A stretch of DNA of 64,000 nt from Oscillospiraceae bacterium (GTDB lineage: Bacteria > Bacillota > Clostridia > UBA1381): positions 1 through 64,000 of the forward strand of contig JAFLUB010000009.1 in assembly GCA_022509025.1 (NCBI GenBank). The letters are read 5' to 3'. Positions 1 through 64,000 of this stretch are shown one piece after another (positions within the stretch are counted from its first letter, which is position 1; every line of letters begins with the position of its first letter). Under the pieces are notes generated by a model. That model saw nothing but the letters and a program-made list of their open reading frames with translations, did no database searches and was not told the origin of the DNA. The position numbers and the translations under genes were made by a program.

Positions 1-85
1 TTGCCGCACGAATACGCTTTTTTCTAAGGCGTTCGCGGCGGCGGCGCTCACGGCGTCTTAATTCAAAATCAGATGGTGATGTCAT
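1..85 (-). CDS. Unidentified protein, N-terminal fragment at window edge
   Basis: A minus-strand reading frame opens with ATG at position 85, preceded by a strong G-rich ribosome binding site (TTAGGGGGGAT, about 91-101), and runs off the left edge. The visible 28 residues start MTSPSDFELRRRERRRERL and continue strongly basic (Arg/Lys-rich). A basic N-terminus of this kind often precedes a membrane anchor, but no such segment is in view, so no function is assigned. It is divergent from the PdaA-like gene. Confidence 0.5.
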   Translation of the reverse strand, partial: MTSPSDFELRRRERRRRERLRKKRIRAA

Positions 86-212
86 ACTAATCCCCCCTAA
101 AATACTTATATAGTATTATTATATACCAAAAGAAAATAAAATTCAACATTATTCTTAGAAAAATAAAAAAAATCGACAAAAACAAACATCATGAAAGGAA
201 AGGTGAAAGATT

Positions 213-1013
213 ATGAAGAAAGTAATTGTGACAGTAATGTGCGCAGCGTTTTTGCTTACCGGATGCGGCAGGACAGAAGAAAGTATAAGCGTCTATGAAA
301 CGCAGGAGAAACTTCCGTATGAACAGCTCAGCGGTGAAGGGATAGGATGGGGGTTTGTGCGAAAAAAGGGCGCTCCGCCTGAAGTTCCCGAAAGCCAGCA
401 GGAGGTAATGCGCAAGTATGACTGCTATTACATAGATGAAAATTCAACTAAAACACTTTATCTGACATTTGACGAGGGCTATGAAAACGGTTACACATCG
501 AAGATTCTTGATGTGCTTGAAAAAACACAGACTCCTGCCGCTTTTTTTGTGACAGGACCTTATCTTGAAAATCAACAGGAGCTTATAGAAAGAATGGTCA
601 ATAACGGGCATGTTGTCGGAAATCATACAGTTAATCATCTCAATTTACCGAAGCAGTCTGTCGGAACGGTTCAAAAGGAGCTTAGTGAGCTTAATAAAAA
701 ATGTGAGGAAATGTATGGAGTGACAATGAAATATATGCGTCCGCCCGAGGGGGAGTACAGTGAGAAGGTGTTGTCTGTTGCTCAGGATATGGGGTATAAA
801 ACTGTGTTGTGGAGTTTTGCTTATAAAGATTGGGATATAAATATGCAGAACGGCGCAGACTACGCGTTCTCTCAGGTTACTCCGTATCTGCATGACGGGG
901 CAATAATTCTTTTGCACGCTGTTTCCTCGGATAACGCCGGAGCGCTGGAGGATATTATAAACTATGCGAAAAATGAGGGATATACATTTAAAAGTCTTGA
1001 TGAATTAGAATAG
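213..1013 (+). CDS. pdaA: PdaA-like polysaccharide deacetylase (CE4), putative lipoprotein
   Basis: This 266-residue protein resembles PdaA, the muramic-acid deacetylase that makes the muramic delta-lactam of spore cortex peptidoglycan. The N-terminus is a lipoprotein signal: MKK, a hydrophobic stretch, then LLTGC with the lipidated Cys at about residue 18. Next comes the GWGFVRKKGAPP segment typical of PdaA, then the CE4 (NodB) fold from about residue 80 to the end. Visible family motifs are TFDEGYENGYT (metal and base Asp region; Bacillus PdaA has Asn where this has Glu), GHVVGNHTVNH (metal His), RPPEGEYS, and the C-terminal LLHAVSSDNA. The start is set by the AGGAAAGG site at about 195-202. 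Bacillus PdaA is not a lipoprotein, so surface anchoring would be a lineage variation. The family is clear; the cortex role is inferred. Confidence 0.85.
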   Translation: MKKVIVTVMCAAFLLTGCGRTEESISVYETQEKLPYEQLSGEGIGWGFVRKKGAPPEVPESQQEVMRKYDCYYIDENSTKTLYLTFDEGYENGYTSKILDVLEKTQTPAAFFVTGPYLENQQELIERMVNNGHVVGNHTVNHLNLPKQSVGTVQKELSELNKKCEEMYGVTMKYMRPPEGEYSEKVLSVAQDMGYKTVLWSFAYKDWDINMQNGADYAFSQVTPYLHDGAIILLHAVSSDNAGALEDIINYAKNEGYTFKSLDELE

Positions 1014-1041
1014 ATTATAAATTGAAATTTGTTGGTGAGCT

Positions 1042-1173
1042 AAATTATAGTTTGACGGTATGTTGATGGCGTGCGTTAGCCTCTCTGCAACGCGCCTTTG
1101 GCACTTTGGAGGGAGGTGGCATTTTAGAGCGACAGCGAAAAAATGACGGAGGCTCACCGTCAAACTACAATTT
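1042..1173. repeat. MITE-like element with 18-bp terminal inverted repeats
   Basis: The segment is bounded by near-perfect inverted repeats: 1042-1059 (AAATTATAGTTTGACGGT) and 1156-1173 (ACCGTCAAACTACAATTT), matching at 17 of 18 positions. The 96 bp between them hold a further imperfect hairpin (GCGTT/AACGC near 1072-1092) and a GGAGGGAGGTGG tract, and are more GC-rich than the flanks. There is no convincing coding frame. It looks like a small dispersed element lying 3' of the PdaA-like gene. No second copy was seen in this window. Confidence 0.5.
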
Positions 1174-1237
1174 CTCTATTCTGAAATCAAATGAAAACGA
1201 AGTTTTCATTTGTCGTGCGCAGACGTGTAGCGCATAT

Positions 1238-1354
1238 AAAAAAAGGAGCGTCACAGAACGGGTAGAAGCTAAACGGCGGACGGAGTACACAGTGCCTTTA
1301 TCGCAAAGTGTTAACTCCGAACCCGTTTACATCCTGTGTGGGCTCCAAATTTTT
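1238..1354. ncRNA. Rod-shaped structured RNA candidate or bidirectional terminator beside rny
   Basis: A nested series of perfect pairings folds 1245-1346 into a rod: GGAGC 1245-1249 with GCTCC 1342-1346, CACAG 1252-1256 with CTGTG 1334-1338, AACGGGT 1257-1263 with ACCCGTT 1321-1327, CGGAGT 1281-1286 with ACTCCG 1314-1319, ACAC 1287-1290 with GTGT 1308-1311, and a CTTT/AAAG tip. A 17-nt bulge (1264-1280) sits on one side. It contains TAAACGG (1270-1276), which could instead pair with CCGTTTA (1323-1329), so two folds compete. Runs of A (1238-1244) and T (1350-1354) flank it, so it could end transcripts on either strand. It lies just 3' of rny and at least serves as its terminator. No known RNA family was recognised. 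Confidence 0.5.
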
Positions 1355-1367
1355 CTTTTCTGAAAGC

Positions 1368-2948
1368 TTATTTAGCGTAATCAACCGCTCTCGTTTCACG
1401 TATCAGACTGACTTTAATCTGACCCGGATACTCAAGTTCGCTTTCTATGCGTTTAACAATATCCTTTGCCACAATAATCATGCCGTCATCCGAAACAACC
1501 TCCGGTTTAATCATTATTCTGATTTCGCGGCCTGCCTGGATGGCATAGGATTTTTCAACACCCTCAAAGCTGTTTGAAATTTCTTCGAGTTTCTGTAAAC
1601 GCTTGATGTAGGTTTCAAGATTTTCACGTCTGGCTCCCGGACGCGCCGCAGATATTGCGTCGGCTGCCTGTACAAGCGAAGCGACAATAGTCTGCGCTTC
1701 CACATCGCCGTGATGTGCCATAATGGCGTGTACAACATCTTTGTTTTCACGGTACTTCTTTGCAATATCCGCGCCGATAGTAACGTGTGAGCCTTCGACT
1801 TCATGGTCAACTGCCTTGCCGATATCGTGTAAAAGTCCCGCTCTCTTTGCGAGTGCCACATCGACTCCCAGTTCACCGGCCATAACGCCCGCAAGGTGCG
1901 AAACCTCAACACTATGCTTTAAGACGTTCTGACCATAACTTGTTCTGAATTTAAGTTTACCAAGCAGCTTGATAAGTTCCGGATGGAGACCGTGTACGCC
2001 TGTTTCAAACGTAGCGCTTTCGCCCTCCTGCTTGATAATCGCTTCAACCTCTTTACGAGATTTTTCTACTGTTTCCTCAATACGCGCCGGATGAATACGT
2101 CCGTCAACGATAAGCTTCTCAAGTGCCATGCGCGCAATTTCGCGGCGTATCGGATCGAAACTTGAAACTATAACAGCTTCCGGAGTATCGTCAATAATAA
2201 GATCGACGCCGGTAAGCGTTTCCAGAGTTCTTATGTTTCTTCCTTCACGTCCGATAATGCGTCCCTTCATTTCATCACTCGGAAGGTTTACAACAGAAAC
2301 AGTGGTTTCGGCAACGTGGTCCGCGGCAACCTTCTGGATTGAAAGAGATACAATATTCTTTGCGTTTCTCTCCGCGTTCTCTCTTGCCTCTTGCTCAATT
2401 TCTTTAACCATGATGGCTGCTTCATGTCTTGTCTGATTTTCGATATCCTTAAGCAGTATAGACTTTGCTTCTTCTGCGGTAAGTCCCGAAATCTTTTCGA
2501 TAAGAGCCATCTGTTCAGCTTTTATTTCTGCGATTTCCTGTTCTTTAGATTCAAGAGCCTTCAATTTTTGATTGTATGACTGCTCTTTTCTTTCTAAATT
2601 GTCTGTCTTTTTGTCTAAATTTTCTTCTTTTTGATTAAGTCTGCGCTCCTGGCGGTTAAGCTCACCTCTGCGCTCCTTAACCTCAGCATCAAAAGCCGCG
2701 CGAAGCTTGTGATTCTCCTCCTTTGCTTCAAGGAGCATTTCACGCTTTTTTGCACTGGCGCTTTTTTCCGCTTCGGCAATTATAGACTTCGCCTTTTCCT
2801 CGGCGCTGCCGAATTCAGCTTCAGCAATTTTCTTCCTGTGGGCAACACCCATTTTAAAACCGATGATGGTACCCGCAGCGCACAATACGATTGCAATGAC
2901 TATCATCACAATCAACATTACTGGACTACTAATAAGTAACACCCCCAT
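1368..2948 (-). CDS. rny: Ribonuclease Y
   Basis: RNase Y is the membrane-anchored endoribonuclease that starts mRNA decay in many Firmicutes. From the ATG at 2948 the protein has 526 residues, the usual family length. The order is an N-terminal membrane helix (residues about 10-30), a long charged coiled coil (about 40-200) rich in Glu, Lys and Gln, a KH domain with the [15 protein letters not shown] signature, and an HD domain with [10 protein letters not shown] (metal-binding His-Asp). The reading frame extends upstream of 2948, but that extension would place 36 non-family residues before the membrane helix. An ATG at 2918 is also possible; neither start has a strong Shine-Dalgarno sequence. 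In Bacillus the next gene is ymdB, which here lies 35 kb away. Confidence 0.95.
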
Positions 2949-3446
2949 AAAGTTTATCCAAGACCTGCAACGGGGGACTTTCTTAAAATGACTGCTTCCT
3001 ATGAAATACTGATGGATAATCTGACCGATTTCGTGCATTTGCAGGTAAAAGCACAATGACGGTTTGTAATCATACGGAGCAGTCCGTTTTAAGACGGCTC
3101 CATTTTAAGTATTGGAATTACATATAGAATTTCATATTTACAGAAAACTTTATTTTTAAAGAACATTAAGCATTATATATTTTATACTATTTTTACGAAT
3201 ATGTCAAGGAGTTATTGAGAATGTTACAGTATATATACAATTTTGAAATCATATTTTAATGAAAAAAACGGATAAAATGGTAATTTTTTCGATAAAAAAA
3301 TAGAAATATCAAAATGCACAAAAAAAATACGTAAAATTTATCTATATATAGTCTTTACTACCAAAAAGAAGTATGCTATAATATTATTAACAATAAATGG
3401 CACAGTAGGATTATGTCCTGCCTGTGTAAAAAGAGGAGGGGAATAT
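2949..3446. other. Divergent intergenic region between rny and glgB
   Basis: About 500 bases without a gene separate the two divergent transcripts. A short imperfect hairpin (GGAGC 3076-3080 with GCTCC 3097-3101) lies in what would be the rny leader. The middle (about 3110-3345) is very AT-rich with no structure I can support. The glgB promoter occupies 3354-3382. Just downstream, a small imperfect hairpin with AGGA/TCCT arms lies near 3407-3418, before the AGGAGGGG ribosome binding site. Confidence 0.6.
3354..3382 (+). promoter_or_regulatory. Sigma-A promoter of the glgB-glgC-glgD operon
   Basis: TTTACT at 3354-3359 and a perfect TATAAT at 3377-3382 are separated by 17 bp. This places the start of transcription about 55 bases upstream of the glgB ATG. 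Confidence 0.75.
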
Positions 3447-5450
3447 ATGACAAAAGAGGAAACATGGGCGGATATAAGTCGTTTTCAGACATATTTGTTT
3501 AACTCAGGCGATAACTTCAAGTCTTATGAAATGCTTGGTTCTCATAAAGTAAAAATAGACGGTAAAACAGGTTGGCGTTTCGCTGTATGGGCGCCTAATG
3601 CCGTAAGTGTTCGTCTGGTCGGTGACTTCAACGGTTGGAACGGATACGATAAAACGCTTGAAAGAATAGAAACAAGCGGTGTATGGTACGGCTTTTTTAC
3701 CGACATAAAGGAAGGGATGCTTTACAAATATGCCATAGAGGCTAATGACGGTCAGACTTACATGAAAGCTGATCCGTATGCCTTTAAAAGCGAGGTTCGT
3801 CCGGGCACGGCGTCGGTGGTGAAAGATATTTCCGGTTATAAATGGAGCGATAAAGCGTGGATAAGCGCGAGAGAAAAAGAAAGCACCATGTTTAAGCCTG
3901 TTAATATCTACGAGATGCATGTAGGTTCGTGGCGTATCCATGAAGACGGAAGTCTTTATACTTACCGTGAACTTGCGGATGAACTGGTTCCTTATCTCAA
4001 AAATATGGGATATACGCATCTTGAAATGATGCCGGTGACAGAATATCCGTTTGACGGCTCGTGGGGCTATCAGGTGACGGGATTTTTCTCGGCGACTACC
4101 AGATATGGTGAGAGCGAGGATTTGAAGTATTTCATTGATAAATGCCACAAGAACGGAATAGGCGTTATAATGGACTGGGTTCCGGCGCACTTCCCGCGTG
4201 ATGCGCACGGACTAAGAATGTTTGACGGAACACCAACATATGAGTATGCAGACCCGAGAATGGGAGAACATAAGGATTGGGGAACAATGGTGTTTGATTA
4301 TTCCAAGAGTGAGGTAATCTCATTCCTCACGTCTTCAGCTTACTTCTGGGCTGAGGAATATCATATCGACGGAATAAGAGTTGACGCTGTTTCATCAATG
4401 CTTTACCGCGATTATTCGCGTAACGACGGAGAATGGATTCCAAATCAGTACGGCGGTAACGGAAATCTCGAAGCGGTTGATTTCTTGAGAAAGCTCAATA
4501 AAATACTCGGTACGGAATTTCCGAACTTCATGATGATTGCTGAGGAAAGCACGGCATGGCCGCTTGTAACGGCACCGCCTGAAAATGACGGATTGGGCTT
4601 TAATTACAAGTGGAACATGGGTTGGATGAACGATACATTGCGCTATATGTCAATGGATCCGTATTTCCGCAAGGATAATCACGGACTTCTGACGTTTATA
4701 ATGATGTACGCGTACAGCGAGAATTTCATCCTTCCGCTTTCGCATGACGAGGTTGTGCATGGTAAGCATTCGCTTATAGACAAGATGTTTGGCAGTTACG
4801 ACGATAAGTTCAATGCCTATAAAGCGCTTCTGGGATATTTCATGACAATGCCCGGTAAAAAGATGATGTTTATGGGCGGAGAGTTTGGTCAGTTCCTTGA
4901 ATGGCGTTATGATGATCAGCTCGAATGGAATCTGTTGGATATAGAAAAGCATAAGAAGCTGCATCAGTACACAAAGGATTTAAACCACTTCTATCTTGAA
5001 AACAAAGCGCTTTGGGAAAACGAGAACAGTTGGGACGGATTCAGATGGGTAAATGAGGCGGACAACGAAAACTCCGTGATTTCATATATAAGACGAGGAA
5101 AGAATGTTGCGGATAATGTTGTGGTTGTAGCCAACTTCACACCTGTGTCGAGACCGATATATAAAATAGGTGTTCCCGTTGCAGGTAATTATGAGGTTGT
5201 ATTCCATTCAGACGCGTCCAAATACGGCGGTTCCAAGCGAACAACCAAGAAGACATACAAGGCTATGCCAATGCAGTATTCGGATATGATGTACACCATC
5301 GAGATTGAGGTGGAAGGCAACTCAGTAATGTTTTTAAAGAAAAAGCCGGACGCTAAAAAAAGCGCCGCAAAACCAAAGACGTCAGATGCAAAGAAAACAA
5401 CAGCTGCGTCGAAGAAGCCCGCTTCTAAAAAAGCTGCGGCAAAAAATTAA
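3447..5450 (+). CDS. glgB: 1,4-alpha-glucan branching enzyme with Lys/Ala-rich C-terminal tail
   Basis: GlgB cuts alpha-1,4 glucan chains and reattaches them through alpha-1,6 branches in glycogen. The 667-residue protein has an N-terminal CBM48 domain (RFAVWAPNAVSVRLVGDFNGW), a GH13 barrel with MGYTHLEMMPVTEYP, DWVPAHFP, GIRVDAVSSML (nucleophile Asp), AEESTAWP (acid Glu) and LSHDEVVHGK (third carboxylate), and an all-beta C-terminal domain ending near residue 628. After that comes a roughly 37-residue tail made almost only of Lys, Ala, Ser, Thr and Pro. That tail is not part of the family core and resembles the one on GlgA in this locus. The start follows an AGGAGGGG ribosome binding site. 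The gene is first in the operon, with glgC 56 bases downstream. Confidence 0.96.
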   Translation: MTKEETWADISRFQTYLFNSGDNFKSYEMLGSHKVKIDGKTGWRFAVWAPNAVSVRLVGDFNGWNGYDKTLERIETSGVWYGFFTDIKEGMLYKYAIEANDGQTYMKADPYAFKSEVRPGTASVVKDISGYKWSDKAWISAREKESTMFKPVNIYEMHVGSWRIHEDGSLYTYRELADELVPYLKNMGYTHLEMMPVTEYPFDGSWGYQVTGFFSATTRYGESEDLKYFIDKCHKNGIGVIMDWVPAHFPRDAHGLRMFDGTPTYEYADPRMGEHKDWGTMVFDYSKSEVISFLTSSAYFWAEEYHIDGIRVDAVSSMLYRDYSRNDGEWIPNQYGGNGNLEAVDFLRKLNKILGTEFPNFMMIAEESTAWPLVTAPPENDGLGFNYKWNMGWMNDTLRYMSMDPYFRKDNHGLLTFIMMYAYSENFILPLSHDEVVHGKHSLIDKMFGSYDDKFNAYKALLGYFMTMPGKKMMFMGGEFGQFLEWRYDDQLEWNLLDIEKHKKLHQYTKDLNHFYLENKALWENENSWDGFRWVNEADNENSVISYIRRGKNVADNVVVVANFTPVSRPIYKIGVPVAGNYEVVFHSDASKYGGSKRTTKKTYKAMPMQYSDMMYTIEIEVEGNSVMFLKKKPDAKKSAAKPKTSDAKKTTAASKKPASKKAAAKN

Positions 5451-5506
5451 GTAACTAAATTACCGATGATACAGGTAAGAAAAAAATAATATAGGGAGAT
5501 GATTTT

Positions 5507-6712
5507 ATGGTATCAAAAGATTGCGTTGCAATGATACTTGCAGGCGGTCAGGGTTCGAGACTCGGCGCGCTCACGAAGAACGTTGCAAAACCGGCAGTTC
5601 CGTTCGGCGGTAAATACAGAATTATAGATTTTCCGCTTTCGAATTGTGTACATTCCGGTATAGACACTGTGGGAGTACTTACACAGTACCAGCCGCTCGA
5701 ACTAAACAGATATATAGGTAACGGCAATCCTTGGGATCTTGACAGGAGCCATGGAGGAGTTTACGTGCTTCCGCCGTATCAGAGCGCGCAGACAGGCGAA
5801 TGGTACAAGGGAACAGCGAACGCTATATATCAGAACATCAGTTTTCTTGAGGGCTTCAATCCGAAGCATGTGCTTATCCTTTCGGGTGACCACATTTATA
5901 AGATGCACTACGGTGAGATGCTCAAAGCTCATAAGGAAAGCGGCGCGGCTGCGACAATCGCGGTAATGCCTGTTCCGTGGGAAGAGGCAAGCCGTTTCGG
6001 TATTATGAATGTTGACGATGAAGGCACAATCGTTGAATTCGAAGAAAAGCCGGCTGAGCCTAAGAGTAATCTTGCGTCGATGGGTATTTATATATTCAGC
6101 TATGACGCATTGAAGAGATATCTGACGGACGATGAGCATGACCCGACATCTGATAACGACTTCGGCAAGAACATCATTCCGAAGATGCTCTCAAACGGTG
6201 AGAAGATGATAAGCTATCGTTTTGAAGGATACTGGAAAGACGTTGGAACAATCCAGAGCCTTTGGGAGGCTAATATGGACTTGCTTGACGAGCCTCCGAA
6301 GTTTGACCTTAATGACAGACATTGGAGCATCTATTCAAGAAACCTTGCGCTTGCTCCTCATTATATCGGAACCAACGCTAAAATAACAAGCTCAACTGTG
6401 ACTGAGGGCTGTCATATTGACGGTGAGATAGAGCATTCCGTAATATTCGGCGGAGTTGAGCTTGGCGAAGGCAGTATAATTAAAGACTCGGTAATCATGC
6501 CGGGCGCTAAGATAGGTAAGAACGTGGTTGTTCAGAATGCAGTTGTCGGAGCAGATGCTGTTATAGGCGACAATGCGAAGGTCGGTGTAAACTCTTCGAG
6601 TGACAACAAGAACGCGTCTAAATTATGTACCAATGACCTTGTACTTATCGAAGGCGGCGCTGAAGTCGGCGCTAATGAAGATATCTACACTGGCAGTATG
6701 GTGGAAGTATAA
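5507..6712 (+). CDS. glgC: Glucose-1-phosphate adenylyltransferase, catalytic subunit
   Basis: GlgC makes ADP-glucose from ATP and glucose 1-phosphate, the committed step of bacterial glycogen synthesis. The 401-residue protein has the intact nucleotide-binding loop [13 protein letters not shown] near residue 11, the substrate loop [33 protein letters not shown] for sugar phosphate, and a C-terminal left-handed beta-helix of hexapeptide repeats (from about residue 290). Its partner GlgD follows 17 bases downstream. In Firmicutes the two are known to form a mixed tetramer in which GlgC provides catalysis. An AGGGAGATGA ribosome binding site sets the start. Confidence 0.96.
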
Positions 6713-6729
6713 GAAAGGAGATATAGCCA

Positions 6730-7848
6730 ATGAGAAGAGATACTATGGGCATTATTCTGACTAACAACGACAGAATACCGCCTATCACTGATATTAGAGC
6801 GAACAGCGCGCTTCCTTTTGCGGGAAGATACAGAATAATCGATTTCGTTCTTTCAAATATGGCAAATGCGGGTATAACAAATATCGGCGTTGCGACTGAG
6901 TCAAATTACTCGTCACTGATGGATCACATTAAATCCGGTAAGCCATGGGATTTAGACAGAAAGAACTGGGGACTTAACATTCTGCCCCCGAGTCTTGAAA
7001 AGATGTCGTACGGCGCTATAAAGGGTAATATTGATATGCTTGCAGGTATAAGTGACTTCATTCAGAGAAGTCCGCAGACCTATGTTATCCTTTCGCTCGG
7101 AAACAGTATTTACAATATTGATTTTGCAGATGTGGTAAAACAGCATATCGACAGTCAGGCTGATATCACAATCCTCTATAAGGATATGAGAGGCGTTGAG
7201 GAAAGAGAGCTTTCAAGATTTACAATGATTGAGCTTGACGAGAAAAAGCGCGTTACTGATATCGAGGTTCAGCCGTATTATCCGAAAACCGCTACAGCGA
7301 GCATGGATGTATACATTATGGAAAAGGCGCTTCTTGAGAGTATTGTTGACGAGTGCAGCGCAAGAGGTGACAGAGACTTCGTTAAGGATGCTCTTGTAAA
7401 GAAGATGCAGGGTCTGCGCATATACGGTTATGAGTATATGGGTTATACTGATAAGATTGACTCCCTGAAGTCATATTACAGAAATAACATGAACTTCCTT
7501 GACAAGGATATCAGAGAGGAACTCTTTAATCCTGCAAATCCGATTTATACAAAGACAAAGGACCAGTCACCGACCAGATACGGAAGCGAAGCGGTAGTTC
7601 AGAACAGCTTCATCTCCGACGGTTGTTCGATTGAGGGTACTGTTATAAACTGTGTTCTTTCACGAGGCGTAAAGGTTAAGAAGGGCGCTGTGATAAAGAA
7701 CTCGATTATAATGCAGGATTCTGTCATAGAGGAAAATGCAGAACTGAGCCATGTCGTATTTGACAAGGAGGTTTATATAACCAAGGGAAGAAAGCTTATA
7801 GGTCAGGAAAGCTATCCTCTGGCAATATCAAAGGGTACAAGAATTTAA
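6730..7848 (+). CDS. glgD: GlgD, non-catalytic or regulatory ADP-glucose pyrophosphorylase subunit
   Basis: This 372-residue paralogue of GlgC keeps the fold (FAGRYRIIDFVLSNM, a beta-helix C-terminus) but has lost the glycine-rich pyrophosphorylase loop: where GlgC has GGQGSRL, this protein has TNNDRIPPIT. The GDHIYKM segment is also replaced, by LGNSIYNI. That is the usual GlgD signature, consistent with a subunit that is weakly active or inactive alone and modulates GlgC. It starts after an AAAGGAG site, directly behind glgC, so the subunits are likely made together. A hairpin follows the stop codon, and glgA then has its own promoter. Confidence 0.93.
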   Translation: MRRDTMGIILTNNDRIPPITDIRANSALPFAGRYRIIDFVLSNMANAGITNIGVATESNYSSLMDHIKSGKPWDLDRKNWGLNILPPSLEKMSYGAIKGNIDMLAGISDFIQRSPQTYVILSLGNSIYNIDFADVVKQHIDSQADITILYKDMRGVEERELSRFTMIELDEKKRVTDIEVQPYYPKTATASMDVYIMEKALLESIVDECSARGDRDFVKDALVKKMQGLRIYGYEYMGYTDKIDSLKSYYRNNMNFLDKDIREELFNPANPIYTKTKDQSPTRYGSEAVVQNSFISDGCSIEGTVINCVLSRGVKVKKGAVIKNSIIMQDSVIEENAELSHVVFDKEVYITKGRKLIGQESYPLAISKGTRI

Positions 7849-7863
7849 GGATAAATACATAAT

Positions 7864-7891
7864 AGGACTGCCTCTTTTTGCAGGCAGCCCT
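7864..7891 (+). terminator. Hairpin between glgD and glgA (possible weak terminator)
   Basis: AGGACTGCCT (7864-7873) pairs with AGGCAGCCCT (7882-7891) over 9 of 10 positions around an 8-nt loop. A second palindrome, GTTAAATTTAAC (7892-7903), follows directly, then a T-rich stretch. There is no immediate U tract after the first stem, so it may only attenuate readthrough into glgA. Confidence 0.5.
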
Positions 7892-7921
7892 GTTAAATTT
7901 AACGTATTTTTATTCTTAAAG

Positions 7922-7950
7922 TTGACAAAAACAGAAGTTTAGTGTAATAT
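7922..7950 (+). promoter_or_regulatory. Sigma-A promoter of glgA-glgP
   Basis: A perfect TTGACA (7922-7927) and TAATAT (7945-7950) are spaced by 17 bp. The expected transcript start near 7957 leaves room for the AAAGGA ribosome binding site only if translation begins at 7979, not at the upstream in-frame ATG at 7961. Confidence 0.8.
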
Positions 7951-7978
7951 TATTGAGAATATGGAGAAAGGAAAAATT

Positions 7979-9751
7979 ATGAAAGTTTTATTTGCTACTT
8001 CAGAGGCTGCTCCTTTTGTTAAAACAGGAGGCTTAGGTGATGTGGCAGGTTCTCTTCCTGCAACGCTTCGCGAAAAAGGTGTTGACGCAAGAGTTATTCT
8101 GCCGCTTTACAACTGTATACCGCAGGAATACAAGGATAAGATGAAGTATATCGACCATATCTATATTGATATGGCATGGAGAAAGCAGTACGCCGGCGTA
8201 TTTGAGCTGGAGCATAACGGCTGTATTTTCTATTTTGTGGATAATAAGTTCTACTTCAATGGCGATAAGCCATATGACTTTATCCATCTTGACTGTGAGA
8301 AGTTTATATTCTTCTCAAAGGCTGTTTTATCACTCCTGCCGACACTGGATTTCCGTCCTGACGTTATAAACTGTAACGACTGGCAGACAGGTCCGATACC
8401 TGTGTTCCTTGATACTTTCCAGGATAATCCGTTCTACCAAGGCATAAAAACGGTTATGACTATCCATAACCTTAAATTCCAGGGAAGATGGGATTTCCAA
8501 AAGATTAAGGATGTAATGGGAATCAGTGACTACTACTTCACTCCCGATAAGCTTGAGTACTACAAAGATGCCAACCTTTTAAAGGGCGGTATGGTTTATG
8601 CAAATAAGATTTCAACAGTAAGCTCAACTTACGCGGGTGAAATCATGTCTGAGGAATACGGCGAAGGACTTCATAACCTTCTTTCCGCAAGATACAATGA
8701 TGTTTGTGGTATCGTGAACGGAATATCATATACCGACTGGAATCCTCAGACGGATAAGATGATTTATAAGAATTATACAGCGAAAACCGTTCATAAGAAT
8801 AAGGCAGAGAATAAGGCTAAGCTGCAGGAGGAACTGGGACTCCCGGTAGATCCTGATAAAATGCTGGTCGGCGTTGTTTCGCGTCTTACAGACCAGAAGG
8901 GCTTTGACCTTGTAGCTTATAAGATGGAGGAATTATGCGCCGGCGGAATGCAGGTAGTTGTTCTCGGAACAGGCGATGAAAAATATGAAAACCTGTTCAG
9001 ACACTACGCATGGAAATATCCCGACCGTTTCTCGGCTCAGATTTATTTCTCAAATGAGATGTCACATAAGATTTACGCAGCTTGCGACGCGTTCCTTATG
9101 CCGTCGCGTTTTGAGCCGTGCGGACTGTCACAGCTTATCAGCCTGAGATACGGAACAGTGCCGATTGTTCGCGAAACAGGCGGACTTAAGGATACCGTAA
9201 TGCCGTATAATGAGTATACAGGCGAGGGAACAGGCTTCTCATTCGCTAACTATAACGCTGATGAAATGATGAAGATTATATGGTATGCGATGGATATCTA
9301 TTATAACAGAAAAGATGAATGGAATAATATAATAGATAACGGCATGGCTGTGGATTATTCATGGAATGTATCTGCTGATAAGTATATCAATATGTATCAG
9401 GAGCTTACAGGTATATATGATTTACCTGAAAAAACCGACGCGCCTGTAAAAAAGACAACAAGAAAAAAGGCGGCAAAGCCTAAGAAGGACACTTTTGAAG
9501 AAACGATTAAGGCTGATGTTGAAAAGGCAACTGCCGCTATCGTAGAGGGCGCTAAAGAACCTGAAATTATAAAGGTGGAAAATCCTTTTGGCGAGGAAAA
9601 GAAGGCCCCAAAGCCTAAAACCTCATCGGCGAAAAAGACAACAGCAAAGAAAACAACCGCTTCCAAAACAGGAACGGCTAAAAAGAGCGCGGCTAAAACA
9701 ACCGCGTCCAAAACTACGAAGAAAACGTCGAAAGACAGTAAATCTTCGTAA
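7979..9751 (+). CDS. glgA: Glycogen synthase (ADP-glucose) with about 100-residue Lys/Ala/Thr-rich C-terminal extension
   Basis: GlgA (GT5) transfers glucose from ADP-glucose to the growing alpha-1,4 glucan. The core, residues 1 to about 480, has the usual length and motifs: MKVLFATSEAAPFVKTGGLGDV with the Lys-Thr-Gly-Gly nucleotide site, NDWQTG, VSRLTDQKGFD, and MPSRFEPCGLSQL with the catalytic Glu. The remaining residues have no place in the family. They are a low-complexity polycationic stretch (KKTTRKKAAKPKK, then a short acidic helix-like insert, then repeated SAKKTT/TASKT units). A similar tail ends GlgB. The ATG at 7979 is chosen because AAAGGA lies 6 bases before it and the family N-terminus begins there. 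An ATG at 7961 would leave almost no leader. Confidence 0.95.
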   Translation: MKVLFATSEAAPFVKTGGLGDVAGSLPATLREKGVDARVILPLYNCIPQEYKDKMKYIDHIYIDMAWRKQYAGVFELEHNGCIFYFVDNKFYFNGDKPYDFIHLDCEKFIFFSKAVLSLLPTLDFRPDVINCNDWQTGPIPVFLDTFQDNPFYQGIKTVMTIHNLKFQGRWDFQKIKDVMGISDYYFTPDKLEYYKDANLLKGGMVYANKISTVSSTYAGEIMSEEYGEGLHNLLSARYNDVCGIVNGISYTDWNPQTDKMIYKNYTAKTVHKNKAENKAKLQEELGLPVDPDKMLVGVVSRLTDQKGFDLVAYKMEELCAGGMQVVVLGTGDEKYENLFRHYAWKYPDRFSAQIYFSNEMSHKIYAACDAFLMPSRFEPCGLSQLISLRYGTVPIVRETGGLKDTVMPYNEYTGEGTGFSFANYNADEMMKIIWYAMDIYYNRKDEWNNIIDNGMAVDYSWNVSADKYINMYQELTGIYDLPEKTDAPVKKTTRKKAAKPKKDTFEETIKADVEKATAAIVEGAKEPEIIKVENPFGEEKKAPKPKTSSAKKTTAKKTTASKTGTAKKSAAKTTASKTTKKTSKDSKSS

Positions 9752-9782
9752 AGTAAGAATATTAAAGGGGATGTAGAAAAAC

Positions 9783-12272
9783 ATGGCACAAGCTAAAACA
9801 TCATCGAAGCCGGCAGCTTCGGGACTTACAGCCGCTGAAGAAGCGCTTAAGAACGAAATTATAGGCAAGGTAAGAAGACATTTCGGAAAGGGCATGGATG
9901 ATGCCACTCCGAATATGATTTATACCGCGTGCGCCTTGACCGTCCGCGACCAGATTATGGAGCAGTGGTCGAAGTCACACAAAGTAGTAAGAGACAAGGG
10001 TTCAAAAAAGCTTTATTACCTTTCCTTTGAGTTCCTCATGGGCAGACTTTTAAGCACAAATATTCTGAACCTGATGCAGACAAAGGAATACAAGAACGTG
10101 CTTGCCGACCTCGGCTACACGTTTGATGGTGTTGCTGAAATGGAGAACGACGCGGGACTCGGTAACGGGGGCTTGGGCAGACTTGCCGCTTGCTTTATCG
10201 ACTCGCTAACTACACTTGATTTGCCGGCTTACGGCTGTTCAATCCGTTACGAGCATGGTCTTTTCCGTCAGAAGATAGTTGAAGGCTATCAGACGGAGCT
10301 TCCGGACTCATGGCTTGAAAACGGTAACGCGTGGGAAATCGCGCGTCCAGAGGAGGCTGTAAAGGTAACCTTCGGCGGCAGTGTTGAGACTGTATGGAAC
10401 GATGGTAAGGCTGAGATTAAGTATCATAACGCGAATACGATTCTCGCTGTTCCGTATGACGTTCCGTTGGTAGGCTACGATTCAAAGATTGTAAACAAGC
10501 TGAGACTTTGGGGCGCGTCTGTGCCGAATGATTACGACTTTGTAAACTACAATCAGGATACATTTAACCGCGTAATGGAAGCTAAGGATATAGCGCGCAG
10601 AATATCCGGTATTCTTTACCCCGATGACACAACCGACGAGGGTAAGAGATTAAGACTCAGCCAGCAGTACTTCCTTGTATCTGCTACAATGCAGTGGATT
10701 TTAAGAGAGTTCGAGGAAAGAAACGGCGCTGACTGGGCAAAGCTCCCGGACAAGGTGGTAATTCACATAAACGATACTCACCCGACTCTGGCAATACCCG
10801 AAATGATGCGTCTGTTAATGGACGAAAAAGGTCTTGGTTGGGACGAAGCGTGGGAGATTGTAACTCACGTATTCGCATATACGAACCACACCGTAATGAG
10901 CGAAGCGCTTGAAAAGTGGAACGAGGGTATGTTCCGCGGTCTTATGCCGAGAATATATGAGATAGTTGCGGAAATCAACCGCCGTCTCATGGAGAAGCTT
11001 AATGCGGTATACGGCGGCGATCAGGGTAAGCTTGACTGGATGGCTGTTATTTCAAACGGACAGGTAAACATGGCGAACCTCTGTCTTGCAAGCTGCTTTG
11101 CGGTAAACGGCGTTTCACAGCTTCATACGCAGATACTTAAAGACGATATTTTCCATGATTACTATGTGCTTGATCCGGATCGTTTCCACGCGATAACGAA
11201 CGGTATCACGTTCAGAAGATGGATAGCTAACTGCAACGGAGAGCTTACAAAGCTTATCGACTCAAAGATTGGTAAGGGCTGGCTCAAGGACGCTGACAAG
11301 CTCGCAGGTCTTGCTAAGTACGCTAAGGATAAGGAATTCCAGAAGAAGTTTGACAAGATTAAGAGAGACAACAAGGTTGCTCTTGCTGAATATATTAAGG
11401 AGCATAACGGCGTTGAGGTTGACCCCGATTCTATCTTTGACGTACAGTGTAAGCGACTTCATGAGTACAAGCGTCAGATGATGAACGTGCTTCATATAAT
11501 CGCGGAGTATAACAAGATGCTTGAGGATTCAAAATACTTAGAGGACTTCTATCCCAAGACATACATCTTCGGCGCGAAGGCGGCTCCGGGTTATGTAAGA
11601 GCTAAGAATATCATAAAGCTCATCAACTCAATTGCTGACATCATCAACAACGACAAGCGCATTAAGGATAAGATAAAGGTTGTATTTATCGAGAACTACG
11701 GTGTATCAATCGCGGAGAAAATCGTTACTGCGGCGGACGTTTCAGAGCAGATTTCAACAGCCGGCAAGGAGGCTTCCGGTACGGGCTGCATGAAGTTCAT
11801 GCTTAACGGCGCTCTTACCATAGGAACACTCGACGGCGCGAACGTTGAAATGGCTGAAAAGGTAGGCAAGGATAACATCTACATCTTCGGTTTGAAGGAC
11901 GACGAGGTTGCGGCAAGACTGAAGTACCCCGGCAGCGATGAGGTAAAGCATATTTACTCAACAAATTCATCACTTCGCCGTGCTCTGGAAATGCTCATAG
12001 ACGGCAGCATTATCCCGGGTAACACAACGATATTCAGTGACCTTTATAACACGCTCTTGTTCGGTGATTACGGTTATCCCGACACATACATGGTACTGCG
12101 TGACTTTGAGGATTATATGAAAACTCAGGAGATAATCTCCGAGGATTACAGAAACAGAGAAAAGTGGCTTGAAATGGCGATAATGAATACGGCTATGTCG
12201 GGCTTCTTCTCCAGTGACCGTACCATTAATGAGTACAACGATCAGATTTGGCACTTGAAGCCTATAAAATAA
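9783..12272 (+). CDS. glgP: Glycogen/alpha-glucan phosphorylase
   Basis: GlgP (GT35, pyridoxal phosphate-dependent) releases glucose 1-phosphate from the ends of glycogen. The 829-residue protein has the family signatures ENDAGLGNGGLGRLAACF, the YGCSIRYEHGLFRQ substrate region, VIHINDTHPTLAIPE, VQCKRLHEYKRQ, and the cofactor-lysine motif EASGTGCMKFMLNGA. In that motif Cys replaces the more usual Asn just before Met-Lys. The first 14 residues (MAQAKTSSKPAASG) are rich in Ala, Lys and Ser and echo the tails of GlgA and GlgB. It lies 31 bases after glgA behind an AAAGGGGATG ribosome binding site and is probably cotranscribed with it. Strong hairpins follow. Confidence 0.96.
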   Translation: MAQAKTSSKPAASGLTAAEEALKNEIIGKVRRHFGKGMDDATPNMIYTACALTVRDQIMEQWSKSHKVVRDKGSKKLYYLSFEFLMGRLLSTNILNLMQTKEYKNVLADLGYTFDGVAEMENDAGLGNGGLGRLAACFIDSLTTLDLPAYGCSIRYEHGLFRQKIVEGYQTELPDSWLENGNAWEIARPEEAVKVTFGGSVETVWNDGKAEIKYHNANTILAVPYDVPLVGYDSKIVNKLRLWGASVPNDYDFVNYNQDTFNRVMEAKDIARRISGILYPDDTTDEGKRLRLSQQYFLVSATMQWILREFEERNGADWAKLPDKVVIHINDTHPTLAIPEMMRLLMDEKGLGWDEAWEIVTHVFAYTNHTVMSEALEKWNEGMFRGLMPRIYEIVAEINRRLMEKLNAVYGGDQGKLDWMAVISNGQVNMANLCLASCFAVNGVSQLHTQILKDDIFHDYYVLDPDRFHAITNGITFRRWIANCNGELTKLIDSKIGKGWLKDADKLAGLAKYAKDKEFQKKFDKIKRDNKVALAEYIKEHNGVEVDPDSIFDVQCKRLHEYKRQMMNVLHIIAEYNKMLEDSKYLEDFYPKTYIFGAKAAPGYVRAKNIIKLINSIADIINNDKRIKDKIKVVFIENYGVSIAEKIVTAADVSEQISTAGKEASGTGCMKFMLNGALTIGTLDGANVEMAEKVGKDNIYIFGLKDDEVAARLKYPGSDEVKHIYSTNSSLRRALEMLIDGSIIPGNTTIFSDLYNTLLFGDYGYPDTYMVLRDFEDYMKTQEIISEDYRNREKWLEMAIMNTAMSGFFSSDRTINEYNDQIWHLKPIK

Positions 12273-12314
12273 TTTAGAAATATGGTCGGACTTCGACAAA
12301 TTAGGTCAGATTTT

Positions 12315-12364
12315 ACGAAAATAAGCCTGTAGACGTACGTAGGTACGGTAGGGCTTATTTTCGT
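12315..12364 (+). repeat. Long hairpin 3' of glgP with the GTAC-GTAC core seen in other repeats here
   Basis: ACGAAAATAAGCC (12315-12327) pairs perfectly with GGCTTATTTTCGT (12352-12364). A second stem, CGTAC/GTACG (12334-12338 with 12343-12347), lies inside. The upstream TTAGGTCAGATTTTACG and the GTAC-loop-GTAC apex match the reverse complement of the tandem repeats at 51425-51745, so this looks like a diverged inverted member of that family. It may also slow or stop transcription after glgP. Confidence 0.6.
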
Positions 12365-12375
12365 GAAAAGCTCAC

Positions 12376-12416
12376 AACAGCGCCGTTTTCAATAAACGTC
12401 GCTGTTGAAATTTTTT
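12376..12416 (+). terminator. Intrinsic terminator of the glgA-glgP operon
   Basis: AACAGCG (12376-12382) pairs with CGCTGTT (12400-12406), and an inner CGTTT/AAACG stem closes a 5-nt loop. The stem is followed by GAAATTTTTT, a good rho-independent terminator. Confidence 0.8.
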
Positions 12417-12484
12417 ATAATGCAAAATAGATGGTTAATAAAACATTTAATATTGCGCGGTCTGAGCAATTTGTCGGCAGTCCG

Positions 12485-12509
12485 GGAAGTGACATAATAA
12501 GTCACTTCC
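12485..12509 (+). promoter_or_regulatory. Perfect hairpin in the leader of the GH13 gene
   Basis: GGAAGTGAC (12485-12493) pairs perfectly with GTCACTTCC (12501-12509) around a 7-nt loop, only 23 bases before the start codon and just upstream of the AGGGGGAC ribosome binding site. It could be an operator, an attenuator or a stabilising 5' hairpin. No U tract follows. I do not see a clear sigma-A promoter for this gene. Confidence 0.45.
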
Positions 12510-12532
12510 TTTAGTTAAACAGGGGGACATTT

Positions 12533-14485
12533 ATGGATATAGAGCATAATTCAAGAGAATATTTTTACAGATTTCCGTTTGGCGCGGTTAAATGCGGTAC
12601 CGATATAAGGTTTCGTCTTTCCGTATCTGAAGTAGGAATACCGTCTGCGGTGCGTATTGTTATGAGAGAGGACGGAAAAGAAGAAATACGTAAGGATATG
12701 CCGTATATCTTTGACATGAGCGGTCATTGTATATACTCAACAAGCGTAAAAATGCCTGAAAAACCCGGACTTGTATGGTATTATTTTGAGCTTGAAACAG
12801 AGCGTGGTATGGTATATTACGGAAATAATTCTCAGAATCTCGGCGGAATAGGCGAGATGAGCTTTAACCCGCCAAGTCACTCATATCAGGTAACTGTTTA
12901 TGATAAGGATTATAAGACTCCTGACTGGTTCAAGACAGGTGTGGCGTATCAGATTTTCGTTGACAGATTCTACAATGGAAACGAGGACGGTTCTTTCTTA
13001 GGTGACAGAACAGACATAATAAAGCGCGGCTGGGATGAACAGCCTTTCTATAAGGCTGAGCAGTTCGGCGGCGAGTATAAGGCGAATGACTTCTTCGGCG
13101 GAAATCTCAAAGGTGTTATCAAAAAGCTGCCTTACCTGAAGGATTTGGGAATATCTGTTATATATCTCAATCCTATTTTCAAGGCGTATTCAAATCATAA
13201 ATACGATACGGGCGACTATGAAATGATTGATCCTATGTTCGGCGATGAAGAAACATTCAAGGAGCTTTGCGATACTGCGAAGAGCATGGGAATACGCATC
13301 ATTCTTGACGGCGTATTTAATCATACAGGCAGTAACAGTAAGTACTTCAATAAAGACGGCGAGTATGACAGCGTAGGCGCGTATCAGTCGCAGGATTCTC
13401 CGTATTACTCATGGTTCCGCTTCATGGAATGGCCGAATATATATGAATCATGGTGGGGAATGACAACTCTGCCGCAGGTTGAGGAGCACAGCGAAGAATA
13501 CCGCAAGTATCTCCTTTCAGGCGAAGATGCGATTGTAAAGAAATGGATAAGAAACGGCGCGTCAGGCTGGCGTCTTGATGTGGTTGACGAACTTCCCGGA
13601 TTTTTTGTAAAAGAGCTGAGAGAAGGCGTAAAGAGTGTTGATGAAAATGCTGTAATTATCGGCGAGGTCTGGGAGGACGCTTCCAATAAGAGCGCATACA
13701 GTGAACGCCGTGAATATTTCCTGGGTAAAGAGCTTGATTCTGTAATGAACTACCCTATGCGTAATGCCCTTATAGACGCAGTAAGCGGAAAAATTGATGC
13801 GGAAGAATTTAATGCGCGTCTTATGAGTATAAAGGAAAACTATCCGGTGCCGGCATATCATTCGCTTCTCAATATGGTCACGAGCCATGACGTTGAGCGT
13901 ATTATGACTATTATGGGCGATGCGCCTTCAAGACATGACGTTTCAAAAGATTATCAGGCGCAGTTCAAACTTGACGGTTACGCGCTGGAACTCGCAAAGG
14001 AAAGAGCCACACTTGTTTTAGGTCTGCAAATGACTCTGCCCGGAGTTCCGTGTATCTTCTACGGTGACGAGATAGGTATGCAGGGCTACGGCGACCCGTT
14101 CTGCCGCCAGACGTTCCCGTGGGATAAAATTGACGAGATTGACGTTGACGGACGTGTACGTGATCGTTACAGAAAGATGATTATGCTCAGGAACATGTCA
14201 AAGGCATTCTCCATAGGCGAGTTTGACTGTGTATATAAATTAGGTCATGTCTATGGCTTTCTCCGTTCCTATGGCGATGAACAGTATCTTGTAATGGCGA
14301 ACATGGGTACGAGTGAGGAAAGAGCGCGAGTAGACGTTGCCAGATTCGGTATAACAAAAATGACCTGCATAACTGAGGATGTTGAAACAAAGGAATCTCC
14401 TGACGGTATACATTATATTGATATGCAAAGACTCTGGATAAAAGTTTATAAAGCTGAAAATGACAAAAATCTCCAGACTATATAG
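12533..14485 (+). CDS. GH13 alpha-glucan hydrolase (neopullulanase/cyclomaltodextrinase-like)
   Basis: The 650-residue enzyme has an N-terminal beta-sandwich of about 130 residues (CBM34-like by position), then a GH13 barrel. The barrel shows VAYQIFVDRFYNG, FFGGNLKGVIKKLPYLKDLG, IRIILDGVFNHTG (conserved region I), GWRLDVVDELP (region II, nucleophile Asp), IIGEVWEDA (region III, acid Glu) and MVTSHDVERIM (region IV). The FFGGNL element and overall length fit intracellular maltodextrin- or cyclodextrin-degrading enzymes. There is no signal peptide, so it acts in the cytoplasm, probably on glycogen-derived or imported oligosaccharides, together with the upstream phosphorylase. Exact substrate specificity cannot be read from the sequence. 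The antiporter gene follows within 30 bases. Confidence 0.88.
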   Translation: MDIEHNSREYFYRFPFGAVKCGTDIRFRLSVSEVGIPSAVRIVMREDGKEEIRKDMPYIFDMSGHCIYSTSVKMPEKPGLVWYYFELETERGMVYYGNNSQNLGGIGEMSFNPPSHSYQVTVYDKDYKTPDWFKTGVAYQIFVDRFYNGNEDGSFLGDRTDIIKRGWDEQPFYKAEQFGGEYKANDFFGGNLKGVIKKLPYLKDLGISVIYLNPIFKAYSNHKYDTGDYEMIDPMFGDEETFKELCDTAKSMGIRIILDGVFNHTGSNSKYFNKDGEYDSVGAYQSQDSPYYSWFRFMEWPNIYESWWGMTTLPQVEEHSEEYRKYLLSGEDAIVKKWIRNGASGWRLDVVDELPGFFVKELREGVKSVDENAVIIGEVWEDASNKSAYSERREYFLGKELDSVMNYPMRNALIDAVSGKIDAEEFNARLMSIKENYPVPAYHSLLNMVTSHDVERIMTIMGDAPSRHDVSKDYQAQFKLDGYALELAKERATLVLGLQMTLPGVPCIFYGDEIGMQGYGDPFCRQTFPWDKIDEIDVDGRVRDRYRKMIMLRNMSKAFSIGEFDCVYKLGHVYGFLRSYGDEQYLVMANMGTSEERARVDVARFGITKMTCITEDVETKESPDGIHYIDMQRLWIKVYKAENDKNLQTI

Positions 14486-14512
14486 AAAACAATGACTTAT
14501 TTGGAGGCGGAT

Positions 14513-16120
14513 ATGTTCTCTACCACGCTTTTGATAGCAGCTGCCATAATCATGATATGTGTGGCGGGAAACAAGATTTTTAATAAAATCGGCATACCTG
14601 TTCTTCTTGTTTTCATTGGATTAGGTATGCTGTTCGGCTCAGACGGAATAATGAAAATTCCGTTTGAGGACTACGGCTTTGCTGAAAAAATATGCAATGT
14701 CGCGCTGATATTCATCATGTTTTACGGAGGCTTCGGTACAAACATGAAGGAAGCACGGCCTGTCGCAGCAAAGGCGATATTGCTCTCGTCCGCGGGAGTC
14801 ATTCTCACAGCCGCGTTGACGACAGTGTTCTGCTTCTTTGTGCTTAGAATGAACCTTATGGAAAGTATGCTTATCGGTTCTGTATTAAGCTCTACCGACG
14901 CCGCATCGGTTTTCTCTGTGTTGCGTTCAAAAAATCTGAATTTGAAGTATAACACTGCATCAATGCTGGAAATGGAGAGCGGAAGTAACGACCCGTTCTC
15001 GTATATGCTGACAATAATTGTATTGTCTATGATGCATGGTGAAATGGGAGCCGGAAGGATAATTTACACTGTTGTCACAGAGCTTTCATTTGCGCTGATA
15101 TTCGGCGCATTGGTAGCGTACGGCGCGCTCTGGATTATGCGCCGTTTTCATTTTCATTATACAGGTCATGACACGGTATTTGTTTTGGGAGTTGCTATTG
15201 CCGCATATGCTCTGCCGGCGGCAGTCGGAGGTAACGGGTATTTAGGCGTATACATAGTAGGTTTAATACTCGGTAACAGTGATATCGGTAATAAGAAAAT
15301 GCTTGTGCATTTCTTTGACGGCGTCACAAGTTTTATGGAAATGCTGATATTCTTCCTGTTGGGACTTCTATCGTTCCCGACGAAAATATGGCAGGTGGCT
15401 CTGCCGTCAATGCTTATCGCGCTGTTTCTTACGTTTATTGCAAGACCTGTGGCAGTCGGCGCTGTACTTGCGCCGTTTAAGACGAAGCTTTCCCAGTACG
15501 CTGTTGTGTCATGGGCGGGACTGCGTGGCGCGGCTTCTATAGTGTTTACGATTGAGGTTGTTCTGAGCGGAAATCTGCTTGAAAATGATATTTTCCATAT
15601 CGCGTTCTGTGTGGTTCTGTTCTCGATAATGATACAGGGAACACTTCTTCCGTTTGTTGCCAGGAAAACAAATATGATTGACAAAACGGGCAACGTGCTT
15701 AAAACCTTTAATGATTACTCCGATGAAACAGAGATAAACTTTATAAGACTTAATATAAAAAGCGGTAATGCATGGATTGATATGGCAATAAAGGATATTC
15801 ATTTGCCTCCGCAGATGCTTTTTGCCGTTGTAATGCGTAGGAATGAAACAATAATTCCAAACGGAGAAACGGTAATAAACGAGGGGGATACAGTTATCTT
15901 AGGTGCCCCGTCGCAAGGCGGCTGTGATGAAGTGCATTTTCGAGAGGTGTCAGCAGATGACCGGAAGCATTGGTGTGGAAAGACTATGGCGGAAATTAAT
16001 TTCCCGTCAGGTTATCTCGTTATTATGATAAAACGCGGAGATGATGTTGTTATCCCTGTCGGAAGTACAGTGATTGAAAAAGAAGATAAGCTTGTTATGA
16101 TTGCAAAAAATAAGAGATGA
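14513..16120 (+). CDS. CPA1-type cation/proton antiporter (NhaP2/CvrA-like) with two C-terminal TrkA-C modules
   Basis: The first 390 or so residues form about a dozen membrane helices of the monovalent cation/proton antiporter fold, with GNKIFNKIGIPVLLVFIGLG at the start, SVLSSTDAASVFSVL containing the ion-binding Thr-Asp, and LEMESGSNDPF. The soluble tail holds two consecutive TrkA-C (RCK C-terminal) modules: about residues 405-460 (NETIIPNGETVINEGDTVIL) and about 470-535 (DDVVIPVGSTVIEKEDKLVM). TrkA-C modules bind ligands or ions in K+ antiporters such as CvrA, so K+/H+ exchange is the best guess. The start at 14513 follows a GGAGGCG site; an in-frame ATG at 14492 lacks one. It lies 27 bases after the GH13 gene and is probably cotranscribed. 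Confidence 0.88.
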   Translation: MFSTTLLIAAAIIMICVAGNKIFNKIGIPVLLVFIGLGMLFGSDGIMKIPFEDYGFAEKICNVALIFIMFYGGFGTNMKEARPVAAKAILLSSAGVILTAALTTVFCFFVLRMNLMESMLIGSVLSSTDAASVFSVLRSKNLNLKYNTASMLEMESGSNDPFSYMLTIIVLSMMHGEMGAGRIIYTVVTELSFALIFGALVAYGALWIMRRFHFHYTGHDTVFVLGVAIAAYALPAAVGGNGYLGVYIVGLILGNSDIGNKKMLVHFFDGVTSFMEMLIFFLLGLLSFPTKIWQVALPSMLIALFLTFIARPVAVGAVLAPFKTKLSQYAVVSWAGLRGAASIVFTIEVVLSGNLLENDIFHIAFCVVLFSIMIQGTLLPFVARKTNMIDKTGNVLKTFNDYSDETEINFIRLNIKSGNAWIDMAIKDIHLPPQMLFAVVMRRNETIIPNGETVINEGDTVILGAPSQGGCDEVHFREVSADDRKHWCGKTMAEINFPSGYLVIMIKRGDDVVIPVGSTVIEKEDKLVMIAKNKR

Positions 16121-16123
16121 TAA

Positions 16124-16154
16124 AAAGCAGAAGATTTATTTAATCTTCTGCTTT
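16124..16154. terminator. Bidirectional terminator between the antiporter gene and spoIIR
   Basis: AAAGCAGAAGATT (16124-16136) pairs perfectly with AATCTTCTGCTTT (16142-16154) around a 5-nt loop, with T-rich flanks on both strands. The spoIIR stop codon lies inside it. Confidence 0.85.
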
Positions 16155-16747
16155 ATTTCTTGTACTATCTCAATTATTTTAAACTTTACCACAACTTCAT
16201 TGTTCTTTTTTGTTATTATATCGTAGGTGTCTTTGTCAAGCGTTTCGCGCAGTATTTTTTTACTTTCCTCACTTAGCGTCATCTCTCCGTCCTCGCTCAT
16301 GCACAGCGGCGGATACATCACACACCACCAGTTATGTCCCTGACCATTTCCGAGGATAATTCTTATCCCGTAGTAGTCTCCCGCGGGAAGCGTCATAGAC
16401 TTGTATGTTTTTTCGGGGAACGGAAACTTCCCGTACATCGCGCGCGCTGTGTAGTCAAATCCGTTTTCTCTGAGCACTCTGTTTGCAGTTTCTTCAAATT
16501 CGGGAAGTCTATGTATAATTTCCTCCATGCACTTTTCATCTTCAATATCAAATTTCTCTCTTACTTCTTTAAGTACCGCGTCGCGCACCTTTAGCTTAAT
16601 GTTCTGGTCAGCCTCTGAATCGCTCTCGGCTATTATGTGCAGCCTTATAAGGTTATCGCGTAAATCAGCCTGAACGCTATCTGAATAAGAAGATGCAATA
16701 ACTGTAATTCCAAGCGCAATCGCAAACGCAGCTATAATTTTATTCAT
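16136..16747 (-). CDS. spoIIR: Stage II sporulation protein R
   Basis: SpoIIR is the forespore-secreted signal that triggers SpoIIGA to process pro-sigma-E in the mother cell. The 203-residue protein has an N-terminal export signal (MNKIIAAFAIALGITVIASSY) followed by the family hallmark LRDNLIRLHIIAESDSEADQNIKLKVRDAVL. Further conserved stretches are PAGDYYGIRIILGNGQGHNWWCVMYPPLC and the charged C-terminus. The length is typical. It is a single-gene transcript divergent from sleB-ypeB, and its presence is strong evidence for endospore formation. The ATG at 16747 gives the expected signal peptide directly. Confidence 0.94.
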   Translation of the reverse strand: MNKIIAAFAIALGITVIASSYSDSVQADLRDNLIRLHIIAESDSEADQNIKLKVRDAVLKEVREKFDIEDEKCMEEIIHRLPEFEETANRVLRENGFDYTARAMYGKFPFPEKTYKSMTLPAGDYYGIRIILGNGQGHNWWCVMYPPLCMSEDGEMTLSEESKKILRETLDKDTYDIITKKNNEVVVKFKIIEIVQEIKQKIK

Positions 16748-16867
16748 TTTATTACCTCGCTTTAATATGTAATCTTATTTCTAAGTATTAACATTTTTTC
16801 AGTTTCAATACATATTTTATCTTCTGAAAAGGAAATACTAAAGAAAAATCACATAAGGAGGATTAAC

Positions 16868-17326
16868 GTGATGAAAAAAATACTTTCTCTTTTGTTTGCA
16901 TTTGTCTTTCTGACAGCCGCAGCTCTCTATTATGTGTCCGATAATAGCGTCTATGCGGTTAATGCGTCAGCGAATGATAAACAACTGCTCGCGCGCGCTG
17001 TAAACGGCGAAGCGCGCGGAGAACCTTATGAGGGGCAGGTTGCCGTTGCGGCTGTTATATTGAACAGGGTAAATCATTCGTCGTTTCCGAATACCATTTC
17101 AGGTGTAATCTATCAGCCGGGAGCGTTCACAGCGGTGAGCGACGGACAGATAAATGTCCCGATAGACACAAATTCAACTGTGTATAAAGCGTGTAATGAC
17201 GCGCTTAACGGCTGGGACCCGACAGGCGGGGCGATTTATTACTTTAACCCGGACACGGCAACAAATGCATGGATATGGTCGCGTCCGCTTATAGTACAAA
17301 TAGGAAAACATAGATTTTGCAGTTAG
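16868..17326 (+). CDS. sleB: Spore cortex-lytic enzyme SleB-type cell wall hydrolase
   Basis: The 152-residue protein has an N-terminal signal peptide and one SleB hydrolase domain (Hydrolase_2) from about residue 35. The domain has the ARAVNGEARGEPYEGQVAVAAVILNR motif with catalytic Glu, FPNTISGVIYQPGAFTAV, and GGAIYYFNPDTA. The N-terminal peptidoglycan-binding domain of Bacillus SleB is absent, as is common in Clostridia. SleB is a lytic transglycosylase that breaks down cortex during germination and depends on YpeB, which is encoded 15 bases downstream. The start is GTG 16868 or ATG 16871, both served by the AAGGAGG site. Confidence 0.92.
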   Translation: MMKKILSLLFAFVFLTAAALYYVSDNSVYAVNASANDKQLLARAVNGEARGEPYEGQVAVAAVILNRVNHSSFPNTISGVIYQPGAFTAVSDGQINVPIDTNSTVYKACNDALNGWDPTGGAIYYFNPDTATNAWIWSRPLIVQIGKHRFCS

Positions 17327-17341
17327 GAGGAACAGAAAGTA

Positions 17342-18694
17342 ATGGAGAGAACAAGAAATATACATGTATGGGCATATAGCGTGCTTATCGCGGGTCTTAT
17401 TGCCGCGCTTATCTGGGGATTTACAGCGTCAAAAAATGTCTCGGCTCTGGAAATATCAAATGAGAATCAGTACAACAGAGCGTTCCATGAGCTTGTGGGA
17501 TATGTTGAGGAGATTGATACGCTTCTTTCTAAGGCGCAGCTTACAAACAGTCCTGCGCACCTTGCTAAGATTTCAAGTGATATTTTCCGTCAGAGTGCGT
17601 CAGCTAAGTCGTGTTTGGGACAACTGCCGACAAATGAGGTTCAGCTTGATAACACATCAAAGTTTCTTTCACAGGTGGGTGATTATACCTATGTCCTGTC
17701 ACAATCCATGATAAATGGCGAAGAAATATCACAGGAGGCATACGATAATCTGGCATCATTGAATGAGTATGCCGCGAAGCTGAGCGAAACGCTTACAGAA
17801 ATGGAAAACAGGGTTTACAGCGGTGAGCTGCGTATTTCGGATACAGGAAGAAGAAGCAAGGGTACTGTTGCCGACGCTGCCGGCGGCGGAATACTGGAGG
17901 ATTTGGAGAATGTGGAAAAATCCTTTGAGGGATATCCGTCGCTCATATACGACGGACCTTTTTCGGAGCATATTGAGAACAGAACGCCGGCGATGCTCGA
18001 AAACGCTTCTGACATTTCATCGGGAGAAGCTCTCACTAAGGCGGAGGAGTTTCTCAATACGCGTGACGAACTCATTCTTGAAGGTATGTCGGAAAATACA
18101 GCAATACCGACCTACACTTTTGTAAAAAACACTGACGATGGTGAGATTACGGTAAGCGTAACGAAAAAAGGCGGATATATCCTGTCATATCTCAACAGCA
18201 GAATGGTGGGAGAAGAAAAGCTAAACGTCGAGGAAGCGACAGAAAAAGCATCTGATTTCCTTCAGGAAAAAGGTTTTTACAGTATGCAGAACAGCTACTA
18301 TGAAAAATCAGGAAGTATAGCGACAATCAATTTTGCGTATGTGCAGGATAATGTAACCTGCTACAGTGATCTTGTTAAGGTGAGAGTAGCGCTTGATACG
18401 GGAGAAGTAGTAGGACTTGAATCAAAGGGATATATAATGAACCACTCAGAAAGAGAGCTGATGCCTCCGGCGCTCACAATGGAGGACGCTCAAGCAAGAG
18501 TATCTACGGGTCTTGAAGTTTCGGGAACGAAGCTGGCTCTTATTCCTAAGGATAGTATGCGCGAGGTTCTGTGCTATGAATTTAAAGGCGCATTCTCAGG
18601 CAAGAACTTTCTTGTGTATGTAAACGCGGAAACCGGACGCGAGGAGGAAATATTCCTTTTACTTGAATCAGAAGAGGGAATATTGACAGTTTAA
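17342..18694 (+). CDS. ypeB: Germination protein YpeB
   Basis: YpeB is an inner-spore-membrane protein required to hold and protect SleB. The 450-residue protein has a single N-terminal membrane segment (residues about 10-28), then an extracytoplasmic region with ENQYNRAFHELVGYVEEIDTLLSKA typical of the family, and C-terminal PepSY-like repeats (from about residue 230; GEALTKAEEFLN, LNVEEATEKASDFLQEKGF, LTMEDAQARVS). Its place directly after sleB matches the conserved bicistronic operon. The ATG lies 5-12 bases after an AGGAGGAAC site. A strong terminator follows. Confidence 0.94.
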   Translation: MERTRNIHVWAYSVLIAGLIAALIWGFTASKNVSALEISNENQYNRAFHELVGYVEEIDTLLSKAQLTNSPAHLAKISSDIFRQSASAKSCLGQLPTNEVQLDNTSKFLSQVGDYTYVLSQSMINGEEISQEAYDNLASLNEYAAKLSETLTEMENRVYSGELRISDTGRRSKGTVADAAGGGILEDLENVEKSFEGYPSLIYDGPFSEHIENRTPAMLENASDISSGEALTKAEEFLNTRDELILEGMSENTAIPTYTFVKNTDDGEITVSVTKKGGYILSYLNSRMVGEEKLNVEEATEKASDFLQEKGFYSMQNSYYEKSGSIATINFAYVQDNVTCYSDLVKVRVALDTGEVVGLESKGYIMNHSERELMPPALTMEDAQARVSTGLEVSGTKLALIPKDSMREVLCYEFKGAFSGKNFLVYVNAETGREEEIFLLLESEEGILTV

Positions 18695-18703
18695 GATGTA
18701 AAA

Positions 18704-18730
18704 AAGGAGCCGCATTGGGTGCGGCTCCTT
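18704..18730. terminator. Terminator between ypeB and hydG
   Basis: AAGGAGCCGCA (18704-18714) pairs perfectly with TGCGGCTCCTT (18720-18730) around TTGGG. A-rich sequence flanks both sides, so it best serves the convergent hydG transcript and probably also ends ypeB. Confidence 0.8.
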
Positions 18731-18738
18731 AAAAATGC

Positions 18739-20157
18739 TTAAAATCTGAAATCTCTTTTGCCCTCTTCTATTTCCTCAAGATATCTTTCGGCAATGCCTC
18801 TGACTTTGTCATTCGGCACTTTTTTCATTTCCTCTTGAATCAGCTTTTCACCTGTTTCGCGTGTTTTTTCTGACGCGTAGTCAACCAGGTATTCTTTAAG
18901 AGTCATAAGCGCGTTCGGCTGACAGCAGTTCTGTATCGCGCCTGTTTTGGCAAGCGACATAAAGCGGTCGCCGGTACGTCCTTCTCTGTAGCAGGCGGTG
19001 CAGAATGACGGTATATATCCAAGCTCCATAAGCCAGTTAACAACCTCGTCAAGCGTGCGTGTGTCGCTTCTGTCGAATTGCGCGGTGTTGTTTTCCTCCG
19101 TTTCAGGCTCAACGTATCCGCCGACGCTTGTGCTTGACGCGCCGCTTATCTGCGATATTCCAAGCTCCAAAGCCTTTTGTCTGTTCTCCGCACTCTCGCG
19201 AGTGGAAACAATCATTCCTGTATACGGAACTGCAATTCTCAGTATAGCAATGATTTTTTGCCAGATTTCGTCAGGAACGGCATTTGAAAAATCGTCCACG
19301 TCAATATCATCTGCCGGGCATATTCTCGGCACGCTTATCGTGTGCGGACCCACGCCATGAACTGCTTCAAGATGCTCCGCGTGCATGATTATTCCAACAA
19401 GCTCATACGCGTATGTGTCAAGACCGAACAGCACGCCCAGTCCGACATCGTCAATACCGCCCTCCATCGCTCTGTCCATTGCTTCCGTGTGATAGTTATA
19501 GTCATGCTTTGGTCCGGCGGGGTGCAGTTCCTCATAATTTTTCTTGTTATATGTTTCCTGGAACAGTATATACGTTCCAATGCCTGCGTCCTTGAGTTTT
19601 TTATAATTTTCAACCGTGGTTGCCGCAATATTGACATTGACACGTCTTATTGCGCCGTTTTTATGCTTTATGCTGTAAATTGTGTTTATGCACTCAAGTA
19701 TATATTCAAGCGGATTATTCACGGGGTCTTCTCCGGCTTCAAGCGCGAGGCGCTTATGCCCCATATCCTGAAGAGCGATTGTTTCCGCCTTAACCTCCTC
19801 CTGAGTAAGCTTTTTACGGCATATATGCTTGTTTTTTACATGATAGGGGCAGTAAACACAACTGTTGATGCAGTAATTTGAGAGATAGAGCGGAGCGAAC
19901 ATAACTATTCTGTTTCCGTAAATGTCCTGCTTTATCTTTCTTGCGAGCGAATACATCTTTTCATTTAAATCATCGTAATCGCAAGCTAAAAGAAGCGCCG
20001 CTTCTCTGTGCGTGATACCCTTTAAGTCCTTTGCGCGCTCTATTATTGATTCAATAAGCGCTCTGTCTGTTTTGTTTTCTTCGGCAAATTTCAATGACGA
20101 TAATATTTCTTCGTCACTGATGAATTCGTCGGCGTTCATTGATTTTGGATTATACAT
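18739..20157 (-). CDS. hydG: HydG, [FeFe]-hydrogenase H-cluster radical SAM maturase
   Basis: HydG is a radical SAM tyrosine lyase that supplies CO and cyanide ligands for the H-cluster. The 472-residue protein has the CX3CX2C radical SAM motif in LSNYCINSCVYCPYH, the catalytic core (LALEAGEDP, ILFQETYNKKNYEELHPAG), and the C-terminal cluster motif CTACYREG followed by CCQPNALMTLKEYL. The C-terminal Cys cluster separates HydG from ThiH. The ATG at 20157 follows AAGGAGG; an upstream extension of the frame lacks support. No hydE, hydF or hydrogenase gene lies in the window, so this maturase gene is separated from its partners. Confidence 0.95.
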   Translation of the reverse strand: MYNPKSMNADEFISDEEILSSLKFAEENKTDRALIESIIERAKDLKGITHREAALLLACDYDDLNEKMYSLARKIKQDIYGNRIVMFAPLYLSNYCINSCVYCPYHVKNKHICRKKLTQEEVKAETIALQDMGHKRLALEAGEDPVNNPLEYILECINTIYSIKHKNGAIRRVNVNIAATTVENYKKLKDAGIGTYILFQETYNKKNYEELHPAGPKHDYNYHTEAMDRAMEGGIDDVGLGVLFGLDTYAYELVGIIMHAEHLEAVHGVGPHTISVPRICPADDIDVDDFSNAVPDEIWQKIIAILRIAVPYTGMIVSTRESAENRQKALELGISQISGASSTSVGGYVEPETEENNTAQFDRSDTRTLDEVVNWLMELGYIPSFCTACYREGRTGDRFMSLAKTGAIQNCCQPNALMTLKEYLVDYASEKTRETGEKLIQEEMKKVPNDKVRGIAERYLEEIEEGKRDFRF

Positions 20158-20253
20158 GTTTTTCCTCCTTGGTCTATCCGGTATTTTCAAAATCCTTATC
20201 GCCGGAATATACATATATTTTACCGCAAAAAATGCGTAAAATCAATAGAAAAA

Positions 20254-20305
20254 GAAAAACGGTGATTAAAAATGAAGTGAAATTCATTTCTAATCGCCGT
20301 TTTTC
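20254..20305 (-). terminator. Long hairpin terminator after the SASP gene
   Basis: GAAAAACGGTGATTA (20254-20268) pairs with TAATCGCCGTTTTTC (20291-20305) with one wobble. The interior can also pair (AATGAA/TTCATT). On the minus strand it lies after the SASP gene and before hydG. Confidence 0.7.
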
Positions 20306-20350
20306 AATATAGGTTAAAATTTCATGATATACGATTTACTTCAGAATGAC

Positions 20351-20542
20351 TTACTTCAATCTGCTTTCGTAATCTGTAATCATCTTTTTAACCATCTGAC
20401 CGCCTATTGAACCGGCCTGCTTAGAAGTAAGGTCGCCATTATAACCCTGCTTAAGAGTAACGCCTACCTCGTTAGCTGCTTCCATCTTGAACTTGTCCAT
20501 AGCCTGCTTAGCCTCAGGCACCTGAATCTTGCTTCTGCTCAT
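20351..20542 (-). CDS. Alpha/beta-type small acid-soluble spore protein
   Basis: This 63-residue protein coats and protects DNA in dormant spores and is degraded by the Gpr protease at germination. The sequence shows the two conserved alpha/beta SASP blocks: MDKFKMEAANEVGV (including the Glu-rich helix near the protease site) and LTSKQAGSIGGQMVKKMI. The ATG at 20542 is preceded by a GGAGGGAAAAG site; the frame is open further upstream but unsupported. A promoter with sigma-G features lies at 20616-20645. It is transcribed alone and ends at a long hairpin. Confidence 0.93.
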   Translation of the reverse strand: MSRSKIQVPEAKQAMDKFKMEAANEVGVTLKQGYNGDLTSKQAGSIGGQMVKKMITDYESRLK

Positions 20543-20615
20543 TTCTTTTCCCTCCTTAAAAACCAAAGTCCTTAATCTATTTAAATTTTGTGTCGAATTT
20601 CATCGACCACAATAC

Positions 20616-20645
20616 TATTTTGTACACAGACAAAAATAATATTCA
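20616..20645 (-). promoter_or_regulatory. Possible sigma-G promoter of the SASP gene
   Basis: On the minus strand, TGAATA (20645-20640) and CAAAATA (20622-20616) are 17 bp apart. This resembles the forespore sigma-G pattern (TGMATA and CATAMTA) expected for SASP genes. It is inferred from resemblance only. Confidence 0.45.
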
Positions 20646-20702
20646 AAAATTTATTAGTAATATTTAACTTAATAACCGGTTGAAAAAAATGACGTATAGT
20701 GA

Positions 20703-21036
20703 TATAATAACCTCACAGCGTTACCAAAAGCAAAGCTTTTGACGCTTGAGAGAACATTGAATCATAATGCTGCGCACACGTTGCGTGCTTGCAGTTATGA
20801 TTAAATAACCTCACAGCGTTACCAAAAGCAAAGCTTTTGACGCTTGAGAGAACATTGAATCATAATGCTGCGCACACGTTGCGTGCTTGCAGTTATGATT
20901 AAATAACCTCACAGCGTTACCAAAAGCAAAGCTTTTGACGCTTGAGAGAACATTGAATCATACTTTGCACACCACAATGCGCCTTCAGCGCAAGCGGTGT
21001 CGAACGCTTTCGCGTTCTGCAAATATATGATATAAT
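20703..21036 (+). repeat. Tandem array of three two-hairpin structured repeats (98-bp unit)
   Basis: Unit boundaries (ATAACC followed by TCACAGCG) recur at 20707, 20805 and 20903, a period of exactly 98 bp. Each of the first two units has hairpin 1 (AGCGT, tacc, AAAAGC, aaa, GCTTTT, g, ACGCT) and hairpin 2 (AATCATAA to TTATGATT with CTGC/GCAG and GCACAC/GCGTGC inside). The third unit keeps hairpin 1 and the outer stem of hairpin 2 (ATCATA 20957-20962 with TATGAT 21026-21031), but its interior is replaced by two new hairpins, giving a three-way junction. It fills the 500-base gap upstream of the ClC gene. The last boundary carries TATAAT (21031-21036), which may be that gene's -10 box. Confidence 0.85.
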
Positions 21037-21077
21037 TTGTATGATAATAATATAATTTATAAAAAGGAGCGGTTTTA

Positions 21078-22343
21078 ATGATTAAAGAAATTATTATTCA
21101 AAAATTAAAATCAGCGTTTAATTATTTGACCGTGTTCTTAAAATGGGGATTTATCGCAGTGATAATAGGCGGAGTAGGCGGCGTTGTGGGCGCGCTTTTC
21201 CATGCGAGTGTATTGCATGCTAATGAGCTTTTTTCAAAATACGATAAGCTTATTCTTCTCTTGCCGTTTGGCGGTCTTTTGATTGTCGCTATATATAAGA
21301 AGTGCAAAATGCTCGGCAATAAGGGGACGGACAGTATACTTGCTTCAATAAGAAGCGATGAAGGTGTTCCGTTTTGTCTTGCTCCTCTTATATTTATAAG
21401 TACGGTAATAACTCATCTTTTAGGAGGAAGCGCGGGAAGAGAGGGCGCTGCTTTGCAGCTTGGCGGAAGCATAGGCAGCAGTATAGGTAAATTATTCCGG
21501 CTTGACTCGAAAGATATGCACATGGTTATAATGTGCGGAATGAGCGCGGTATTTTCGGCGCTGTTCGGCACGCCGATAACAGCTGCGTTTTTTGCTCTGG
21601 GTGTAACAAGCGTCGGAATAATGTACTATTCAGGACTTGTCCCATGTCTTATGTCGTCACTTACAGCATATATAATAACCACAATGATAGGTATTAAACC
21701 GACCCATTTTATTATACTTGGTATACCGTCTGTTTCGGCAATGAATATATTGAAGACTATACTTATAGCTGCGCTGTGCGCGGAGCTGAGTATTATTTTC
21801 TGCACTGTAATGCACTACACTGCCCGGTATTTAAAGATATGGTTTAAAAATCCATATTTACGTATTTTTATCGGCGGAATTATCATTATTGCCCTTACTT
21901 ATCTATTGGGAACAAGGGATTATAACGGTTCGGGAATGAATATTATAGAAAGAGCAGTGACATTGGGACGAGCAAACGGTTGGGACTGGGTGCTGAAAAT
22001 AGTGTTCACCGCCGTTACGATAGGAGCCGGGTATAAGGGCGGAGAAATTGTGCCGACATTCTTTATCGGCGCGACCTTCGGCTGCTTTATAGCCGGACTA
22101 ATCGGCATTTCTCCGGGCTTCGGCGCGGCACTGGGTATGATTTCGATGTTCTGTGGTGTACTTAATTGTCCGGTGGCTTCAATAATACTGAGCATTGAAA
22201 TATTCGGCGCCCAAGGGTTTATTCTTTTCGCCGTGGCTACGGGTGTAAGCTATATGCTTTCCGGCTATTACGGACTGTACGGAAGTCAAAAGATAGTATA
22301 TTCAAAATTAAGAGATGAATATATAAATGCAGACACCAAATAA
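21078..22343 (+). CDS. ClC-family chloride channel or H+/anion antiporter
   Basis: The 421-residue membrane protein has the ClC fold. Visible signatures are LLGGSAGREGAALQLGGSIGS, holding the gating Glu in GREG, and GGEIVPTFFIGATFG, which corresponds to the GxFxP anion-binding loop. There are about 10-12 hydrophobic segments. No CBS domains follow, so this is the short bacterial type. Transport mode (channel or proton-coupled) and ion preference cannot be settled; the Ala-Ala after GREG differs from the usual Pro. The start follows AAAAAGGAGCGG. It lies directly downstream of the structured repeat array, which may form its 5' leader. Confidence 0.88.
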   Translation: MIKEIIIQKLKSAFNYLTVFLKWGFIAVIIGGVGGVVGALFHASVLHANELFSKYDKLILLLPFGGLLIVAIYKKCKMLGNKGTDSILASIRSDEGVPFCLAPLIFISTVITHLLGGSAGREGAALQLGGSIGSSIGKLFRLDSKDMHMVIMCGMSAVFSALFGTPITAAFFALGVTSVGIMYYSGLVPCLMSSLTAYIITTMIGIKPTHFIILGIPSVSAMNILKTILIAALCAELSIIFCTVMHYTARYLKIWFKNPYLRIFIGGIIIIALTYLLGTRDYNGSGMNIIERAVTLGRANGWDWVLKIVFTAVTIGAGYKGGEIVPTFFIGATFGCFIAGLIGISPGFGAALGMISMFCGVLNCPVASIILSIEIFGAQGFILFAVATGVSYMLSGYYGLYGSQKIVYSKLRDEYINADTK

Positions 22344-22350
22344 ACAACGC

Positions 22351-22435
22351 GGAAAAGATACAAGCAGATTGCCGTTTTGAGGAACGCCGACGTATGTGTA
22401 TTATACGTGGTATTCCGAAAAATGGTGATATGCGC
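22351..22435 (+). repeat. Dispersed hairpin repeat, copy 1 (family shared with 43591-43699)
   Basis: The segment begins GGAAAAGATACAAGCAGATT and ends CCGAAAAATGGTGATATGCGC. It matches the reverse complement of 43610-43692 almost base for base except for the centre. There the sequence forms a different hairpin (ACGTAT/ATACGT here, GTAC/GTAC in the other copy). It lies between the ClC and CmpB-family genes. Confidence 0.75.
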
Positions 22436-22467
22436 TGCATATGTGTCGTGTAGAACGGAGGATAAAA

Positions 22468-23268
22468 ATGATTTTAGGATTTTCAATTTACGAGATAATA
22501 AACTTGTTTTTTATTTACGGCTTTCTTGGCTGGTGCGTTGAGGTCGCATACTGCGGTCTGGAATGTGGAACGTTTGTCAACAGGGGATTTTTAAATGGTC
22601 CGATATGCCCGATTTACGGAGTTGGGGGAGTTATTGTTGTTTTGTGCCTGACTCCGATATGCGATAATATAATTTTATTGTTTTTAGGCTCTGCACTTCT
22701 CACAACTATACTTGAGCTAATCACAGGATTCGCACTGGATAAGATATTTCATGCGCGTTGGTGGGATTATTCAGAGGTGCCGTTTAACCTTAACGGGTAT
22801 GTCTGTCTGAAATTTTCGGTGTACTGGGGTTTGGTTTGTATTGCGCTTATGCGTGGAATACATCCTGTGATATTCGGCTTTGTAGAGCATATTCCGCATT
22901 TTCTCGGAGTGATAGCTCTTGTATTCTTAGCCGTGGTGTTTATCACTGACGCGGTGATTACAGTGCTTACGATTAACAAGCTGACAAAGCGTATGAAGCT
23001 TATGAATGAAATCGCAGAGAAGATACACAGCGTTTCAGACGATATAGGCGAACACGTTTATGAGGGGGCTGTACATATAGCGCATAAGGGCGAGGAAATC
23101 CGCAGTAAGCATAAAGAAGAACTTGAGGAACTCAAAGAAAAATATACTGCAATGGTTAATGAAAGACATCTTTTGCAAAGACGTATTATTAAGGCTTTCC
23201 CGAATATACGGCTGCATAAACATAATGAACATCTTGATAAACTGAAAGAAAGAATATCTAAAAAATAA
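22468..23268 (+). CDS. Membrane protein of the ABC_trans_CmpB family (PF06541-like)
   Basis: The 266-residue protein has five or six membrane helices in its first 170 residues. It carries the family features YGFLGWCVEVAY, NRGFLNGPICPIYGVGG, and the ARWWDYSEVPFNLNGYVCLKFSVYWG stretch. The C-terminal 90 residues are charged and predicted helical (coiled-coil-like), ending in KERISKK. The family is annotated as a putative ABC-transporter component, but I know of no firm biochemical role and none is claimed. The ATG at 22468 is preceded by ACGGAGG; an upstream in-frame ATG at 22441 lies in the repeat's tail and lacks a site. Confidence 0.8.
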   Translation: MILGFSIYEIINLFFIYGFLGWCVEVAYCGLECGTFVNRGFLNGPICPIYGVGGVIVVLCLTPICDNIILLFLGSALLTTILELITGFALDKIFHARWWDYSEVPFNLNGYVCLKFSVYWGLVCIALMRGIHPVIFGFVEHIPHFLGVIALVFLAVVFITDAVITVLTINKLTKRMKLMNEIAEKIHSVSDDIGEHVYEGAVHIAHKGEEIRSKHKEELEELKEKYTAMVNERHLLQRRIIKAFPNIRLHKHNEHLDKLKERISKK

Positions 23269-23302
23269 CGATAAGGGATTGACGTGGCAATCCCTTATCG
23301 TT
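23267..23302. terminator. Bidirectional terminator between convergent genes
   Basis: AACGATAAGGGATT (23267-23280) pairs perfectly with AATCCCTTATCGTT (23289-23302) around an 8-nt loop. Confidence 0.85.
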
Positions 23303-24011
23303 ATTTAATAAGAATTGAACTTAAAACTTTTTCCAAAACCGCTTTATCATAAGAATCAGGGTTATGAGCCTGAACAGATATACCGACTGTTCCGCTTGAA
23401 GTGTAATAGTGTATATATTCAGTCCACGATTTCTCTGAAAGGTACTGATAGAACCTATACCCTTTAATATCGTCATTTAATTCAAATGTTTCGAAATCCT
23501 TAACCTCACCATGCATTGTTATTCCGTCCTCGGCTATAGCGTTTATCACTTCTTCAAGCGTTGAATACTGAGTGTCTGATGGCATATAATTATACAGAAC
23601 AGATAAGAGGTAGTGGTTAAATCTTATTGTACATGTATCAGCGTTCGTGTCTTCATCAATGTGTACTCCTTCCGAAACAAATGCCTTTTCGGGAATTTGC
23701 ATATAGAAATTTTCTTTATCAGACACATACAGCTTCATACCTTCCTGTCTGTCTCTTATTTTATAATACTCCTCGCTGACTGTATCGCTTACCTCAAATT
23801 CTGCTTTTGGTATTTGAAACACCCGATATTCACGACTTCCTGCAATAGCAATGGTTGCTGCCACGCATATACAAGCGGCAATAAGTATAGCCGTTTTTAT
23901 TTTGAATCTCTTCCGTACATTTCCGCGTTCGGGAAGATTACTGAGTGTTTCCTTGAGCGCGTTGTGGAATGAATCCGGAGGATTCGGAAATTCGTTTTTG
24001 ATGTTATTCAT
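23301..24011 (-). CDS. Putative anti-sigma factor (single-pass membrane protein)
   Basis: The 236-residue protein has a cytoplasmic N-terminus of about 43 residues, one membrane helix (about 44-62, TAILIAACICVAATIAIAG), and an extracytoplasmic domain of about 170 residues with no family I can name. Its start overlaps the end of the ECF sigma gene by 8 bases, so the two are translationally coupled. That arrangement and topology are typical of an ECF sigma factor with its cognate membrane anti-sigma. The assignment rests on context rather than on a recognised anti-sigma motif. Confidence 0.7.
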   Translation of the reverse strand: MNNIKNEFPNPPDSFHNALKETLSNLPERGNVRKRFKIKTAILIAACICVAATIAIAGSREYRVFQIPKAEFEVSDTVSEEYYKIRDRQEGMKLYVSDKENFYMQIPEKAFVSEGVHIDEDTNADTCTIRFNHYLLSVLYNYMPSDTQYSTLEEVINAIAEDGITMHGEVKDFETFELNDDIKGYRFYQYLSEKSWTEYIHYYTSSGTVGISVQAHNPDSYDKAVLEKVLSSILIK

Positions 24012-24486
24012 TTTTATTCACCTCATTTTCGTTGAGTATAGATTTTAACATATTACGTCCCTTTGCCAAGCGGCTTTTAACAGTTCCGACAGGAATTTTA
24101 AGTATATCCCCAATCTCCTTAAGGGAATATCCTTCTATATAATGCAAAACAACTGCGAGTTTGACAGGAACATTCAATTTCATAATGGCTTCATATAAAT
24201 CTGAATAATCCGTTACGTCCGGTGATTCAATATCGGAATATTCATCATAAGACAGATGTTCAGTCTTGTTTTTTTGCATTCGATAACATTCATTAATTAC
24301 AATTCTGATAAGCCATGTTTTAAAATATTTATCGTTTCTAAGCTTGTGCAAATTTGTGTATGCCTTTATTACTGCTTCCTGTACCGCATCCTCACAGTCG
24401 GTATCACTCCTGATAATAGTTTTCGAGACATGGTATAGCGTGGTTTCTGCTTCAAGCACTGCTTTTATAAAGGTTTCCTTATCCAT
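24004..24486 (-). CDS. ECF-type RNA polymerase sigma factor
   Basis: The 160-residue protein has the two sigma regions of the extracytoplasmic-function class. Region 2 includes DTDCEDAVQEAVIKAYTNLHKLRNDKYFKTWLIRIVINE (promoter -10 recognition). Region 4 includes LAVVLHYIEGYSLKEIGDILKIPVGTVKSRLAKGRNML (helix-turn-helix for -35 recognition). Region 3 is absent, as expected. The downstream gene overlaps and is a likely anti-sigma. An ECF-like promoter lies upstream (24540-24569), which suggests positive autoregulation. The inducing signal is unknown, presumably envelope stress. Confidence 0.93.
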   Translation of the reverse strand: MDKETFIKAVLEAETTLYHVSKTIIRSDTDCEDAVQEAVIKAYTNLHKLRNDKYFKTWLIRIVINECYRMQKNKTEHLSYDEYSDIESPDVTDYSDLYEAIMKLNVPVKLAVVLHYIEGYSLKEIGDILKIPVGTVKSRLAKGRNMLKSILNENEVNKNE

Positions 24487-24539
24487 TTGCTACCCCCTCT
24501 TTTGTTCTGCAAGTAACATTCCGATTTGCCTGTACACTT

Positions 24540-24569
24540 ATTAGATACTTTTTATCATCAAAAAGTTCA
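24540..24569 (-). promoter_or_regulatory. ECF-type promoter, probably autoregulatory
   Basis: On the minus strand TGAACTTTTT is followed, 14 bases later, by TCTAAT (24545-24540). A GAAC-like -35 box and a TCTAA-type -10 box are characteristic of ECF sigma targets in Clostridia and Bacilli. No TTGACA-like element is present. This is inferred from pattern only. Confidence 0.5.
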
Positions 24570-24598
24570 TTAATTTATAACTTTTTTTGTATGATTGT

Positions 24599-24626
24599 AA
24601 AAAAAGGAGAATGCGAAGCATTCCCC
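24599..24626 (-). terminator. Terminator after the 420-residue exported protein gene
   Basis: On the minus strand a GGGGAATGC/GCATTCTCC stem closes a TTC loop, and is followed by seven T residues (24605-24599). It separates this gene from the ECF operon downstream. Confidence 0.8.
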
Positions 24627-24672
24627 CGAATTTACTATTACTGTTTTATTATGAATCTTTTTCGGCAGTTCT

Positions 24673-25935
24673 TTAATCATTATCACTATACAGATACACC
24701 CACAGAATCGTGAGCAGAGCGATAGCTATTCCTCCTCCGACGCATATAACAGGAAGTCTTGTTCTGCTGCTAATTGGTTTGTCTATCTGTATAAGCGGAG
24801 CCTTTGAAGGCTGTATCTCATCATTAGCCTTGTTATCAGTACTGTATTTTGAATGCTTTAAAAGCTTCAGCGTACCCTTTGATTTCTTATAAAGAAGCGT
24901 GCTTCTGTCATAATCGGTTTTTATCTGTTTAAGCTCTATGTCCGAAAGCGGAATACAGTCCGTTTTAACCTTTAAAATCTGATAACCGTTTTCTGCGTCA
25001 TCACTTCTTCTTAAAAGTGCGTAGTTATAGTATGTGCGGTCAGTGGAGAAACGCACATAATATATCTCATTGCCGAGATTATACGCCTCGGAAATCAGAT
25101 AAAACCTGTCAGTTGTAGGTTCTGCGTTGAGAGCTTTATGATAATCCTCCATTGATGTGTAGTTGGCAATATCAAAATCCGTAAAGCGTACCGCATTTTT
25201 TAATACCGCCTCGATTTGCTGTTCATCTTCATCGCTGAGTCTTTCAGCGATATCCTCGTATGTCACGCTGTCCGCAGCGGCATTTTTTAAATCGTCGAAA
25301 AACTTTCCGATATTCTCATTGAAATTGGAAATATCAACGTTCGAATGGAAATAGCTGTTGCTGAAATCCATAACGCCTATTTCACTAAGTACCTGAGGAG
25401 AGTTAACATACATAAACGCATCGCCGTCAATTGCAGTGTAAAACTCCTCATATACAGGAACATCATTTTCAAAAATTCTATATATTATATAGCGTTTTTC
25501 GTTGTTGAATCCCATAGTGAACGTGCCAACCTGTCCATCGGGAAGTAATGTATAATTAACATCCAGATTCGCAATATTTTCCGCCGACTCAGTTTCCTCG
25601 TCAAATTTCCAGACGTGACATGATGCAACGCTGTATTCAGAGTCTGCGAGGAATATTACAAGATACGGATTTTCATTTGCATCAAAATTAATTACCTCGC
25701 TGTGTATCACGCCTCTTGGCGGAAATTCTGTTTCATTATCAATACGGAAAGAGTCTCCCGGATTTTCAGTGTGCATAGCGCCGTAGGTATAAACGTAGTC
25801 GTTCAGGACATACGCGTATACGGACGACATCTTTCCCACAGGCTCATCTGCGCTGACAGAGCTTAACGTGAGGCAGGATAGAAGAACAGTGATTGAACAT
25901 AAAACAGAAATAAGTCTTAATATTCTTTTTTTCAA
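24673..25935 (-). CDS. Exported, C-terminally membrane-anchored protein of unknown function
   Basis: From the TTG at 25935, which follows a GGGGGTGAGG site, the product has 420 residues. It has a basic-hydrophobic signal peptide (MKKRILRLISVLCSITVLL, ending near SVSA), a large extracytoplasmic region, a basic stalk near residues 350-370, and a final membrane helix (LPVICVGGGIAIALLTILWVYLY) followed by a few charged residues. The ectodomain is rich in Tyr and Asp, with repeated acidic and aromatic stretches. I recognise no family. A longer frame upstream of 25935 has no good start. It is transcribed from its own sigma-A promoter, ahead of the ECF sigma operon. Confidence 0.7.
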   Translation of the reverse strand: MKKRILRLISVLCSITVLLSCLTLSSVSADEPVGKMSSVYAYVLNDYVYTYGAMHTENPGDSFRIDNETEFPPRGVIHSEVINFDANENPYLVIFLADSEYSVASCHVWKFDEETESAENIANLDVNYTLLPDGQVGTFTMGFNNEKRYIIYRIFENDVPVYEEFYTAIDGDAFMYVNSPQVLSEIGVMDFSNSYFHSNVDISNFNENIGKFFDDLKNAAADSVTYEDIAERLSDEDEQQIEAVLKNAVRFTDFDIANYTSMEDYHKALNAEPTTDRFYLISEAYNLGNEIYYVRFSTDRTYYNYALLRRSDDAENGYQILKVKTDCIPLSDIELKQIKTDYDRSTLLYKKSKGTLKLLKHSKYSTDNKANDEIQPSKAPLIQIDKPISSRTRLPVICVGGGIAIALLTILWVYLYSDND

Positions 25936-25950
25936 CGCCTCACCCCCTAT

Positions 25951-25983
25951 GTTTACATAATTCCACTTTTGTTTACATAATTC
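25951..25983. promoter_or_regulatory. Pair of 13-bp direct repeats, possible operator
   Basis: GTTTACATAATTC occurs at 25951-25963 and again at 25971-25983, exactly 20 bp (two helical turns) apart. The pair lies just downstream of the expected transcript start and upstream of the TTG start of the exported protein. That geometry suits a dimeric or cooperative DNA-binding protein. Confidence 0.5.
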
Positions 25984-25992
25984 ATATTGTAT

Positions 25993-26021
25993 ATTATATA
26001 GGCAAAACTGTAACAAATCAA
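25993..26021 (-). promoter_or_regulatory. Sigma-A promoter of the exported-protein gene
   Basis: On the minus strand TTGATT (26021-26016) and TATAAT (25998-25993) are 17 bp apart. Confidence 0.7.
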
Positions 26022-26068
26022 CGTGATTTCTGTTAAGAGCGTATTACAATAATGTGGCAAATTACCTC

Positions 26069-26097
26069 TTTACAAATGAAAAAATATGTACTATAAT
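26069..26097 (+). promoter_or_regulatory. Sigma-A promoter of argC-argB-proS
   Basis: TTTACA (26069-26074) and TATAAT (26092-26097) are spaced by 17 bp, about 55 bases before the argC start. I see no clear ARG-box palindrome. Confidence 0.75.
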
Positions 26098-26151
26098 TAG
26101 TAAGATAGGTTGAAAATGAGAAATTTATTCATTCGGAAGGAAGGATTATAG

Positions 26152-27189
26152 ATGATAAAAGCAGCAGTTCTCGGAGCAACGGGATATGCGGGAGTAGAAC
26201 TTGTAAGACTGCTCACAAATCATAGTGAGGTAAGCCTTGAAATACTCGGCTCACAAAGCTTTGCAGGTCAGAAGATAAGCGATGTGTATCAAAACTTTAA
26301 CCATGTGCTTGAAAATGAATGTGAGGAGCTTGATCTTGGTAAAGTTTCAAAGTGCGATGTCGCATTTACCGCGCTTCCGCATGGAGCGTCAAAGACGGTC
26401 ATACCGTCACTTCTCGAACAAGGGGTAAAGGTAATTGATTTGAGTGGCGATTACCGTTATGACGATGTGAAGGTTTATGAGGAATGGTACGGGGAAAAAC
26501 ATTCGTCTCCCGAGCTTTTAAAGGAATCGGTTTACGGACTTCCCGAGCTTCACAGGGAGAAAATAAAGAATGCGAGACTTATCGGTAACCCCGGCTGCTA
26601 CACAACCTGTTCAATACTGGGCGCCGCTCCGCTTCTGGCAAGCGGTATAGCTGAAACGAAAAATATAATAGTAGACGCAAAATCAGGAGTTACAGGCGCG
26701 GGCAGAGGTCTTGCGCTTCAAACGAGCTTTTGCGAATGTACGGAAAATTCTAAGGCCTACAAGGTCACGAACCACCGCCATACATCTGAAATAGAGCAGG
26801 AGCTTTCAAATATAGCGGGCGAGGATATAATGATTTCATTCACTCCGCATCTTATCCCGCAAAAGCGCGGAATACTTTCTACGATTTATATAAATCTCAA
26901 AAAGGAATCAAGTGCGGAAGAGCTTACTGAAATCTATAAAAAATTCTACAAGGATGAATTCTTTGTACGCGTGAAGAACACAGGAGAGCTTCCCGAAACA
27001 AAGCATGTAGCAGGCTCGAACTTCGTTGATATAGGCGTATGCTATGACAAGAGACTCGGGAGAGCAGTTGTAGTTTCAGCTCTTGACAACATAGTAAAGG
27101 GAGCGGCAGGTCAGGCGGTTCAGAATATGAATATCATGTTCGGTCTCAATGAGAAAACCGCTCTTTCCAATGCGGGATTCTATCTCTAA
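26152..27189 (+). CDS. argC: N-acetyl-gamma-glutamyl-phosphate reductase
   Basis: ArgC reduces N-acetylglutamyl phosphate to the semialdehyde in arginine synthesis using NADPH. The 345-residue protein has the dinucleotide-binding start AAVLGATGYAGVELVRLL, the active-site motif IGNPGCYTTCSILGAAPLL with catalytic Cys, the DAKSGVTGAGRG loop, and the HRHTSEIEQEL segment with the catalytic His. The length is normal for the type 1 family. It leads an operon with argB 23 bases downstream. The other arg genes (argJ, argD, argF) are not nearby. Confidence 0.96.
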   Translation: MIKAAVLGATGYAGVELVRLLTNHSEVSLEILGSQSFAGQKISDVYQNFNHVLENECEELDLGKVSKCDVAFTALPHGASKTVIPSLLEQGVKVIDLSGDYRYDDVKVYEEWYGEKHSSPELLKESVYGLPELHREKIKNARLIGNPGCYTTCSILGAAPLLASGIAETKNIIVDAKSGVTGAGRGLALQTSFCECTENSKAYKVTNHRHTSEIEQELSNIAGEDIMISFTPHLIPQKRGILSTIYINLKKESSAEELTEIYKKFYKDEFFVRVKNTGELPETKHVAGSNFVDIGVCYDKRLGRAVVVSALDNIVKGAAGQAVQNMNIMFGLNEKTALSNAGFYL

Positions 27190-27212
27190 TTAATATACGG
27201 AAGGTGTAATAA

Positions 27213-28085
27213 ATGGAAGAACTTATAAAAAAAGCGGGGATACTTATTGAAGCGCTCCCGTATATACAAAAATTTTCGGGTAAAACAGTTGTAGTTAAAT
27301 ACGGCGGCAATGCCATGATTAACGAGGAACTTAAGAACTCTGTAATGGAGGATATAACACTTCTGAAGTTTATCGGACTTAACCCGATCGTTGTTCACGG
27401 CGGGGGTCCGGACATCTCAAAGGCGCTGAACGACAGGGGAGTAAAAAGCCGGTTTATAAACGGACTTCGAGTAACGGACGATATAACGATGGAGACGGCG
27501 CAGCAGGTGCTTATAGGCAAAACTAATAAGGAAATTGTCGCTCTACTTAACACGAAGGGCGGACGCGCTGTTGGTATAAGCGGTATTGACGGAAGCTTTA
27601 TTGAGTGTAAAAAACAATATACGGAAGTAGACGGTAAGCAGGTTGATATAGGCTATGTCGGTGATATAGTACATATCAAGAACTGCCTTATAAATTTATT
27701 ATCATCAGACCAGTATATCCCGGTCATTGCGCCGATAGGCACGGATGAGGAGGGAAACAGCTATAACATAAACGCGGATACTGTCGCTGCGGCTGTCGCT
27801 GCGGCTGTCCAGGCGGAAAAGCTGATTCTGCTTACCGATGTCGAGGGTGTCAAGGATAATGACGGACAGGTAATATACGAGGTTCATAAGAACGAAATAT
27901 TTGAAATGATACATGACGGAACGATAAGCGGCGGTATGATACCGAAGGTTCTCGGCTGTCTTGAAGCGATTGACCATGGTGTTACCGGCGTGCATATCAT
28001 TGACGGACGTATACCGCACTGCCTGCTTCTTGAGATATTCACAAAGACGGGAATAGGAACGCTTATCAAGAGTGATAAATATTAA
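27213..28085 (+). CDS. argB: Acetylglutamate kinase
   Basis: ArgB phosphorylates N-acetylglutamate, the step before ArgC. The 290-residue amino-acid kinase shows VVKYGGNAM (phosphate Lys), [42 protein letters not shown] and [15 protein letters not shown]. The [20 protein letters not shown] stretch contains a short in-frame duplication of the 12-base unit encoding Ala-Val-Ala-Ala. The N-terminal extension [18 protein letters not shown] is of the kind found in arginine-inhibited hexameric enzymes, so feedback control is plausible. A GGAAGGTG site precedes the ATG. Confidence 0.96.
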
Positions 28086-28109
28086 TGTTCATAGAAAGGA
28101 AATGAAAAC

Positions 28110-29816
28110 ATGAGAATGTCAAAATTGCTTATGCCGACTTTAAGAGAAGTGCCGGCTGAGGCTGAAATCACAAGTCATAAACTGATGCTCAGAGCCGGAA
28201 TGATAAGACGGCTCGCGGCGGGAATATACTCATATCTTCCGCTCGGAATAAGAACGCTTAAGAAGGTAGAAGAAATAGTCCGCGAGGAAATGGATAACGC
28301 GGGCGCGCAGGAATTATTAATGCCGGCGCTGCTTCCGGCTGAGGCTTATCAGGCTTCGGGCAGATGGGAAGTGTTCGGCGCGAGTATGTTCAAGATGAAG
28401 GACAGATATGAAAGAGATTACTGCTTAGGTCCTACGCATGAGGAGCTTTTCACACAGGCTGTTATTGATAACGTAAAGTCATACAAGGAATATCCTATGA
28501 CGCTTTATCAGATTCAGACGAAGTACCGCGACGAGGGACGTCCGCGCTTCGGCGTTATGAGAAGCCGTGAGTTTGTCATGAAGGACGCTTACAGCTTTGA
28601 CTTGAATGATGCCGGACTTGATGAATCATACAGAAAGATGTATGACGCATACTGCAAAATATTTAAGCGTTTAGGACTTGATTTCACCATAGTTGACGCA
28701 GACAGCGGCGCAATGGGCGGCAGCGGCAGCCAGGAATTTATGGTTAAATCACCTGTCGGCGAGGACGGTATCGCGTACTGTGACGCGTGCGGCTATGCGG
28801 CAAACTATGAAAAGGCTGAATGTATCCCGCAGGAAAAGCCTTTTGAGGACGGAGATTTTGATATTGAAAAAATTCATACTGCGAACGCGCACACTATTGA
28901 AGAATTGGTATCATTCCTTGGAGCAGAGCCGTATAATTTTGCAAAGACAATAATATACAAGGCTGATGATAAGTATATTGCGGCTATGGTAAGAGGCGAC
29001 AGAGAGATTAACGAGGTTAAGCTTAAAAATCTTGTCGGATGTATAGACGACCTTGAATTGGCGGAGCCGTTCATGGTAAAGCAGCTTACAAATGCCGAGG
29101 TGGGTTTTGCGGGTCCTGTAGGACTTGAGATTCCCGTGTATGCAGATAAAGAAGTTGCGATGATGAAGAACTTTATCGTTGGTGCAAATGAAACTGATAT
29201 GCACTATAAGAACGTGAATATAAATAAAGATTTCACTCCGGTGCAGGTTGCGGACATACGAGTTATCGAGGAAGGCGATGTGTGCCCGAAATGCGGTCAG
29301 CCGATTAAAACGGCTCAGGGTATTGAGGTAGGACATATCTTCAAGCTCGGCACAAAGTATTCGGATTCTTTGGGTCTCCAGTATCTTGACGAGGACGGAA
29401 AGAGCAAGACTGTTACAATGGGCTGCTATGGCATAGGTGTGACGCGTTGTCTGGCGGCGGCTATTGAGCAGAATAACGATGAAAAGGGCATAATCTGGCC
29501 GGTTTCAATCGCGCCGTATCAGGTAATGGTTATTCCTGTGAACAGCAAGATAGAGGAACAGGTAAGTAAAGCAGAGGAAATATACGAGGAATTAAAGGCG
29601 CAGGGAATAGACGCTTTGATTGACGACAGAAACGAAAGAGCCGGCGTTAAGTTCAATGACGCTGACCTTATCGGCATTCCGGTGAGAATTGTCGTAGGTA
29701 AGAAATGCGGCGAGGGTATTGTTGAATATAAGCTGCGTTCAGAAGCGGAAGCTGCGGAAAAGACAATTGACGACGCAATAAAGAGCGCTGTGGAGTTTGT
29801 AAAAAGTAATATTTAA
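28110..29816 (+). CDS. proS: Prolyl-tRNA synthetase (bacterial type, with editing insertion)
   Basis: ProS charges tRNA-Pro. The 568-residue class II enzyme has motif 1 ([23 protein letters not shown]), motif 2 ([26 protein letters not shown]), motif 3 ([17 protein letters not shown]), the YbaK-like editing insertion between motifs 2 and 3 (about residues 220-400), and the anticodon-binding domain at the end ([10 protein letters not shown] onward). This is the bacterial architecture, not the archaeal-type enzyme found in some Clostridia. It starts 25 bases after argB behind GAAAGGAAATG. Coupling of arginine biosynthesis genes with proS is probably positional rather than functional. Confidence 0.96.
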
Positions 29817-29828
29817 AAGAGAGCAGAA

Positions 29829-29870
29829 AGAGGATGTATTAAGCCGATTGGCATAATGCATTCTCTTTTT
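29829..29870 (+). terminator. Terminator after proS
   Basis: AGAGGATGTATTA and TAATGCATTCTCT pair with two G-T wobbles, and a GCC/GGC extension closes the loop. TTTTT follows the stem. Confidence 0.7.
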
Positions 29871-29897
29871 ATGTTTTATGAATTTATATACAATAAA

Positions 29898-29934
29898 AAG
29901 ACTGTATCAAAATTTATTATTCTGATACAGTCTT
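29898..29934. terminator. Terminator after kdgK (bidirectional)
   Basis: AAGACTGTATCA (29898-29909) pairs perfectly with TGATACAGTCTT (29923-29934). It is followed by ATTTTT on the plus strand and by an A/T-rich stretch on the other. Confidence 0.75.
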
Positions 29935-29954
29935 ATTTTTGCTGTTTATATATA

Positions 29955-30986
29955 CTATCTCTGAACTCTTCCTGAGCCGTCGCCGCCTGCGAGTGTTTCA
30001 ACCTCTTCTCTTGTAACAAGGTTGAAGTCGCCAGGAATTGTGTGCTTCAGAGCTGAAGCCGCAACACCGAATTCAAGAGCGTCCTTGAAGTTCTTGCCGT
30101 CAACGAATCCGCAGATTGTACCGCCTGCGAAGCTGTCGCCGCCGCCTACGCGGTCAACGATAGGATGAACTCTGTATTCCTTTGAATGATAGAATTCATC
30201 ATCATCCTTTGAATAGATGCAAGCTGACCAGCCGTTATCTGATGCTGATTTTGAAACTCTCAGCGAAGAAATAACATACTTGAAGTCAAACTTCTTAACC
30301 ATCTGCTTGAATATGCTTTCATATCCGGCAAGGTTTAATTCGCCGCTTGTTACGTCTGTGTTCTCAGGCTTGAAGCCAAGAACCTTGTCCGCGTCCTCTT
30401 CGTTACCGATGCAAACGTCAACGTACTGCATGAGGTTTGACATAACCTTCTGAGCCTTCTCGCTTGACCAAAGCTTCTTTCTGAAGTTAAGGTCGCATGA
30501 AACTGTTACGCCGTGAGCCTTTGCAGCCTTGCATGCAAGCTCTGTAAGCTCTGCCGCAGCGTCTGAAACAGCCGGAGTTATGCCTGTGAAGTGGAACCAG
30601 TCAGCGCCCTCGAAGATTTCATCAAAATTGAAATCAGCAGCTTCCGCTGTTGCGATTGAAGAGTTTGCTCTGTCATAAGTAACGTTTGACGGACGCATTG
30701 AAGCGCCTGTCTCAAGGAAGTAAATACCGAGTCTGTCACCGCCCTTAGCTATGTGCTTTGTTTCAACGCCGAATTTTCTGAGCGCCGCGATTGCGCACTC
30801 ACCTATAGGATTCTTTGGAACCTTTGTAACAAATTCCGCGTCATGACCGTAGTTTGCAAGTGAAACAGCAACGTTTGCCTCACCGCCGCCATAGTTAATA
30901 TCAAACTGTGTAGCCTGAATGTACTTCTGATTTCCGGGTGTGGATAATCTTAACATGATTTCACCCATTGTAACAACTTTTGCCAT
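29955..30986 (-). CDS. kdgK: PfkB-family sugar kinase, probable 2-keto-3-deoxygluconate kinase
   Basis: KdgK phosphorylates 2-keto-3-deoxygluconate to KDPG, the substrate of the aldolase encoded just upstream. The 343-residue protein has the PfkB start VVTMGEIMLRLSTPG, the YGGGEANVAVSLANYG signature, and DRVGGGDSFAGGTICGF near residue 290 with the catalytic Asp and anion hole. The eda neighbour fixes the likely substrate, pointing to degradation of uronates or pectin. The start follows AAAGGAG. It is second in the operon after eda, from which it is separated by an unusual 138-base spacer. Confidence 0.88.
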   Translation of the reverse strand: MAKVVTMGEIMLRLSTPGNQKYIQATQFDINYGGGEANVAVSLANYGHDAEFVTKVPKNPIGECAIAALRKFGVETKHIAKGGDRLGIYFLETGASMRPSNVTYDRANSSIATAEAADFNFDEIFEGADWFHFTGITPAVSDAAAELTELACKAAKAHGVTVSCDLNFRKKLWSSEKAQKVMSNLMQYVDVCIGNEEDADKVLGFKPENTDVTSGELNLAGYESIFKQMVKKFDFKYVISSLRVSKSASDNGWSACIYSKDDDEFYHSKEYRVHPIVDRVGGGDSFAGGTICGFVDGKNFKDALEFGVAASALKHTIPGDFNLVTREEVETLAGGDGSGRVQR

Positions 30987-30999
30987 TATAATTCTCCTT

Positions 31000-31124
31000 T
31001 ATATAAAATTTAGTACCTGTTTAATACTGCAAGAAAACCGCTTAGAGTGCCGCTTTGAAGCCGATGGTGCCGTATGTGATACTGCCCTCGGCAAAGATGG
31101 CGCTACGGGCGATTTTATTCAGTC
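31000..31124 (-). repeat. Unusual intercistronic insertion between eda and kdgK
   Basis: The roughly 100 bases from 31025 to 31115 are clearly more GC-rich than the flanking AT-rich sequence. On the minus strand they can be read as IARSAIFAEGSITYGTI followed by GFKAAL and a stop, resembling a protein C-terminus, but with no start in the same frame. It looks like an inserted repeat fragment or gene remnant placed between two cotranscribed genes. A TTTATATAAAGGAG stretch then supplies the kdgK ribosome binding site. Confidence 0.4.
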
Positions 31125-31778
31125 TTATTTCTTAAGTTCAGCTCTTGCCGCCTTGATATTTGCAATAAATTCCTTAGCTGTTTCGGTAATTGCGTTATAG
31201 TCGCCTGTCTTAGCGCCCTTTGTGAGTGATGAGCCTGCGCCTACTGCCACAACGCCTGCCTTAATCCATTCACCTACATTATCCTTGTCCACACCGCCTG
31301 TCGGCATCATCTGAGCCTGCGGAAGAGGACCCTTGATATCCTTTATAATAGTCGGACCAAACAAATCAGCCGGGAATATCTTAACTATATCAGCGCCTGC
31401 TTCCATAGCTGTGATAACCTCTGTGATTGTAGCGCAACCAGGCATATACGGTACTCTGTAACGGTTACAAAGCTTAGCCGTTTCAGGGTTAAACGCCGGG
31501 CTTACGATAAAGTTTGCGCCTGCAAGAATAGCCATTCTTGCTGTTTCAGGGTCAAGCACTGTGCCAGCGCCGAGCATCATCTCGCCGTTTGAATACTTCT
31601 CGGCAAGAGCAGCGATAACCTTGTCCGCTCCGGGAACTGTGAAGGTAAGCTCGATACCTGTGCAGCCGCCCGCAAGACACGCGTCTGAAATCTTTATAGC
31701 TTCCTCAGCGTTTTTTGCTCTTACAACTGCGACAAGACCGCAGTCCGTAAGTTTTTTCAGAACATCCTCTTTTAACAT
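31125..31778 (-). CDS. eda: KDPG/KHG aldolase
   Basis: Eda splits 2-keto-3-deoxy-6-phosphogluconate into pyruvate and glyceraldehyde 3-phosphate. The 217-residue class I aldolase has VAVVRAKNAEEAI, GIELTFTVPGA with the catalytic Glu, LGAGTVLDPETARMAILAGANFIVSPAFNP, DIVKIFPADLFG with the Schiff-base Lys, and PTGGVDKDN for phosphate binding. It leads the eda-kdgK operon from a good sigma-A promoter (31816-31844), with AAGGAGG before the ATG. The pair implies growth on hexuronates or related sugars. Confidence 0.95.
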   Translation of the reverse strand: MLKEDVLKKLTDCGLVAVVRAKNAEEAIKISDACLAGGCTGIELTFTVPGADKVIAALAEKYSNGEMMLGAGTVLDPETARMAILAGANFIVSPAFNPETAKLCNRYRVPYMPGCATITEVITAMEAGADIVKIFPADLFGPTIIKDIKGPLPQAQMMPTGGVDKDNVGEWIKAGVVAVGAGSSLTKGAKTGDYNAITETAKEFIANIKAARAELKK

Positions 31779-31815
31779 TGTAAAATTCCTCCTTAAATTT
31801 ATAATTTATACAATT

Positions 31816-31844
31816 ATTCTATCACATATATGTTCTTTTTGCAA
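31816..31844 (-). promoter_or_regulatory. Sigma-A promoter of eda-kdgK
   Basis: On the minus strand TTGCAA (31844-31839) and TAGAAT (31821-31816) are spaced by 17 bp. Confidence 0.65.
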
Positions 31845-31880
31845 TATCTTATACAAAAAAAATAAGTTAATTATGCCATG

Positions 31881-31909
31881 TTGACTAATTTGACCCGTCA
31901 TGTTAAAAT
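31881..31909 (+). promoter_or_regulatory. Sigma-A promoter of the first DUF4190 gene
   Basis: TTGACT (31881-31886) and TAAAAT (31904-31909) are spaced by 17 bp. The 11 bases TTGACTAATTT are identical to those of the next gene's promoter at 32413. Confidence 0.75.
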
Positions 31910-31942
31910 TACAATAAAGTACGGAATAGCGGAGGGATACAA

Positions 31943-32389
31943 ATGGAAGAAAATAATTATGATGAAAATTATTCATATAATCCGGGAGACTATCAGAATA
32001 ATTCGGATAATAATGTTGAAGGGGGATTGGGAAGAGTTGAGACTGAACCGAACCGGAGAGGAGTTCGCAGCAATACCGGCTTGAATGATAAGAATGGACA
32101 GTCCACTGCGGCACTGGTGCTTAGTTCTGTATCTCTGGGGCTCGGAGTTTGTTGCTGTAGTGCCATGATACCTTTGATATGCGGTATAATAGGTCTTGTC
32201 CTTGCTATCCCTCTTATGAAAAATAATCCGAATGATATAAAAGCGAGGCTTGCGGTTACTTTTTCAGCGATTGGTATCGGAATTTCCGCCATTAAACTGC
32301 TTATTGCGTTTTTATATTTAATCGCGGGAATTTTCAACGGTGACTTGTATGATATTTTCTATGATTTTGACAGAAGCATTTATTATTAA
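31943..32389 (+). CDS. DUF4190-type small membrane protein, copy 1
   Basis: The 148-residue protein has a polar, Asn/Tyr/Asp-rich N-terminus of about 50 residues, then two or three membrane helices. A Cys cluster (GVCCCSAMIPLICGIIGLVLA) lies in the first helix region, followed by a loop NPNDIKARLAVTFSAIGIG. This arrangement (disordered polar head, then glycine-rich helices joined by a basic loop) is that of DUF4190 proteins, whose role is unknown. A closely similar gene with the same promoter follows, indicating tandem duplication. A GGAGGG site precedes the ATG. Confidence 0.72.
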   Translation: MEENNYDENYSYNPGDYQNNSDNNVEGGLGRVETEPNRRGVRSNTGLNDKNGQSTAALVLSSVSLGLGVCCCSAMIPLICGIIGLVLAIPLMKNNPNDIKARLAVTFSAIGIGISAIKLLIAFLYLIAGIFNGDLYDIFYDFDRSIYY

Positions 32390-32412
32390 AATTAAAGAAA
32401 ATATAATGGTTA

Positions 32413-32441
32413 TTGACTAATTTATTATTATGTATTAAAAT
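32413..32441 (+). promoter_or_regulatory. Sigma-A promoter of the second DUF4190 gene
   Basis: TTGACT (32413-32418) and TAAAAT (32436-32441) are spaced by 17 bp, matching the promoter of copy 1 in both boxes and in the start of the spacer. Confidence 0.75.
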
Positions 32442-32472
32442 ATTCAATATCAAGACGATGGAGGGGAATGAA

Positions 32473-32838
32473 ATGGACGAAAATAATTTCAATACGGAGT
32501 ATCCGCAGCAGAATTGGAATGCTAATTCACAGCAGAACTGGAACAACAATCAGATGTACAATAATCAGGGACAGCAATCTTCTTCAGCATTTGTACTCGG
32601 TATAATATCTCTTATAACGAGTCTGATTTGCTGCGGCGGTATAGTACCTATAGTATTAGGAATTATAGGTATTATTAACGGTAAAAATGATTTAGCTAAA
32701 AACCCGGACAACTCAAAAGCAAAGACAGGCGTTACTCTTTCGATAATCGGTGTCAGCATTGGCGCTATTATGATGATTGTTTCTATCATATTGTCAGTTA
32801 CCGGATTTTGGGAAGCGATTATGTATGAGTTTGTGTAA
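32473..32838 (+). CDS. DUF4190-type small membrane protein, copy 2
   Basis: This 121-residue paralogue of the preceding gene has an Asn/Gln-rich head (QQNWNANSQQNWNNNQMYNN) of about 40 residues, a first helix with LICCGGIVPIVLGIIGIING, a loop NPDNSKAKTGVTLSIIGVS, and a second helix. The ATG at 32473 follows GAGGGGAATG; the frame is open upstream but would run through the promoter. Both copies share the Cys pair in the first helix and the basic loop. Function is unknown. A strong terminator ends the pair. Confidence 0.72.
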   Translation: MDENNFNTEYPQQNWNANSQQNWNNNQMYNNQGQQSSSAFVLGIISLITSLICCGGIVPIVLGIIGIINGKNDLAKNPDNSKAKTGVTLSIIGVSIGAIMMIVSIILSVTGFWEAIMYEFV

Positions 32839-32848
32839 TGCTAAAATA

Positions 32849-32884
32849 AAAAATCGTTTCAGGTATGCCCTGAAACGATTTTTT
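32849..32884. terminator. Strong bidirectional terminator between DUF4190 copy 2 and the DUF2752 gene
   Basis: AAAAATCGTTTCAGG (32849-32863) pairs perfectly with CCTGAAACGATTTTT (32869-32883), with A and T runs as tails on both strands. Confidence 0.85.
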
Positions 32885-33273
32885 CATGGCATAAAATTTA
32901 TTATATTCCGCACGATGCAGTAAAGAAAAAACGCGATTACCGCTGATATATAGAACACTTTGCCGTCAGGCATAAGTCTTACAGGTTTTACCCATGATGA
33001 AATGACGTACTGTGCGTAAAGAACTATTGCGGCTATAATCAGAACAGGAATAGTCACGTTGTAACGCAGCGCTGTCAGTAAATGAAACGACAACAGCTCC
33101 TTTACGGCGCGCGTGTTGCCGCACCCGGGGCATAAAAGCCCTGTCAGCCTATGAAATGCGCATTGCGGCAGGAAATCCGTAATAAAAAGTATATATTTCC
33201 TCAATGAAAACAAAAGAACTGCCGTGGCGGGAGGCGCTAACGTTATAATAAGACGTTTTGATTTGTAATTCAA
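32884..33273 (-). CDS. DUF2752 membrane protein
   Basis: The 129-residue protein carries the DUF2752 hallmark LLCPGCGNTRAVKELLSF near residue 47, placed between membrane helices (three in all: about 8-30, 72-92 and 107-125). The conserved Cys-Pro-Gly-Cys-Gly-x-Thr-Arg motif is found in short membrane proteins of unknown function. The frame starts with TTG at 33273, about 13 bases after a GGGA tract, a weak context. The start could therefore be slightly different. It is a single gene convergent with the DUF4190 pair. Confidence 0.75.
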   Translation of the reverse strand: MNYKSKRLIITLAPPATAVLLFSLRKYILFITDFLPQCAFHRLTGLLCPGCGNTRAVKELLSFHLLTALRYNVTIPVLIIAAIVLYAQYVISSWVKPVRLMPDGKVFYISAVIAFFLYCIVRNIINFMP

Positions 33274-33346
33274 TTTGAATCATTCCCTTATGAAAAATCA
33301 TTTTATATAGTATACCATTAAATAAAAGACATTTCAATAAAATTAC

Positions 33347-33375
33347 TTGTTAATAATGAAAAAATATAGTATAAT
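33347..33375 (+). promoter_or_regulatory. Sigma-A promoter of the glycosyltransferase-trxB-amidohydrolase operon
   Basis: TTGTTA (33347-33352) and TATAAT (33370-33375) are spaced by 17 bp. Confidence 0.65.
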
Positions 33376-33407
33376 AGGTAATATATTATATGACTGGAGA
33401 TAATGTT

Positions 33408-34403
33408 ATGGATAACGGAATAAAATTATATGTGGTGGTACCTTGCTACAATGAAGAAGCGGTACTGCCGGAAACGTCAAAAAGAATGCTTGATTTGTTT
33501 GATACCATGAAGCGCGACGGACTTATCTGTGAGGATAGCAGGATAGTATTCGTAGACGACGGTTCAAAGGATAAGACATGGAGTACGATTGATTCTCTTG
33601 CAAAAGCATATCCGGAAATAGCGGGAATAAAGCTTGCGCGTAACGCAGGCCATCAGAATGCCCTGTTCGGCGGACTTATGACTGTTAAGCATGACTGTGA
33701 CTGCGCAATTTCAATTGATGCGGATTTGCAGGACGATATAAATGTTATACCGGAAATGGTGAAGCATTATATAGACGGCTATGATGTTGTTTACGGCGTA
33801 AGAAACAAACGTGACACAGATACGTTCTTTAAGCGCACCACGGCAGTTGGCTTTTATAAGCTTATGCAGTTTATGGGAGTTAATATTATATTTAATCATG
33901 CCGATTACCGACTTATGAGTAAACGCGCTCTCAATGCACTTTCGGATTTCCCTGAAAGAAATATGTTCCTGCGTGGTATGGTTCCGCTGGTGGGTTACCG
34001 CTCGACAAGCGTGTATTATGACAGAAATGAACGTTTTGCGGGTGAGTCCAAGTATCCGCTAAAAAAGATGCTTTCTTTCGCATTTGACGGAATAACCTCA
34101 TTCAGCATAAGTCCGATACGTATGATTTCCGCGCTGGGTGCGATTGTATGCGTGATCGCTGTTATTATGGCGGTGTATGCGTTAGTGGAAAAGCTTATGG
34201 GAAACACCGGCGCAGGCTGGGCATCGTTGATGATGTCAATATGGTTTATAGGCGGAGTACAGCTTCTTTCGGTAGGACTTATAGGCGAGTATATAGGTAA
34301 GATGTATAAAGAGGTTAAGAGACGCCCGAGATATATTGTTGAGGCATATGTTAACGAAACGGACAGTAAAGAAAGATCGGAGGAAGTAACGGAAAATGTA
34401 TGA
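33408..34403 (+). CDS. Family 2 glycosyltransferase, GtrB/polyprenyl-phosphate type
   Basis: The 331-residue protein has a GT2 domain (about 1-225) with VVVPCYNEEAVLPET, FVDDGSKDKTW, LARNAGHQNALFGGL, and SIDADLQDD (metal-binding Asp-x-Asp). Two C-terminal membrane helices follow (about 235-260 and 270-295), then the IGEYIGKMYKEVKRRPRYIVE signature. This is the layout of GtrB/DPM1-like enzymes that load a sugar onto undecaprenyl phosphate for cell-surface decoration. The ATG at 33408 is preferred over 33390 because GGAGA lies 7 bases upstream. Its stop overlaps the next gene by 8 bases. Confidence 0.9.
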   Translation: MDNGIKLYVVVPCYNEEAVLPETSKRMLDLFDTMKRDGLICEDSRIVFVDDGSKDKTWSTIDSLAKAYPEIAGIKLARNAGHQNALFGGLMTVKHDCDCAISIDADLQDDINVIPEMVKHYIDGYDVVYGVRNKRDTDTFFKRTTAVGFYKLMQFMGVNIIFNHADYRLMSKRALNALSDFPERNMFLRGMVPLVGYRSTSVYYDRNERFAGESKYPLKKMLSFAFDGITSFSISPIRMISALGAIVCVIAVIMAVYALVEKLMGNTGAGWASLMMSIWFIGGVQLLSVGLIGEYIGKMYKEVKRRPRYIVEAYVNETDSKERSEEVTENV

Positions 34404-35328
34404 TATAGCTATAATCGGAGGAGGACCGGCGGGTATGTCAGCCGCGATATATGCCGCGCGCGGCGGAATGAAAACCATAGTTCTTGAAAAGCTTTCCTGC
34501 GGCGGACAGATGATACGGACGAACGAGATAGATAATTATCCAGGCTTCGGGGATAATCCCACAGGCGGCGAACTTGCGGAAACGATTGAAAAGCATGCTA
34601 AGAAATTCGATGTAGAATTTGCGTCTGAAAATGTCAAGTCAATAGAGAATGCTGAATATGGTGTAAAGGTAATCCATACCAGACGTAATAAGTACATGAC
34701 GAAGGCAATTATATTCGCTACCGGCGCGGTTCCGAAAACTCTCGGCGCAGCGGGTGAAGCGGAACTTACGGGTGCCGGTGTTTCGTACTGCGCTACATGT
34801 GACGGCGCGTTCTTTAAGGATAAAGAGGTATGTGTCGTAGGCGGCGGCAACACCGCGATAGAGGACGCTTTGTATCTTGCGCCTATCTGCAAAAAGGTGT
34901 ATGTCCTGAACCGCTCCGGTAAGCTTCGCGCGGCGGCATCACTTGTGGAAAGCGCGGCTAAAAATTCAAAGATACAGATTATCATGAACACGGTTGTCGA
35001 AAAATTCAATGGAACTACATCGCTTGAAAGCGTAACAGTGAAAAATACTGTTACGGACGAAAAAAGCACATTGAAAGTTTCGGGCGCGATTGTTGCTATC
35101 GGAATTACACCTTCCTCCAAGCTTGCTAAGGACTGCGGAGTTGAATGCTGTCAGCTTGGATTTATAAAAACCGATATGTATCTTGCGACCAACGTGAAAG
35201 GAATATTTGCCGCGGGAGATGTGAGAGTATCTCCTTTAAGACAGGTTATAACAGCCGCGGCGGACGGAGCCGTTGCGGCAACCACGGCGGTTAATTATGT
35301 GAATGAGTTAGGAATTAAGAGCGTATGA
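34396..35328 (+). CDS. trxB: Thioredoxin reductase-like flavoprotein lacking the canonical NADPH motif
   Basis: The 310-residue protein has the low-molecular-weight thioredoxin reductase fold: FAD site IIGGGPAGMSAAIYAARGG, redox pair YCATCDGAFF (Cys-Ala-Thr-Cys), a second dinucleotide site VCVVGGGNTAIEDALYLAP, and FAAGDVRVSPLRQVITAAADG. The stretch that normally reads His-Arg-Arg-x-x-x-Arg and binds the NADPH phosphate instead reads NRSGKLRA. Two of the three basic contacts are lost. Enzymes without this motif in Clostridia include forms that take electrons from ferredoxin or use other donors, so the donor here is uncertain. It overlaps the glycosyltransferase gene by 8 bases and the amidohydrolase gene by 4. 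Confidence 0.88.
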   Translation: MYDIAIIGGGPAGMSAAIYAARGGMKTIVLEKLSCGGQMIRTNEIDNYPGFGDNPTGGELAETIEKHAKKFDVEFASENVKSIENAEYGVKVIHTRRNKYMTKAIIFATGAVPKTLGAAGEAELTGAGVSYCATCDGAFFKDKEVCVVGGGNTAIEDALYLAPICKKVYVLNRSGKLRAAASLVESAAKNSKIQIIMNTVVEKFNGTTSLESVTVKNTVTDEKSTLKVSGAIVAIGITPSSKLAKDCGVECCQLGFIKTDMYLATNVKGIFAAGDVRVSPLRQVITAAADGAVAATTAVNYVNELGIKSV

Positions 35329-36491
35329 AAACACTGATTAAAAACGGACATATAATGTCCATGGACAATGCGCGCCGCGAATATGAAAACGGCGCGATTC
35401 TCTTTGATGAGAAGATTATATATATCGGAGAAATGAAGGACTTTTCCGGATATGATATTGACGAAGTGATTGATGCTAAGGGTATGATTGTCATGCCGGG
35501 ACTTATAGATGCGCATTGTCATCTGGGAATGTTTGAGGACTCTTTAGGCTTTGAGGGTGATGACGGAAACGAGGATACAGACCCTGTAATGCCGCATTTA
35601 AGGGCAATAGACGGAATAAATCCGTTTGACCGCGGATTTAAAGAGGCGCGTGACGCAGGCGTTACGTCTGTTGTCACAGGTCCCGGCAGCGCTAATCCGG
35701 TAGGGGGGCAGTTTGCCGCGATAAAGACATGCGGCATATGCGTGGATGATATGATTATAAAAGCGCCCGCCGCAATGAAAATGGCGCTGGGCGAAAATCC
35801 TAAAAGCGTCTATAACGAAAAGGATTCCGCGCCTGTCACGAGAATGGGCACAATGGCATTAATCCGTGAGCTTTTCATAAAGTCAAAGGAGTATATGCGC
35901 CGGATAGATGAATATGAGGAGAACAGCGATGATAATGAAAAGCCGGAATTTGACATGAAGCTTGAGGCTATGATTCCTGTTCTTCGCCGTGAGATACCGG
36001 TAAAAATCCATGCTCACCGCGCTGATGATATCTGCAGCGCGATAAGGATAGCGAAGGAATTTGATGTCGATGTTACGATAGAGCATTGTTCGGATGGTGA
36101 CGCTGTCGCAGATGTTCTGGAAAGAGAAGGGCTTCCACTGATGCTTGGACCCACTCTTTCGGACAGGAGCAAGCCGGAACTCAGGAACCTCACGTTTGAC
36201 ACCTATAAAAATCTTTCTGACAGGGGGCTTTCGGTTGCAATTATTACAGACCATCCTGAAATAACGGTAGGGAATTTACCGCTCTGCGCTGCTATGGCTG
36301 TAAAGTATGGAATGAACGAGGAAAAAGCGCTTCAGGCGATAACGATAAATGCGGCTGAGAATTGCCGTATTGAGGATAGGGTCGGAAGTCTTGAAGTAGG
36401 AAAAGACGCGGATATAGCGGTGTTTACCGACTTGCCTACGAGATTTGACGCTGTATGCGCTATGACGTTCATAAACGGAAAGAAAACTTAA
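35325..36491 (+). CDS. Amidohydrolase (imidazolonepropionase-like family)
   Basis: The 388-residue metal-dependent hydrolase has the flanking beta-sandwich start (LIKNGHIMSMDNARREYENGAI), the first metal motif PGLIDAHCHLG, a later KIHAHRADD and VTIEHCSDGD supplying His ligands, ITDHPE with the terminal Asp, and the closing segment GSLEVGKDADIAVF. The substrate is not evident; members act on cyclic amides, isoaspartyl dipeptides or prolidase-type substrates. It overlaps trxB by ATGA, so translation is coupled, but no functional link among the three operon members is known. Confidence 0.85.
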   Translation: MKTLIKNGHIMSMDNARREYENGAILFDEKIIYIGEMKDFSGYDIDEVIDAKGMIVMPGLIDAHCHLGMFEDSLGFEGDDGNEDTDPVMPHLRAIDGINPFDRGFKEARDAGVTSVVTGPGSANPVGGQFAAIKTCGICVDDMIIKAPAAMKMALGENPKSVYNEKDSAPVTRMGTMALIRELFIKSKEYMRRIDEYEENSDDNEKPEFDMKLEAMIPVLRREIPVKIHAHRADDICSAIRIAKEFDVDVTIEHCSDGDAVADVLEREGLPLMLGPTLSDRSKPELRNLTFDTYKNLSDRGLSVAIITDHPEITVGNLPLCAAMAVKYGMNEEKALQAITINAAENCRIEDRVGSLEVGKDADIAVFTDLPTRFDAVCAMTFINGKKT

Positions 36492-36520
36492 AATTAATAT
36501 AGAAAAAACATAAGTTCGTC

Positions 36521-36549
36521 TTGAAATCCATATGCAAATATGGTATGAT
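36521..36549 (+). promoter_or_regulatory. Sigma-A promoter of the L,D-transpeptidase gene
   Basis: TTGAAA (36521-36526) and TATGAT (36544-36549) are spaced by 17 bp. Confidence 0.6.
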
Positions 36550-36583
36550 TATAACGTAAATACAATAAAGGGAGCTAATAACA

Positions 36584-38005
36584 ATGATGAGAAAAACAAT
36601 AGCATTTTTCATAGCGGCAATGATGCTTATAAGCGCAAGTGGAGCGCTTGCCGCTCCGGATGCAACATCCGCGCCTGAGGAAACCGCGAATATAACAGCG
36701 GAATTAACCGGTTCAGACAGTGAAGCGGTAACCGCGTCACCGGAAGCTGAACCGTCTGATACGGACGCTCCCGGCATATCGTCTGCAGACGTTGCTGCGC
36801 CGAATACGCTGTCACCGACCGGAACAGTATCGCCGACACCTATGCCGACTCAGAATGTTCCTGAGAAGGAACTTTCAAAGGAGTTTAAGCTTGATATTGT
36901 AGTTACTCAGCATAAGTACATATTATCAAACAATGCTTTTATAGAGCTTTACAGCGAAGCAGGTGAGCTTCTCGGCTCTCAGCATAGATATGTAGGCTGG
37001 GATACTCCGAGCGTGAGCATGACTTTTGAAGTGCCGGAATACAGAATGGGAGAGAAATTCCGCGTAAAGCTAACTGAAGGTCTTCGTTCAATATCATATT
37101 ATGATCAGCGTGTTGAGCCGGGAGGTTACTTAGAGGTTCAGACTTATGGCTATCTTGATGAGGACGGAAAGTACGTTCAGAATAACGGAGCGACTATAGA
37201 GGGTAATCCGCATTATGATAAGGAAGTACGTATGTACGTGACAAATAAATGGCTTGATAACATATCACCGCGTGCAAGAATTGTTGACGGTATAACGATG
37301 ATGCCGGTACGTGCTATCGGTGAGGCGATGGGATTAGAGGTTAAATATAACCCTGATAACGACAGCGTTGCGTGCGCTATTGATGGTAGAACAGTCAGGT
37401 TCTATGCGAATAATATATATATGGAAACGTTCGGTGTAGGTGTGAATGCAGACCATGAAACTGTGTATATAGACGGCTCAATGTTTGTTCCCGTGCGCGC
37501 TCTTGCAAAAGCATTCGAGTGTACAGTTGAGGTCAGCGATTACAACGAATATATGGATGTACTTATTGGTGAATCACCGATTGTACATGAGGTAAGGAAC
37601 CGGAATCCGGTTAATCGTGACGGTATAGGAAGCAAAACCAACTATCTTGTCTGGGTATCAAAGCACGAGTATACAGTAAGAGTTTATGAGGGACAGCAGT
37701 ATAACTGGACACTCCTGAAGGAATTTCCGTGCGCTCTCGGCGCGTGGAATACGCCGACTATAACAGGTCAGTTTGAGTACATAGAAAGAACAAGATGGGA
37801 TTACAACGGATATTATGTAGGTCCTGTTCTCCGCTTCTATAACGGCTACGCGCTGCATTCAACGCTTCTATATTACGGCGGCGGCGAATATGACGGACGC
37901 GTTGGTGTGAATATTTCTCACGGCTGTATAAGATTGCATCCACAGGATATAAACTGGATTGCTGATACTATTCCTATGCATACGCGTATATACATAACAG
38001 AGTAA
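36584..38005 (+). CDS. Secreted L,D-transpeptidase (YkuD) with copper-amine-oxidase-type stalk domain
   Basis: The 473-residue protein has a signal peptide (ending near ALA, residue 22) and a Ser/Thr/Pro/Glu-rich spacer to about 95. A roughly 110-residue beta domain follows, then a copper-amine-oxidase N-terminal-like stalk (about 220-330, with ARIVDGITMMPVRAIGEAMG and IDGSMFVPVRALAKAF). A YkuD catalytic domain is at the end, with ALHSTLLYYGGG and VNISHGCIRLHPQD containing the catalytic Cys. YkuD enzymes form 3-3 cross-links in peptidoglycan or attach proteins to it. The stalk is common in Clostridia, and a related stalk occurs in the truncated gene at 63290. The start may be 36584 or 36587. 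Confidence 0.9.
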   Translation: MMRKTIAFFIAAMMLISASGALAAPDATSAPEETANITAELTGSDSEAVTASPEAEPSDTDAPGISSADVAAPNTLSPTGTVSPTPMPTQNVPEKELSKEFKLDIVVTQHKYILSNNAFIELYSEAGELLGSQHRYVGWDTPSVSMTFEVPEYRMGEKFRVKLTEGLRSISYYDQRVEPGGYLEVQTYGYLDEDGKYVQNNGATIEGNPHYDKEVRMYVTNKWLDNISPRARIVDGITMMPVRAIGEAMGLEVKYNPDNDSVACAIDGRTVRFYANNIYMETFGVGVNADHETVYIDGSMFVPVRALAKAFECTVEVSDYNEYMDVLIGESPIVHEVRNRNPVNRDGIGSKTNYLVWVSKHEYTVRVYEGQQYNWTLLKEFPCALGAWNTPTITGQFEYIERTRWDYNGYYVGPVLRFYNGYALHSTLLYYGGGEYDGRVGVNISHGCIRLHPQDINWIADTIPMHTRIYITE

Positions 38006-38084
38006 AATGGCGCTGCTGTATTTAGCGCAGACTGTTTAAAGGCATAGATAATATTATGAAAAAAGCCTTTAAAATACGAACAAA

Positions 38085-38126
38085 ACTCCCCCGACGGCGT
38101 GCCGTGACGGTACGCCGTCAGGGGAG
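38085..38126. terminator. Bidirectional terminator between the transpeptidase gene and ymdB
   Basis: CTCCCC (38086-38091) with GGGGAG (38121-38126) and GACGGCGT (38093-38100) with ACGCCGTC (38112-38119) form a long GC-rich stem. It is followed by TTTTTT on the plus strand and TTTTG on the minus strand. A weaker TTTAAAGGC/GCCTTTAAA pair lies just before it (about 38035-38074). Confidence 0.8.
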
Positions 38127-38174
38127 TTTTTTCGTTGAGCATCTGAATCCAATCAGCCCCATTGATTGATTGCA

Positions 38175-38957
38175 TTATTTCTCACGGTAAAAAATCCGTT
38201 CCGTGCCGGCGCATTTCCCGCTTTTGGGGTCTATTTCAAAAATGCATCCGCAAAATTGCCCTTTACCTTCCGCAATTTCAAACTTCTGTGGCATTCCGTT
38301 AAGAAACCTCTTTATAATAGAGTTTTTCTCTCTGCCTAAGATTGAAATCTGCGGACCGGTCATGCCAAGATCGGTGATATACCCTGTACCCTCGGGCATG
38401 ATAACGTCATCGGAGGTTTGCACGTGGGTATGCGTACCGAACACAACAGATACTTTGCCGTCAAGGAAATATCCCATAGCGAGCTTCTCGCTTGTTGCCT
38501 CCGCGTGAAAATCTACTAATATAATATTGGTGGATTTTTTTAGCTTTTCTATTTCCTTTTCCGCTTTTTCAAACGGTGAGTCTGAAGGCTCAAGATACGT
38601 TCTTCCTATGAGGTTTATAACTCCGACCTTTTCGCCGCTTCTTAAGGTGTGTATAAGGCTCCCCTCGCCGGGGCAGTCACCGCTGTAATTGGCGGGGCGG
38701 ATTACATTCCTTTCCTTGCGCATTATGTCAATGACTTCGCGGCATCCCCAGGTATGATTACCCATCGTCACTATATCAACGCCTGAACGCATAATCTCAT
38801 TATACGCGCTTCTTGCCATACCTCTGCCGTGCGTGGCATTCTCGCCGTTAGCAATGACAAGGTCAAGCTGTTTCTGATATTTCAACTCGTCAACGTATCG
38901 AAACAGCATTTCACGTCCGATACGGCTCACCACGTCACCGATACATAGTATTTTCAT
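38175..38957 (-). CDS. ymdB: YmdB-family metallophosphoesterase
   Basis: The 260-residue protein matches the YmdB family (calcineurin-like fold, shown in Bacillus to hydrolyse 2',3'-cyclic nucleotides and to influence biofilm genes and RNase Y-dependent decay). Motifs are MKILCIGDVVSRIGREML (metal Asp), ANGENATHGRGM, VTMGNHTWGCREVIDIM (metal Asn-His), LVDFHAEATSEKLAM and FGTHTHVQTSD. In Bacillus it sits beside rny. Here it starts only 21 bases after the ribH stop, behind GAAAGGATT, so it appears to be the last gene of the FMN-riboswitch-controlled riboflavin operon. Confidence 0.93.
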   Translation of the reverse strand: MKILCIGDVVSRIGREMLFRYVDELKYQKQLDLVIANGENATHGRGMARSAYNEIMRSGVDIVTMGNHTWGCREVIDIMRKERNVIRPANYSGDCPGEGSLIHTLRSGEKVGVINLIGRTYLEPSDSPFEKAEKEIEKLKKSTNIILVDFHAEATSEKLAMGYFLDGKVSVVFGTHTHVQTSDDVIMPEGTGYITDLGMTGPQISILGREKNSIIKRFLNGMPQKFEIAEGKGQFCGCIFEIDPKSGKCAGTERIFYREK

Positions 38958-38978
38958 AAAATACGTAATCCTTTCCAG

Positions 38979-39440
38979 TTATATATTCTTCATCAGATTT
39001 ACCATTTCCAGTGCAGACATAGCGCAGTCTGTACCCTTGTTTCCGGCTTTAGTGCCCGCGCGCTCTATAGCCTGCTCAATTGTGTCTGTTGTAAGTATAC
39101 CGAACAGCACCGGAACATCTGTTTCCAGAGATACAGCCGCGATTCCCTTTGAGACCTCGCTGCATACATAATCATAATGGTCGGTTGCGCCGCGTATAAC
39201 TGCGCCGACGCATATAACCGCGTCATATTTTCCGCTCTTAGCCACACGCTTTGCGGTAAGCGGTATTTCAAACGCGCCCGGAACCCAGACAGCGCTTATA
39301 TCGTCGTCCTTAACACCGTGACGCTTGAGGCAATCCTCTGCGCCGCTTACTAATTTTGAGGTTATAAACTCATTAAAGCGTGACGCAATGATTGCAACCT
39401 TAATCCCGTTTCCTGAAAAATTACCTTCTAATACTCTCAT
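38979..39440 (-). CDS. ribH: 6,7-dimethyl-8-ribityllumazine synthase
   Basis: RibH joins 5-amino-6-ribitylaminouracil and 3,4-dihydroxybutanone phosphate to make lumazine, the riboflavin precursor. The 153-residue protein has [54 protein letters not shown] (catalytic His) and [28 protein letters not shown], all canonical. It lies 29 bases after ribBA. Confidence 0.96.
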
Positions 39441-39469
39441 TTTCTTTTCCTCCTGATACTTTTATAATA

Positions 39470-40663
39470 TTAATAATTTAATAAATGTCCCATTCTGTTC
39501 TGTTTTGTTCTGAGATAGAACTCGTTTTCTTTCTTCGCCTCTATCTGGATAGGCAGACGCTCTGTTATCTCTATGCCGTATTCCGAAAGGTCTGAAATCT
39601 TTTCGGGGTTGTTTGTCATGATACGAAGCTTTGAAACGCCGAGGTCTTTTAAAATCTGCGCGCCTTCGCTGTAATCACGTAAATCCGGCGCGAAACCAAG
39701 CTGTACGTTTGCTTCAAGCGTGTCATATCCCTTTTCCTGCAGGTCGTACGCTTTTATCTTATTAAGAAGTCCGATTCCTCGTCCCTCCTGACGCAGATAA
39801 AGAAGTATTCCGCGCCCTTCCTTGGATATAGTCAAAAGTGCCTTTTCAAGCTGCTCGCCGCAGTCGCAGCGGAGCGAGCCGAAAACATCTCCGGTGAGAC
39901 ACTCGGAATGTACGCGGCACAGAACACTTTCGCCGTCAGAAACATTACCTGCCACAAGAGCGACGTGGTGCGCGCCTGTTATGGTATTTTTATAGCCGTA
40001 AATATCAAAGTTGCCGTACTTTGTCGGCAGCTTCGCCTTCGATACCTGTACCATAAACTTATCATGCAGGCGGCGGTATGCTTGCAAATCCTTTATTGTT
40101 ATTGTGGTAAGATTATGCTTCTTTGCGAAAGCGTCAAGCTCCTCGCCGCGCATCATTGTGCCGTCCTCAGCCATAATTTCACAGCATAATCCGACAGGCT
40201 CCAGACCGCTGAGGCGCATCAGGTCAACTGTCGCTTCCGTATGTCCGTTTCTTTCAAGTACTCCGCCCGGTCTTGATTCAAGCGGAAACATGTGTCCGGG
40301 ACGGCGGAATGACAGGGGAGTGGATGATGGTTCCACGCACATACGCGCCGTGAACCCTCTTTCCTCTGCCGAGATGCCTGTTGTTACGTCTACATGGTCG
40401 ATTGACTCGGTAAATGCAGTCTCGTGGTTATCGGTATTATTTGCAACCATTGGTCTGAGACCGAGCTTTAAAGTATACTCACTGCTCATTGGCATACATA
40501 TAAGTCCTTTTGCGTATGTTGCCATGAAATTCAGGTTTTCCGTTGTGGCGTGGCGCGCCGCGCAGATTAAATCACCCTCGTTTTCACGGTCAGGGTCGTC
40601 TGTTACCAATATAAGCTTTCCGTTTTTGATATCTTCAATAGCTTTTTCTATTTTTTCGGTCAT
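39470..40663 (-). CDS. ribBA: Bifunctional DHBP synthase / GTP cyclohydrolase II
   Basis: The 397-residue fusion makes both branches of riboflavin precursors. The N-terminal RibB half (1 to about 200) has [18 protein letters not shown] and [22 protein letters not shown] and converts ribulose 5-phosphate to dihydroxybutanone phosphate. The C-terminal RibA half (about 205-397) has [21 protein letters not shown] (zinc Cys residues) and [18 protein letters not shown] and opens GTP. The ATG at 40663 follows AGGAGGAAAAC; the longer frame overlaps ribE without a ribosome binding site. Confidence 0.96.
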
Positions 40664-40673
40664 TGTTTTCCTC

Positions 40674-41303
40674 CTAAAAATCATATTCTCTCAGGAAATC
40701 CTCGGTTATTCCGCTTTCTTTTCCTATCAGCTTTTCAATATATTTCCCGACTATATCACATTCTAAATTAACTCTGTCACCCGGTTTTGTGGAAAACAGG
40801 GTAGTTTGTTCCGCGGTATGCGGAATAAGCGAAATTGAAAAAGCGTCCTTATAAAGCTTTGCCACGGTCAGACTGATGCCATTCACAGCCACAGACCCTT
40901 TTTCGATTATATAACGCATAATATTACTTTCCGCGCCGATTGTGACAATTATAGAATTATCTTCACGAATAAGCGAGCGCATAATTCCCGTGCCGTCTAT
41001 ATGCCCCGAAACTATATGTCCGCCGAAGCGTCCGTTCGCGCTCATCGCGCGTTCAAGATTTACCCTTGAACCTGTTTTCAATGTTCCAAGAGCCGTGCGC
41101 CGCATAGTTTCAGGCGTGACGTCTGCCATGAATATGTTCCCTTTTATATCCGCTGCTGTGAGACACACTCCGTTTACGGCTATGCTGTCGCCCAATTTGA
41201 TATCATCAAAAATCAGGCTGCCTTTTACAGATAGTGAGCAGGAATGCGCTCCGCGTCTTATTTCGCTGATTTCGCCTACTTCTTCAATTATACCCGTAAA
41301 CAT
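40674..41303 (-). CDS. ribE: Riboflavin synthase, alpha subunit
   Basis: This enzyme dismutates two lumazines into riboflavin. The protein of about 209 residues consists of two homologous barrel repeats: [12 protein letters not shown] with [16 protein letters not shown], and the second with [15 protein letters not shown]-like and [13 protein letters not shown]. The ATG (41303 or the adjacent one at 41306) overlaps the ribD stop, so translation is coupled. It is the second gene of the riboflavin operon. Confidence 0.95.
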
Positions 41304-42379
41304 CATACCACCTCGTATTCAATCAGGATATCATCATCAAACCTTGTTATCTCAGGATTTTTGAGATTTATCGCGTTTTTCACAAGCGTTACGCCCATAG
41401 CCGCGACCGCGTCCTTGCCGTCCGCGCCTATAAGCTTCGGAGCGAGATATATCTGTACCTTGTTCACAATTCCTGTGTTTAATGCGCTTGCGTGTATTCT
41501 TCCTCCGCCCTCTATAAGCACGCTGTCAATTCCCATTGCTCCAAGTGATTTCATTAACTCTGATAAATCGGTATGACCATCTTTTTCAGGGGTGTTTATC
41601 AGATGTACTCCCAAAGCTTCAAGAGCGTGTATTTTATCAGTATCGATATCGGTATAAGCTATATACGTTGGTATATCCTTTGCCGTGCTGACTATTTTTG
41701 AATTTAAAGGAGTTCTAAGATGGCTGTCGCATATAATCCGTATCGGATGCGCAGGGTTATCCGCGCGGCAGTTAAGCATAGGGTCATCGGCTATGATGGT
41801 GTCCACACCGACAAGGATAGCCGCGGCGAGTTTACGCGTTTCATGCGTATGCGCGCGTGATTTTTCGTTCGTAATCCATTTCGAGTCACCGCCCGCAGCA
41901 GCAATTTTTCCGTCTGCCGATATAGCGGCTTTTAATATAACATACGGAGTTTTTGTGGTTATATAGTGGAAGAAGATATCATTGAGCGCGTCACATTCGT
42001 CTCTCAGGACGTTTTCTATAACCTCGATTCCGTGGCTTCTGAGAATCTCTATCCCTTTTCCCGCCACAAGCGGATTAGGGTCAGGCGAACCCATAAACAC
42101 GCGTTTTATTCCGCTCGCAATAATTGCGTCCGTACACGGCGGATTTTTGCCGTGATGGCAGCACGGTTCAAGCGTGACATATATATCCGCGCCATCAGCG
42201 CTTTCCGTGAGATTCCTTATTGCATCTCTTTCGGCGTGTATTTCGCCGTATTTGGCATGGAATCCCTCGCCTATGATTTTGTTATTTTTAACAATAACCG
42301 CGCCGACAAGCGGATTGGGATTAACAAAGCCTGTGCCTTTTTTTGCAAGCTCTATAGCGCGGCGCATATATTTTTCCAT
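41303..42379 (-). CDS. ribD: Bifunctional pyrimidine deaminase/reductase
   Basis: RibD deaminates and then reduces the pyrimidine produced by RibA. The 358-residue protein has an N-terminal deaminase domain with GEIHAERDAIRN (His-Ala-Glu) and VTLEPCCHHGKNPPCTDAII (zinc Cys residues), and a C-terminal reductase domain from about 145 with VILKAAISADGKIAAAGGDSKWIT and LIEGGGRIHASALNTG. It is the first gene of the operon. The ATG directly follows the T run of the riboswitch terminator, and its ribosome binding site is inside the terminator stem. Confidence 0.96.
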   Translation of the reverse strand: MEKYMRRAIELAKKGTGFVNPNPLVGAVIVKNNKIIGEGFHAKYGEIHAERDAIRNLTESADGADIYVTLEPCCHHGKNPPCTDAIIASGIKRVFMGSPDPNPLVAGKGIEILRSHGIEVIENVLRDECDALNDIFFHYITTKTPYVILKAAISADGKIAAAGGDSKWITNEKSRAHTHETRKLAAAILVGVDTIIADDPMLNCRADNPAHPIRIICDSHLRTPLNSKIVSTAKDIPTYIAYTDIDTDKIHALEALGVHLINTPEKDGHTDLSELMKSLGAMGIDSVLIEGGGRIHASALNTGIVNKVQIYLAPKLIGADGKDAVAAMGVTLVKNAINLKNPEITRFDDDILIEYEVV

Positions 42380-42409
42380 AAAAAAACGCCTCCGTTATCT
42401 TTCGGGGCG
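42380..42409 (-). terminator. Riboswitch expression platform: terminator enclosing the ribD ribosome binding site
   Basis: On the minus strand CGCCCCG, an 8-nt loop, CGGAGGCG and seven T residues form an intrinsic terminator (one bulged A). The GGAGG that serves ribD is in its 3' arm and the ATG follows the T run at once, so the stem could block both transcription and translation. Confidence 0.75.
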
Positions 42410-42443
42410 GATAATATCCCTAAAAAGAGGAATATAGATATTA

Positions 42444-42565
42444 GTCTTCTTCCATCCGGACTTTACCGTCGGTTTCGGATTTGCACCGAATCGGCCTTCA
42501 TGGCTCGCGGACTTATGGCAAACGCCAATCACCGCCGGTTATGAATCTCACATACCCCGAAGATA
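42444..42565 (-). promoter_or_regulatory. FMN riboswitch (RFN element)
   Basis: On the minus strand the conserved RFN blocks appear in order: ATCTTCGGGGTATGTGA, TAACCGGCGGTGATTGG, AGTCCGCGAGCC, GATTCGGTGCAAATCCG, ACCGACGGTAAAGTCCGGAT and GGAAGAAGA. The outer ATCTTC/GAAGA stem closes it. FMN binding is known to switch off riboflavin genes through this element. It governs ribD-ribE-ribBA-ribH and, by position, ymdB. Confidence 0.96.
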
Positions 42566-42580
42566 TTTTCTTTATATATA

Positions 42581-42609
42581 ATATTACACCTATAGTATAT
42601 TTTTGTCAA
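42581..42609 (-). promoter_or_regulatory. Sigma-A promoter of the riboflavin operon
   Basis: On the minus strand a perfect TTGACA (42609-42604) and TAATAT (42586-42581) are 17 bp apart, just upstream of the riboswitch. Confidence 0.8.
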
Positions 42610-42644
42610 TAGAAACCGGAAATAAAAACAATCTTCTTTTTGGA

Positions 42645-42673
42645 TTGACAAATTCTGTTTGCGCGGGTATAAT
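42645..42673 (+). promoter_or_regulatory. Full-consensus sigma-A promoter of the alpha/beta hydrolase gene
   Basis: TTGACA (42645-42650) and TATAAT (42668-42673) are both perfect and spaced by 17 bp. This predicts a very strong constitutive promoter, divergent from the rib operon. Confidence 0.85.
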
Positions 42674-42714
42674 TTATCTTAGCGAAAATCAATATATACA
42701 GGAGAGAAACATCT

Positions 42715-43599
42715 ATGAGTTTAGGTTATAAGATGATAGGACTTTTTGTTAAAAAAGTCAAATCAAAAAAACAGTATGAGCCGAGTGAAGAGGAAATGCT
42801 CAGCGTGATAAGCGAAAAATTCCGCGCAAAAGACGTGCCGGAGTTTTTATATAAAAGGTTCAACGCGCAAAAGACGGATATTAACGGACAACCGTTGTTT
42901 AAAATATCACCGAAGAATGGCTCAAACGGCAAAGTTATCCTTTTTCTGCACGGCGGCGGGGGAATGATGTGTCCGACGGTGCTGCACTATCGCATGGCAA
43001 GTGACCTTGTGAGACAAACGGGCGCAGATTTATATTTTCCGTTTTACCCGCTCGCGCCTGAGGCGACTGTTACGGACTCAATTTTCCACATCAAAAAAGT
43101 ATACGATGTGATTTTAAAGGAGCATAACAGCGAAAATATAACGGTTATCGGCGACAGCGCCGGCGCGGTGCTCAGCGTGAGCGTATGCGGATACACCGAT
43201 AAAAAACCAAACGGAGTCGTGTTGATTTCTCCGGGAGTCGGAATGGAAAAGAATGACGGCAAGATGGAGCAGATGGAACCATATGACGCGATTCTGTCCA
43301 TGAAAACCATAAATCTTATTAAAAAATACTGGCTTCGCGGCGTGGATATAAAAAGCCCTGAGATAAACGTGACCAGCAGAGATTACACCGGTTTCCCGCC
43401 CATGATGCTCTATTACGGAACAAAGGAACTGTTCTATCCGTATATAGATGAGCTTATAGAGAGAATTACCGAGTGCGGCGTTTCGCTTGAAGTACATGAA
43501 GGAAAAGATATGTGCCACGACTGGGCGATTGCGGATGTGATACCGGAAGGACGCAAGGCTATAAGGGAGATAAGCGCGTTTGTAAGGAGTGTAACGTGA
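42715..43599 (+). CDS. Alpha/beta hydrolase, hormone-sensitive lipase (HSL) type esterase
   Basis: The 294-residue protein has the HSL-family oxyanion motif LFLHGGGGMMCP (His-Gly-Gly-Gly), the nucleophile motif VIGDSAGAVLS with catalytic Ser, an acidic residue near LYYGTKELFYPYIDE, and the catalytic His in GKDMCHDWAI. It is cytoplasmic, without a signal peptide. Members are carboxylesterases on short acyl or acetylated substrates; the natural substrate is unknown. An AGGAGAGAAAC site precedes the ATG. Its stop codon lies in the left arm of a repeat element. Confidence 0.88.
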   Translation: MSLGYKMIGLFVKKVKSKKQYEPSEEEMLSVISEKFRAKDVPEFLYKRFNAQKTDINGQPLFKISPKNGSNGKVILFLHGGGGMMCPTVLHYRMASDLVRQTGADLYFPFYPLAPEATVTDSIFHIKKVYDVILKEHNSENITVIGDSAGAVLSVSVCGYTDKKPNGVVLISPGVGMEKNDGKMEQMEPYDAILSMKTINLIKKYWLRGVDIKSPEINVTSRDYTGFPPMMLYYGTKELFYPYIDELIERITECGVSLEVHEGKDMCHDWAIADVIPEGRKAIREISAFVRSVT

Positions 43600-43699
43600 A
43601 AAATTAACGGCGCATCTCACCATTTTTCGGAACTTGAAGTACGCTGAGTACGACTGCGTCCCTCAAAACGGCAATCTGCTTGTTACTTTTCCACGTTAC
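43591..43699 (-). repeat. Dispersed hairpin repeat, copy 2, bounded by 13-bp inverted repeats
   Basis: GTAACGTGAAAAA (43591-43603) and TTTTCCACGTTAC (43687-43699) are inverted repeats (12 of 13). The interior matches the reverse complement of 22351-22435 apart from the apex, which here is GTAC, a 5-nt loop, GTAC. A direct repeat AAATTAACGGCRCAT at 43601 and 43709 (period 108) suggests a second, truncated unit. It lies between the two hydrolase genes. Confidence 0.75.
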
Positions 43700-43768
43700 T
43701 AAAAGCGGAAATTAACGGCACATATCATGTTACAAGTTGTGCCGCATATCGGCGAAAGGAAGATTAAA

Positions 43769-44518
43769 ATGGAAATAACTTTAAAAAGAGACGGACTCAC
43801 ATTAAGGGGCGATTTGATTAAGCCGGAAACGGAGAAATGCCCGATAGCAATTATTTTTCACGGACTGATGGCAAACCGCAATGCGGAGATGTTCACATCT
43901 ATTGCTGATGCGCTTCTTGAAAAAGGTCTTGCTTCCGTAAGATTCGATTTTGACGGGCACGGAGAAAGTGACGGTGACTTTTCCGATATGACCGTATACA
44001 GCGAAGTTCTCGACGCTGCAAAGATTATAGACTATGTTAAGGAGCTTGACTTTGTGACTGATATTTATATTGTCGGACACTCACAGGGCGCGCTTGTAGG
44101 CGGAATGATTGCGGGTTATTACAGAGAATATGTTTCAAAGCTTGCCATGCTTGCGCCGGCGGCAACGATTAAAGACGACGCGCAAGTCGGAAACTGCTTC
44201 GGTAAAAAATATGACACATTTAACACGCCCGAGCATATTGAACTGTTCAACCATGAAAAAGAACGGTTCCTGCTTGATGACGTGTATATGAGAATAGCGC
44301 GTACGCTGCCTGTTTATGAGACTACATCTATGTTCAGAGGTAAAACACTCATAATCCACGGCGAGAATGATGAGGCGGTTGGAGTTATAGGCGCGAAAAG
44401 ATATGCGGAATGTATGGATAACGTAACGTTGAATATAATCGAAAACGAAACTCATGGACTTGATACGATTTCACTTGAAAATGTAGTGACTCAGGTGGCG
44501 GAATTTTTGAGTGAATAG
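43769..44518 (+). CDS. Alpha/beta hydrolase (serine aminopeptidase/lysophospholipase-like)
   Basis: The 249-residue protein is an alpha/beta hydrolase with IIFHGLMANRNAEMF (oxyanion), FDFDGHGESDGDFSDMT, the nucleophile elbow YIVGHSQGALVGGMIAGYY, IIHGENDEAVGV with the acid, and ENETHGLD with the catalytic His. It belongs to the Hydrolase_4 group (lysophospholipase- or cinnamoyl esterase-like), and the substrate is not predictable. The ATG at 43769 is chosen for the AAGGAAG site before it; the frame extends upstream through repeat sequence. The next gene starts within 11 bases of its stop. Confidence 0.87.
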   Translation: MEITLKRDGLTLRGDLIKPETEKCPIAIIFHGLMANRNAEMFTSIADALLEKGLASVRFDFDGHGESDGDFSDMTVYSEVLDAAKIIDYVKELDFVTDIYIVGHSQGALVGGMIAGYYREYVSKLAMLAPAATIKDDAQVGNCFGKKYDTFNTPEHIELFNHEKERFLLDDVYMRIARTLPVYETTSMFRGKTLIIHGENDEAVGVIGAKRYAECMDNVTLNIIENETHGLDTISLENVVTQVAEFLSE

Positions 44519-44528
44519 GGACTCGGAT

Positions 44529-45050
44529 ATGAAAATATTAAAGTGTACGGAAGAATACTTATCCGCTGTGGTGGAGTTATATAATAAAGTAACAATTTAT
44601 CTGGAAAACACGATTAACTATCCTAAATGGACATATGGTGAATATCCGTCAAAGGAAAGCGTAATGAAGGCTATGCAGGACGGAGTGCAGTATGTGTGCA
44701 TGGACGGGAACAAAGCCGTCGGGGCGTTTGTGCTGAATGATAATCCGCAGGGTGATTATTCGGCGGGTGACTGGAGTATATATCTTGACGAAGGCGAGTA
44801 TCTTGTTATACATACTCTTGCTTCTGACAGCGATTTGCAAGGCAGGGGTATAGGCAGAATGATGGTTGAATACTGCATTGAAAAAGCGAAGAAGGACGGG
44901 TATAAGGCTGTGAGAATAGATGTTGTGCCCGGTAATGCTCTTGCGCGCAGGCTGTACGAGAAGTGCGGATTTTCATTTGCCGGCGAGAGGGATTTAGGCC
45001 GCGGGATTGAAGCGATTCCCGAATTCGCATTGTATGAATTGAATTTGTAG
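44529..45050 (+). CDS. GNAT-family N-acetyltransferase
   Basis: The 173-residue protein has the GNAT core: IHTLASDSDLQGRGIGRMMVEYCIEKAKKDGYKAVRIDV, containing the acetyl-CoA loop Gln-Gly-Arg-Gly-Ile-Gly, then PGNALARRLYEKCGFSFAGERDL. The substrate is not identifiable. The ATG at 44529 lies 7 bases after AGGGA. It is probably cotranscribed with the preceding hydrolase gene. Confidence 0.88.
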   Translation: MKILKCTEEYLSAVVELYNKVTIYLENTINYPKWTYGEYPSKESVMKAMQDGVQYVCMDGNKAVGAFVLNDNPQGDYSAGDWSIYLDEGEYLVIHTLASDSDLQGRGIGRMMVEYCIEKAKKDGYKAVRIDVVPGNALARRLYEKCGFSFAGERDLGRGIEAIPEFALYELNL

Positions 45051-45108
45051 AAAGCTTAAAAATTGTAGAATATGGAAAAAATAATATTAAACATATACAG
45101 AAAGAAGG

Positions 45109-45131
45109 ATTAACGTGAAAATCACGTTAAT
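45109..45131. promoter_or_regulatory. Perfect 9-bp palindrome upstream of the cobW leader
   Basis: ATTAACGTG (45109-45117) and CACGTTAAT (45123-45131) form a perfect inverted repeat around AAAAT, compatible with a dimeric regulator's operator or a short hairpin. A ribosome-binding-like AAGAAGG precedes a GTG that would encode only a six-residue peptide (MKITLI) across it. Confidence 0.45.
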
Positions 45132-45141
45132 ATGATTTAAT

Positions 45142-45281
45142 TGCCCGTGCGAGTATTTTCTCGCCTTGCTTCGAAAACAGGCACATGGGCATAATATCCA
45201 TTTAACGCCTTATCTGCCCACGATAAGGATGTTAAATTTAAACATACTATAATTTGTGGGCAGAAAGGCTATGGATATTAT
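45142..45281 (+). promoter_or_regulatory. Structured leader of the CobW-family gene (riboswitch-like candidate)
   Basis: Several perfect pairings nest here. ATAATATCCAT (45191-45201) pairs with ATGGATATTAT (45271-45281). CCTTATC (45208-45214) pairs with GATAAGG (45222-45228), extended by TTTAAC/GTTAAA. The loop CTGCCCAC (45214-45221) is complementary to GTGGGCAG (45256-45263), giving a possible pseudoknot. Upstream, TGCCC (45142-45146) and GGGCA (45187-45191) enclose a GCGAG/CTCGC hairpin. TGCCC and GGGCA pieces alternate, so partners could be exchanged. A TATAAT (45247-45252) lies within it. I recognise no known riboswitch class. Confidence 0.5.
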
Positions 45282-45283
45282 CT

Positions 45284-46531
45284 ATGAAAAAAATACCTAT
45301 AACATTACTGACAGGCTATCTGGGAGCAGGTAAAACTACCCTGATGAACTATATTTTGTCAAATCAGGAGGGATATAAGGCAGCTGTAATCGTGAACGAT
45401 ATCGGCGAGGTTAATATCGACTCGTCTCTTATCCAGAAGGGCGGCGTTGTTCAGGAGGAGGACGCAAGCCTTGTACCGCTGACAAACGGCTGTATCTGCT
45501 GTACTCTTAAAGTTGATTTAATGAAGCAGATTGCGGAGCTTGCTCAGTCGGGTAAGTTTGATTATATACTGATTGAAGCAAGCGGAATATGCGAGCCATT
45601 GCCGATTGTGCAGACTATTTCAATGATGGACGGCTCTATGCCCGGAAGCGAAGTGCCGCCTATTGTGCGTCTGGACTGTGTTGTGACGGTGGTTGACGCT
45701 CTGCGCCTTGTGGATGAGTTTTCGGGCGGAGAGAAGCTTATGGGCGATGTTGACGAGGAGGATATAGAAAATCTTCTCATTCAGCAGATAGAATTCTGCT
45801 CCACTATTATCATAAACAAAGTGGACGAGGTTTCAAGAGAGGATCTCGATAAGGTCAGAGCCGTTGTCAAGGCTTTGCAACCGAAGGCTAAAATTATTGA
45901 AACAAATTATGCCAAGGTTGACTTGAAAGACGTGTTGGATACAAAGCAATTTGACTTGGAGGAGACTTATTCATCGGCAGGATGGATAACAGAGTTTGAA
46001 AAGAATCCTGAAGAGGAACACGAGCACGAGCATGATCACGAACATGAGCATGAACATGAACATGAACATGAGCATGAACATCATGAACATGAGCATCATG
46101 ACCACCATCATGGACACCATCACCACCATCATCATGACCATGACCACGGCGAGGCTGAGGAATACGGCATCGGTTCGTTTGTATACTACCGCCGCAAGCC
46201 GTTTGTGCTTGATAAACTCAGGGACTGGGCAAATGAAAGATTCCCGGCAAGCGTTATCCGCTGCAAGGGCGTTATCTGGCTTGACGCTGATAACGATATG
46301 TCATTTGTGTTTGAACAGGCAGGAAAGCAGGTTCAGGTGTACGAGAACGGACGCTGGCTTGCCTCTGCTCCGAAAAGACAGCTCAAGCAGTTTATAAAGG
46401 ATAATCCGTCTATTCTTGATGATTGGGATGATGAGGTCGGCGACAGAATGATAAAGCTTGTGTTTATAGGCAGAAACCTTGAAAAAGAAGCAATAACTAA
46501 GGAGCTTGACAGCCTCCTTGTAAATGATTGA
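45284..46531 (+). CDS. CobW/ZNG1-type GTPase metallochaperone with His-rich segment
   Basis: The 415-residue protein is a G3E GTPase: Walker A LLTGYLGAGKTTLMNYIL, IVNDIGEVNIDSSLI, the metal motif LTNGCICCTLK (Cys-x-Cys-Cys), EASGICEPLPI and IINKVDEV. A segment of about 50 residues (about 235-288) consists almost only of His, Glu and Asp, mostly His-Glu repeats then His runs. The C-terminal CobW domain follows (GIGSFVYYRRKPF to RMIKLVFIGRNL). Such proteins deliver zinc or cobalt to client enzymes; the His stretch suggests metal storage. The ATG at 45284 starts the family sequence but has no good ribosome binding site, and a TTG at 45254 is possible. Confidence 0.9.
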   Translation: MKKIPITLLTGYLGAGKTTLMNYILSNQEGYKAAVIVNDIGEVNIDSSLIQKGGVVQEEDASLVPLTNGCICCTLKVDLMKQIAELAQSGKFDYILIEASGICEPLPIVQTISMMDGSMPGSEVPPIVRLDCVVTVVDALRLVDEFSGGEKLMGDVDEEDIENLLIQQIEFCSTIIINKVDEVSREDLDKVRAVVKALQPKAKIIETNYAKVDLKDVLDTKQFDLEETYSSAGWITEFEKNPEEEHEHEHDHEHEHEHEHEHEHEHHEHEHHDHHHGHHHHHHHDHDHGEAEEYGIGSFVYYRRKPFVLDKLRDWANERFPASVIRCKGVIWLDADNDMSFVFEQAGKQVQVYENGRWLASAPKRQLKQFIKDNPSILDDWDDEVGDRMIKLVFIGRNLEKEAITKELDSLLVND

Positions 46532-46538
46532 TTGAACT

Positions 46539-46587
46539 AAAAAAGTATTCCATGAGACTGTTATAAGTCCTATGGAATACTTTTTTT
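46539..46587. terminator. Bidirectional terminator after the CobW gene
   Basis: AAAAGTATTCCAT and ATGGAATACTTTT pair perfectly with an inner GACT/AGTC stem, and T and A runs flank the two sides. The DUF2161 gene converges from the right. Confidence 0.85.
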
Positions 46588-46591
46588 GTCT

Positions 46592-47299
46592 TTATTCTTC
46601 CGGGGATTCTTCTGTCAGAAGCTCGGTATAATATTTTTCAAGCTCGGGGTATTCTAAAAGTCCTTTTCGTCCTTCGTCAGTTATTGCGTAAATGCCTTTA
46701 TTGACTTTCCGAAACCAGCCGTATACGTTACGCGAAAGTATTTGCAGAGTGTTGTCCGCGCCGCCTTTTGCGCGCACTTCTTTAGGCGACATTTCTCCGT
46801 ACATGTCTAAGATGCACGCGATATGTATACATTTTTCCGTGTAGGCTGTGACAATCTTTGTGCCTGTAACGCCGCCGGTGTTTGTGTCTATGGTTCTGCC
46901 GTTTATCTCGTCCATAATCTGTTTCTTTTTCTTGTAGTTTTTGTAGTTAGACGTATACGGCTTCGGTTCAAACACTATTTCCGCAAACGAGTATCCGCCT
47001 CTTATGGACACGAATATAAGCCCCAGCTCCAGCTTTTTAATCACGGAAAACACAGAGCGGAATTTGCTGAATGAATACTGCTTTGGTTTCGGCACTGCAA
47101 CATATACGTCCGCGCCGGTTCTCTGACGCTTAAGCCCCTGCGCTAAGAGAGCCACGCTCAGATTTTTCTTCAGCTCAACTATTATAAATTCATCGTCCTT
47201 AACCGCCGTCATATCGCAGTCAACCACTTCGGCGTTAACCTTGTAGCCGCGTTTTTCAAACAAATCATGCACGGGCGGATAGAGTTCTTTTTCCGTCAT
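46592..47299 (-). CDS. DUF2161 protein (PD-(D/E)XK nuclease-like)
   Basis: The 235-residue protein has the DUF2161 layout. The N-terminal part reads MTEKELYPPVHDLFEKRGYKVNAEVVDCDMTAVKDDEFIIVELKK, in which the Asp followed by Glu-Leu-Lys matches the PD-(D/E)XK nuclease active-site pattern. The C-terminal part contains a winged-helix-like stretch (MYGEMSPKEVRAKGG, YGWFRKVNKGIYAITDEGRKGL). The family is of unknown function, and a nuclease role is inferred from the motif alone. It overlaps the upstream deacetylase gene by 4 bases (ATGA) and ends a three-gene operon. Confidence 0.75.
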   Translation of the reverse strand: MTEKELYPPVHDLFEKRGYKVNAEVVDCDMTAVKDDEFIIVELKKNLSVALLAQGLKRQRTGADVYVAVPKPKQYSFSKFRSVFSVIKKLELGLIFVSIRGGYSFAEIVFEPKPYTSNYKNYKKKKQIMDEINGRTIDTNTGGVTGTKIVTAYTEKCIHIACILDMYGEMSPKEVRAKGGADNTLQILSRNVYGWFRKVNKGIYAITDEGRKGLLEYPELEKYYTELLTEESPEE

Positions 47300-48114
47300 A
47301 TTTCTTTCATTTCTCCCGGTTTAATCTCGTGAAATTCGCTGTCCGCCTGAATCCATACTGAGATTGCGTTCGGGTTATACACTCTGTCACCGTCAACGGT
47401 AAATTTAAGATTTTTTGCCGCGTTCATATAGTCCACAATTTCAATATTGGTTGCATACCATATATCGTCTCTGCCGCCGATAAATTCACAGAACTCCTCA
47501 ATCTTATCCCATATGTTGTCGCGGTCAAATTCGTAGCTGTGACCCCACACATACATCATATAAAGATACTGCGTTTTATGTAAGTCGGCAAAACGGCGCG
47601 CGTTTTCCATGAGGTTATGGCTATGATGACAGGTTGATTTCCATTCAAGGTAATTATCCGGGAACGCGAAATCATCCGTGCTGCCGACAACGCGGCAGTA
47701 TTCAATACCGCAGGCGGGCAGGAGGTTTATAATATCCTCATTATATGAGCCGTTCGGATAGCTCATGCCGCGAATGGGATAGCCCATTATTTTTTCAAGC
47801 TTTTTTCTATCCTCCATAATTTGCTCAACAACCAAAGGCAGAGGACAGCGTTCGATGGTTGGGTGAGTGCTTGTATGGCATGACACCTCATGTCCATCGT
47901 AAAGAGCGCGCATTTCCTCCGGCTGAACGCGCTCCTCGTCAACGTCCATCAGTCCGGAATTTAAGTGGAATGTTCCCTTTATTCCGTATTTGTTGAAGAT
48001 TTCAATAAGGCGTCTGTCAGCAATCTTTCCGTCATCATAGCTCATTGTGAGTACCTTATGCTTTCCGCCGGGGAAGCAGGTGTAAATGGTTTTTAAAGGT
48101 CGTTTCTTTTCCAT
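47296..48114 (-). CDS. Polysaccharide deacetylase family protein (CE4), cytoplasmic
   Basis: The 272-residue protein has the CE4 fold: VLTMSYDDGKIADRRL (Asp-Asp), GIKGTFHLNSGLM, EVSCHTSTHPTIERCP (metal His), GMSYPNGSYNEDIINLL and a late YMMYVWGHSYEFD. It lacks a signal peptide and has no peptidoglycan-targeting domain, so it probably acts on a small intracellular or glycan-derived N-acetyl or formyl substrate. It is translated in an operon with the metallophosphoesterase upstream (2-base gap) and DUF2161 downstream. Confidence 0.85.
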   Translation of the reverse strand: MEKKRPLKTIYTCFPGGKHKVLTMSYDDGKIADRRLIEIFNKYGIKGTFHLNSGLMDVDEERVQPEEMRALYDGHEVSCHTSTHPTIERCPLPLVVEQIMEDRKKLEKIMGYPIRGMSYPNGSYNEDIINLLPACGIEYCRVVGSTDDFAFPDNYLEWKSTCHHSHNLMENARRFADLHKTQYLYMMYVWGHSYEFDRDNIWDKIEEFCEFIGGRDDIWYATNIEIVDYMNAAKNLKFTVDGDRVYNPNAISVWIQADSEFHEIKPGEMKEI

Positions 48115-48116
48115 GT

Positions 48117-48968
48117 TTATTTCTCCTTTGATATATTATTTTCGCTTCTTAGCGTCACAACCGTCAGTTCGGGACGGTTGAAAAGTCTCGGTATAAGCAT
48201 CGGATTACCGATACCGCGGCTGACAATCATTTCAGTGTGCGGTGATTTATAGTGTCCTCCGACGTATTTAGGGAAGAACACCGATTTTCCGAGCCAGCTT
48301 GAACGCGGTGAAACCAAGCCCTTATTACTTTTAGGAAACCGTACCTGACCGCCGTGCATATGACCTGAGAGAATAAGGTCAAAGCCGTTATGGTTTACGC
48401 ATTCAAACAAGTTCGCGCGGTGGAACAGAAGTATGTCATAACCGTCATAATTACTTATTTTTGACAAAAATGACTGAATATTATCCGCTGCCTTAGAGCT
48501 ATTTAATGTAAAAGGGTCGTCAATACCGGACAGAGATATTTCACTGTCTCCTTTTTTTAGGAGGACGCGCTCATTGTGGAGCGTTCTGACTCCGGCGCAT
48601 TCGGTTTCCTTTTCAAATTTCTCATAATCGCCGCGCCAGAGGTCATGGTTACCTGTCACGGCATACACAGGAGCAATATCCGAGAGATGCTCGCATAGTC
48701 TGACGGCGGGCAAGAAGCTGCCTTTATCGTCAGCCAAATCGCCGGTTGAAACTATAATATCCGGTTCTTCGTTTCGTATCTCGCTTATAAGTCCCGGAAC
48801 GCTGTCGCAATGATAATCGGATATGTGCGCTATTTTAAAACCGTTGAATGATAATGGTATTTTTTTCGATGATATATTATAATGCGTGACCTCAAGTCTG
48901 TTGTCAAGCCCCTTTACTATGCATAACGCTCCGCCCGTAAATGCGGCGGCTTTTATTATTTTTTTCAC
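48117..48968 (-). CDS. Membrane-associated metallophosphoesterase (YkuE/YaeI-like)
   Basis: The 283-residue protein starts with a hydrophobic N-terminal segment (KAAAFTGGALCIVKGL) followed by the calcineurin-like phosphoesterase motifs: IAHISDYHCDS (Asp-x-His), VSTGDLADD, VTGNHDLWRGDYEKF (Gly-Asn-His-Asp) and ILSGHMHGGQVRFP. This pattern matches the YkuE/YaeI group, phosphodiesterases or phosphatases acting at the membrane, including UDP-diacylglucosamine hydrolase-like enzymes. The substrate is not established here. It is the first gene of the minus-strand operon, with a structured repeat in its upstream region. Confidence 0.85.
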   Translation of the reverse strand: MKKIIKAAAFTGGALCIVKGLDNRLEVTHYNISSKKIPLSFNGFKIAHISDYHCDSVPGLISEIRNEEPDIIVSTGDLADDKGSFLPAVRLCEHLSDIAPVYAVTGNHDLWRGDYEKFEKETECAGVRTLHNERVLLKKGDSEISLSGIDDPFTLNSSKAADNIQSFLSKISNYDGYDILLFHRANLFECVNHNGFDLILSGHMHGGQVRFPKSNKGLVSPRSSWLGKSVFFPKYVGGHYKSPHTEMIVSRGIGNPMLIPRLFNRPELTVVTLRSENNISKEK

Positions 48969-49032
48969 GTCAAGATTCCTTTCTGTCGTAATTATAGCGG
49001 TGTAAATTTTAGCGCTTATTTTTCGCGCTTAA

Positions 49033-49142
49033 GGTTATTATATCATAACTGCAAGCACGCAACGTGTGCGCAGCGTTGTGATACAATGTTCTCCAGAGTG
49101 TCCAAATCTATGATTTGGGTAACACTCTGAGGTTATTATACC
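49033..49142 (-). repeat. Solitary inverted copy of the 98-bp two-hairpin repeat
   Basis: Read on the minus strand, this segment aligns with the units at 20703-20900: TATAATAACC boundary, hairpin 1 (AGAGTGT, tacc, CAAATC, ata, GATTTG, g, ACACTCT), GAGAACATTG, then hairpin 2 (TATCACAACGCTGCGCACACG onward to GTTATGATA). Boundary copies GGTTATTATA at 49033 and 49131 are again 98 bp apart. Hairpin 1 differs from the array copies at paired positions that change together, keeping the stem. It lies in the divergent gap between the phosphoesterase and Dabb genes. Confidence 0.85.
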
Positions 49143-49172
49143 ACTAAATTTTAATAAAAACCACTATTTTCA

Positions 49173-49201
49173 TTGAAAAATGAAAATAAAAATGGTATTA
49201 T
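49173..49201 (+). promoter_or_regulatory. Sigma-A promoter of the Dabb gene
   Basis: TTGAAA (49173-49178) and TATTAT (49196-49201) are spaced by 17 bp. Confidence 0.6.
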
Positions 49202-49237
49202 ATATGTTAGATATTAAATAGATGGGAGAAAAAGGAA

Positions 49238-49534
49238 ATGATAAGACATATTGTAATGTGGAAAATGGCGCCGGCAGAAGATAAAGAGGAAAAGGCAATT
49301 GCAATCAAGGAAAATCTTGAGGCGCTTATTGATAAGATAGATGTTATAGAAAATATCGAAGTAGGACTTAATTTTAATGATACTGAGTCAGCCTCAGATG
49401 TGGTGCTTGTTTCAACGTTTAAAACGGTTGAGGACCTGAACGAATATCAGAATCACCCGGCGCACAAGGCTGTCGGAGCAACGTATGTCCGTCCTCATGT
49501 GGCTGAAAGACGCGTGTGTGATTACGAGTTTTAA
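49238..49534 (+). CDS. Dabb (stress-responsive dimeric alpha/beta barrel) domain protein
   Basis: The 98-residue protein is a single Dabb domain: MIRHIVMWKM, then a helix (EEKAIAIKENLEALIDKID), VIENIEVGLNFNDTESASDVVLVSTFKTVEDLNEYQNHPAHKAV, and a C-terminal strand with YVRPHVAERRVCDYEF. Such proteins form dimeric ferredoxin-like barrels; functions vary and this one is unassigned. A GGGAGAAAAAGG site precedes the ATG. Confidence 0.85.
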   Translation: MIRHIVMWKMAPAEDKEEKAIAIKENLEALIDKIDVIENIEVGLNFNDTESASDVVLVSTFKTVEDLNEYQNHPAHKAVGATYVRPHVAERRVCDYEF

Positions 49535-49536
49535 TA

Positions 49537-49565
49537 TTGTATTTTTTGTCTGAATGTGTTAGAAT
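49537..49565 (+). promoter_or_regulatory. Sigma-A promoter of the miaB-mutS-mutL-miaA cluster
   Basis: TTGTAT (49537-49542) and TAGAAT (49560-49565) are spaced by 17 bp, about 35 bases upstream of miaB. Confidence 0.6.
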
Positions 49566-49599
49566 ATACAGTTAGGAAATACTTTTAGGAGAATGATAA

Positions 49600-51021
49600 A
49601 TGGCAAAACTGATTACGAAGGAACAAATGGCTGAGCAGCAAAGCTTTATAATGAAGCTGAAGCAGGAAAATATGAGCTATGCCCAGAAATACGGACACGC
49701 GCGCTTAGCTCTTACCGAAACCTACGGCTGTCAGCAGAATGAAAACGACACTGAACGCATACGCGGAATGCTTAAAGAGGCGGGATTTGAGTTTACCTTT
49801 GACAGCAATAAGGCAGACGTTGTTATATATAATACCTGCGCGGTAAGAGAAAATGCGGAGCAGAAGGTTTTTGGCAGGCTCGGAATTCTGAAGCATATCA
49901 AGGCGGAACGCCGTGATATGATAATAGGCATATGCGGCTGTATGGTGCAGCAGGAGCATATTACGGAGAAGATAAAGAGCGTGCATGACCATGTAGACCT
50001 TGTGTTCGGCACACACGCGCTTTACAAAATGCCGGAATTGCTGTATAAGGCTATGACGGAAAAAAAGACGGTTGTTGATATAGAGTCGAGTGACGGTTCT
50101 ATTGCCGAGGATATCCCGATTATGCGAGATGACACGAAAAAAGCATGGGTATCTGTAATGTATGGCTGTAATAATTTCTGCTCATACTGTATAGTGCCGT
50201 ATGTTCGCGGACGCGAAAGAAGCCGTACGCCCGAAGCGGTTATAAACGAGGTGAAGGAGCTTGTCGCGAAGGGGTGTACCGAGATTGCTCTGCTTGGTCA
50301 GAATGTCAATTCCTACGGAAAAGACCTTGATATTGAAATAGATTTTGCCGATCTTTTACGTATGGTAAACGATATTGACGGAGTTAAAAGAATACGGTTT
50401 ATGACATCGCACCCGAAGGACTTAAGTGATAAGCTGATACAGACAATGGCGGAATGTGACAAGGTGTGCAAGCAGCTTCATCTTCCGTTCCAGGCAGGCT
50501 CGGATAAAATCCTTGCCCAGATGAACAGAAAGTACACAAAGGAAGAGTACCTTCAAAAAATAGAGAAGGTGAAAAAGGCTATACCTGAAATATCACTTTC
50601 AACAGATGTGATAGTCGGATTTCCGACCGAAACAAACGAGGATTTTGAGGATACTCTTGATATTCTGAGAAAGGTGGAATTTGATAATATCTTCTCATTT
50701 ATATATTCAAGACGCGAAGGAACACCTGCCGCGAAGCTTGACTTTGTATTGACGGAGGAGGAAATCCATAATAACTTTAACCGTCTTTTGGAGGTTCAGA
50801 ATGAAATCTCAAAACGGAAAAATGAGGCGTATGTCGGACGTATTGAAGAGGTGCTTGTGGACGGCGCAAGCAAGAATGACAAGAACACACTTTCCGGAAG
50901 ATGTAAGAGTTCAAAGATAGTGAACTTTAAGGGCGATGAATCGCTCATAGGAAAATATATAAACGTAAGAATCACCGAGGCGCACACATGGAGCTTAAAC
51001 GGTGAAATTGTTACAGAATAG
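49600..51021 (+). CDS. miaB: tRNA-2-methylthio-N6-dimethylallyladenosine synthase
   Basis: MiaB is a radical SAM enzyme that adds a methylthio group to i6A37 in tRNAs; the i6A is made by MiaA, encoded downstream. The 473-residue protein has the auxiliary-cluster domain with three Cys (TYGCQQNENDTERI, VIYNTCAVRENAEQKVFGR, IIGICGCMVQ), the radical SAM motif YGCNNFCSYCIVPYVRGRERSR (CX3CX2C), and a C-terminal TRAM domain (EVLVDGASK to INVRITEAHTWSLNGEI). An AGGAGAATG site precedes the ATG. The gene order miaB, ylbF/ymcA-type, mutS, mutL, miaA matches that known from Bacillus. Confidence 0.96.
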   Translation: MAKLITKEQMAEQQSFIMKLKQENMSYAQKYGHARLALTETYGCQQNENDTERIRGMLKEAGFEFTFDSNKADVVIYNTCAVRENAEQKVFGRLGILKHIKAERRDMIIGICGCMVQQEHITEKIKSVHDHVDLVFGTHALYKMPELLYKAMTEKKTVVDIESSDGSIAEDIPIMRDDTKKAWVSVMYGCNNFCSYCIVPYVRGRERSRTPEAVINEVKELVAKGCTEIALLGQNVNSYGKDLDIEIDFADLLRMVNDIDGVKRIRFMTSHPKDLSDKLIQTMAECDKVCKQLHLPFQAGSDKILAQMNRKYTKEEYLQKIEKVKKAIPEISLSTDVIVGFPTETNEDFEDTLDILRKVEFDNIFSFIYSRREGTPAAKLDFVLTEEEIHNNFNRLLEVQNEISKRKNEAYVGRIEEVLVDGASKNDKNTLSGRCKSSKIVNFKGDESLIGKYINVRITEAHTWSLNGEIVTE

Positions 51022-51035
51022 AAAGGATAAGGAAA

Positions 51036-51416
51036 ATGAACGAAATATTTGAAAAGGCAAGAGAGCTTGGAGAACTTATACAGGCAGGCGAGGAAATGAA
51101 GAAGGTAAAGAACCTTGAAATTTTACAGGAGAATGATGACGCGGCGCAGGAATTGTTAAGAGAATTCAACATGCAGAGAATGAATCTTGCGCGTGATATG
51201 CAGTCGGGTAAGGTTTCCAGAGAGGATGCCATACAGCAGAATAACGAGGCTTTTGACGCTATGCTTGAAAAATCTGAGACAATCAAGAACTACATTGAAG
51301 CGAAAAAAGATTTCGATGCAATCGTTAACCAGGTAAATCAGATTCTTAATTTCTATATTACGGGACAAGACCCGAACTGCACGCATGATTGCAGCACCTG
51401 CGGCGGCTGCCATTAA
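51036..51416 (+). CDS. YlbF/YmcA (Ric) family protein with C-terminal Cys cluster
   Basis: The 126-residue, mostly helical protein has the Com_YlbF fold: MNEIFEKARELGELIQAGEEMKKVKNLE, then a second long helix. It ends with a short Cys-rich tail containing four Cys (CTHDCSTCGGCH). In Bacillus the paralogues RicA (YmcA) and RicF (YlbF) with RicT form a complex that binds [4Fe-4S] clusters and steers RNase Y cleavage. The position between miaB and mutS is that of ymcA. The Cys tail could supply cluster ligands. Which Ric paralogue this equals is not decidable from sequence. It is 14 bases after miaB. Confidence 0.82.
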   Translation: MNEIFEKARELGELIQAGEEMKKVKNLEILQENDDAAQELLREFNMQRMNLARDMQSGKVSREDAIQQNNEAFDAMLEKSETIKNYIEAKKDFDAIVNQVNQILNFYITGQDPNCTHDCSTCGGCH

Positions 51417-51424
51417 AAAGACTC

Positions 51425-51745
51425 ATAATTTGCCCCTATCGAATTTTTCGCCTGCACTTGCGTACCGATGTACGCGGCGGCAGACGATAAAATCCGATAT
51501 GACCTAAATTCTGAGCTTTTTAAATAATAGGGAAATAATTTGCCCCTATCGAATTTTCGCCTGCGCTTGCGTACCGATGTACGCGGCGGCAGACGATAAA
51601 ATCCGATATGACCTAAATTCTGAGCTTTTTAAATAATAGGGAAATAATTTGCCCCTATCGAATTTTCGCCTGCACTTGCGTACCGACGTACGCGGCGGCA
51701 GTCGAGAAAATCCGATATGGTCTGAATTCTGAGCTTTTTAAAATA
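51425..51745 (+). repeat. Three tandem copies of a 109-110-bp hairpin repeat
   Basis: The unit, starting ATAATTTGCCCCTATCG, begins at 51425, 51535 and 51644. Each unit folds into a long stem: TATCGAATTTTCG with CGATAAAATCCGATA, CTGC/GCAG, and an apex GCGTAC, CGAT, GTACGC. CCCTAT and ATAGGG at the unit ends can also pair. Copies 1 and 2 are almost identical; copy 3 differs at several positions, including GAC for GAT in the loop. This fills the 350-base gap between the YlbF-family gene and mutS. The array contains no spacers and is not CRISPR. Confidence 0.88.
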
Positions 51746-51765
51746 GATAAAAGGAGACAATAAAG

Positions 51766-54363
51766 ATGCCAAAAGAGCAAATGACTCCGATGATGGTACA
51801 ATATCTGAAAACGAAAGAGGAATACCCGGACAGTATTTTATTTTACCGTCTGGGTGATTTCTATGAGATGTTTTTTGATGATGCGATAAAAGCGTCAAGA
51901 GAGCTTGAAATAACGCTGACGGGGAAGGACTGCGGACTAAGTGAGCGCGCGCCGATGTGCGGCGTGCCTTTTCATAGCGCTTCGGTTTATATTGCGAAGC
52001 TGATTGAAAAGGGCTATAAGGTTGCCATATGCGAGCAGGTAGAAGACCCGAAAATGGCGAAGGGGATAGTAAAGCGCGAGGTTATACGCGTTGTAACTCC
52101 CGGAACGGTTGTTGATGAGGAGCTGCTTGATGAAAAGACAAATAATTATCTTGCGGTTATATACGGTAAGGATGACACATACGGCTTTGCTGTATCTGAT
52201 ATCTCTACGGGTGAAATGTACACCACACAAATTCAGGGCGCTGATGAAATAATGAGCGAGATTGCGCGCTATGAGCCTAAAGAAATAATTATAAACAGCG
52301 GCGCGGCGGAAAGAATTGCCGGACAGATAGAGCTTCGTTTCAGAATATGCCCCAATGAAAGCGGCGATGAATTTTTTGAAAATACGTATTATGAAAGCAA
52401 AATATTGCACCAGTTTTCAAAAGAAGCATTACAGGATATAAAGCTTCATGATAAGCCGTATGCACTGTACGCATCGGGCGCAATGCTCACGTATTTAGAG
52501 CATACCCAGAAAACAAGCCTTACATATCTTAATACCATCACAACGTATGAAACGAATCAGTACATGGATATTGATATAAACACGCGCCGTAATCTTGAAA
52601 TCACTGAAACCATGCGCGATAAGACAAAAAAAGGCTCGCTTTTATGGGTGCTGGACAATACACAGACCTCGATGGGCGCGCGTCTTTTAAAGCAATGGGT
52701 GGAGAAGCCGCTTATAAACACGGTGGAGATAAACAAGCGTCTTTACTCCGTTAAAGAGCTTCATGATAATATGATTCTCCGTGACGACCTTACCTCGGCT
52801 CTTTCGGGAACCTATGACATATCAAGAATAATAAGCCGTTTGTCACTGGGAACGGTTACGCCGAGGGATTTAATCGCGCTTAAAATGACGCTTTTAAAGC
52901 TTCCTGAACTGGAATATGTTTTAAGCTCTGTAAAGTCGCCTATGCTTAGCGAAATGCGTAAGAATTTTGACCTGCTGGAGGATGTCGCGTCACTGCTTGA
53001 GAGAGCGATTGCAGATGAACCTTCGGCTTTCCTGCGTGATGGTAACGTCATAAAAGAAGGATTTCACGAAGAAATTGATAAATTGCGCCGTGCTATGCGC
53101 GATGGAAAACAGTGGCTTGCATCGGTTGAAAACGAGGAGAAGGAGAAAACAGGCATTTCCAAATTGAAGGTTGGATATAACAAGGTGTTCGGCTACTATA
53201 TTGAGGTGACAAAGTCGAACATAAAGGATGTGCCTGATTACTACATAAGAAAACAGACGCTTGCAAACTGCGAAAGATATATAACGCCGAAGCTTAAAGA
53301 AATTGAAAATACAATACTCGGCGCGTCAGAGAGAGTTCTGACGCTGGAAAGCTATGTGTTTGAACAGGTACGCTCTGAAGTGGCAAAGAAAATTGAACGC
53401 TTAAAAAGAGCGGCGGCTATAATAGCGAAAGCAGACACTTTATTATCGCTTGCTATTGCCGCGGCAAAGAATAATTATGCTATGCCTGAGGTGACTGAAA
53501 ACGGCAGAATAGAAATATCAGACGGCAGACACCCTGTTGTTGAGAAAATGTCGAGAAAGACGATGTTTGTCCCTAATGACACGCATCTTAATACTGATGA
53601 CGACAGAATGCTTATCATAACAGGACCTAATATGGCGGGTAAGTCCACATATATGCGTCAGGTTGCTCTGATAACGCTTATGGCGCAGATAGGAAGCTTT
53701 GTTCCCGCGGCATCGGCGCAGATAGGAGTTGTGGACAAGATTTTCACGCGTGTCGGCGCATCTGATGATATCGCGTCAGGTCAGAGCACGTTCATGCTTG
53801 AAATGACAGAAGTAAGCCACATCTTAAAGAATGCAACGGAAAAATCGCTTATTATACTGGATGAAATAGGACGCGGCACGAGTACCTTTGACGGACTTTC
53901 AATAGCATGGTCTGTGGTAGAGTATGTTCATAATAAGCGTAAAATCGGCGCTAAGACACTTTTTGCTACTCATTATCACGAGCTGACCGAGCTTGAAAAC
54001 GAGCTTGAGGGTGTGAAGAACTACCGTATTGCCGTAAAGAAACGCGGTGATGATATAACATTTTTGCGAAAAATTGTTCGCGGCGGCGCAGATGACAGCT
54101 ACGGTATTGAAGTGGCTGCTCTCGCGGGTGTGCCTAAGGAAGTTATAAACGGCGCAAAAAAGATTTTAAGCCGTATAGAAAATAATGAGGAAGTTGCAGA
54201 GCATACGAAGAAGGCTCCGGAAATTACAAATCAGATTGGATTTGCGGATAATGCCGCAAGTGAAATTAAAGAAGAGCTTAAAAATATGGATGTGACTACA
54301 TTCACGCCTATTGAGGCCATGAATAAGCTTTATGAGCTTGCCCAAAAAGCAAAGGAAATCTGA
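51766..54363 (+). CDS. mutS: DNA mismatch repair protein MutS
   Basis: MutS recognises mismatches and recruits MutL. The 865-residue protein has the mismatch-reading LFYRLGDFYEMFFDDA (Phe-x-Glu), the connector and lever domains, the ATPase site ITGPNMAGKSTYMRQVALI (Walker A), TEVSHILKNATEKSLIILDEIGRGTSTFDGLSIAW (Walker B), ATHYHELTEL, and a C-terminal helical region. The length is typical of MutS1. An AAAAGGAG site precedes the ATG. The upstream structured repeat array lies in the 5' region of the gene. Confidence 0.97.
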   Translation: MPKEQMTPMMVQYLKTKEEYPDSILFYRLGDFYEMFFDDAIKASRELEITLTGKDCGLSERAPMCGVPFHSASVYIAKLIEKGYKVAICEQVEDPKMAKGIVKREVIRVVTPGTVVDEELLDEKTNNYLAVIYGKDDTYGFAVSDISTGEMYTTQIQGADEIMSEIARYEPKEIIINSGAAERIAGQIELRFRICPNESGDEFFENTYYESKILHQFSKEALQDIKLHDKPYALYASGAMLTYLEHTQKTSLTYLNTITTYETNQYMDIDINTRRNLEITETMRDKTKKGSLLWVLDNTQTSMGARLLKQWVEKPLINTVEINKRLYSVKELHDNMILRDDLTSALSGTYDISRIISRLSLGTVTPRDLIALKMTLLKLPELEYVLSSVKSPMLSEMRKNFDLLEDVASLLERAIADEPSAFLRDGNVIKEGFHEEIDKLRRAMRDGKQWLASVENEEKEKTGISKLKVGYNKVFGYYIEVTKSNIKDVPDYYIRKQTLANCERYITPKLKEIENTILGASERVLTLESYVFEQVRSEVAKKIERLKRAAAIIAKADTLLSLAIAAAKNNYAMPEVTENGRIEISDGRHPVVEKMSRKTMFVPNDTHLNTDDDRMLIITGPNMAGKSTYMRQVALITLMAQIGSFVPAASAQIGVVDKIFTRVGASDDIASGQSTFMLEMTEVSHILKNATEKSLIILDEIGRGTSTFDGLSIAWSVVEYVHNKRKIGAKTLFATHYHELTELENELEGVKNYRIAVKKRGDDITFLRKIVRGGADDSYGIEVAALAGVPKEVINGAKKILSRIENNEEVAEHTKKAPEITNQIGFADNAASEIKEELKNMDVTTFTPIEAMNKLYELAQKAKEI

Positions 54364-54391
54364 TAGGATACATGAAAGGGACATAAAAACA

Positions 54392-56368
54392 ATGGGTAAA
54401 ATTCATATATTAGATACCGAGGTTTCAAATAAGATAGCCGCGGGCGAGGTTGTTGAACGTCCCGCGAGCGTTATCAAGGAGCTTGTCGAAAACAGTATTG
54501 ACGCGTCGGCAAGCCTTATAACAGTTGAAATAAAAAAAGGCGGCAGCACATATATGCGCGTCAGTGATAACGGAACCGGCATGAGCGCCGATGACGCTAA
54601 GATATGCTTTCTTCGTCATGCGACGAGCAAGGTGGAAACGAGCGATGACCTTGACGCTATCTATACATTGGGTTTCCGCGGCGAGGCGCTTTCCAGCATA
54701 GGAGCGGTTTCGGAGGTAGAGCTTTATACAAAGCGTGTTGAGGATGAAACCGGTGTTTGCGTAACATGCAGAGGCGGTGAAATACTTTCCTCAGACGAGG
54801 CGGGTATACCGGAGGGAACTTCGATTACAGTGGAAAATCTGTTTTTCAATACTCCGGCAAGACGTAAATTTCTTAAGAAGGATGCTACTGAGACGGGATA
54901 TATAACAGATATAATGACGAGGTTTGTTTTTGCGCATCCTGAGATTTCATTCAAGCTGATAGTGGATGATAAGGAAAAATTGTTTTCTCCCGGTGACAGC
55001 TCACTTAAAAACGCGGTATACACCGCATACGGTAAGGACTATGCAAACGGTACTATACCGGTGGAGTATGAAAATAGCGGTATAAAGCTTACGGGACTTA
55101 TCGGAAAAGGCACTCTTGCAAGACCTAAGAGAAACTATCAAAGTTTTTTTGTTAACAGAAGATATATAAACAGCAGGACTATCATTGCGGCGTTGGAAAA
55201 TGCGTATAAAAATCAGATAATGATAGGCAAATTCCCAATGGCGGTATTGAATATTGAGATAGAACCGTCGCAAATTGATATAAACGTGCATCCAACTAAG
55301 CTGGAAGTCAAATTCTCTGACGAAAAGGCGATATATGACACCGTGTATTACGGAGTAAAGAGCGCGCTATATGCAATACCGAATGTTCCGAAGATTGAAA
55401 GGAATGAGGCAAAGGAAGAAAAGCCGTTTAAAACAGAGGAATTTAAACGCGACGAGAGTAAGGAACAGCTTACCCTGTCCGATATGGCTGATGCGCTTCC
55501 TAAAAATATGATGAGACGTCCCGAGACTCCGTCATATAACCCGCGTGAAAATCATTTTCTGAAGAAAAGCGAAAATATAAAAGATAATAGGGACACTAAA
55601 ATCGCTGCAAAAAAACCGCAGCCGATACCGGAAATAAAAAAGAGAGATTCATTTGATGAAATTCCTGTTTGGCAAAGCGCTTCTCTGGCAACTCCACCAA
55701 AAAAGCAGGAGCCGATTTTCCCTGTGAAGGACATTAAGGAAACAGCGCCGGTTGAGGAATATAATGAAAGCAACGAAACAGTATTCACGGATGAATATTT
55801 TGAAATAGTCGGCCAGGTATTTAATTCATTCATAATAGCCGAGAAGGGCGATGAAATGATGTTCATTGACCAGCACGCGGCGCATGAAAGACTCAAATAT
55901 GAGGAGCTTCTCAGTGAAATTAAGGAGAGACCTATTCTTTCCCAGATGCTTATTGAGCCTGTGATTGTAAATCTCGCGCCGGGTGAAATGTCCGCGTATC
56001 GTGATAATAAACAGCTTTTTGATAAAATGGGTTTTGAAGCGGAGGAGTTTGGCGATGACTCCGTGATAGTCAGATGCGCGCCCGGAGAGGTTGAAATGGG
56101 TGAGGTTGAACCGCTGCTGCTTGAGCTTATTGCGCAGAGTGAGGAATTAAAGAAGGAGCTTATAACAGATAAATATCAGAGACTGCTTTATACTATCGCC
56201 TGTAAGTCAGCAGTTAAGGCTAATATGAAAATGAGTACAATGGAAATGGAAGCGCTCGTGAGAAACGTCTTAAGGCTCAAAAATATCAACACCTGTCCGC
56301 ACGGCAGACCGATTATTATCACAATGAGCAAAAAGGAAATCGAAAAGGAGTTTAAGAGAATTGTCTGA
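54392..56368 (+). CDS. mutL: DNA mismatch repair protein MutL with endonuclease motif
   Basis: The 658-residue protein has the GHKL ATPase motifs KIAAGEVVERPASVIKELVENSIDA, VSDNGTGM and TLGFRGEALSSIGAV. A proline/lysine-rich linker runs from about 345 to 460, and a C-terminal domain follows with DQHAAHERLKYEE, the metal-dependent nicking motif found in MutL of bacteria without MutH, plus the zinc-associated CPHGRPIIITM near the end. The ATG at 54392 follows GAAAGGGAC; the frame is open further upstream but that overlaps mutS. It overlaps miaA by 8 bases. Confidence 0.96.
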   Translation: MGKIHILDTEVSNKIAAGEVVERPASVIKELVENSIDASASLITVEIKKGGSTYMRVSDNGTGMSADDAKICFLRHATSKVETSDDLDAIYTLGFRGEALSSIGAVSEVELYTKRVEDETGVCVTCRGGEILSSDEAGIPEGTSITVENLFFNTPARRKFLKKDATETGYITDIMTRFVFAHPEISFKLIVDDKEKLFSPGDSSLKNAVYTAYGKDYANGTIPVEYENSGIKLTGLIGKGTLARPKRNYQSFFVNRRYINSRTIIAALENAYKNQIMIGKFPMAVLNIEIEPSQIDINVHPTKLEVKFSDEKAIYDTVYYGVKSALYAIPNVPKIERNEAKEEKPFKTEEFKRDESKEQLTLSDMADALPKNMMRRPETPSYNPRENHFLKKSENIKDNRDTKIAAKKPQPIPEIKKRDSFDEIPVWQSASLATPPKKQEPIFPVKDIKETAPVEEYNESNETVFTDEYFEIVGQVFNSFIIAEKGDEMMFIDQHAAHERLKYEELLSEIKERPILSQMLIEPVIVNLAPGEMSAYRDNKQLFDKMGFEAEEFGDDSVIVRCAPGEVEMGEVEPLLLELIAQSEELKKELITDKYQRLLYTIACKSAVKANMKMSTMEMEALVRNVLRLKNINTCPHGRPIIITMSKKEIEKEFKRIV

Positions 56369-57299
56369 AATCCCACTTATAGTTGTGGCAGGTCCTACTG
56401 CCTCAGGTAAAACAGGACTTGCTATAGAAATCGCGAATTACACAGACGGCGAAATAGTCAGCGCGGACAGTATGCAGATATATAAGTATATGGATATAGG
56501 TTCAGCAAAGCCTACTCAGAAGGAAAGGGCAAGAGCTGTTCATCATCTGATAGACTTTGTTGACCCTAAGTCTGATTTCAGTGTCGCGGATTATACCGTT
56601 CTGGCGCATGATATAATAGCGGACATAACGCGCCGTGGCAAGATGGCGGTAATGGTCGGAGGCACGGGACTCTATATAAATTCTGTGGTAAATGACGTAA
56701 CATTCGGAGAAACAGACACAGATTATGAACTGAGAGAAAAGCTTATGAATGAAGCGCAGGAAAAAGGAAGCGATTATTTGCTTCATATGCTCAGGGAATT
56801 TGACGAGGTATCAGCAAACAGGCTTCATCCGAATAATTTAAGGCGGATAATCCGCGCGATTGAGTTTTATAAGACCACAGGCAAGCCTATTTCCGAGCAT
56901 CAGGAGGAAACGAAGAAAAAGAAGAGCAGATATAATCCTCTTATGATGTGTATAGATTGGGACAGACAGGTTCTGTATGACAGGATAAACCAAAGAGTTG
57001 ATATAATGCTTCGGGAAGGACTTGTAGACGAGGTGAGACGTCTTCAGGAAATGGGCTTAACAAGAGATATGAATTCCATGAAGGGGATAGGATATAAGGA
57101 AACTATGGACTACCTTGACGGTTCGGTTACACTTGACGAGGCGGCGGAGGCGATAAAACAGAATTCGCGCCGTTACGCAAAGCGGCAGCTCACATGGTTT
57201 CGGCGTGATGAAAGGATACATTATCTGAACAGTGATAATGCATTTGAAGAAGCAAAAAAATTGATTGATGATTTTTTAAATAAAAAACAGGGACACTAA
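56361..57299 (+). CDS. miaA: tRNA dimethylallyltransferase
   Basis: MiaA adds the isopentenyl group to A37 of tRNAs that read UNN codons, making the substrate of MiaB. The 312-residue protein has VVAGPTASGKTGLAIEIA (P-loop), GEIVSADSMQIYKYMDIGSAKPT, VGGTGLYINSVV, NPLMMCIDWDRQVLYDRINQRVD and GIGYKE. It begins with a TTG at 56361, 10 bases after AAAAGGAG, within the end of mutL, so translation is coupled. It ends in a palindromic terminator that also covers its stop codon. Confidence 0.95.
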   Translation: MSEIPLIVVAGPTASGKTGLAIEIANYTDGEIVSADSMQIYKYMDIGSAKPTQKERARAVHHLIDFVDPKSDFSVADYTVLAHDIIADITRRGKMAVMVGGTGLYINSVVNDVTFGETDTDYELREKLMNEAQEKGSDYLLHMLREFDEVSANRLHPNNLRRIIRAIEFYKTTGKPISEHQEETKKKKSRYNPLMMCIDWDRQVLYDRINQRVDIMLREGLVDEVRRLQEMGLTRDMNSMKGIGYKETMDYLDGSVTLDEAAEAIKQNSRRYAKRQLTWFRRDERIHYLNSDNAFEEAKKLIDDFLNKKQGH

Positions 57300-57320
57300 A
57301 TATTTAGTGTCCCTGTTTTT
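57283..57320. terminator. Bidirectional terminator between miaA and dacF
   Basis: AAAAACAGGGACACTAAA (57283-57300) pairs perfectly with TTTAGTGTCCCTGTTTTT (57303-57320). The A/T ends give U tails on both strands. Confidence 0.88.
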
Positions 57321-57330
57321 TCGTTAATCA

Positions 57331-59019
57331 TTATTTTCTGTATCGTGAATTTGAGCCTTTCGTTTCCCTGTCAACGCGTTCCGTGCGTGACGCGTTTCTG
57401 TTCGGAGTGCGTTTGCCTGTTTCATTATCAGGGAAGTTGTGCTGTCTTTGACGTTTTAACTGTTGTATTCTCTTTTGTCTTTCAATCTTCTTTTTTCTCT
57501 GACGCGCAAACATCATTATAAGAATGAGTATAATAACCGGCACAAAGAAGAATGGGCTTATTATAACTTTGAGAATAATATGGAAAATATGAAGAAGATT
57601 ATTTCTTTCAACATCGTTTGTCGCTATAAGATTTGCAGAGCCTACGGGAATGTCATTGTAGTAATATGTTACAGTGCCCAGTGTGTCCCCCTTTGTGATT
57701 GGCGCGGCAATCTTTTCGGGCATATCGAATACGGGTTTTACCAGATCTGCATTTCCATCCTTGTTGGAAATAAGCGCTGACACATCCGCATCGACTGTAA
57801 TAGCGACCCGCATATCATTTTTTGCCTCATAAACCTTGGAATCGTTGACTATATCGCCAACGGTGGCAAGCGTCTTGTTCGCATAATTATCAAATCCGAA
57901 ATCAAACAGATGTCTTGAATCGACATATGAATATGCCTGCTCTTTAGTGTCAACATTGGCACAGTTCATTACAACTGCCATAAGTTCCGTTCCGTCATAT
58001 GCTGCCGCAGAAACAAGACAATAACCTGCCTGAGATGTAGAGCCTGTTTTTATGCCTATTGCGGGCGGATAATAATGGTAAGTTGAGCGTATTGTGGACA
58101 GGAAGAGGTTTGTGTTTGTGAGTATACGCTCTGTTGTGTATTTATTTGTAGGATCGATGTGATAATTTACTGTTTTTACTATCTCACGGAACTGTTCATT
58201 TTTCATTGCGTACTTTGCAAGAATTGCAATATCGCGCGCTGTGGTATAATGATTATCGTCATGAGCGCCGCATGGATTTACAAAGTGTGTGCCGGTCATT
58301 CCAAGCTCCTGAGCCTTTTGGTTCATCACATTTGCAAAACCTTCTATTGAACCTGCCAGATGAACAGCTATTACATTTGCGGCATCGTTAGCGCTGTGTA
58401 TAAGCATACCGTTAACAAGCTGTTCCATAGTAAGCTCTTCGCCGACTAATATACCCATCGCGCTGTCCTCAAGGGTGATAGTTTTAAGCGCATCGTATGT
58501 TGCTGTCACAGTATCGCTCATATTTCCCATTTCAAGTGCAAGTATACCTGTCATGATTTTTGTGACGCTGGCAGGATAAACCTGCTTGTCCAGATTCTTG
58601 CTGTATAAAACACGACCTGAACCCATATCCATGAGCAGGGCAGATTCTGCGTGAGAAACGTCAGGAGGAGTAAGAGTAGGATCCTCCATTGTCATTCCGG
58701 CTTCAAGCTGTGTGCTTGCGGTACTGGATGTTGTATTCTCTGTATTGGATTCTGATTCACTGTCTTCATCATCAGACTCACTATCCTCGTTTTCCTCATC
58801 GTCCTCATCTTCGTTATCGTCTTTATTATTATCCTGTTTTTTTGGCGCAGGAGTTACAGTTTCACCGTCAGAATTTACTGTTTTCGTTGTCCCGTCAGGA
58901 GAAGTAACGGTCGATGTCTGGTTGTCGGGAGTAGGGGACGGGGCCGCGAACGAATATGAGAGCGGTGCCAAAATCGTAAATACGGCGATAATCAAAGATA
59001 TAATCTTTTTCCTATTCAT
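57331..59019 (-). CDS. dacF: D-alanyl-D-alanine carboxypeptidase, DacF-type
   Basis: The 562-residue protein has a signal peptide (ending at about 25), an acidic low-complexity spacer of about 85 residues rich in Asp, Glu, Ser and Thr, and a serine peptidase S11 domain. The domain contains YPASVTKIMTGILALEMG (Ser-x-x-Lys), HSANDAANVIAVH (Ser-x-Asn) and IGIKTGSTSQAGYCLVSA (Lys-Thr-Gly). A C-terminal PBP5-like beta domain, a final membrane helix (about 475-500) and a strongly basic tail follow. It trims peptidoglycan pentapeptides; DacF of Bacillus acts in spore cortex formation. The acidic spacer and basic tail are extensions beyond the family core. Confidence 0.9.
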   Translation of the reverse strand: MNRKKIISLIIAVFTILAPLSYSFAAPSPTPDNQTSTVTSPDGTTKTVNSDGETVTPAPKKQDNNKDDNEDEDDEENEDSESDDEDSESESNTENTTSSTASTQLEAGMTMEDPTLTPPDVSHAESALLMDMGSGRVLYSKNLDKQVYPASVTKIMTGILALEMGNMSDTVTATYDALKTITLEDSAMGILVGEELTMEQLVNGMLIHSANDAANVIAVHLAGSIEGFANVMNQKAQELGMTGTHFVNPCGAHDDNHYTTARDIAILAKYAMKNEQFREIVKTVNYHIDPTNKYTTERILTNTNLFLSTIRSTYHYYPPAIGIKTGSTSQAGYCLVSAAAYDGTELMAVVMNCANVDTKEQAYSYVDSRHLFDFGFDNYANKTLATVGDIVNDSKVYEAKNDMRVAITVDADVSALISNKDGNADLVKPVFDMPEKIAAPITKGDTLGTVTYYYNDIPVGSANLIATNDVERNNLLHIFHIILKVIISPFFFVPVIILILIMMFARQRKKKIERQKRIQQLKRQRQHNFPDNETGKRTPNRNASRTERVDRETKGSNSRYRK

Positions 59020-59162
59020 TATTTAATCATTGCCTCCATAAAAAATATCAAAAATATTGTCTGTTTTACTATTATACCGAAATAAAGATTACAATACAAT
59101 AAAATTTTCGTTAAATTTGTAAAATAATATCATGAAAAATATGAAGAAATTAACAACTATTA

Positions 59163-59190
59163 TTGAAAATTCGTAAAAATATGGTATACT
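59163..59190 (+). promoter_or_regulatory. Sigma-A promoter of the comEA gene
   Basis: TTGAAA (59163-59168) and TATACT (59185-59190) are spaced by 16 bp. Confidence 0.55.
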
Positions 59191-59221
59191 ATATATATAG
59201 ATAAAGCATGAGGTACAAAAG

Positions 59222-59587
59222 ATGGTTGTTTTAAATAAAAAATCGAAGATAATTGTTGCCGCTGCAATATTTATAGCTGTTGCGGCTGCCGGATATATAA
59301 TTGAAAAATTTGAAAAGGATGCATTTATAGTTGAAACAGTTGCGACAGAGGATGCTGTTTCATATACTTCTGACAGCGCGATGGAGATAAACGGAAAAAT
59401 AAATATTAATTCCGCCGGGTCTGAAGAGCTTGTAAAACTCAGCGGCATAGGAGAGGCGTCTGCTGAAAAAATAATAAGCTACAGAGAGGAACACGGAGCG
59501 TTCGGGACAATAGAAGAGATAATGAAGGTTCCGGGTATCGGCGAGAAGAAATTTGAAGAATTCAAAGAAGATATATGTGTTGAATAA
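59222..59587 (+). CDS. comEA: ComEA-type helix-hairpin-helix DNA-binding protein
   Basis: The 121-residue protein has an N-terminal membrane helix (about 9-27), a short extracellular linker, and a helix-hairpin-helix pair (about 60-121) with KININSAGSEELVKLSGIGEASAEKIISYREEHGAFGTIEEIMKVPGIGEKKFE, the ComEA signature. ComEA binds incoming DNA in natural transformation. The SLBB domain of longer ComEA is missing. No comEC or comEB is adjacent. The ATG has only a weak ribosome binding site. Confidence 0.87.
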   Translation: MVVLNKKSKIIVAAAIFIAVAAAGYIIEKFEKDAFIVETVATEDAVSYTSDSAMEINGKININSAGSEELVKLSGIGEASAEKIISYREEHGAFGTIEEIMKVPGIGEKKFEEFKEDICVE

Positions 59588-59634
59588 TTTATATGTTATG
59601 ATTTGTGCCGCAATGCGGCAGAATGGAGATTAAG

Positions 59635-60318
59635 ATGAAAATATTGGTTGTAGATGATGAAAAGCTTTTGGTAAAAGGAATAAAATTTAATCTTGAGCAG
59701 GAGGGATACAGTGTTATCACCGCATTCGACGGTGAAGAGGCAATTCGTCTTGCTCATGACGAAACGATTGATCTTATACTGCTTGATCTGATGCTGCCAA
59801 AGGTAGACGGATTCACGGTATGCAGAACGGTACGCGGTTTTTCTAATGTGCCGATAATAATGGTAACGGCGAAAAGCGAGGATATTGATAAAATTCTGGG
59901 ACTTGAATACGGCGCTGATGATTATATAACCAAGCCGTTTAATATCCGTGAGGTTACAGCGAGGATAAAGGCGATACTGCGCCGTGTGAATCCGGATCCG
60001 AGGAACGAGAAGGACAAATTGATTATCTCCGGAGATATAACTCTTGATTATAATTTCAGACGTGTTACGATAAACGATAACCTGATTGAGCTTACGGGTA
60101 AGGAATTTGATCTTTTAGAGCTGTTTCTCCGTAACCCGGGAAAGGTGTATACAAGGGAAAATCTTCTTGATATAGCATGGGGATTTGACTATCCGGGCGA
60201 TGTGAGAACAGTGGACGTGCATATCAGAAGGCTTCGGGAGAAGATTGAGAAAAATCCTGCGGAGCCGTCTTATATAAGAACAAAATGGGGTGTTGGATAT
60301 TACTACAAAAAAGACTAA
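59635..60318 (+). CDS. OmpR/PhoB-family response regulator
   Basis: The 227-residue protein has a receiver domain (MKILVVDDEKLLVKG acidic pair; phospho-Asp in LILLDLMLPKVDGF; Lys in ADDYITKPF) and a winged-helix output domain (ELTGKEFDLLELFLRNPGKVYTRENLLDIAWGFDYPGDVRTVDVHIRRLREKIE). It resembles WalR/PhoP-type regulators. The ATG at 59635 follows GGAGATTAAG. The histidine kinase gene overlaps its end by 29 bases if the GTG start is used. Confidence 0.93.
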   Translation: MKILVVDDEKLLVKGIKFNLEQEGYSVITAFDGEEAIRLAHDETIDLILLDLMLPKVDGFTVCRTVRGFSNVPIIMVTAKSEDIDKILGLEYGADDYITKPFNIREVTARIKAILRRVNPDPRNEKDKLIISGDITLDYNFRRVTINDNLIELTGKEFDLLELFLRNPGKVYTRENLLDIAWGFDYPGDVRTVDVHIRRLREKIEKNPAEPSYIRTKWGVGYYYKKD

Positions 60319-61777
60319 ACTCAGGGATAAAATAAAAAATGTCACAGGCTCAATGCGTTTTATGATGATTGCGACCTATCTTGCAATTATAGTAACAACG
60401 CTTGTTTTGATGTGTATTTACATAATAGGATTGCTGAGTGAAAATCTGTATTCGGGAGAAACAATAAATATGTTTGCCAAAGCGAATATTATTTCCGAAA
60501 CGATTTCAGAGGTCTGGGGTGATAATCCTTCGATAACCGCGACTGAAAAGTTTGCCGAGGTTGTAGAAAACAGCCTTGCGGGAACGAATATAAGAGGTGT
60601 GGTAACGAATACGTCATATACGGTGCTTTATGACACAAACGAAGAATCACAGCTTCTGGGTAAGGTTTTTATGCGTGATGTTCTGAAAAGAGCGCTTGAC
60701 GGTGAGCAGACGGATCAGATGACGAATACCGAAAATGATATGCGTCTTATAAGCGTAGCAGTGCCCGTGAAAAAGAGCGGTGTTATCATAGGCGGCGTAT
60801 ATCTCGCAATGCTTGTGAACACCATTGATGATACAATTAATTCCACACGCACAAGCCTCATTGTTTTCAGTGTACTGATTATTATTCTTATAGGAATGCT
60901 GAGCCTTGGTATGAGTTATATTATAACATCTCCGTTTGAGGAATTCACGGCTGTCGCGCGTGAGATTTCAAAGGGTAACTTCTCTAAACGCGTTAATATA
61001 AAAGGACGCAGCGAGATTGTGCAGATGGGTGAAACGCTTAATTATATGTGTGATGAATTAGAGCTTTTGGAGGAAAAACGCCGTAAGTTTGTTTCTGACG
61101 CCTCTCACGAACTGAAAACGCCAATGGCAGGTATAAAGCTTATATGTGACAGCCTTGTCGCAGCGGAGAATACAGACCCTGAAATGGTTAAGGAATTTCT
61201 CTCGGATATGTCAGATGAAGTGGACAGATTGACGAGAATCGTTGAAAGACTTCTTGTGCTCACTAAGCTTGACGTTGGAGCGTCCTCTCTCAAGCTTGAG
61301 GAAAATGACGTGAAGACGTTGATAAACCAGGTAGTAAAGAAGCTTACTCCGATTGCAACAGTTAAGGATATCGTTATATATACCGATTATCACGATATCG
61401 ATTTTGAGCCGATGATTATGGATTACGATAAGATTTATGAGGCGATTTATAATATTTCGGATAATGCCATAAAGTATTCACCGGATGGCGGTTTTGTCCA
61501 TATAGATGTCAACGTGGAAGGTAAGTATCTTACGATACGCATTGAGGATAACGGACCCGGAATACCGGATAGTGAGCGTGACAGAATATTTGAACGTTTC
61601 TACAGGCTTGACGATTCACGCGCGCGTGACACTGGCGGCACCGGTCTTGGTCTTGCTATAGCAAGAGAGGCAGTGCATATGCACGGCGGAACGATTGAAA
61701 TTAATAATGCGGGCGAGATTGGAAGCATATTCACTGTAAAACTCCCGTATAAGACAAAGCGCGCAGAGAGAAGCTAA
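60290..61777 (+). CDS. Membrane sensor histidine kinase
   Basis: The protein of up to 495 residues has two membrane helices (about 26-50 and 185-210) enclosing an extracellular sensor of about 130 residues. A HAMP domain follows (SPFEEFTAVAREISKGNFSKRV), then HisKA with FVSDASHELKTPMAGIKLI (phospho-His) and an ATPase domain with DNAIKYSPDGG, DNGPGIP and GTGLGLAIAREA. The start is uncertain: GTG 60290 lies in the regulator's end, and an ATG at 60353 would start just before the first helix. It is coupled to the upstream response regulator. The following GerMN gene suggests an envelope-related regulon. Confidence 0.93.
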   Translation: MLDITTKKTKLRDKIKNVTGSMRFMMIATYLAIIVTTLVLMCIYIIGLLSENLYSGETINMFAKANIISETISEVWGDNPSITATEKFAEVVENSLAGTNIRGVVTNTSYTVLYDTNEESQLLGKVFMRDVLKRALDGEQTDQMTNTENDMRLISVAVPVKKSGVIIGGVYLAMLVNTIDDTINSTRTSLIVFSVLIIILIGMLSLGMSYIITSPFEEFTAVAREISKGNFSKRVNIKGRSEIVQMGETLNYMCDELELLEEKRRKFVSDASHELKTPMAGIKLICDSLVAAENTDPEMVKEFLSDMSDEVDRLTRIVERLLVLTKLDVGASSLKLEENDVKTLINQVVKKLTPIATVKDIVIYTDYHDIDFEPMIMDYDKIYEAIYNISDNAIKYSPDGGFVHIDVNVEGKYLTIRIEDNGPGIPDSERDRIFERFYRLDDSRARDTGGTGLGLAIAREAVHMHGGTIEINNAGEIGSIFTVKLPYKTKRAERS

Positions 61778-61792
61778 GAAGGGAGTCAGTAT

Positions 61793-62725
61793 ATGAATAA
61801 TCGAAAGGTGTTTATACCGGCGGTAGCTATTATTGCCGTTATTATAGCTGTGATAATATTTTTTATTGTCAGAGATGATTATAACAGTCAGAAATACAAC
61901 GGTGAACTGTATTTCTTTAATGACTCTGCCACGGCGATTGAGGCGGAAAGCAGGGAAATTAAATATAAGGATAATCAGGACCTGGCAGAGGAAATTATAA
62001 AGGCGTTGATGAAGGGTCCTGAAAGCGGACGTCATCTTCGGATAATAGAAAGAAACGCAGATTTGCTTTCTGTAAGCGGCGTAGATACGAGAAGCGCTCT
62101 CGTGAATTTTTCAGGTAACTTCATAACGGGAGACAGTACAAAGGATATTCTGGCGGTATATGCAGTGGTAAAGTCGCTTTGCGCGACAGATATTATCGAC
62201 AGTGTGAAAGTGGTAATTGAAGGAAAAGATTTGTCAACAAGTGATGGTTCCATTATCGGATATCTGAGTAATCAGGATATAAATCTTCCCGGTGATACAT
62301 ACACGAGTGAAAATCGTGAAGTGACGCTGTATTTCCCTGAAAGGGGACTGGGAAAGCTGCAAAGAGAGGTGCGGAATATAAAGGTCACAGATCAGCAGCC
62401 GATAGCTCAGTATATAATAAATGAGCTTATAAAAGGAAGCAATAATGAAGAGCTTACATCGGCGCTCAGTAAGGACACGGTGCTTTTAAGCGTGGAAACA
62501 TCGGACAATATCTGTTTTGTCAACTTTAAGTCGAGCTTTCTCGATAAAAATTCCGGCGCGGCTGACAAAGAAAAAATGGTTATTTTCTCAATTGTGGATT
62601 CTCTTACAGAGCTTTATAATATAGAGCGTGTGCAATTTTTAATGGACGGCAAAAAGGTCGATATGTTCGGAAATATAAACATAGGCAGCATGTTCGGCAG
62701 AGATGAAAGCTTAATTGCGAATTGA
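61793..62725 (+). CDS. Membrane-anchored protein with two GerMN domains
   Basis: The 310-residue protein has one N-terminal membrane helix (about 8-28) and two GerMN (sporulation/germination GerM-like) domains, about 40-165 and 185-305. The repeats share LAEEIIKALMKGPESGRHLR and IAQYIINELIKGSNNEE, then ALVNFSGNF and CFVNFKSSF. GerM proteins are peptidoglycan-associated and take part in spore or cell-wall assembly. Its place 15 bases after the histidine kinase, in one operon, suggests an accessory of that sensor, much as YycH and YycI accompany WalK. That analogy is inferred from position only. Confidence 0.82.
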   Translation: MNNRKVFIPAVAIIAVIIAVIIFFIVRDDYNSQKYNGELYFFNDSATAIEAESREIKYKDNQDLAEEIIKALMKGPESGRHLRIIERNADLLSVSGVDTRSALVNFSGNFITGDSTKDILAVYAVVKSLCATDIIDSVKVVIEGKDLSTSDGSIIGYLSNQDINLPGDTYTSENREVTLYFPERGLGKLQREVRNIKVTDQQPIAQYIINELIKGSNNEELTSALSKDTVLLSVETSDNICFVNFKSSFLDKNSGAADKEKMVIFSIVDSLTELYNIERVQFLMDGKKVDMFGNINIGSMFGRDESLIAN

Positions 62726-62795
62726 GTGTCAAAAGAAAAAAATCGGAACGTTAAAAAGATTTAACGTTTCGATTTTTGACTTTTGACACTCAATT
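62720..62795. terminator. 76-bp near-perfect palindrome, bidirectional terminator
   Basis: AATTGAGTGTCAAAAG (62720-62735) pairs with CTTTTGACACTCAATT (62780-62795), and an inner stem AAAATCGGAACGTTAAA with TTTAACGTTTCGATTTT has one mismatch. It overlaps the stop of the GerMN gene and abuts that of the XRE gene. Confidence 0.8.
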
Positions 62796-63149
62796 TTAGT
62801 TTTCCTGGTTTTCGTCTTTTCGTGCCACAGTTATAAGATGCAGAGCATCGTTAAGCAGTGTTTCGAGGAGCGGTATATATTTCTTGTCCACGTTGTCTAT
62901 TAATTCATAAATCCGTCCTTTTCGCTCGATGGGTTCTTTCCCGAGAATAACATAGTCGCATGATATTCCGAGACATTCGCATAATTTTTTCAGTGTTGTA
63001 AACGACATTCCCTTTTTCCCGCTTTCGATGTTAGCTAAAAACTGTGGTGATATATCAACAAGCTCCGCAAGCGTTTCTCTTGTATATTTAAAACTTTTAC
63101 GTTTTTCCTTTATCCTTGCTCCAATCTCAACATTTATATCTTTTTTCAT
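62796..63149 (-). CDS. XRE-family transcriptional regulator
   Basis: The 117-residue protein has a helix-turn-helix (Cro/C1 type) domain at about 8-65: IGARIKEKRKSFKYTRETLAELVDISPQFLANIESGKKGMSFTTLKKLCECLGISCDYVI. A C-terminal helical region of about 50 residues (KYIPLLETLLNDALHLI) probably mediates dimerisation. It is divergent from the stalk-domain gene at 63290, whose promoter is surrounded by repeated CYAATAG sites, so it may regulate that gene. An AGGGAGGGTTAG ribosome binding site precedes the ATG. Confidence 0.9.
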   Translation of the reverse strand: MKKDINVEIGARIKEKRKSFKYTRETLAELVDISPQFLANIESGKKGMSFTTLKKLCECLGISCDYVILGKEPIERKGRIYELIDNVDKKYIPLLETLLNDALHLITVARKDENQEN

Positions 63150-63194
63150 TCTAACCCTCCCTTTTTAATCATCTATCAGATTTATTTTAGTATA

Positions 63195-63247
63195 ATCCAA
63201 TAGTATAAAAAATAATCTAATAGGACTTGACAAAATAACTCCAATAG
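63195..63247. promoter_or_regulatory. Three direct repeats (TCYAATAG), probable operator
   Basis: ATCCAATAG (63195-63203), ATCTAATAG (63215-63223) and CTCCAATAG (63239-63247) recur at intervals of 20 and 24 bp in the gap between the XRE regulator and the stalk-protein gene. The third lies between the -35 and -10 boxes of the latter. This layout suits a repressor, most simply the XRE protein. Confidence 0.5.
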
Positions 63248-63255
63248 AATAAAAT
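63227..63255 (+). promoter_or_regulatory. Sigma-A promoter of the stalk-domain protein gene
   Basis: A perfect TTGACA (63227-63232) and TAAAAT (63250-63255) are spaced by 17 bp. The third TCYAATAG repeat fills the spacer. Confidence 0.75.
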
Positions 63256-63289
63256 AAAATATATTTTTAATAGATAGGAGAAATGTATA

Positions 63290-64000
63290 ATGAACAAATT
63301 CAAAAAAATTGTCGCAGTAATATGTGCTACGGCAGCAATGGCAACAACAGTCGCATCTGCAATAGATGTAAACGTGAACAATACCCGCATGAGCTTTGAC
63401 GTTGAGCCGTGTATCATGAATGAAAGAACCATGGTTCCGATGAGGGCAATTTTTGAGGTGCTGGGTGCAAACATTGACTGGAACGGTGACACGCAAACTG
63501 TTACAGCGACAAGAGGGAGCGATAAAATATCTCTGACGATAGGTTCAACTGTTATGACAGTAAACGGAACCAAGAAAACGCTTGACAGCGCGCCTGTTAT
63601 GGTGGACAATAGAACACTTGTTCCGGTGCGCGCAATTTCCGAAGCGTTGGGCAGCAATGTTTCATGGGACGATGCATTGAAGACAGTTAACATTACTGAT
63701 AATAGCGGACTTGTAGATTTAAGTGTTACAAATAAATATGCGCCGGCATGGAAAACGGCGTACTCTGATTTTCTTAACAGCAAAAAAAGTGAATTTAATA
63801 AAGGAAAATTTAAGCTTATTTATTTGAATGACGATGACATACCGGAAATCGCTATATCAGATGGAATTGTTAATATGAGCACTGTATACTTATACACCTA
63901 TACGAATAGTGGTATTGCGAAGATAGACTGGGAAAACGTTTCCACCGTAATCAGAATAAGCGGTTCTTTAAAATATAAGGAAAGAACCGGACTGTTTGCT
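63290..64000 (+). CDS. Secreted copper-amine-oxidase-stalk-domain protein (C-terminus beyond window)
   Basis: The open frame starts with ATG at 63290, 9 bases after TAGGAG, and continues to the right edge (237 residues visible). It encodes a signal peptide (MNKFKKIVAVICATAAMATT, ending near VASA) and then a copper-amine-oxidase N-terminal-like domain of two repeats: NERTMVPMRAIFEVLGANIDW and NRTLVPVRAISEALGSNVSW. A further region of about 80 residues (LVDLSVTNKYAPAW onward, with LIYLNDDDIPEIAI) has no family I can name. Stalk domains attach proteins to the cell surface. The activity is unknown, and the gene is incomplete. Confidence 0.85.
   Translation, partial: MNKFKKIVAVICATAAMATTVASAIDVNVNNTRMSFDVEPCIMNERTMVPMRAIFEVLGANIDWNGDTQTVTATRGSDKISLTIGSTVMTVNGTKKTLDSAPVMVDNRTLVPVRAISEALGSNVSWDDALKTVNITDNSGLVDLSVTNKYAPAWKTAYSDFLNSKKSEFNKGKFKLIYLNDDDIPEIAISDGIVNMSTVYLYTYTNSGIAKIDWENVSTVIRISGSLKYKERTGLFA

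Follow-up and report, generated by a model that had tools for sequence, protein, structure and literature searches.

A folded intergenic repeat behind -10 promoter boxes of gut Clostridia: a candidate non-autonomous mobile DNA element

The repeat and its surroundings

The window, a 64,000-nucleotide stretch of a contig from an Oscillospiraceae bacterium, carries a short, folded, intergenic repeat at two places. The single copy occupies positions 49037–49140 of the minus strand. It is an intact unit that includes both TATAAT boxes, and scores 120 bits against the covariance model. On the opposite strand, an array at 20703–21036 comprises three head-to-tail units. Both the copy and the array lie directly upstream of a gene that points the same way: a calcineurin-like metallophosphoesterase gene for the single copy (48117–48968, minus strand; PF00149, 1e-15) and a voltage-gated chloride channel (ClC) gene for the array (21078–22343, plus strand; PF00654, 3.6e-59).

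Read on the minus strand from 49140 to 49037, the window copy has the order TATAAT-AACC-hairpin B-GAGAAC-ATTGTATCA-hairpin A-TGATATAAT, with all parts on that strand. The first TATAAT belongs to the native extended -10 box TGGTATAAT (49135–49143), which is the target site and part of the promoter of the metallophosphoesterase gene; relatives free of the element have this box too. The left hairpin, hairpin B (49094–49129), follows, with stems that pair AGAGTGT with ACACTCT and CAAATC with GATTTG. Next to it is an internal, guide-like stretch, ATTGTATCA (49079–49087), which is complementary to TGNTATAAT. The right hairpin, hairpin A (49037–49087), is of the short type and its outer stem is formed by the guide-like stretch and the element-borne extended -10 box TGATATAAT (49037–49045), which makes up the right end. 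Just after the copy's own TATAAT there is a degenerate, unit-like stretch, AACCTTAAGCGCGAAAAATAAGCGCT...CCGCTATAAT (48992–49036, minus strand), perhaps an older, decayed copy. Elsewhere, the window contains an FMN riboswitch (42440–42568, minus strand; RF00050, 102 bits).

The array is headed by a native promoter (20680–20708, plus strand), which by direct reading consists of TTGAAA, 17 nt, and a TATAAT preceded by TGA. Units 1 and 2 (20703–20806 and 20801–20904, plus strand) have a short hairpin A. That of unit 3 (20899–21036, plus strand) is longer, and the TGATATAAT end of this unit is 42 nt before the ClC gene.

An earlier, sequence-only reading of this DNA had singled out the window copy as a distant relative of the array units, with compensatory base changes. 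Its account of the letters is accurate: the stems of the array are AGCGT/ACGCT and AAAAGC/GCTTTT, the TACC linker is common to both, three paired positions differ on both sides (C-G/T-A, A-T/C-G and G-C/T-A) and the ends are 98 bp apart, as GGTTATTATA starts at 49033 and 49131. The span that it gave, 49033–49142, locates the copy correctly but is 2–4 bases wider than the unit with both boxes. At a further position (G vs C), the difference between the single copy and the array alters how the base of the stem pairs without a pair swap. Taken alone, one pair of copies with three double changes would not suffice for a claim of covariation, and that reading contained neither the -10 boxes at both ends, nor the complementary internal stretch, nor the targeting of promoters.

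Structure of the unit and covariation

The consensus of the unit is (TATAAT)AACCTCA, hairpin B, ATTGxAyCA and a hairpin A ending in TGNTATAAT. The unit is about 98 bp in size, or about 115–135 bp when hairpin A is longer. Folded as DNA, the window copy has an energy of -20.5 kcal/mol (z -5.1), which is equalled by none of 200 shuffles.

The fold was tested on 28 diverse copies, aligned by sequence only. Here, 91% of cells are paired compared to 78.7% in shuffled alignments, double changes occupy 105 cells versus 35 and the covariation score is 0.315 versus 0.123, with 20 of the 33 pairs showing double changes. When pairing partners are slid by one to three columns, pairing falls to 32–45% and the covariation score to 0.085 or less. 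As the tested structure was derived in part from this same alignment, an independent check was done on hairpin B, using 57 ungapped sequences drawn from many genomes. In this set, a ranking of all column pairs by mutual information has stem pairs in its top eight places, and the stem pairs occur as up to four Watson-Crick types each. Covariation therefore holds well past the two original copies, and the proposal that the fold is kept rather than the sequence is borne out. Stem-breaking substitutions as frequent as stem-keeping ones, which would have refuted it, are found neither in the 28 copies nor in the 57 hairpin B sequences. The fold is strongly supported and both hairpins covary.

Wobble pairs were examined for a strand asymmetry that would point to RNA or single-strand use, and the 57 hairpin B sequences gave no such signal. 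There is no excess of G.T over A.C in hairpin B (18 vs 31), which gives no indication that the sense strand is used in single-stranded form. At its foot, hairpin B has CTC/GAG pairs, one of which covaries from C-G to U-A in seven copies. Inferred from the usual -10 spacing, transcription from the left box is expected to start no earlier than the A of AACCTCA. With this start, covarying basal pairs of hairpin B are upstream of it and the left box cannot transcribe the whole fold. The CTC/GAG pairs would then be partly in untranscribed DNA, which favors a role at the level of DNA, or read-through from an upstream unit.

Distribution and copy number

The genome to which the window belongs has 44 BLAST matches (best non-self E 2e-41) and about 43 matches to the covariance model. 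Using the same model, 25 of the 70 genomes of the family have matches, with 0 to 43 copies in each (0 to 40 in the rest of the family), and 22 of 95 genomes in an order-wide sample pass 1e-5. Most other Clostridia tested have 12–80 copies; several isolates are at 28–80, with 71 in F. jeddahensis, 65 in C. minihomine, 80 in A. senegalensis and 60 in Clostridium sp. D33t1. One genome, G018, has near-identical copies at unlinked sites. A DNA pattern search found at least 116 contigs, nearly all from Clostridia and including many named Oscillospirales isolates; two of its matches, one in Bacteroidales (L233, inside an ORF) and one in Elusimicrobia (L196), were set aside.

The element has no match in INPHARED phages, PLSDB plasmids or IMG/VR, and Rfam covariance models do not match it at either gathering or relaxed thresholds. 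A literature search, which did not cover subscription papers, found no description of mini-elements targeted to promoter boxes and, among the papers listed, no use of the consensus words in a bacterial context. The element is common and widespread in gut Clostridia and apparently undescribed.

Filled and empty insertion sites

Filled and empty alleles are available for three loci: the promoter of the window copy, rlmN-PP2C and parA. At each of these, the empty allele of relatives is a single native promoter -10 box, and in filled alleles the element is found immediately 3' of this box and brings a second -10 box of its own. The window site is empty in G013, G014, G002, G009 and G001, where ...TAGTGGTATAAT is followed by an unrelated leader. 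The filled site reads ...TTAGTGGTATAAT/AACCTCAG...TGATATAAT/, with slashes at the junctions.

At rlmN-PP2C, the promoter is a conserved one that lies at the end of rlmN. Most relatives have it in simple form, in G003 it is filled, and G024 has the element at the same box. An array is present at this PP2C gene in G000 as well, on a contig that stops before the native box. Across this region (L007 and L127 in G000, L045 and L114 in G003, L053 in G024), the element is seen in two genera with differing types of hairpin A, which suggests that the same promoter has been used repeatedly.

At parA, the empty allele of G008 is TATGATATAAT/GTTCTTATAAC and the filled allele of G010 is TATGGTATAAT/ATTTTTAGGG...TATGATATAAT/GTTCTTATAAC. 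This site is also filled in G003, and variants or remnants are present in G015, G001 and G000. The triplets that precede TATAAT in the left and right boxes are TGC and ACA at parA in G003, TGG and TGA at parA in G010, and TGC and TGA at PP2C in G003. The left box is native and the right box is that of the element. As the native left box can differ from the right one, there is no target duplication.

The target box and the guide-like stretch

In 132 separate first copies, the logo of the left flank is TATGNTATAAT, with the TG present at 104 sites. A -35-like hexamer, defined as at least four of the six bases of TTGACA at the right spacing, is found upstream of 52% of first copies compared to 14% of shuffled sequences and 1.5% of internal array copies; in a second set, the values are 51, 14 and 13%, respectively. 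Of the genes on the 3' side, 85 share the strand of the element and 17 are on the opposite strand. On the 5' side, 67 genes have the same direction and 50 the opposite. The downstream genes are unrelated housekeeping genes with no function in common. Within the window, TGNTATAAT occurs inside genes six times without copies, a small count that could reflect selection. At least one copy (L020, 1499–1603), before a gene for LL-DAP aminotransferase, is antisense to both flanking genes; thus, the target box need not be the promoter of a flanking gene.

The stretch ATTGxAyCA is complementary to TGNTATAAT; its fourth base keeps a G.T pair and x has no pairing preference. Base y pairs with the N of the element's own right box at 126 of 132 sites (59 expected). 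Within genomes, y also pairs with the N of the native left box at 71 of 119 sites, against 55.8 ± 3.8 (p 2e-4), and this pairing is modest in the subset with a clear native -35 (34 of 61 vs 26.5, p 0.008). The left and right N agree at 56 of the 119 sites. At the 63 sites where they differ, y tracks the box of the element in 55 cases and the native box in 16, so y may be conserved only with its own stem. Judged from sequence alone, target choice by ATTGxAyCA is suggested, not shown.

Proposed mechanism and relation to known systems

The sequence-only reading had left the choice between a functional RNA and a structured mobile element. The latter is favored by the patchy copy number, the filled and empty sites and the unrelated downstream genes. 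We think it probable, with room for doubt, that the unit is a mobile DNA element, structure-based and non-autonomous, whose insertion at promoters has a geometry like that of IS200/IS605 ends. Counting against this view are the missing enzyme, the modest association of guide and target where a native -35 is clear, the tendency of y to follow the right box, the placement of the guide relative to hairpin B, the lack of a G.T excess and the antisense copy. The data establish how the unit folds, where exactly it inserts, the consensus of its target, the patchy spread within lineages and the complementarity between ATTGxAyCA and the box. In the model proposed, each unit would insert directly on the 3' side of a promoter's extended -10 box, TATGNTATAAT. 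The native box would stay at the left of the unit and a second box would be carried at its right end, so that a -10 box still faces the gene. Tandem arrays could result from repeated insertion at the box or from unequal recombination. Movement as a folded single strand is inferred, as is a contribution of ATTGxAyCA to target choice in the manner of IS608 guide sequences. Cutting would be done by a trans-acting enzyme encoded elsewhere, which is also an inference, as no enzyme was found.

IS608 inserts precisely 3' of a target that is retained, and a guide located 5' of a hairpin pairs with the cleavage site (PMC5934647). The element resembles the ends of IS200/IS605 members (IS608, ISDra2) and the MITEs derived from them in inserting 3' of a short target that is kept on the left, without target duplication, and in having subterminal hairpins and, at the right end only, a succession of guide, hairpin and cleavage-site-like box in which guide and box could pair (PMC5934647); cleavage of the element itself is inferred. 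Unlike these systems, it is about 100 bp with no gene, its target is an extended -10 promoter box and genomes with 60–80 copies have no Y1 transposase. In contrast to IS608, hairpin B directly follows the target and the guide is on the 3' side of this hairpin, between the two.

The element shares with REP/REPIN sequences the short, non-coding, extragenic hairpins, the high copy number, the arrays and the lack of autonomy. It differs from them in that several high-copy genomes have no RAYT, which is a Y1 protein, arrays are head-to-tail in one orientation instead of inverted pairs, the boundaries are -10 boxes and the consensus has no GTAG/CGTC tag at the foot of the hairpin. Because isolates with 60–80 copies are without Y1, the element cannot be filed as either IS200/IS605 or REPIN.

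BOX, RUP, Correia and similar sequences are modular, structured, intergenic repeats near promoters, and some of them create promoters. The element is like them in its modular structure and its position. It differs in sharing no sequence with them in Rfam scans, in inserting exactly after a -10 box that is native and in carrying a complementary stretch inside. In putative mobile promoters, promoter sequence spreads between genes. Here, the promoter piece is instead a -10 box that ends a folded element, and the point at which this element inserts is defined. The term putative mobile promoters occurs in PMC8049555.

Search for the mobilizing enzyme

Y1 transposase (PF01797) has no match in four isolates with 60–80 copies each (G087, G088, G089 and G090) or in G018. 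It is present in only 34 of the 70 family genomes and its presence does not track copy number. A scan of the family's Y1 loci for element ends found none that carries them. Y1 was rejected as the mobilizer since it is missing from G018 and the four high-copy isolates and does not follow copy number. DEDD (IS110) transposase has no match in G088, G089, G090, G086 and G043, and reverse transcriptase none in G000, G087, G088, G086, G043 and G092. Neither the bridge-RNA (IS110) nor the retroelement (RT) route was retained, as these enzymes are not shared among the host genomes searched. No transposase recurs among the genes beside copies, where only housekeeping families recur. The isolate assemblies are drafts, and it is possible that the enzyme has been lost or is unrecognized.

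Alternative explanations

A bolder idea, which we hold only tentatively, is that this is a new kind of element. Here, a gene-less unit of ~100 bp would find active promoters by means of the complementarity between a stretch inside it and the extended -10 box, and would be moved by host machinery other than Y1, IS110 or RT, perhaps using the single strand of the promoter bubble.

It is unlikely, but still to be reckoned with, that the unit is a promoter or leader module selected for regulation and spread by ordinary recombination, either as a structured 5' leader RNA or as a supercoiling-sensitive promoter. The complementary stretch would then hide one or other -10 box in a hairpin. Such a role fits the usual site, which is a promoter upstream of a same-direction gene, the -10 box inside the outer stem of hairpin A and the strong conservation of structure. 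However, the genes downstream are unrelated, presence is patchy among close relatives and empty sites retain an intact, simple promoter. Furthermore, with the start inferred from -10 spacing, the left box cannot transcribe the whole fold.

Integron-like, site-specific recombination is somewhat more doubtful. In this scheme, a tyrosine recombinase of the host, working on sites that are either folded or duplex, would join a circular unit to a promoter box via the shared core TATGNTATAAT. Among such recombinases, XerC/D is universal. No attC core is seen and, on reading the sequence, no GTTRRRY is present at the boundary; units are without genes and N is often not the same in the left and right boxes. 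These findings are set against the tandem arrangement of short cassettes, each of which has a single site, the absence of a dedicated transposase nearby and the agreement of left and right N at 56 of 119 sites, as crossover homology would give.

Movement of a MITE by a DDE transposase, with a target duplication containing TATAAT, is very improbable. Although similar boxes flank each unit and the size is MITE-like, single insertions can have a native left box unlike the right one (parA, PP2C), the right box covaries as part of the element, orientation is fixed and the ends, as read from the window copy, are not mutual inverted repeats. Chance similarity or assembly artefact can be dismissed almost entirely, for even though many arrays end MAG contigs, the family is also found in isolate genomes with large contigs and has conserved synteny in several genera. 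The position of these arrays is such that the element explains the assembly breaks.

Should the unit be a mobile element that inserts at promoters, as we favor, it would be a common one that rewrites promoters across gut Clostridia, at up to about 80 copies per genome, and leaves a -10 box facing the gene. It would also provide an example from nature of an element that selects its target by a complementary sequence within itself, the target here being the very core of the promoter. This raises the question of which enzyme moves an element whose hosts share no tested class of transposase.

Variants of the unit

Upstream regions of parA (L288 in G015, L292 in G001, L293 in G000 and L280 in G010) contain variants of hairpin B in which the basal stem abuts the -10 box and covaries, as GTTCTTA/TAACAGAAC, GTTATTA/TTAATAAC and ATTTTTA/TTAGAAAAAC. 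The sequence GTTCTTAT follows the parA box in the empty alleles of G008 and G005 as well. In the G015 ortholog of the window site (L415), the same promoter has two divergent repeats, TTAAAATAACCTCG...GGCGGTATAATAA, which may be distantly related to the element. In several arrays (L002, L003, L006, L008 and L012), hairpin B is identical or nearly so, and hairpin A switches back and forth between a short and a long type, as also found at other loci. This alternation beside a constant hairpin B points to module exchange or local homogenization.
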